DNA of 20,438 bases from IMG/VR virus record IMGVR_UViG_3300018875_000056, positions 1 to 20,438 of that record, one strand, 5' to 3'. Both the position numbers and the translations under genes were made by a program. This DNA comes from a virus. Of the stretch, positions 1-20,438 are shown piece after piece (position 1 is the first letter of the stretch; every line of letters starts with the position of its first letter). The notes below the pieces were generated by a model. The model saw only the letters and a program-made list of their open reading frames with translations, did no database searches and was not told where the DNA came from.

Positions 1-92
1 CCGGATATCCGCGCGCGGTATTGGGCGATTCTCGCTACGCTGCAGGTGCATTGCTGGGCCGGATGGTCGCTGCCGTAATAGCCGCACGGACA
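1..92 (-). pseudogene. comM: 3'-side fragment of interrupted host comM/yifB gene
   Basis: Read on the minus strand from about base 92 to base 1, one frame gives CPCGYYGSDHPAQQC followed by TCSVARIAQYRARISG. This matches the conserved Cys-rich stretch and the following R-x-S-G region of the Mg-chelatase-like AAA+ ATPase ComM/YifB. The frame is open to the window edge, so the rest of the C-terminal part should continue to the left. The frame upstream of base 92 does not read as ComM, so host sequence seems to stop there. In known species ComM is a branch-migration helicase used in natural transformation. The identification rests on motif memory; the fragment is only about 30 codons. Confidence 0.75.
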
Positions 93-1741
93 ACCGTGTG
101 ATTTTTACCTTGGGCAAATGTTAAATCGGCTGGAACTGTTTTGTTAAATGAGTAATTCACAATAACGTTTGCTTTAGGTCTGCCTCCAGTTGGAGAAGGT
201 ATGGTTTCAACGATAACAGATTTAACCAACGTTTTGACAATTTCGCGCCGAATCTCGAAAGATGGGTTATCATCAATTTTGCTTCTTAGACTCAGTAGTA
301 ATTCCTCCGCCGAGCTGAAATCTCTACTCAGATTATCTTCGGCCCTGATAAGATTGTCAATTTCTCTCAATCTGTTTTCGAGTGATACAGTTTCGGTCAT
401 GATTTCCTGGAGTTGTTTCTCTACATCTAATGCAGTTATCATTTTTTGCCTGTAGAGAGAGAGGATATCCTGACGCTCGTTTTGTTTATCATCTATACTT
501 TTCTGGACCATCTCTCTCTCAGATAAATACTCCCCAACCTTCGATTTTTGGATTTCCATCCCCGTGTTCATTTCCTTAATCGCATCACCAGGATTACGTA
601 TAAATCGGACACATTCCTCCCAGACCATGTTGTCAATCCATTCAGCCGGAATGTTTTTGGATTGACATTTGCCTTGTAGGGGGCCTCTGTAGACTGTCTT
701 ACCACCGCAGATATAATAGGCCGTTGGTTTACGACCAGAGCCTGCATAAGAAGCTCCGTGATAAGTTAAGCCACAGCTTCCACATTTGATAAGACTTCGC
801 AAAAGATTGTCCCGATTCTGATTTCGGAAAGCCTCAATCTGGTTATCGTGTAATGCCTGCTGGGCTTTATTCCACTGATCTTCGGATACAATTGCAGGCA
901 CTTCTCGTTTAATGAGTTCCCGATCTTTTTTTGATCGTTTCCCGTAAACATGAATCCCTTTATATGTCGTGCTTACAATCATGTTACGAATTCTGCCTGG
1001 TGTCCATACGCCAGCGGTGTTTACCTTACGTTTTCCCTTTTTGATCTTACGTCCATCTTTCACATACGAAGGCGGGATTTTCAAAGAATTAAAGTAATCA
1101 GCTACTTGCACCGTTGACCACTTTTCATCACCTACTAGGTGGTACATTAAACGAATTACTGCCGCTTCAGATAAATCTTCCTTACCAGGCAACGGCTCCT
1201 CATTGATCTGCAGGAACTTATCAATTACCTGATATCCATATGGAACAATCCCTCCGAGCCATTGGCCTAAGCGAGCAACTCGGTTTGCTCCATGCCATAA
1301 GGTTTCAAGCAGGGTATCTCGATCAAACTCCGCTTGACCGGCTAATAATGTAATAACAAAACGGCCCATTGGTGTACTGGTGTCAAATGGCTCAGTCATC
1401 GATTTGATGGTTACACCGTACTCTTCAAGTTGATATATAGCATCCAAAGTGATTCGGGCCTTACGTCCAAGTCGTTTCATGTTATAGATTAAGACGGTTT
1501 TGATCTTACCCGCCTTGGCGTCTTCTAATAATCTCTTACCTTCTGGTCTTTCGTCCAAAGGAATTGTCCCGGAGATACCATCATCCTTATACCAATCAGT
1601 GATATTCAAACCATGGAGTTCACAATACTTAATTGCAAACTCGATCTGACTTTGAATTGTTTCCCGTTCTTGCTGATCATCACTTGAAACACGGGGATAT
1701 ATCACTACGTCTTTAAATTGGTTTTCAGCAAAATTAATCAT
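35..1741 (-). CDS. Large serine recombinase (phage integrase)
   Basis: This 568-aa protein would catalyse site-specific integration and excision of the prophage. The N-terminal resolvase domain (about residues 10-150) carries the Y-x-R-V-S motif at residues 15-19, with Ser19 the likely nucleophile, then the RLGR motif and the long EPFDTSTPMGR segment. The recombinase domain follows (about 160-290), then a zinc-ribbon region with CGSCG and later Cys residues (about 315-365) and a coiled-coil stretch (about 400-480). Length and order fit the phage large serine integrases such as those of TP901-1 or A118. A strong AGGAGG lies 7 bases before the ATG and directly follows the ImmA stop codon, suggesting coupled translation. 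The last 17-18 residues are encoded by DNA that reads as host comM in another frame, so the C-terminal tail would differ in the excised phage. Confidence 0.95.
   Translation of the reverse strand: MINFAENQFKDVVIYPRVSSDDQQERETIQSQIEFAIKYCELHGLNITDWYKDDGISGTIPLDERPEGKRLLEDAKAGKIKTVLIYNMKRLGRKARITLDAIYQLEEYGVTIKSMTEPFDTSTPMGRFVITLLAGQAEFDRDTLLETLWHGANRVARLGQWLGGIVPYGYQVIDKFLQINEEPLPGKEDLSEAAVIRLMYHLVGDEKWSTVQVADYFNSLKIPPSYVKDGRKIKKGKRKVNTAGVWTPGRIRNMIVSTTYKGIHVYGKRSKKDRELIKREVPAIVSEDQWNKAQQALHDNQIEAFRNQNRDNLLRSLIKCGSCGLTYHGASYAGSGRKPTAYYICGGKTVYRGPLQGKCQSKNIPAEWIDNMVWEECVRFIRNPGDAIKEMNTGMEIQKSKVGEYLSEREMVQKSIDDKQNERQDILSLYRQKMITALDVEKQLQEIMTETVSLENRLREIDNLIRAEDNLSRDFSSAEELLLSLRSKIDDNPSFEIRREIVKTLVKSVIVETIPSPTGGRPKANVIVNYSFNKTVPADLTFAQGKNHTVVRAAITAATIRPSNAPAA
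80..100. other. Probable prophage attachment junction (attL or attR)
   Basis: ComM-like coding sequence on the minus strand stops being recognisable at about base 92, next to the 3' end of a large serine integrase gene. Integrase genes of this class commonly lie beside the attachment site. The exact crossover dinucleotide cannot be fixed without the other junction or an empty site. Confidence 0.6.
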
Positions 1742-1752
1742 GGGGATCCTCC

Positions 1753-2613
1753 TTATGTGCAGTATGCTCCGTGAAATTCCATTACAGTTTTGAGTTCTTT
1801 CATCTGGATCACAAACCTCTGTGCAGCATAACGATATCTGCTTGTGAGCTGACGAAGTTTTAAGCTGATTTTTCCGTCTTTGTAATCTAGGTCATCACTT
1901 AACACAGGCTGACAATCAGCAAAAGCCTGTAGCTCACTCTCATCAATATGGGCAAGGGAATCATCTAAGGAAAACTGAAGCTCATCACATGTATGTAAGG
2001 TCTGTTCATCAATATGTAGTATCAATTGTGATGGGCACTCCAGATTGCCTGCTGGATCGTAATATGCATAGATTTGTGTTTCTGCCGGCACGTCAACCGG
2101 CTCATCACCTGCAATAGGTGACTTAGACAAGATCAGGGTGCTCTGGAGCACTCTTCTCTGAATTTGAAGGAGGCGTTGCTTAGCCAACTTTGGAGGTACA
2201 TGAAAAGATTTCGCCAGATAATATATTGCGTCACCTTGGTTTTCGGGAAGGTCGAGTTGACAAATCATGAAGAAAGGCATGGATGCGTACAACATGAAGG
2301 CTTTTGCATCGGCCTCCTGGCCATCTCTGAAGAGTTTGTTCATCCTTCGTTGATCGCCGGCATGCCTGAGCACGTGGCAAAGCTCATGGAAGAATACCAT
2401 CCGTGCGATAGGATAGGGGTCCTTCTTGTTTAAGAAGATGACCCGTTCTTCGTTATCAGAAAAAGGCGGACATTGGTCATATTGGAGATCGACAAGAAAT
2501 GCGTCACTAATCCGATCTAAATCGAGGTCCTCAGGCTGAAGGATTTGATTTAAACGATAACGATCAGATATCCACTGTTCCAGTGTGGTTTCGTAGTAGC
2601 TGGGAAATTTCAT
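1753..2613 (-). CDS. ImmA/IrrE-family metallo-endopeptidase
   Basis: This 286-aa protein has the zinc protease motif HELCH at residues 76-80, in the context MVFFHELCHVLRHAG that is typical of the ImmA/IrrE (COG2856) family. In ICEBs1 and many prophages such proteases cleave the XRE repressor to induce the element. The long C-terminal part after the motif (residues 90-286) has no motif I can name. I chose the ATG at 2613 because GAGGTG sits 6 bases before it; the GTG at 2622 is part of that binding site. The gene lies between the repressor and the integrase, the usual place for ImmA, and the integrase ribosome binding site abuts its stop codon. A hairpin terminator separates it from the repressor gene, so it may have its own promoter. 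Confidence 0.9.
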   Translation of the reverse strand: MKFPSYYETTLEQWISDRYRLNQILQPEDLDLDRISDAFLVDLQYDQCPPFSDNEERVIFLNKKDPYPIARMVFFHELCHVLRHAGDQRRMNKLFRDGQEADAKAFMLYASMPFFMICQLDLPENQGDAIYYLAKSFHVPPKLAKQRLLQIQRRVLQSTLILSKSPIAGDEPVDVPAETQIYAYYDPAGNLECPSQLILHIDEQTLHTCDELQFSLDDSLAHIDESELQAFADCQPVLSDDLDYKDGKISLKLRQLTSRYRYAAQRFVIQMKELKTVMEFHGAYCT

Positions 2614-2650
2614 GAAATACACCTCACATTAGGAATATATGTTCGCTTGT

Positions 2651-2684
2651 TGATTAAAAAGAAAAGCCATCGCTGGCCATTCTT
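2651..2684 (-). terminator. Rho-independent terminator after the repressor gene
   Basis: On the minus strand AAGAATGGCCA pairs with TGGCTTTTCTT around a GCGA loop, with one mismatch and one G-T pair, and is followed by TTTAATC. It starts 6 bases past the repressor stop codon. It would reduce read-through from the repressor into the protease and integrase genes. Confidence 0.7.
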
Positions 2685-2690
2685 AATTAA

Positions 2691-3044
2691 CTAGCTCTTC
2701 TTTTCTTTCTCAGCTTGCTCCGCTGCTCGGCGCTTCATTTCACGGTATCTTTTAAGAGCAGCTTCCATTTCCTCAATTTCATCAGGGGTGTACTTTTCAG
2801 GTCCGCCGAAGAAGGACATACTGGTCGAGGATTTTGTAGTGATGTTTGTTCTACCTAATAGGTAATCCGAGTCAACATCAAAAAAATCTGCAAACCTAAT
2901 TAGTTCATTGTCTTCCACGGGCCGCTTGCCTGCCTCGATACGAGACAAAACACTGTTATTAATGTCTACTTTGTTGGCCAACTCCAATTGAGTCAGTCCT
3001 AATTTTTCTCTAAGCTTTCTGATGCGATCACCAGTACTAGACAT
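2691..3044 (-). CDS. XRE-family repressor (CI-like)
   Basis: This 117-aa protein has a Cro/C1-type helix-turn-helix at about residues 7-65, including LGLTQLELANKVD and SVLSRIEAGKR, then the SDYLLGR end typical of this family in Firmicutes. A charged helix (about 88-117) may serve in oligomerisation. It lacks a LexA-like autoprotease domain, consistent with control by the ImmA-type protease encoded next to it. It is divergent from another XRE gene, across a control region with four copies of a 15-bp palindrome. One copy (3061-3075) lies just before its own ribosome binding site (GGGGTGG), which suggests autoregulation. It is the likely lysogeny repressor; the DNA target is inferred from position. 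Confidence 0.9.
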   Translation of the reverse strand: MSSTGDRIRKLREKLGLTQLELANKVDINNSVLSRIEAGKRPVEDNELIRFADFFDVDSDYLLGRTNITTKSSTSMSFFGGPEKYTPDEIEEMEAALKRYREMKRRAAEQAEKEKKS

Positions 3045-3060
3045 AATCCACCCCTACGGT

Positions 3061-3075
3061 TTTCCATATTAGCAA
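3061..3075. promoter_or_regulatory. Operator-like palindrome O1
   Basis: This 15-base site has a perfect right half (TAGCAA) and a degenerate left half (TTTCCA) of the shared palindrome. It lies 16 bases upstream of the repressor start, where binding could control the repressor gene. Confidence 0.5.
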
Positions 3076-3113
3076 TATCAGTCTAACATTTTTCTGAAAT
3101 AGAAAAAATAATT

Positions 3114-3128
3114 TTGCTAAAATAACAA
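3114..3128. promoter_or_regulatory. Operator-like palindrome O2
   Basis: TTGCTAAAATAACAA matches the 15-bp palindrome with one mismatch in the right half. It lies between the two divergent XRE genes, upstream of the rightward -35 box. Confidence 0.65.
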
Positions 3129-3136
3129 AAATATCA

Positions 3137-3165
3137 TTGACTTTGCTAAAATAGCAATGTATATT
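3137..3165 (+). promoter_or_regulatory. Rightward early promoter (PR-like)
   Basis: The -35 box TTGACT (3137-3142) and the -10 box TATATT (3160-3165) are separated by exactly 17 bases. The 15-bp operator O3 fills almost the whole spacer, so repressor binding there would directly block RNA polymerase. The promoter would drive the small XRE gene and the early operon. Confidence 0.8.
3143..3157. promoter_or_regulatory. Operator-like palindrome O3 in promoter spacer
   Basis: TTGCTAAAATAGCAA is a full copy of the 15-bp palindrome with six-base arms TTGCTA and TAGCAA. It sits between the -35 and -10 boxes of the rightward promoter. Confidence 0.8.
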
Positions 3166-3178
3166 TGTCTCATGAAGT

Positions 3179-3193
3179 TTGCTGAATTAGCAA
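3179..3193. promoter_or_regulatory. Operator-like palindrome O4
   Basis: TTGCTGAATTAGCAA matches the palindrome with intact TTGCT and AGCAA arms. It lies downstream of the rightward -10 box and just before the AGGAGG of the next gene, so bound protein would cover the start of the transcript. Confidence 0.75.
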
Positions 3194-3209
3194 AGATAGG
3201 AGGTGTCGC

Positions 3210-3497
3210 GTGGATAAAGACAATGCACGAAATATTGAGAAAGTCGATTTGGATTTTATTAAGCAAGAAAGACTTAAACTCGGTCTCTCTCTAAAGGACA
3301 TGGCTGAAGCGCTGGGATTTAAAAATGCTTCGACCTACATGAAATACGAGGAGGGAAGCTATTCGTTTAAAGCAAAGCATCTGCCAGTTCTCGCTAGACG
3401 GCTAGAGTGCAATATTGAAAATTTTTTTACTAATAATTTTGCTAAAACAGCAAAAACGGAAAATCATATATCTTTCCTTAAAGGGGAGGTCGGGTAA
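3210..3497 (+). CDS. Small XRE-family HTH protein (Cro/antirepressor-like)
   Basis: This 95-aa protein has a helix-turn-helix at about residues 16-74 (ERLKLGLSLKDMAEALG, then MKYEEGSYSFKAKHLPVLA). It starts with GTG, 6 bases after AGGAGG (3198-3203). It is the first gene behind the rightward promoter and is divergent from the repressor, the usual position of a Cro-like regulator. Its 3' end (3439-3453) contains a further copy of the operator palindrome, encoding part of its C-terminal tail. Whether it acts as Cro, antirepressor or second repressor cannot be told from sequence. Confidence 0.85.
   Translation: MDKDNARNIEKVDLDFIKQERLKLGLSLKDMAEALGFKNASTYMKYEEGSYSFKAKHLPVLARRLECNIENFFTNNFAKTAKTENHISFLKGEVG
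3439..3453. promoter_or_regulatory. Operator-like palindrome O5 inside the XRE gene
   Basis: TTGCTAAAACAGCAA has intact TTGCT and AGCAA arms like O3 and O4, but lies about 250 bases downstream within coding sequence. It could support DNA looping or a roadblock; the function is inferred. Confidence 0.6.
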
Positions 3498-3644
3498 ATG
3501 GAACATCAATTATCTGAAGCGGCTGCAGTAAATGAAACAAATGATCCTGAAAAGGTGAACAGGTTGCTTTCAGAAGGTTGGACCTTGCATAGCATGTGGC
3601 CGGATCACAATAAGACTCGTTATGTGCTTGTGAAATTCAAGTAA
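3498..3644 (+). CDS. Small phage protein, 48 aa
   Basis: The ATG is 11 bases after GGGGAGG and immediately follows the preceding XRE stop codon. The product contains a VNRLLSEGWTLHS stretch and ends YVLVKFK. This V-N-x-L-L-x-x-G-W-x-L-H pattern recurs in tiny phage and plasmid proteins of unknown function (DUF1737/DUF4177-like in appearance). It has no signal peptide or membrane segment. It is the first of a run of small early genes, and I do not assign a role. Confidence 0.65.
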   Translation: MEHQLSEAAAVNETNDPEKVNRLLSEGWTLHSMWPDHNKTRYVLVKFK

Positions 3645-3659
3645 AGGAAGGATGTCACG

Positions 3660-3797
3660 ATGAAAACACCTTCAGGCATCACCTATAAACCCGAATATGT
3701 ACCAGACATGGAAAGGATGGTCGAGGCCCTAAGAATCGTACACGAGGCTCCTGAACCAGAGAAAAAGGAAGATGTCGAGCTAGAGGAAGGAGCCTAG
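3660..3797 (+). CDS. Small acidic hypothetical protein, 45 aa
   Basis: A 45-codon reading frame starts with ATG about 8 bases after an AAGGAAGG site and ends TAG. The product begins MKTPSGITYKPEYVPDMERM and has an acidic tail rich in Glu. The next start codon lies 2 bases after its stop, and the next gene's ribosome binding site lies within its last codons, which supports its being translated. I recognise no family. Confidence 0.55.
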   Translation: MKTPSGITYKPEYVPDMERMVEALRIVHEAPEPEKKEDVELEEGA

Positions 3798-3798
3798 G

Positions 3799-4044
3799 AT
3801 GCGATTTCGATGGATACGTCAAACATCACGATCCGCCTGTGTATCAGCAACTGTAACCAGAAGCTTGCTAAAAAACATTGATGTTGAGATCGCATTGGAC
3901 ATGTCGCTTCCGCATTATGCCCTAAATCCTGAAAGTTTATCAAAGCTTGAGCGAAAACGAATGCTGAAGGAAGCAATGAAAAATTTGAAGAGGATAGAAG
4001 AAAGCCGCCGGAGCGGTACCAGCTGCCAGCGGCGGAGGGGATGA
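3799..4044 (+). CDS. Hypothetical protein, 81 aa (N-terminal frame uncertain)
   Basis: The ATG at 3799 follows AGGAAGGAG by 6 bases, a strong site. Residues from about 27 on (IDVEIALDMSLPHYALNPES and the charged helix after it) look like ordinary protein. The first 26 residues are rich in Arg, Ser and Thr and look less natural. In another frame, 3810-3881 reads MDTSNITIRLCISNC and then QKLAKKH before a stop, and looks more like real protein. Either the N-terminus is simply unusual or a frameshift lies near the A-rich run at about 3870. The 3' end overlaps nothing certain. No family recognised. Confidence 0.4.
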   Translation: MRFRWIRQTSRSACVSATVTRSLLKNIDVEIALDMSLPHYALNPESLSKLERKRMLKEAMKNLKRIEESRRSGTSCQRRRG

Positions 4045-4136
4045 CGAGAGGGGAAGGTTTTGCTCACAACTTCATAATACATCAGATCCTTGTCCGTCAT
4101 CTCCCATTAAATCGGACAAAGGAGATTGATAAAGCA

Positions 4137-4652
4137 ATGGCAATTAGACAATTTGGACCAGCACTTGAGGAAGTGCTGAAACGAAAAGGGGAGACACGGG
4201 CTTCAGCCGGTGCTGCAGCTCATGTAGATGCTTCCCTGATCGGGAAGATCGTAAAAGGCACGAGGAAGCCTTCTAAGGAAGTTATGACCTCCACGGCCAA
4301 ACATTATGATGACGGCCAGCTTTACATTGCGGCAGCCGGGGAGGTCACCGGTGGTGCTTTTGCTCCCTGGCTCAACAATGTGGATTTACATAGGGCGAGC
4401 GTCCTAATCAAGAGTGTCGAGGAAATCAAGGAAGTGCTCGCAGTATCTGGACAAGCTCCAATCAGCAAGACAAATGAGCAAATTGACGATTCGGAACGGC
4501 AGCAGATTAAACGACTTTTAATGGAGACGATCGAGGCGATCACAGCGCTGACCCATCTGGCGGCAGTGCTCTGTAAGGAGTATTCCTTCAGCTGGTTAGC
4601 GACATGGAAAGAGCACCGGTCAATGATGAAGGCCAAAAAATATATGAAATGA
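4137..4652 (+). CDS. Helix-turn-helix phage protein, 171 aa
   Basis: Residues 8-60 (ALEEVLKRKGETRASAGAA, then DASLIGKIVKGTRKPSKEV) fit a Cro/C1-type helix-turn-helix. The C-terminal part is helical with no named motif. I chose the ATG at 4137 over an in-frame ATG at 4041 because AAAGGAG lies 12 bases before it and the extra 32 residues look non-native. A 7-bp inverted repeat (TTGTCCG at 4090-4096, CGGACAA at 4113-4119) lies just upstream and could be its operator. It is probably a secondary early regulator or a DNA-binding accessory protein; the exact role is unknown. Confidence 0.75.
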   Translation: MAIRQFGPALEEVLKRKGETRASAGAAAHVDASLIGKIVKGTRKPSKEVMTSTAKHYDDGQLYIAAAGEVTGGAFAPWLNNVDLHRASVLIKSVEEIKEVLAVSGQAPISKTNEQIDDSERQQIKRLLMETIEAITALTHLAAVLCKEYSFSWLATWKEHRSMMKAKKYMK

Positions 4653-4662
4653 GGGATTCGAA

Positions 4663-4944
4663 TTGTTGAGAGATACATTAGCAAAGCAAGCTCTGGAAGC
4701 AGGGAGAAACGCCGAGCACAACCTGCAGATCATCGTTCGTAACCCAGAAAAAATGATTCATCCAAACAAATTAGTGGATGGGATTGCCTATCTAAACAGA
4801 ATGATTCGATTTGCAGAAAGTGAGCTGGAAATGAAAAATGCCCGCCGGGCAAGGCGGACATTAGGTTTGAGAACACATCTTAAGGGTCTCTTGGTGTCTA
4901 TTTTAATCGGCCAGCGTCAGAAGCGCAAGGGGATTGAACTGTGA
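4663..4944 (+). CDS. Hypothetical protein, 93 aa
   Basis: The frame starts with TTG, 7 bases after GAGGG, and 10 bases past the previous gene. The product is mostly helical and basic towards the C-terminus (ARRARRTLG and GQRQKRKG). It overlaps the next start codon by 4 bases (GTGA), typical of coupled phage genes. It has no motif I recognise. Confidence 0.65.
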   Translation: MLRDTLAKQALEAGRNAEHNLQIIVRNPEKMIHPNKLVDGIAYLNRMIRFAESELEMKNARRARRTLGLRTHLKGLLVSILIGQRQKRKGIEL

Positions 4945-5189
4945 AAACCTCACAGTTATCAGCAGAAATGTACGTTTCTTCTACTTTGACCCTTAGGGCT
5001 AGCACAGATGCAATTATTAAATTTATTCAGGAAGAGCCGGATAACCTCCAGAAATTAAATGAGCTCCACAAGCTGCGAGAAGAAGCTTATGAGAATTGGA
5101 TCAATGCAGCGTCCATGTTGAAACGCTTATCAATTCCTGAGTTGGCTGAAGTGTTGGAGCAAATCGAGTCTATACTTTCGTACGAATGA
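4941..5189 (+). CDS. Hypothetical protein, 82 aa
   Basis: The GTG start overlaps the previous stop codon by 4 bases and follows AAGGGG. The product is helical and acidic with a possible coiled-coil stretch (about residues 30-80, NLQKLNELHKLREEAYENW). It is the last gene before a 120-base non-coding stretch with several hairpins. Function unknown. Confidence 0.65.
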   Translation: MKTSQLSAEMYVSSTLTLRASTDAIIKFIQEEPDNLQKLNELHKLREEAYENWINAASMLKRLSIPELAEVLEQIESILSYE

Positions 5190-5310
5190 CAGAGCTTCGG
5201 CCCTGTCTCGGGGCGTCGGACAGTATCATAACCTTACTCCTGTCTGGCGTCGAGAGATGCGGCTGACGCATCCAAGGCGGTGCCCACCCCCTGGACCGCC
5301 TCGCAATTCA
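5190..5310 (+). other. Non-coding stretch with three perfect inverted repeats
   Basis: Between two genes lie CTGTC (5203-5207) with GACAG (5219-5223), GATGCG (5256-5261) with CGCATC (5267-5272), and AGGCGGT (5275-5281) with ACCGCCT (5295-5301). None is followed by a T run, so simple terminators are unlikely. The stretch is GC-rich compared with its surroundings. It could be a structured leader or small RNA; no known RNA family is evident to me. Confidence 0.4.
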
Positions 5311-5329
5311 TATGAAAGGAGGAAATGGC

Positions 5330-5593
5330 GTGAATGTAATTCAGAAGTTGACGGTTGTCAGTAATCCGACTCGGATCTTTGAAGTCGGAACTGAGATAAA
5401 CGGCCGGGAGGTCATCGAGATCAAGCAGGTGGGTGATGAACACCTGTCTGAGTACTGGGTCATGGATGAGGACGAGCAGCTTATTGTCAGCATCGAAAAC
5501 TGCCCGGTTATCGTAGAATGGCAGACTATCGCCGTGCATGATCAAACAGAAAATGACCCGCGGGAACGGGTCATATCTGGTGCCAATAATTAA
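5330..5593 (+). CDS. Hypothetical protein, 87 aa
   Basis: I chose the GTG at 5330 because AAAGGAGG (5315-5322) lies 7 bases before it; the in-frame ATG at 5312 is upstream of that site. The product looks like a small beta-rich domain (FEVGTEINGREVIEIKQVG, later LIVSIENCPVIVEW). Its 3' end contains an 8-bp inverted repeat, ATGACCCG (5553-5560) with CGGGTCAT (5567-5574). Family not recognised. Confidence 0.65.
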   Translation: MNVIQKLTVVSNPTRIFEVGTEINGREVIEIKQVGDEHLSEYWVMDEDEQLIVSIENCPVIVEWQTIAVHDQTENDPRERVISGANN

Positions 5594-5600
5594 TTTCGAT

Positions 5601-5624
5601 GCCCCCATATTAGCAGATGGGGGC
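5601..5624 (+). terminator. Intergenic hairpin, possible weak terminator or mRNA structure
   Basis: GCCCCCAT (5601-5608) pairs perfectly with ATGGGGGC (5617-5624) around an 8-base loop. No T run follows, so it may act in mRNA stability or pausing rather than termination. Confidence 0.4.
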
Positions 5625-5651
5625 GAATCACACAAGAGGGAGTGATCCAGC

Positions 5652-5909
5652 ATGGGAGCAGCGATGTCCCTTGATATTACTGGCGAACGCGTTGAAACCA
5701 CGGTACAGCCTCAAAGAATGTACACGCCGACGATCCTGTCGATCCGGGCAAAAAGCGGCATAGTGGAGATCCACTGTAATGACGAACAGCTGGCTGAGAT
5801 CGAATTCGCGATTCGTCAGCATTTTGAAAAAATAAAATATCCGGAGTCACCCGAGCCAACAGTTCAAGACGTCGGCCTCGAGTATTCCGTTAAGGAGGAA
5901 ATCGCTTGA
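5652..5909 (+). CDS. Hypothetical protein, 85 aa
   Basis: ATG lies about 8 bases after a GAGGGAG site. The product is a small mixed domain with an ERVETTVQPQRMYTPTILSI segment and an acidic C-terminus. Its last bases overlap the TTG start of the SbcC-like gene by 4, and the AAGGAGG for that gene lies in its 3' end, so the two are probably coupled. This hints at a link with the recombination block, but no motif shows it. Confidence 0.65.
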   Translation: MGAAMSLDITGERVETTVQPQRMYTPTILSIRAKSGIVEIHCNDEQLAEIEFAIRQHFEKIKYPESPEPTVQDVGLEYSVKEEIA

Positions 5910-7906
5910 AGAAGATTGTTCTGGAGCGTCTGACGTTCCGTAATTTTAAGGGATTCCGTGAATTTGTTCTCGACGCCAACGGTGGGAATGTGGATGCCTT
6001 TGGAGACAACGCAACTGGCAAAACAACGCTGTTTGATGGCTTCACTTGGCTTTTGTTCGGAAAGGATAGTGCCAATCGGTCCGAACAGAAGTTTGAAATA
6101 AAGGAGCTGGACAAGGCCGGCAAAGTTGTGCGGCATGGCCTTGAACATGAAGTTGAGGGTGTCCTTCTGGTTAATCAGCGCCGTCGAACGTTCCGGAGAG
6201 TGTTCAGCGAAAAGTGGACACAGAAACGGGGTTCAGCCACATCTGTATTCGACGGCCATACAACCAATTATTTTGTGGACGGGGTTCCAGTTAAGGAAAA
6301 AGAGTACAAGGCGGAAGTGGATGCGTTGATCAGCGAAGATGTTTTCAAGCTTCTCACCAGCCCTTCTTATTTTAACGAGGTGCTGAAGCCGGAAGCCCGC
6401 CGAAAAGTACTGCTGGAGGTCTGCGGCGATATGACGGATGCGGAGATTATCGCCAGCAACAAAGAGCTAACTCCATTGGCTGCTATCTTGGAGGAGCGAA
6501 CGGTTGAAAAGCATAAGCAAACGATTAAATCAACGCTTGCGGAGATCAATAAGGAAATCAAGGAGATCCCTACAAGGATCGACGAGAAATACCGTGACAA
6601 GCCGGATGTATCCGATCTGGACGCAGAGTTGCTACAGGAAGACATCGACACCTTGCGTGGCAGGATAGACGCGAAGACTGCGGAACTGCAGCGCATTCAG
6701 TCTGGCGGTGAGCTGGCCGCCAAGGAAATCCATCTACGGGAGATCAACGCCGAGCTGACGGACATCAAACAACGAGTCCAAGCAGATGGCTTGCAAGCCG
6801 TGAACAAGCAACGGGAGCGGTTGATGCAACTTCGCGGCGAAGCATCTGATCTGCAAGCCAGAATATCTGCAGGGCGACGAGAGATTGAGCAATACAAGCG
6901 GCAAATCGAACGAGCTGAGAGCCAAGCGGAACGGCTGCGTGAGGAATGGCATGCTGCTAACGGGTTGGAGTTCCCCGCCCAAGAACATGAGCACGATGAA
7001 AATTGTCCGACTTGCGGACAAGTCCTCCCAGCTGATCAAGTACAGGCAGCGAAGGACAAGGCACTGGCCGACTTCAATGTTTCCAAATCTCAGCGGCTTG
7101 AACGAATTTCTGCCGAAGGCAAGTCCGCTGCTGATGAGGCCAGAAAGCTCAAGCATTCCATGTTTGATCTGGAAGAGAGCGTGTCAGCATTAGAGGAGAA
7201 ACTTTCGGTGAAGCAAGAGGAAGTATCCGCAGCTGAAGCAAAGCTAGTCGACCTGCAGGCTTCCGTTTCCGATCCGGCCGACGATCCAGAGTACCGGGCC
7301 AAACTAAAAGAGGCTGAGACCGTACGCTCAGAAATAGAGCAGCTTCGTTCCTCTGCTTCCGACGCTATCAGCAAGGTTCAAGCCGAAATCGGATTGCTCA
7401 GGGATCAAGTCATTGAACTCGAATCGGATAAGTTAAAAATTGCAGCAGCAGCCGCGATTGAAAAACGAATCGCCGAATTGACCGAACAGGAGCGCAAACT
7501 GGCTGTCGAATACGAGCGGCTGCAGCATGAGCTCTATTTGACGGAAGAGTTTACGAGGACCAAAGTTTCCGCACTCGAGTCCAAAATCAACAGCAAATTC
7601 AAATACGCCCGGTTCCGGCTGTTTGAGGAACAACTAAATGGCGGCCTGAACGATGTCTGCAAGACGCTTTATAACGGTGTTCCATATGACGGTGGCCTCA
7701 ACAATGCCGCTCAAATCAATGTAGGCCTGGACATTATCAACACCCTCAGCGAACACTATGGTTTCATCGCACCAATCTTCATTGACAACGCTGAATCGGT
7801 TACGCAGCTGATTGATACCGAGGCGCAGCTGATCCGTTTAGTCGTATCCGAGAAGGATAAGAAGCTGCGCGTCGTAACCCACAACAACATGCAGGAGGCG
7901 ATCTAA
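5906..7906 (+). CDS. SbcC/Rad50-like AAA ATPase (phage recombination)
   Basis: This 666-aa protein has the layout of an SMC/Rad50-type ATPase. Walker A GDNATGKT is at residues 33-40. Long coiled-coil arms (about 170-360 and 380-560) flank a zinc-hook motif CPTC at 367-370. A Walker-B-like strand IFIDNAE has Asp627 near the C-terminus. It is shorter than cellular SbcC (about 1000 aa), as is usual for phage members. It starts with TTG, 7 bases after AAGGAGG, overlapping the previous gene. No SbcD-type nuclease gene is adjacent, but RecT and a metallo-beta-lactamase-fold protein follow directly. It probably processes or tethers DNA ends for phage recombination or replication. Confidence 0.88.
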   Translation: MKKIVLERLTFRNFKGFREFVLDANGGNVDAFGDNATGKTTLFDGFTWLLFGKDSANRSEQKFEIKELDKAGKVVRHGLEHEVEGVLLVNQRRRTFRRVFSEKWTQKRGSATSVFDGHTTNYFVDGVPVKEKEYKAEVDALISEDVFKLLTSPSYFNEVLKPEARRKVLLEVCGDMTDAEIIASNKELTPLAAILEERTVEKHKQTIKSTLAEINKEIKEIPTRIDEKYRDKPDVSDLDAELLQEDIDTLRGRIDAKTAELQRIQSGGELAAKEIHLREINAELTDIKQRVQADGLQAVNKQRERLMQLRGEASDLQARISAGRREIEQYKRQIERAESQAERLREEWHAANGLEFPAQEHEHDENCPTCGQVLPADQVQAAKDKALADFNVSKSQRLERISAEGKSAADEARKLKHSMFDLEESVSALEEKLSVKQEEVSAAEAKLVDLQASVSDPADDPEYRAKLKEAETVRSEIEQLRSSASDAISKVQAEIGLLRDQVIELESDKLKIAAAAAIEKRIAELTEQERKLAVEYERLQHELYLTEEFTRTKVSALESKINSKFKYARFRLFEEQLNGGLNDVCKTLYNGVPYDGGLNNAAQINVGLDIINTLSEHYGFIAPIFIDNAESVTQLIDTEAQLIRLVVSEKDKKLRVVTHNNMQEAI

Positions 7907-8971
7907 TTGACTACTAAAAACCAAGCGGCTGTCACCAAGAAAGAGCCAACTCAGTCCGAGCGGTTCATGACCAAGGTTATAGCCGAGTTCGGTTCCAACG
8001 TCGGTGAAGTGGCCCTGACGAACTTTCAAAAGCGACTCGCTCAGAACTACTTTGTCGCCCTGGATTCGGTTCTGAAATCTGCCGAAGAGAAGCGGCTGAA
8101 GAAATCGGAACGATACCGGGACCCACTTCCGGTCACCTGGAACAATGTCAATATGGAGAAGCTTGCCCGGGATGTTGTTGCTTACGCCAGAATCGGGTTT
8201 GATCCCTCACAGCCAAATCATATCAGTCTGGTTCCCTTCAAAAACAACAATACAGGCAAGTACGACATTGGATTCATTGAGGGGTATCGAGGGTTGGAGC
8301 TCAAAGCTGTGAAGTATGGGCTGGATGTTCCGGATCACGTAACCGTTGAGCTTGTTTATTCCAACGATTATTTCAGACCAATTAAGAAGGATGCCAATCA
8401 CCCTCATGAAGGTTACGAGTTTGAAATTAAAAATGCATTTGATCGCGGAAAGATCGTCGGGGGCTTTTACTTCCATTCGTATACCAAGGCCCCGGAAAAG
8501 AACAAATTGGTCATGATGACCATTTCTGAAATTGAGAAGAGGAAGCCGGACCATGCCAGCCCAGAATTCTGGGGCGGAGAGAAAGACAAATGGGAAAACG
8601 GCCAGAAGGTCGGCAAGGAAAAGGTCGAAGGCTGGTACGAGAAAATGTGCTGGAAGACAGTATACCGGGCCGCCCATAGTGATATCACCATTGATAGCCA
8701 AAAGATTGATGATGATTATCTCCGACTGAAGCAAATGGAGAGTGATTTCGCCGAATCTGAGGTCAATGAGGAGATCAGAGCCAATGCCAATAAGAACGTC
8801 ATCGACATTACGCCTCCTACCGCCGCTGATCCCGAACCAGAGCCGGAACAGCCAAAGGAAGCAGTTCGCTCATCAAAGAGCAATGTAGAACCGGCCGGAC
8901 AAGGAGAAATGGATTTTGAAATCCATCCGGATGATATTCCTCCGATCGGTACTGAGGGGCCTGATTTCTGA
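7907..8971 (+). CDS. recT: RecT-family single-strand annealing protein
   Basis: This 354-aa protein matches the RecT family over about residues 15-290, including ARDVVAYARIGFDPSQPNH, VPFKNNNTGKYDIGFIEGYRG and the C-terminal WYEKMCWKTVYRAA followed by an acidic helical part. RecT anneals complementary single strands and works with an exonuclease in phage recombination. The C-terminal tail (about 290-354) is Pro/Glu-rich and disordered in appearance. The TTG start directly abuts the stop codon of the SbcC-like gene, with AGGAGG 8 bases upstream. The next gene overlaps its stop codon by one base. Confidence 0.93.
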   Translation: MTTKNQAAVTKKEPTQSERFMTKVIAEFGSNVGEVALTNFQKRLAQNYFVALDSVLKSAEEKRLKKSERYRDPLPVTWNNVNMEKLARDVVAYARIGFDPSQPNHISLVPFKNNNTGKYDIGFIEGYRGLELKAVKYGLDVPDHVTVELVYSNDYFRPIKKDANHPHEGYEFEIKNAFDRGKIVGGFYFHSYTKAPEKNKLVMMTISEIEKRKPDHASPEFWGGEKDKWENGQKVGKEKVEGWYEKMCWKTVYRAAHSDITIDSQKIDDDYLRLKQMESDFAESEVNEEIRANANKNVIDITPPTAADPEPEPEQPKEAVRSSKSNVEPAGQGEMDFEIHPDDIPPIGTEGPDF

Positions 8972-9678
8972 TGATCGACATTCAATGCCTCGGCTCCAGC
9001 AGCGCGGGTAATGCCTACCGGATCTCGGACGGGCATACCGCTCTCCTGCTGGAGGCCGGCTTTCCTTTCAAATCCCTGCAGCGAGCGTTGAAGTTTCGTA
9101 TGACTGAGATTGCCGGCTGCCTTATCACCCATGAACACATGGACCATAGTAAGGCCGCTAAGGACATCATGCAGGCCGGAGTGGACGTTTATACCAGCCA
9201 GGGAACAGCGGATGCCAGAGGGCTCTCCGGGCATCGTCTGAAGGTCATCAAGGCATTGGAGCCGTTTCATGTTGGCACCTGGTCGATTCTCCCCTTTGAC
9301 ATACAGCACGACGTCGAGGAGCCACTAGGGTTCCTGCTGGCCAATACAGCCGGGGACAAGCTAGTCTTCCTGACGGACACCTATTATTGCAGACATCGCT
9401 TCCGGGATCTAACCCACATCATGGTGGAATGCAATTATTCGATGGACATCGTAAGGGAACGGGTGGCGTCCGGCCACCTGCATCCAGGACAAATGAAACG
9501 ACTGCTGAAGTCGCACTTTGGCCTGGAACATGTAAAAGATTTCTTGAAAGCCAATGATACCCGAAAAGTCCAAGAGATTTGGCTGTTGCACTTATCGGAC
9601 GGTAATAGCGATGAGGAACGTTTCAAACGAGAGATTCAGGAAGTGACCGGAAAGATGGTCCGGGTGGCCGGACGATGA
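8971..9678 (+). CDS. Metallo-beta-lactamase-fold hydrolase (YycJ/WalJ-like)
   Basis: This 235-aa protein carries the metal-binding motif THEHMDH with His54, His56, Asp58 and His59, then His113 and Asp136 (FLTDTYY) as likely further ligands, and HLH at 169-171. The start CLGSSSAGNAYRI is typical of the YycJ/WalJ group, whose members act on nucleic acids as exonucleases or repair factors. The ATG overlaps the recT stop codon (TGATG). Phages often carry such an enzyme beside recT; here no YqaJ or lambda-type exonuclease is present, so it may supply the 5' exonuclease activity. That pairing is inference. Confidence 0.88.
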   Translation: MIDIQCLGSSSAGNAYRISDGHTALLLEAGFPFKSLQRALKFRMTEIAGCLITHEHMDHSKAAKDIMQAGVDVYTSQGTADARGLSGHRLKVIKALEPFHVGTWSILPFDIQHDVEEPLGFLLANTAGDKLVFLTDTYYCRHRFRDLTHIMVECNYSMDIVRERVASGHLHPGQMKRLLKSHFGLEHVKDFLKANDTRKVQEIWLLHLSDGNSDEERFKREIQEVTGKMVRVAGR

Positions 9679-9863
9679 TCGACGGCAAACCTCTAATGCG
9701 CAGCATGATGGGTGATCGGATCTGGAGCTTAATGCAATCAGATCCGGAAGAGTTTAAGCGGGAGACCCGCGTGTATTTCGCTCGAGGCTATCCCGGGTGG
9801 ACTGTAGTGAAAGTTAAATACCCGATCGTATACCTTCGGGACGACAGGGGGCGTCAAGGTTGA
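9675..9863 (+). CDS. Hypothetical protein, 62 aa
   Basis: The ATG overlaps the previous stop by 4 bases (ATGA). The product is a compact basic protein with the segment RETRVYFARGYPGWTVVKVK and ends with charged residues. It overlaps the start of the next reading frame by 4 bases (TTGA). No family recognised. Confidence 0.65.
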   Translation: MIDGKPLMRSMMGDRIWSLMQSDPEEFKRETRVYFARGYPGWTVVKVKYPIVYLRDDRGRQG

Positions 9864-10062
9864 GTGAGCCTGTGCAGTTAGATCTCTTCGGAGATTATGA
9901 GGAAACGCCTGAACAGCCAGCATTAAACGGAATGTATACGAACGGGCGACTGGGAAGTTTGTCTCCTTCGTCTGCGGGCGCCGGTACTTTGAGATAACGT
10001 ACGGCCAATGCTTGGGTGACAAAGAATGGAAAGAGAGAATCAAGAAGGAGCGTGCGATATGA
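9860..10062 (+). pseudogene. Small phage protein gene with apparent -1 frameshift
   Basis: The frame from TTG at 9860 begins MSEPVQLDLFGDYEETPEQP and would stop at 9997 after a poor-looking tail (RLGSLSPSSAGAG). In the -1 frame, from about 9928, the sequence reads VYERATGKFVSFVCGRRYFE and on through ITYGQCLGDKEWKERIKKER to a TGA at 10060-10062. This second part looks like real protein and its stop overlaps the next ATG by 4 bases, as in the rest of the operon, yet it has no start codon of its own. The two parts probably belong to one 67-aa protein. The frame change falls near ATTAAAC (9922-9928). This could be a true mutation, a sequencing error or frameshifting. Confidence 0.6.
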
Positions 10063-10349
10063 ACCAAATGAATGAAATGACAAAAGAGGAGCTTCAGCAG
10101 CGTACGAAGGAGATCGTAGATTTTCTTACTGAAAAGAACGAGGAGGCGAAGAAGGCGGGGATTGAGCAGCACGGCCATTTCTATACTTCTGTTGCCTTTA
10201 CACTCGGCTCTTTGATCGGATTTGACTTTAATCCTAAAGGGTACGGACCAATGCTAGGAACTATGCTTGATTCCCTTACGGATGGACTTCAGAATGCGGC
10301 AACTAATAAGGGTGTTAAAGGAACATTCATCAAAGTCGTACGAGATTAG
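10059..10349 (+). CDS. Hypothetical protein, 96 aa
   Basis: I chose the ATG at 10059 because AAGGAG lies 8 bases before it and it overlaps the upstream stop by 4 bases; an in-frame ATG at 10026 has no good binding site. The product starts with a charged helix (MTKEELQQRTKEIVDFLTEK) and continues with a more hydrophobic, glycine-containing part (FTLGSLIGFDFNPKGYGPM). No membrane helix is convincing. Function unknown. Confidence 0.65.
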   Translation: MNQMNEMTKEELQQRTKEIVDFLTEKNEEAKKAGIEQHGHFYTSVAFTLGSLIGFDFNPKGYGPMLGTMLDSLTDGLQNAATNKGVKGTFIKVVRD

Positions 10350-10368
10350 CAAGTGAGGGGATGAGCAA

Positions 10369-11370
10369 ATGCCCGAAGGCAGTTACCCTTTTCCGATGTA
10401 CTCCGGATTACTTGAGCCAAGACACTACAAAAACATAGGCAACGCGATATGGCTGTTCCTCTGGTGCATCAGCTCAACCACTACTGAGGAGGAGAAGGAG
10501 GGGACTGTCTGGGGATTTGTTCTTCGCGGGAAGCCTATGAAACTGTCTGAGATATCGGGACATTTCGGAGTTAATGAAAAGACAGTTAGTCGCTGGTTGG
10601 ACACCTTAGAGCAACACGATTACATACGAATAACCAGAGCTCCACGCGGACTGATCTTAGCAGTTAAAAATTCAAAGAAATACACGGACAGAAATGTCCG
10701 ATCAGTCGAAAGTGATCGGACAAAAGTGTCTTATCACCTAGGCGGTGAAGAGACAAAAATGTCCGATCATGGGAATAGTGACAAGACAAATTTGTCTGAT
10801 CATAGCACTTGTGATCAGACAGAAATGTCCGATCATCTGCCTAGTGATCAGACAAAAGTGTCCGATCATAACGAAATTTCACGGAGTGATCGGACAGAAA
10901 TGTCTGATCTAAAAGATATTACTACTACTACTCCTATTACTACTACTGACAGGGAGTGGTTTGAGGATGAGTCTGGGTTAACATCTCGGGCTGACGGAAT
11001 GATCGCCATTTTAAACGCTTATTGCAAATTGCATGGCAAACTTGATTTTCACGTAAAACCACGTGAACGTGAAGCCATGGGTCGGATGGTCGCCGGGGGG
11101 ATGCCGGTACCCTTTACCATCTCAACTATGGAGAGCCTGCTTCAGGCCAAGCGTATCCGTGAGGGCAGTGAATTCAAGTACCCGACGAGCTTTTTATACT
11201 ACGTGGATGGAATCAACGAGGCATGGCGCAACTCCCAAACTACCAGTCCGCCGATGGCTGGAGTCGCCCAGGGAACGCCAGAGCAACCGAAACGAATGAG
11301 CAAGCAGCAGCAGGCTCTTGAGGATTTAAGAAGACGAGCAAGGGAGGAACGACAGCGTGAACAGAGCTGA
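10369..11370 (+). CDS. Phage replication initiator (winged-helix, O/DnaD-like)
   Basis: This 333-aa protein has an N-terminal winged-helix region (about residues 60-105, PMKLSEISGHFGVNEKTVSR and LDTLEQHDYIRITRAPRG). A middle part (about 105-185) is encoded by seven DNA repeats and is rich in Ser, Asp and Thr. The C-terminal domain (about 205-290) resembles those of phage replisome organisers, followed by a basic tail (QQQALEDLRRRAREERQR). The layout matches lambda O and similar initiators that bind an origin within their own gene. The next gene encodes a helicase loader and then DnaB, which supports this role. GAGGGG lies 9 bases before the ATG. The 3' end overlaps the next gene by 14 bases. 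Confidence 0.82.
   Translation: MPEGSYPFPMYSGLLEPRHYKNIGNAIWLFLWCISSTTTEEEKEGTVWGFVLRGKPMKLSEISGHFGVNEKTVSRWLDTLEQHDYIRITRAPRGLILAVKNSKKYTDRNVRSVESDRTKVSYHLGGEETKMSDHGNSDKTNLSDHSTCDQTEMSDHLPSDQTKVSDHNEISRSDRTEMSDLKDITTTTPITTTDREWFEDESGLTSRADGMIAILNAYCKLHGKLDFHVKPREREAMGRMVAGGMPVPFTISTMESLLQAKRIREGSEFKYPTSFLYYVDGINEAWRNSQTTSPPMAGVAQGTPEQPKRMSKQQQALEDLRRRAREERQREQS
10681..10910. repeat. Seven palindromic iterons, probable phage replication origin
   Basis: Seven 24-base units follow the pattern TGATCRGACA, four A/G-rich bases, TGTCYGATCA. They start at 10681, 10713, 10746, 10779, 10812, 10845 and 10887. Four successive intervals are exactly 33 bases. The first unit lies in a different reading frame from the others, so the DNA rather than the protein appears to be conserved. 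The array lies inside the initiator gene, as in lambda-type origins. Confidence 0.8.
10911..10950. other. AT-rich ACT-repeat tract beside iterons, possible DNA unwinding element
   Basis: Right after the last iteron the sequence is A/T-rich and then a run of ACT/TTACT repeats, coding for Thr-rich residues. Its position beside the iterons suits an origin unwinding element. This is inference from layout. Confidence 0.4.
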
Positions 11371-11692
11371 GGTAATCGACCTTTTCATCGAAATCAAGCA
11401 AGAGTATCCATATTTTAACGACAGCGACGACGAGGTCGACCGCCACTACAAATATCTCAAGGATTTTCCATTTGAAGCAGCTTTGCGTAATGTCGAGCAG
11501 CACATCAAGACAAGTAAACGGCCGCCCGGTATCTCAGAAATCAGAGGAAGCCTCGGCGAACAGATCGAGCGTGACCGCATGAAATCCTACACTCAAGAGT
11601 ATTTTGCCGAGCGTGCTCGGGCTAAACAAGAAGCGTGCCCACCGCCGCCAGGCTGGAAGGAGTCTATCTATGCAAAACTCGGACGTGCTTAA
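11357..11692 (+). CDS. G39P-like replicative helicase loader
   Basis: This 111-aa protein resembles SPP1 G39P-type helicase loader/inhibitors: an N-terminal helix with IDLFIEIKQEYPYF, a central LKDFPFEAALRNVEQHI, and TSKRPPGISEIRG. The C-terminal third is charged and Pro-rich (ACPPPPGW), like the disordered helicase-binding tail of G39P. Such proteins deliver the DnaB-type helicase to the initiator-bound origin. It lies between the initiator and dnaB, the same order as in SPP1-like replication modules. The GTG start follows GGGAGG and overlaps the initiator gene; the 3' end overlaps dnaB by 23 bases. Confidence 0.75.
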   Translation: MNRAEVIDLFIEIKQEYPYFNDSDDEVDRHYKYLKDFPFEAALRNVEQHIKTSKRPPGISEIRGSLGEQIERDRMKSYTQEYFAERARAKQEACPPPPGWKESIYAKLGRA

Positions 11693-13094
11693 CATGATCA
11701 TGCCAGAAATGCCGCATGACTTGGCTGCTGAGTGCTCAGTGATCGGGGCTATCTTGGTGAAGCCAGATGTTTACGAGCACGCCGAAGCCCTAGATCCTAA
11801 AGCATTTTATCGCAAAGAGCATCAGATCATCTTCGGACGGATGGCAGAACTTGCAGAGGAAGCCGAGCCAATTGATATTGTGACACTGGCTTCCCGGCTG
11901 CAGAACAATGGCGAGCTGGAGGACATTGGAGGCGTTAGTTATCTCTCGAAATTGGCTCATGCTGTGCCGACAGCGGCGAACATCGAAAGCTATGTTGCTT
12001 CCGTTGAGGAGAAGTATTTGCTGCGAGAGCTTATTCGAACGGCTCAGTCCCAGATCGCCGCGGCAACGGCTGGGGGAAGCATCCAAACCATTGCCGCGGA
12101 GATGCAGACGGCCGCAGCCAAGCTAACGGATCGGGCAGCTCCCAAACAGGATTTCAAGCGTGTCAGAGATGTTTTGATCGATGTCATTGAGTCGACCGAG
12201 AACAAGGCCGAAGTGTATAAAACCGGGAAGGTTACCGGAATCGCGACAGGATACACGGACCTCGATGCCATCCTTGGGGGCCTGCAGAATAGCGACTTGA
12301 TCATCGTGGCAGCCCGGCCGTCGGTCGGGAAAACAGCTTTCGCCCTGAATATCGCTCAGAATGTGGCCACTCGTGTCCAGGAGCCAGTTGCTATTTTCAG
12401 TCTGGAAATGTCCGCTGAGCAGTTAGTCACTCGGATGGTCAGTGCTGAGGGCATACTCGAGGCGAGCAAGCTCCGGATCGGGGATATGGGGTCCGAGGAT
12501 TGGACCAAGATGGCGGATGCCGCAGGCGTCCTCGGGGGTACGAATATTTTGATCGACGACTCGGCTGGAATCACGGTTCATGATATTCAATCGAAATGCA
12601 GGCGCCTTAAGAAGCAGGAAGGTCTTGGCCTGATCGTGATCGATTACTTGCAGTTGATCTCAAGCCGTAGCAAGGGGCGTGGACCAGAGAACCGACAGCA
12701 AGAGGTATCAGAGATCTCCCGGACATTAAAGCAGCTGGCTAAAGAGTTAGATGTTCCGATCATCGCGCTTTCCCAGCTCAGCCGCGGTGTGGAACAGCGG
12801 CAGGACAAGCGTCCGATGATGAGCGACCTTCGGGAATCCGGATCGATTGAACAGGATGCGGATATCGTGGCTTTCCTATATCGGGACGATTACTACAACC
12901 AGGAGAGCGAGAAACGGAACATTATCGAGATAATCATTGCAAAGCAGCGTAATGGCCCGGTCGGTACAGTCGAGCTGGTCTTCCTGAAGCAGTTTAATAA
13001 ATTCGTCAATTACGACCGGGTTCATATGGATCCTGGTCCGCAGCCGCCGCGTCAGCACAAGGTGGTCAATATGGAGAAGCGCCAATACGCGTAA
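11670..13094 (+). CDS. dnaB: Replicative DNA helicase DnaB
   Basis: This 474-aa protein is a full-length DnaB-family helicase. The N-terminal domain (about residues 12-115) includes LAAECSVIGAIL. The RecA-like motor domain has Walker A PSVGKT (about 216-221), Walker B LIVIDYLQL, then ALSQLSRGVEQR and the DLRESGSIEQDAD motif. Length is close to cellular DnaB (about 455-470 aa). I chose the ATG at 11670, 7 bases after GAAGGAG, instead of an in-frame ATG at 11604. It overlaps the loader gene, suggesting coupled production of helicase and loader for phage replication. Confidence 0.96.
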   Translation: MQNSDVLNMIMPEMPHDLAAECSVIGAILVKPDVYEHAEALDPKAFYRKEHQIIFGRMAELAEEAEPIDIVTLASRLQNNGELEDIGGVSYLSKLAHAVPTAANIESYVASVEEKYLLRELIRTAQSQIAAATAGGSIQTIAAEMQTAAAKLTDRAAPKQDFKRVRDVLIDVIESTENKAEVYKTGKVTGIATGYTDLDAILGGLQNSDLIIVAARPSVGKTAFALNIAQNVATRVQEPVAIFSLEMSAEQLVTRMVSAEGILEASKLRIGDMGSEDWTKMADAAGVLGGTNILIDDSAGITVHDIQSKCRRLKKQEGLGLIVIDYLQLISSRSKGRGPENRQQEVSEISRTLKQLAKELDVPIIALSQLSRGVEQRQDKRPMMSDLRESGSIEQDADIVAFLYRDDYYNQESEKRNIIEIIIAKQRNGPVGTVELVFLKQFNKFVNYDRVHMDPGPQPPRQHKVVNMEKRQYA

Positions 13095-13115
13095 GCCAAA
13101 GGAGGCTAATGGGAG

Positions 13116-13274
13116 ATGAAGAACGGAAAGCGGCCGACGAGACGGCAAAGGATTGAAATCAAAGACCGGGGACTCAACCCCGAAAACTGGCTCGTAGAGC
13201 GAGATACACCTGCAGCTATGGTCCTGATTCATCGGTACACTGGTAGCTCGCGGACGATCCGGCGGGGTGCGTGA
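13116..13274 (+). CDS. Small phage protein, 52 aa (DUF6906-like)
   Basis: The product begins MKNGKRPTRRQ and contains GLNPENWLVERD and VLIHRYTG. These features match a family of very short proteins common in Firmicute phages; I recall it as DUF6906, from memory. Its role is unknown. The start follows GGAGG at a distance of about 12 bases, with a nearer GGGAG. Its stop overlaps the next ATG (TGATG). Confidence 0.75.
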   Translation: MKNGKRPTRRQRIEIKDRGLNPENWLVERDTPAAMVLIHRYTGSSRTIRRGA

Positions 13275-13456
13275 TGCGCAGGTGGAGTCACTGGCACGTT
13301 TATGAGTACATGAGGCAACGGTACATCCATACCGGCCTGATGCCGGATCAGCAGGAACTGCTCGCCGAATTTGCTGACATGGAGCCGGCACTTATCGATG
13401 AAGGTGTGAAGGAATTCAAGCTGGCCATGTCGATCGGGGGGCGATTACATGCATAG
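13274..13456 (+). CDS. Hypothetical protein, 60 aa
   Basis: The ATG overlaps the preceding stop codon by one base; a GTG one codon upstream is an alternative. The product MRRWSHWHVYEYMRQRYIHT is followed by an acidic helical part (QQELLAEFADMEPALIDEG). It recalls short phage proteins found near DnaB and RuvC genes, but I cannot name the family. It overlaps the next gene by 8 bases. Confidence 0.65.
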   Translation: MRRWSHWHVYEYMRQRYIHTGLMPDQQELLAEFADMEPALIDEGVKEFKLAMSIGGRLHA

Positions 13457-13625
13457 TGAGGCCTCTATTGATCCGTTCTTTCAAGAGATACCATGGGAAA
13501 TCATATACGATCACGACGGAAAGCAAATAGGAGAGGTTTTCGTGCTTCGTGGCTGGTTGAAGTCCAAGAGAAAAAGGAGGACTAAGAAACGTGGAAGTAC
13601 GAGACGAAATCAAAAGAGTTATTGA
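13449..13625 (+). CDS. Small basic-tailed hypothetical protein, 58 aa
   Basis: The ATG lies within the end of the preceding gene, 6-7 bases after a weak GGGGG site. The first half (SIDPFFQEIPWEIIYDHDG and GEVFVLRGWLK) looks like a small beta-hairpin domain. The second half is very basic (KSKRKRRTKKRGSTRRNQK), which could bind nucleic acid. It overlaps the next gene by 35 bases; the basic tail lies partly in that overlap, so the true C-terminus is plausible but less certain. Confidence 0.5.
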   Translation: MHSEASIDPFFQEIPWEIIYDHDGKQIGEVFVLRGWLKSKRKRRTKKRGSTRRNQKSY

Positions 13626-13719
13626 CGATCTTGAAACGAAAGCTGAGGTCGTAGATAACGAGGCAGCTGCTGCAGCCTATCGGTATGCCGCCGAAGAGTT
13701 GAAGAAGGTGGGGATATGA
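13591..13719 (+). CDS. Hypothetical protein, 42 aa
   Basis: A GTG start follows AAGGAGG at about 11 bases. The product is helical, acidic and Ala-rich (RDEIKRVIDDLETKAEVV and NEAAAAAYRYAAEELKK). Its stop codon overlaps the ATG of the RuvC-like gene by 4 bases (ATGA), the same arrangement as elsewhere in the operon, which supports translation. Function unknown. Confidence 0.55.
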   Translation: MEVRDEIKRVIDDLETKAEVVDNEAAAAAYRYAAEELKKVGI

Positions 13720-14258
13720 ACCGATACGTCGGTGTTGACCACTCAACGAAAACAGGGGTCGCTATATTGGATCCGAACGGTAATGTCTTGAAAAGGATCG
13801 AGATCCAAGCGGATGGTGCGTTAGATGCTGGCCGGATCAACGATGTCGTTGTCCGGACACTCCGGTTAATCCAGCCAACCGACAAAGTGGCCATCGAAGG
13901 ATTCTCTCATGGATCTACGGGTTCGTTTGTGGGACAACAGTATGCAATAGGCTGGGCAATCCGCATTGGACTGCATGTGCGAAAACAGAAATACATCGAG
14001 GTAGCTCCTACCCAGCTCAAAAAATTTGCTACCGGGGTGGGGAAAGGATCGAAAGAGGATTTGATCTTGCCTATATTCAAACGCTGGGGGTTTGAACACC
14101 CAAGTGATAACGTCCGGGATGCATTTGTCCTGGCGCAAGTCATAAGAGCAATTCATGAGCCTGTAGAGCTTACAAAGCCGCAGCAGGAAGTCATTCATAA
14201 CATTCTAAATCCGCCGACAAAGAAGCCGGCCAATAAGAAAAAGAAGAGAGGAAAGTGA
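13716..14258 (+). CDS. RuvC-like Holliday junction resolvase
   Basis: This 180-aa protein has the RNase-H fold pattern of RuvC: Asp8 in YVGVDHSTKTG, Glu61 in KVAIEGF, and the acidic pair Asp131 and Asp135 in SDNVRDAFVLAQ. The segment VAPTQLKKFATGVGKGSKED matches the RuvC core. The C-terminus is Lys-rich (NKKKKRGK). RuvC-type phage enzymes cut branched DNA during recombination and before packaging. The gene is coupled to its neighbours on both sides by 4-base overlaps. Phage variants can have relaxed structure specificity. Confidence 0.88.
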   Translation: MNRYVGVDHSTKTGVAILDPNGNVLKRIEIQADGALDAGRINDVVVRTLRLIQPTDKVAIEGFSHGSTGSFVGQQYAIGWAIRIGLHVRKQKYIEVAPTQLKKFATGVGKGSKEDLILPIFKRWGFEHPSDNVRDAFVLAQVIRAIHEPVELTKPQQEVIHNILNPPTKKPANKKKKRGK

Positions 14259-15100
14259 TCGATATGGGGAAAGATTTTGCGAAGCTTACTGGAGAATTAG
14301 CGAAAGGCATCAAAATTGGGGAATCGTCTATTGAGATTAAATTGACCTTCCCACTTAAAGCAGCATTACCGCATTTGGTCTTCTTAAGTAACAACCAAGG
14401 GGAAGAGCTTAACGTATTTCTTGGGGACCCGCAAATGTCATTCGATTTTGATGAGGAGGATGACGACGCGTATAAGCTATACACGGGCGGCCGCCGTGTG
14501 ACTGCGGATGCTTCTGGCGTGGTGACATCGGTCGAGCAGCCTGAAAAAGATGAAAACCAGGCTGAGCTGGCTCTTGTTGAACCGGGTACAGGAGAAGAAT
14601 CGGAGTGTAGCGAGGATCGGGCAGGAGATCCGGTAGGGGAGCCGACGGCAGGTGATCCTCCGGCAGAAGATGGCGATGAACTGAACGATTATGAGAAGGA
14701 GATCCTGGGCGAAGGAACGGATCAGAAAGATTCTGACCTTCCAGAATGGATGAAGGAACCGCAAGACGGACAGTCCGCAGGTGATCAGGAAATGAGCTTC
14801 GAAGATAATGGTCAGGAATCGGGGGAGGATGTCACTGCAGCTGCTTCCGAGGAAGACCAAACTGCTGGCGACGTCGAAATCAGCCCGGAAGAACTGGAAC
14901 AATACATCCTTTCCCAACGTCCATCTTTCCCGGACCTTCAGCTTGACTTCCCAAGGTTGTTCGAGCGTAAACGGCAGGATGGAGTGACCTGGAGGGAGAT
15001 CGCTAAGGAAGTGGGTATGACCTCTGGGCAATTGAGCGGCAAGATCTCCAAGTACAAAGAAGAGGTCAAAAAGGTAATGATGAGCCACGGCGTGGCTTAA
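14255..15100 (+). CDS. Acidic protein with C-terminal helix-turn-helix, 281 aa
   Basis: Three parts are visible. An N-terminal domain (about residues 1-85) contains GKDFAKLTGELAKGIKIGES and SIEIKLTFPLKAALPHLVF. A long low-complexity acidic linker (about 90-215) is rich in Glu, Asp, Gly and Ser. A C-terminal basic part (about 240-275, VTWREIAKEVGMTSGQLSGK) reads as a helix-turn-helix. The start may be GTG at 14255, which overlaps the RuvC-like stop, or ATG at 14264. The acidic linker between two domains suggests a flexible adaptor or a DNA-mimic-like region. I do not recognise the family. Confidence 0.75.
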   Translation: MIDMGKDFAKLTGELAKGIKIGESSIEIKLTFPLKAALPHLVFLSNNQGEELNVFLGDPQMSFDFDEEDDDAYKLYTGGRRVTADASGVVTSVEQPEKDENQAELALVEPGTGEESECSEDRAGDPVGEPTAGDPPAEDGDELNDYEKEILGEGTDQKDSDLPEWMKEPQDGQSAGDQEMSFEDNGQESGEDVTAAASEEDQTAGDVEISPEELEQYILSQRPSFPDLQLDFPRLFERKRQDGVTWREIAKEVGMTSGQLSGKISKYKEEVKKVMMSHGVA

Positions 15101-15236
15101 GAATATACGCAATCAAGCCCCGGTCGAACCCAGGCCGGAGGCACCTGTCCTAAAACATTGACGATTGATTTATTGAAGAAATCGCATTGGGAGAGCAAAG
15201 TCCGTCAGAACAATCTATTTAATTGGGGGATTAGAG
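15101..15236 (+). other. Short intergenic region without clear gene
   Basis: It holds a GC-rich patch with a CCGG repeat pair (about 15119-15138) and a TTGACG (15160-15165) that lacks a good -10 box at 17 bases. A possible reading frame without a well-placed start runs through into the next gene; I do not call it. Confidence 0.3.
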
Positions 15237-16301
15237 ATGCAAGAAAAACGGAATGTCATGAATATCTCCTTTGGCAAAGACAGTACAGCCATGTGGATTT
15301 ATGCACTTGAACAAGGCGTGGATATTACCCCTGTGTTTTGCGATACAGGGAACGAACATCCACTCACATATGAATACGGTAATTATCTCGAGAAAAAGCT
15401 CGGATCCATCCGACGTATCAAGGCGGATTTTTCGGAGCGAATACTTCGTAAACGCGAGTATATCCAAAAACATTGGCCACGAAAGCTAACCACAGACACT
15501 CCAGGAAGATGGCACTATATCGGACCAGGTATAGAACAGGATTTAGCTGTGGAGCCATCTGGAGAACCAAAAGATCCTAGCAAAGAAATAGAGTTTGGTC
15601 ACTGGAGGTGGTATCCGGCTCAAAAGGGCATGTCTGATAATGAGGCGACCGAGACTATTAAGACAGCTCTGAATTTACTATACCCGTCTGGAAACCCGTT
15701 TTTAGATTTATGTTTGTGGAAAGGGCGCTTCCCTTCGACACGACGCCGATTTTGCACTGTTGAATTAAAGGTGAGGCCAACGGAAGATCAAGTTTATTAT
15801 CCTTTACTAGAAGCAGGTTATAAGGTTACAAGCTGGCAAGGAGTACGGGCACAAGAAAGTGCTGCTCGTGCTAAATTACCGGAATGGGAAGGAACACCAG
15901 AGGGATATGAGATTTACCGACCTCTGCTGCATTGGACGGTAGAGGATGTATTCGATATTCACCGAAAGCACGGCATTGAACCCAATCCTTTATACAAGCT
16001 TGGTATGGGAAGAGTCGGATGTATGCCATGTGTAAATTGCAATAAATCTGAGCTATTTGAGATTGCAAGGCGTTTCCCAAAGGAAATCGAGCGGATAGCG
16101 AAGTGGGAGGAACTCGTTAAAAAGGTGAGTAAGCGGCAAGGAGCTACTTTTTTTCCAACTGCGAGCGGTCTAGGGGATGGAATATATGAGGTTGTAGAGT
16201 GGTCGAAAACAGCATACGGGGGCCGGCAATATGACTTATTGAAAGCAATCGAGTTCGAAGACGTTCCAGCATGCTCAAGCGTGTACGGTCTATGTGAATA
16301 A
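15237..16301 (+). CDS. Phosphoadenosine phosphosulfate reductase-family protein
   Basis: This 354-aa protein has the PP-loop SFGKDS at residues 11-16, the segment RRRFCTVELKVRP typical of the PAPS reductase/adenine nucleotide alpha-hydrolase family, and a Cys cluster GCMPCVNC at Cys262, Cys265 and Cys268 that may hold an iron-sulfur cluster or zinc. Such enzymes activate or transfer sulfur, and relatives act in sulfate assimilation and in phosphorothioate DNA modification (DndC). Phages often carry members of unknown role. No partner Dnd genes are present, so DNA phosphorothioation by the phage alone is unlikely. The start at 15237 follows GGGGGA by about 8 bases. Confidence 0.85.
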   Translation: MQEKRNVMNISFGKDSTAMWIYALEQGVDITPVFCDTGNEHPLTYEYGNYLEKKLGSIRRIKADFSERILRKREYIQKHWPRKLTTDTPGRWHYIGPGIEQDLAVEPSGEPKDPSKEIEFGHWRWYPAQKGMSDNEATETIKTALNLLYPSGNPFLDLCLWKGRFPSTRRRFCTVELKVRPTEDQVYYPLLEAGYKVTSWQGVRAQESAARAKLPEWEGTPEGYEIYRPLLHWTVEDVFDIHRKHGIEPNPLYKLGMGRVGCMPCVNCNKSELFEIARRFPKEIERIAKWEELVKKVSKRQGATFFPTASGLGDGIYEVVEWSKTAYGGRQYDLLKAIEFEDVPACSSVYGLCE

Positions 16302-16328
16302 GCAACGGGAGGAAGGGGGGGAATACCA

Positions 16329-16499
16329 ATGAACACTTGCAAAAGTGAAAACTGGCCGCCGGAAAAACTTGCCGCCCACCTTAAGGCGATTGGGGCAGAC
16401 AAGCCGCCGGCTCCGAAGGGTAGCGAATTAAAATATGTGATTACCGCTCCACGGAAGGGGTACCAAAACAGGTATTTAAAGCGTGGTGGCGAGTATTAA
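16329..16499 (+). CDS. Small hypothetical protein, 56 aa
   Basis: ATG follows a strong AGGAAGGGGGG site by about 7 bases. The product has a charged N-terminal helix (WPPEKLAAHLKAIGADKPP), then KYVITAPRKGYQNRYLKRGG and a basic end. No Cys motif or membrane segment. It lies between the PAPS-reductase-like gene and the late regulator; role unknown. Confidence 0.65.
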   Translation: MNTCKSENWPPEKLAAHLKAIGADKPPAPKGSELKYVITAPRKGYQNRYLKRGGEY

Positions 16500-16514
16500 G
16501 ATCATATAAATACA

Positions 16515-16547
16515 TGACCCCCATATCCTTGGTCAGGGCGGGGGTCA
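16515..16547 (+). promoter_or_regulatory. Inverted repeat upstream of the late regulator gene
   Basis: TGACCCCC (16515-16522) pairs with GGGGGTCA (16540-16547) across a 17-base loop. A second pair, GGTAA (16551-16555) and TTACC (16566-16570), follows. No T run follows, so a regulatory site or mRNA structure is more likely than a terminator. Confidence 0.4.
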
Positions 16548-16603
16548 GAAGGTAATGAATTCCTCTTACCATTATAGCATAAAGGGGAATGAGGGGAATG
16601 GCG

Positions 16604-17089
16604 ATGGCATGGGGACAGGCAGAACTCTTTCCAAAAGCAAATGAAGCGGAGATCCAGCGAACAAAATTCCTGCTCAGCAAATATAAAGAGATGACACTGC
16701 TTATGCAGGATTTTGAGCGTTTTGAACGAGAATTGAAGCAAACGACAATTGACGGGGAAGTTGCTCGGCGAATCGATCAGTATGATCTGCATGCGGACAA
16801 GACAGCCAATGCTACGATTCTGATTGAAAAGCAGCGCTGGGTGTATCAGCGGTATCGGTTCTACACGCAGCAGCTTGAAAGGGCCTTTGGTTTGATACAG
16901 GATGACGAGGCGAGGAAGGCAGTCGATTACAGGTTCATGCAGGGATACTCCTACAAGGAGACGTTGCTGTTTTTCCGGCATGGTCTCAGTGACAGCACTA
17001 TTCGTCGTAAGATGGCTGAAGGAATTGAGAGCATGGCAAATACTTTAAAGTTGATGAGTTTTTTCGAGCAGGATAGTGCTGATTTTTAA
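16604..17089 (+). CDS. ArpU/sigma-like phage late transcription regulator
   Basis: This 161-aa protein ends with a sigma-region-4-like helix-turn-helix (about residues 105-155, DEARKAVDYRFMQGYSYKET, then GLSDSTIRRKMAEGIESM). The N-terminal part is helical with a coiled-coil look. Proteins of this kind (ArpU, RinA and related) switch on packaging and structural genes and are usually the last early gene. I chose the ATG at 16604 because GAGGGG lies 7 bases before it; 16589 and 16598 are in-frame alternatives with worse spacing. The gene is followed by a strong terminator and then opposite-strand genes, so its target promoter is probably to the right of the window. Confidence 0.78.
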   Translation: MAWGQAELFPKANEAEIQRTKFLLSKYKEMTLLMQDFERFERELKQTTIDGEVARRIDQYDLHADKTANATILIEKQRWVYQRYRFYTQQLERAFGLIQDDEARKAVDYRFMQGYSYKETLLFFRHGLSDSTIRRKMAEGIESMANTLKLMSFFEQDSADF

Positions 17090-17103
17090 GTGGTACGAAA
17101 ACA

Positions 17104-17145
17104 AAACGGCAACTAAGATGTATACGAAGTCTTAGTTTGCCGTTT
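17104..17145. terminator. Bidirectional hairpin terminator between early operon and cargo genes
   Basis: AAACGGCAA plus CTAAGA (17104-17118) pairs with TCTTAG and TTGCCGTTT (17130-17145), with one bulged T. Read leftward, the stem is followed by TTTTGTTTT, a good U-tract for the minus-strand operon. Read rightward only GTTT follows, so it would be weaker for the early operon. Confidence 0.8.
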
Positions 17146-17189
17146 CCATAAGTCAATGTTATTGAAAGTCGCTGAATTAAATCGTCAAC

Positions 17190-18260
17190 TCAACTTCGAT
17201 AATACTTTAATTTCAATTGATTAGGTTTAATATTTTGAGTGAAATTCGAATCAATATTTCTTCCATCTCTATGGTAGATTGTTTTTGTAATAAGAAATAT
17301 AATGCATTCATTATTAAAAGTGGGTCTCATTAGCATTCTTGAAAGTAAATCACCTTGGTTATTGAATAGTTTGAATTCTCCAACTGTATTTTCATCTATT
17401 ATGTTATACAGGGATTCAGGAAAGTTGTCAGACAAATTTTTAGAAAAGTATTGTCCAGTATCATTTGATATATATCCATCACACTGTAATATAGTTTGAG
17501 TTGAATTATAAATATTTATAGAAAATATAAAGTTTCTAAATTTTATGGGAAGTAGAAAATTAACCTCATAAGTTGGATTGTTTTTTGGTGGGTTTCTATA
17601 TATTTCAATTGAAGGATTTGATTTTAAAATTATGTGATCTATGTTTCCTCCAATTTTGCTCAACAGAATAATATCTTGAACTTTCTCAGCACTGGGGAGA
17701 TATTCCTTACCCAATGGATCTTTTAAATTTCTAATTTGGTTTAGTAAAATGGTAATACTAATTAAAAATAGAGATAGTAACAAATAGAATACATAAATCC
17801 CAAAATTTATAGATGCCTCAACACTAAACTCTAATGAAAGTGAGTAAGCATATTTCGTGTAGAAACCAACAACCGAACCCCAAATGAAAATAGCTGTAGA
17901 GGTGGTAAATAGAAAACCGAAATAAATTAAATTAATAACTTTATTATTGGAAACATTAATCTCATATTCTGAGAAAAGATGTATATAAGATTCAGAGGAA
18001 AGGGTAATGGGATTCTTTATCAATTGTAATTGTCTAGATGCTTCAATTAACTTATTTTCATAGGTGAAACCAATAAACAAACCGAAAAATGAAATTATAG
18101 ACATTACCCCAGAAAATATCCAACTAATTAATTCTACTTGGTCTTTTACATCATCATAGTTTTGATTTGAAAAATTTTGATTAAAATCTATAAAAAACAA
18201 GAAAATTAAAGGCGCTAACACTGCTATAAAAGGAAGTCCCCATCTACTTATAATTTTCAT
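17190..18260 (-). CDS. Unknown membrane protein with four transmembrane helices
   Basis: This 356-aa protein has four strong hydrophobic segments at about residues 8-26, 43-67, 109-134 and 151-174, arranged as two hairpin pairs with a 40-residue loop between them. A soluble C-terminal half follows (about 180-356). No catalytic motif is evident. The overall plan recalls SLATT/S-4TM-type membrane effectors of bacterial conflict systems, but only in layout. It is the last gene of a three-gene minus-strand operon; its start overlaps the previous gene by 17 bases and AAAGGA lies about 6 bases before the ATG. Base composition is much richer in A and T than the early operon, suggesting separate origin. 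Confidence 0.75.
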   Translation of the reverse strand: MKIISRWGLPFIAVLAPLIFLFFIDFNQNFSNQNYDDVKDQVELISWIFSGVMSIISFFGLFIGFTYENKLIEASRQLQLIKNPITLSSESYIHLFSEYEINVSNNKVINLIYFGFLFTTSTAIFIWGSVVGFYTKYAYSLSLEFSVEASINFGIYVFYLLLSLFLISITILLNQIRNLKDPLGKEYLPSAEKVQDIILLSKIGGNIDHIILKSNPSIEIYRNPPKNNPTYEVNFLLPIKFRNFIFSINIYNSTQTILQCDGYISNDTGQYFSKNLSDNFPESLYNIIDENTVGEFKLFNNQGDLLSRMLMRPTFNNECIIFLITKTIYHRDGRNIDSNFTQNIKPNQLKLKYYRS

Positions 18261-18879
18261 AAATATCCTTTGCTAATGTTTTTATGATTTCTAATATTTC
18301 ACTTTCATCAATTGTAGTATGAAATGAAATTACTGAGTTTTGATCAAGAAAAAAAGGTACATTGTTGTATCTAAAAGTAATGCTTGCAACTGAGTCTGAA
18401 TCGAAAAAACTTACAATTTCTGATGATTTTAGTCTGGATACAACTAAATTTTTTAGGTTAGTATCGTTAAATACTGTAGATTCAGTTTTAACTTGTATAT
18501 TAGATAAGGTGGCAAACCAACTCTCTTTTGTAAAAAAAATGTTTTTCCAGTATTCAAAAAGGGGAATTTTCTCAAGATGAACATTTGTTTTTAAAAACAT
18601 ATTATGTATTGCATAAGTTATTCCACTTTCGGAATTTCCGAAGCAACAGATTAATTTCTTTTCCTCAAAAATCCAGAATATTATTTCTTTTTGTTCACGT
18701 AAAATCAACTTGTTTTTTATAGTTATCGGATCGATCCATCTGTATAAAATTTGTTTTACATTATGAAATTCTAAGTATTCTATAGCTTCAAAATTATTAC
18801 AAGTGAGACTTAACACTCTTGAGACAAATTTTTCATCACTATATTTATAAAAAGTACAATCTTCACCCCAGATTAGCAT
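18244..18879 (-). CDS. Unknown soluble protein, 211 aa, cargo operon
   Basis: This 211-aa protein has no membrane segment or signal peptide. Many aromatic and beta-prone segments are visible (LYRWIDPITIKNKLILRE, then EIIFWIFEEKKLICCF, and a C-terminal helix ESEILEIIKTLAKDIYENYK). I recognise no catalytic motif. GGTGAG lies about 6 bases before the ATG, only 17 bases after the stop of the upstream gene, and its 3' end overlaps the membrane-protein gene. The tight spacing suggests the three proteins function together. It could be a regulator, immunity factor or sensor; nothing in the sequence decides. Confidence 0.72.
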   Translation of the reverse strand: MLIWGEDCTFYKYSDEKFVSRVLSLTCNNFEAIEYLEFHNVKQILYRWIDPITIKNKLILREQKEIIFWIFEEKKLICCFGNSESGITYAIHNMFLKTNVHLEKIPLFEYWKNIFFTKESWFATLSNIQVKTESTVFNDTNLKNLVVSRLKSSEIVSFFDSDSVASITFRYNNVPFFLDQNSVISFHTTIDESEILEIIKTLAKDIYENYK

Positions 18880-18896
18880 TAAGTCTCACCCATTCA

Positions 18897-20234
18897 TTAA
18901 ATTAATTCAGCCTCAGTTTCTTTTTCGGCTTCTTCATCTGAATAATCTTCTTCGTCCAATACTTGGTTTTGCTCCAAGCCAATGAAATTTTGTATAGGAT
19001 CCAATACACTAAGGGCATCATCTGAACCAACTGCACTCAAAATTGTTTGGTTTGCAAGGACGAAGTTGCGTAGCAGATCTGTTACATTAGCATCTTGGTC
19101 ATTAAGCTTTTCTAGCAAATTAGAAAGAACTTGAATCGAGGTAACAGTATTTGTTTGAATCGTTCTTTGAAGTAATTGATCTCTTGAAGCATATCGTTCA
19201 GCAATAGTATTTAACAGCTTTTTTGTCTTTTCTATATCCACTATGCCAGAACCACACATATCAATGTATTCTTTTTGGATTATAGACATCACAGTATTTT
19301 TCAAATCCTCATTATCAGTATCCATTAATACGATTTTTAATATATCTAATTTCTCACCTTTTAGAAAGACTTTCGTTGTAAATCTTTCGTCACCAAGTGT
19401 CATATCAACTTTGAAATATACAATGTCACTGCCTGTTGTAATATACTCACATGCTAATTGTGAAGACAAAAGTGCATCTCCGCCAATTGCCACATTTTTA
19501 ATACCGTCTTTTCTTTGCTTAGTACGAGTATAAAATTTTAGTTCGTTAAAGGTAGAACGAATTCCTTTATTCGTTAACCTATTATGAACAAGATCGAGCA
19601 AAAGGGCAGTTTTAAAACTTGCATTCCCTATATCAATTAATTGGTTAGTAATTTCGGTAATTCGGTATGCAGTTAATGGCCAATTGAATTCAAATTGTAG
19701 AAACTTTATAAGGACTTCTTGCACTATGTGGCTCCCAGTATAGATGGTCATTACCTTACTAAAAGGCTCTATAGTTACCCTAGAAGTATATACTGCAGAA
19801 AGGCTTTCAGGATTTATAACACCTGTTTTCCATGAGCCTTCATATTCCTTTAAACGAATATTTAAGTCAATTAATTGATCAGAGAATGCGACTACTTCAA
19901 TTGAAATTGTATATATGTTTTCAAAACGAACATCGAATTTTGAAAAATCTTCTCGAAAAGTATCTTCATTTTTACCAGTAAGGAAGTCAGTATTAGTCAA
20001 TTTGTATGTATACGCAGGAAGACCTTGGGTTTTTTTCATCACTGCCATTTCGACAAAATCTTCAATCTCATCATCACGTATAAATCTAGCAAGATCAAGA
20101 AAAGCGTCACGTATATCATCTTTCTTTTTCACTTTCTTTTCAGATCTCCAACCTGAACGTTCCGCAATTAATTCTTGCGCGGCTTGTAGTGGTATCTTTT
20201 TAAGTACTCTTTCTAAAATTTTGGATTTATTCAT
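18897..20234 (-). CDS. Unknown soluble protein, 445 aa, first cargo operon gene
   Basis: This 445-aa protein is the first and largest gene of the cargo operon. The N-terminal part (about 1-70) is helical and charged (KSKILERVLKKIPLQAAQEL). The middle part (about 75-300) is mixed, with SIEVVAFSDQLIDLNIRLKE and GGDALLSSQLACEYITTGS. The C-terminal third is helical (residues about 300-420) and ends in a very acidic tail (LDEEDYSDEEAEKETEAE). I see no Walker, nuclease, TIR, NTase or other known effector motif. AGGAGAGG lies about 5 bases before the ATG. The acidic tail might control DNA or protein binding. Function unknown. Confidence 0.75.
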   Translation of the reverse strand: MNKSKILERVLKKIPLQAAQELIAERSGWRSEKKVKKKDDIRDAFLDLARFIRDDEIEDFVEMAVMKKTQGLPAYTYKLTNTDFLTGKNEDTFREDFSKFDVRFENIYTISIEVVAFSDQLIDLNIRLKEYEGSWKTGVINPESLSAVYTSRVTIEPFSKVMTIYTGSHIVQEVLIKFLQFEFNWPLTAYRITEITNQLIDIGNASFKTALLLDLVHNRLTNKGIRSTFNELKFYTRTKQRKDGIKNVAIGGDALLSSQLACEYITTGSDIVYFKVDMTLGDERFTTKVFLKGEKLDILKIVLMDTDNEDLKNTVMSIIQKEYIDMCGSGIVDIEKTKKLLNTIAERYASRDQLLQRTIQTNTVTSIQVLSNLLEKLNDQDANVTDLLRNFVLANQTILSAVGSDDALSVLDPIQNFIGLEQNQVLDEEDYSDEEAEKETEAELI

Positions 20235-20438
20235 TTTATCCTCTCCTAGTCAATGATCTTTATTTGACCTGAATCTTAATTTCCAGCGTTATCAACAGTT
20301 TAATGTTATTGTAGTACTATGGATGTAGGGACTTTTCACCTCCTGTTAATAATAATATAGTTCATCATAACTAATCGAATTCCTTCATATGTTGAATAAT
20401 TTATTGAAATGCTGAAGAGATAAATGAAATATGTAACT
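20235..20438 (-). other. AT-rich upstream region of the cargo operon
   Basis: No gene is evident. On the minus strand AT-rich -10-like sequences (TATATT, TATTAT near 20350-20360) precede a perfect Shine-Dalgarno AGGAGGTG at 20344-20337 that has no start codon at 5-9 bases. A long leader with this orphan site would run to the operon start at 20234. The region probably contains the operon promoter, but no clear -35/-10 pair can be fixed. Confidence 0.35.

Follow-up and report, generated by a model that had tools for sequence, protein, structure and literature searches.

The window analysed here is a virus record of 20,438 bases, probably a fragment. At positions 5906-9678 it holds three adjacent genes, for an SbcC/Rad50-like ATPase, a RecT-fold annealase and an enzyme of the metallo-beta-lactamase (MBL) fold, which lie among their neighbours as follows.

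5652..5909, + strand: small upstream open reading frame (85 aa), phrog_31439 of unknown function; its stop overlaps the start of the SbcC-like gene
5906..7906, + strand: SbcC/Rad50-like ATPase (666 aa, TTG start), by phrog_77 (SbcC-like, E 2.7e-87), Pfam AAA_23 and motif alignment
7907..8971, + strand: predicted RecT-fold single-strand annealing protein (354 aa, TTG start), by phrog_34753 (unknown function, 8e-151), phrog_148 (RecT, 4e-11) and a model that matches 7ub2
8795..8968, + strand: stretch that encodes the C-terminal tail of RecT, roughly residues 297-354, which is acidic, mostly predicted to be disordered, and ends in DDIPPIGTEGPDF, an SSB-like tip
8971..9678, + strand: WalJ/YycJ-type MBL-fold hydrolase (235 aa), a candidate 5'-3' exonuclease, by phrog_392 (metal-dependent hydrolase, 1.2e-79) and a WalJ profile match
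9675..9863, + strand: 62-aa open reading frame from the ORF list, overlapping the MBL stop

The overlapping TTG start of the SbcC-like gene has a Shine-Dalgarno-like AAGGAGG upstream, the TTG of the RecT gene stands immediately 3' of the SbcC-like stop codon, and the ATG of the MBL gene has one base in common with the RecT stop, a spacing that suggests translational coupling of the three genes. The 62-aa reading frame matched neither Pfam nor NCBIfam and is possibly a further member of the operon. Two records of 52-53 kb (L014 and L015) carry a cassette near-identical to that of the window; a third of this size (L012) does so too, but with a different RecT core.

This three-gene cassette is conserved and common among phages whose hosts are Gram-positive or belong to the Bacteroidota, and occurs in Bacillota, Bacteroides and Cellulophaga phages. 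The earlier note had placed these three genes at 5906-9678 and treated them as one unit; the reading frames, PHROGs families and RecT-fold model match bear out the former, and the order SbcC-annealase-MBL, seen in 297 of the 297 loci with all three genes, bears out the latter. The count covers 424 loci and leaves out L344-L367 (cellular WalJ and other matches of the phage-MBL profile); since the locus sets overlap, with several loci per record, distinct and non-redundant counts are used where proteins are compared. Sets seeded with annealases, and thus blind to the partner, gave 156 scored loci (55+78+7+16), with an MBL in 155, an SbcC in 147 and a YqaJ in none, the loci missing a partner being at contig ends. 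Two of the 424 loci (L165 and L229) have annealase and SbcC without MBL, and their contigs end just past the annealase. Sixteen have an MBL without a matched annealase: thirteen of these have no matched SbcC either and were judged to be cut contigs or cellular homologues, L310 has a RecT-like protein of phrog_561 in the cassette, and in L327 and L328 SbcC and MBL flank a middle gene (phrog_862) in which no annealase was recognised.

As in lambda Red and Rac RecET, the annealase here has a RecT/Red-beta fold and is neighbour to a single putative nuclease within an early operon; unlike those systems, the cassette has no YqaJ-family nuclease, and it has an MBL, an extra Rad50-like ATPase and an exchangeable annealase family. 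The absence of a standard exonuclease, on which the earlier note had built its proposal, was upheld: YqaJ (PF09588) was found neither in the window nor in any of 99 module records (a number that includes AP45 twice), with the control GBSV1 recovered, and DUF3799 and PDDEXK_1 each gave no match in 50 records (49 of them module records), so that by these profiles no nuclease of the YqaJ, RecE or lambda Exo type lies beside the annealase. Nor did a classic exonuclease turn up elsewhere in the phage, the finding that would have told against the note, when four nuclease families were sought in the longer relatives. Where an annealase locus has one partner or the other (406 loci), the partner is the MBL in 309 and YqaJ in 97, and in none are both present; 93 of 93 scored YqaJ-seeded loci are without SbcC or MBL. 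This mutual exclusivity was measured in seeded sets, for which YqaJ was represented by two seeds and a single profile and in which many records are fragments. It points to replacement of the exonuclease step, and so argues against a reading in which host nucleases make the single strands, and hairpins, branches or replication intermediates, rather than ends, are the substrates of the SbcC-like protein and the MBL. We regard that reading as distinctly unlikely, although the PHROGs label of the ATPase family is palindrome-specific endonuclease subunit (annotation only), endonucleases occur among MBL-fold relatives, and in L327 and L328 the gene between SbcC and MBL is not a recognised annealase.

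The window RecT protein was not matched by the Pfam RecT model. Its predicted structure (mean pLDDT 74) nevertheless matches the solved A118 RecT 7ub2 with a Foldseek E of 2.6e-6, and with Z 11.4 over 183 residues at an rmsd of 4.6, so that a RecT/Red-beta fold is predicted for it. Several annealase families occupy the same cassette slot, an observation new here, and in one natural swap the RecT core was exchanged and the C-terminal tail retained.

The model of the MBL is of high confidence (pLDDT 96.7), and residues H54, H56, D58, H59, H113, D136 and H207, which we take to be the metal ligands, do not vary among the 53 sequences aligned, that of the window being one of them (L262, with a stop codon within its match, was left out). 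A profile of 14 phage MBLs retrieved one near full-length cellular homologue per genome from 8 of 8 Bacillota genomes (1.9e-39 to 8.9e-46), the next cellular MBL family following at 1.5e-13. Judged by this profile, the nearest cellular family of the phage MBL is WalJ/YycJ (VicX), a chromosomal MBL of Bacillota. In both genomes inspected of the eight the context is of the wal type, the homologue adjoining WalI- and WalH-like genes and, in B. spizizenii, also HtrC. The phage enzyme differs from WalJ/YycJ in being somewhat shorter and in the place of its gene, which accompanies those for RecT and an SbcC-like protein and lies outside the wal locus. The exonuclease claim for YycJ reportedly goes back to one cited study, that of Yang in 2013. 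In its introduction, PMC4801191 credits WalJ of B. anthracis with 5'-3' exonuclease activity on dsDNA; other work connects WalJ with the segregation of DNA, with cell division and with the cell wall. Kinship with WalJ suggests that the phage MBL may be a nuclease, as the earlier note had proposed, and one of 5'-3' polarity.

The MBL fold does not in itself prove a nuclease, because RNase Z, RNase J and CPSF73 match the model no better than do YhfI, the top fold match, and other MBLs that are not nucleases; the fold search offered too many near-equal MBL folds for a function to be chosen from it. Apyc1, a cyclic-nucleotide esterase directed against host defence, is also among the profile and fold matches (7u2s, 7u2r), and together with the place of YhfI this could indicate a hydrolase of small molecules, such as an Apyc1-like esterase, that lies beside recT by chance or through joint early expression. 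We consider this improbable: the profile reaches Apyc1 at 3.5e-7 over residues 3-66 only, whereas it reaches WalJ at about 1e-45 across almost the entire protein, and linkage to an annealase is near-total (155/156 annealase-seeded loci). Less credible still, to the point of being very nearly dismissible, is the suggestion made in a passage of a 2021 survey of Bacillales prophages, in which a 'recT-lactamase B2' pair without a recognisable exonuclease was read as possible phage spread of a drug-resistance gene (PMC8093625). The Pfam superfamily domain Lactamase_B_2 does match the MBL above its cut-off, but the NCBIfam class B beta-lactamase model scores 20.6 bits against a cut-off of 100, the MBL groups with WalJ, and it sits in a recombination cassette of Bacillota, Bacteroides and Cellulophaga phages. 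The profile distances thus weaken both the Apyc1-like and the beta-lactamase readings. The gene pair and the lack of an exonuclease are as in that passage of the survey; what is added here is the kinship with WalJ, the constancy of the SbcC partner, the C-terminal tail and the exchange of the RecT core.

Like SbcCD and Rad50-Mre11, the cassette encodes a Rad50-like ATPase with Walker A and zinc-hook motifs together with a metallo-enzyme. It differs from SbcCD in its short ATPase (666 aa) and in its lack of an SbcD-type calcineurin-like partner, Metallophos (PF00149) being found in none of 50 records (49 module records) and in 14 of 14 control genomes. Walker A is present in 11 of 11 aligned SbcC-like sequences (220/232 by pattern), and the CxxC of the zinc hook (C367 and C370 in the window protein) in 232 of 232; in the alignment of 11, the GxN..GK core residues and both hook cysteines are invariant or nearly so. 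In Rad50 and SbcC, the catalytic Walker-B glutamate directly follows the aspartate. Here the DE has become DN: D627-N628 is invariant in 11 of 11 aligned sequences, the pattern finds DN in 211 of 232, and six inspected of 19 pattern misses likewise have DN. This asparagine makes it doubtful, at the level of sequence, that the protein is a canonical SbcCD-type motor, although an invariant E630 close by may take over the role of the catalytic glutamate.

The earlier note had suggested that the Rad50-like protein may act with the MBL as a stand-in for SbcD; it may instead be a clamp or have a Gam-like role. As a Gam-like factor it would be a Rad50-like decoy that blocks or co-opts host SbcCD or AddAB, with the MBL still the exonuclease. 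The cassette order resembles gam-bet-exo of lambda, and the missing Walker-B glutamate would fit an inhibitor. The relative order is also that of L. plantarum lp_0640-41-42, which a passage of PMC4595204 gives as putative host-nuclease inhibitor, annealase and exonuclease and compares with Red. An inhibitor, however, need not keep Walker A and CxxC as this family does, and E630 may serve as the glutamate; a Gam-like role is rated unlikely.

The annealases are further distinguished by how they end. In the window RecT, pLDDT falls below 50 at residues 304-340 and 343-354, and this putatively disordered acidic tail with its aromatic end resembles an SSB C-terminal tip, for which PVL (DDDDLPF), phi19:3 (EIDDLPF) and BUCT702 (TDDQLPF) SSBs provide comparison. 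An aromatic last residue was found in 224 of 238 distinct annealases beside the MBL (94/106 non-redundant) and in 0 of 53 beside YqaJ (0/12 non-redundant). In MBL-paired annealases this tip is usually preceded by an SSB-like acidic tail, and both features are newly described here; the last 30 residues of 220 MBL-module annealases average 7.6 acidic and 1.8 basic residues. The 14 exceptions among the 238 include three of three Rani-type proteins, and the tip is missing as well from the sole GBSV1-like RecT beside an MBL, the phrog_561 protein of L310 and the phrog_862 proteins of L327 and L328. Strict MBL specificity is weakened by two YqaJ-paired RecTs (L423 and L425) that end in DDDLPF plus one residue. 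In a sample of 90 of the 220 annealases, tail similarity tracked the MBL more closely than the core (partial rank correlation 0.36 versus 0.17, permutation p 0.003 each), a link that may be due to hitch-hiking because the tail-coding DNA adjoins the MBL gene.

Taken together, we lean, by a little more than even expectation, toward the trio being a phage single-strand-annealing recombination unit. The MBL, as a phage branch of WalJ/YycJ, would take over from YqaJ, RecE or lambda Exo in resecting the 5' strands of DNA ends, and the RecT protein would coat and anneal the 3' strands left single. The acidic and putatively disordered tail of RecT, with its aromatic end, would act like the SSB C-terminal tip and dock a partner that is constant in the unit, the MBL nuclease being the likeliest candidate. 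The zinc-hook ATPase of Rad50-like type would assist by binding or bridging ends and helping the nuclease to start, perhaps as an ATP clamp, which is proposed because asparagine takes the position of the Walker-B glutamate. It is conceivable, though here our expectation falls somewhat short of even, that such units form a distinct class of phage recombinase, in which a WalJ-type MBL 5'-3' exonuclease and a Rad50-like clamp are the constant core, any one of several annealase families slots in through a short SSB-mimicking C-terminal tip rather than through the annealase fold, and recombination shuffles the cores from phage to phage and keeps the tip.

If this is true, widespread phages of Staphylococcus, Bacillus, Listeria, Paenibacillus, Cellulophaga and Bacteroides use an MBL resection enzyme, and an enzyme once suspected in the spread of drug resistance is a recombination nuclease; no assay of such an MBL in a resection role was found. 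The pair would also offer a new nuclease and annealase for Gram-positive recombineering, strengthen the case that the debated WalJ family acts on DNA, and illustrate how a tail makes different annealases interchangeable.

The SSB profile PF00436 was found in 2 of 50 records; it was also missing from the YqaJ phage GBSV1 and missed the annotated SSB of phi19:3, so these counts say little about the tip as a substitute for a missing SSB. An origin of the tip in a Shine-Dalgarno sequence, the RecT stop overlapping the MBL start, was rejected: where the MBL start is estimated to lie at least 40 nt downstream, 15 of 17 distinct annealases keep the aromatic tip.

In the window, a virus record of 20,438 bases, genes for a serine integrase and an ImmA/IrrE-like protein lie in the left part, ahead of an early operon. 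Three genes of the window, which the earlier note had proposed to form one unit, follow one another without gaps between 5906 and 9678:

5906-7906, + strand: SbcC/Rad50-like ATPase
7907-8971, + strand: RecT-like protein
8971-9678, + strand: metallo-beta-lactamase-fold (MBL) protein

This proposal is borne out by the conservation of the order SbcC-annealase-MBL in all 297 loci with all three genes (phage, IMG/VR and genome collections). When annealases alone served as seeds, 156 loci were scored; 155 of them held the MBL gene and 147 an SbcC gene, with the misses at contig ends. Among inspected neighbourhoods, the order was seen in phages AP45 (Aeribacillus), PVL (Staphylococcus), Page (Bacillus), B054 (Listeria), Rani and Bloom (Paenibacillus), SDFMU_Pfc (Lysinibacillus), phi19:3 (Cellulophaga), Versailles (Bacteroides) and BUCT702 (Stenotrophomonas), some of these ten having a small additional gene interposed. 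The cassette is also present in phages labelled as infecting Proteobacteria (OM735687 and OM735689, Stenotrophomonas; OP712483, Pseudomonas PSV3); the PSV3 MBL score is identical to those of S. aureus phage MBLs, so the host labels may be wrong or contamination may be involved.

A recT-'lactamase B2' combination in Bacillales prophages, with no recognisable exonuclease nearby, is described and tied to the spread of drug resistance in a 2021 paper (PMC8093625). The standard exonuclease is likewise missing beside the RecT here, as the earlier note had stated: a profile search for the YqaJ family found none in the window or in 99 module records (AP45 counted twice), and recovered the family in its positive control, phage GBSV1. 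DUF3799, SbcD-type Metallophos and PDDEXK_1 were each found in none of 50 records, 49 of them module records, so that a classic exonuclease elsewhere in the phage, which would speak against the unit as proposed, did not appear among these four families in the longer relatives searched. Conversely, all 93 scored YqaJ-seeded loci had an annealase and lacked both SbcC and MBL. In seeded, overlapping locus sets totalling 424 loci, an annealase accompanied MBL in 309, YqaJ in 97 and both partners in none. Listeria phage A118 has an exonuclease-RecT pair and an annotated early region without SbcC or MBL genes, in contrast to Listeria phage B054 with its MBL module.

The window MBL gave a confident predicted model (pLDDT 96.7), and the motif His and Asp residues were invariant in 53/53 sequences; such a predicted fold, by itself, would be no decisive guide to function. 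A profile of 14 phage MBLs matched one near full-length cellular relative per genome in 8/8 Bacillota genomes (1.9e-39 to 8.9e-46; next-best family, 1.5e-13). Gene context was viewed in two of the eight: the B. spizizenii relative is flanked by HtrC-like and WalI/WalH-like genes, and that of P. lactis adjoins WalI/WalH-like genes. Because of these matches and this wal context, the family is identified, by sequence, as WalJ/YycJ. The introduction of one paper describes WalJ of B. anthracis as a 5'-3' dsDNA exonuclease (PMC4801191), the activity required of an annealase partner. Most likely, the MBL would be a nuclease that resects DNA ends.

The window ATPase belongs to phrog_77 (2.7e-87) and has Walker A and CxxC zinc-hook motifs; among 232 distinct relatives, CxxC was present in all and the Walker A pattern in 220. 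The Walker-B of Rad50/SbcC reads Asp-Glu; phage SbcC-like proteins have Asp-Asn at this site, invariant in 11/11 aligned. The D-N-x-E pattern was found in 211 of the 232; six inspected among 19 pattern misses also read DN, and one relative has D-F and one D-S. The protein would most likely tether or clamp DNA ends. It may instead be a Gam-like factor, since the gene order resembles gam-bet-exo, as in an L. plantarum operon (PMC4595204).

Relatives in phage records numbered 192 for the MBL, 139 for the ATPase and two, both weak, for the window RecT. The Pfam RecT model did not match this middle protein; its predicted fold had one clear solved neighbour, A118 RecT (E 2.6e-6; Z 11.4), and its final ~50 residues are mostly disordered by prediction. 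The slot is held by phrog_34753 (window), phrog_148, phrog_2185, phrog_2760/252 (Bet-like), phrog_2780 and, in one locus (L310), phrog_561; the annealase is thus exchangeable between families. Two Clostridia-type MAGs had no recognised annealase between SbcC and MBL, and their phrog_862 protein, ending in ECPI, may represent a further annealase, or else an SSB-like protein:

L327, 7366-7989: phrog_862 protein
L328, 7327-7989: phrog_862 protein

Most slot annealases have an acidic tail and a terminal aromatic residue, the tip, with GPGF (61/220) and GPDF (33/220) the most frequent last four residues. F, W or Y came last in 224/238 distinct annealases beside MBL (94/106 non-redundant) and in 0/53 beside YqaJ (0/12 non-redundant). 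The difference was seen within A118-like (2/2 beside MBL vs 0/33 beside YqaJ) and Versailles-like annealases (8/9 vs 0/1); GBSV1-like annealases had no tip beside either partner (0/1 vs 0/19), nor did Rani-type (0/3) or L310 annealases. SSB-like tails are not entirely limited to the module, since two YqaJ-paired RecTs end in ISDDDLPFN (L423) and ISDDDLPFD (L425), an SSB-like tip plus one residue. Canonical SSB (PF00436) was detected in 2 of 50 records, 49 of them module-bearing, by a profile that missed the SSB annotated in phi19:3. The tip as a by-product of a downstream ribosome-binding site was ruled out, because 15 of 17 annealases with a distant MBL keep it.

A natural experiment is provided by the window and locus L012, in which the RecT core has changed and the tail has been kept. 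Their SbcC genes are identical at 1814/2001 bases and their MBL genes at 688/708; the RecT cores are of different families without DNA similarity, and blastn similarity runs out at 7906, with the stop codon of SbcC, and restarts at 8794, the start of the tail. Across 90 sampled loci of 220, tail similarity had a partial rank correlation of 0.36 with MBL vs 0.17 with the core; genetic linkage alone could underlie part of this association. As the most likely reading, the tip would hold the annealase to the putative MBL nuclease. A literature search of limited depth did not turn up any account of the tip or any interpretation of the MBL as the module nuclease.

The host is probably Paenibacillus, because the window MBL is 98% identical to a P. 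lactis MBL. Further genes lie to the right:

15237-16301: PAPS-reductase-like phage gene (Pfam 7e-26, phrog_424)
17190-20234, - strand: three predicted genes at the right end (356, 211 and 445 aa)

None of the three reverse genes had a PHROG match, and those of 356 and 445 aa had no Pfam match; they are possible cargo or defence genes. A PAPS-reductase-like gene also lies 3' of the cassette in Cellulophaga phi19:3.
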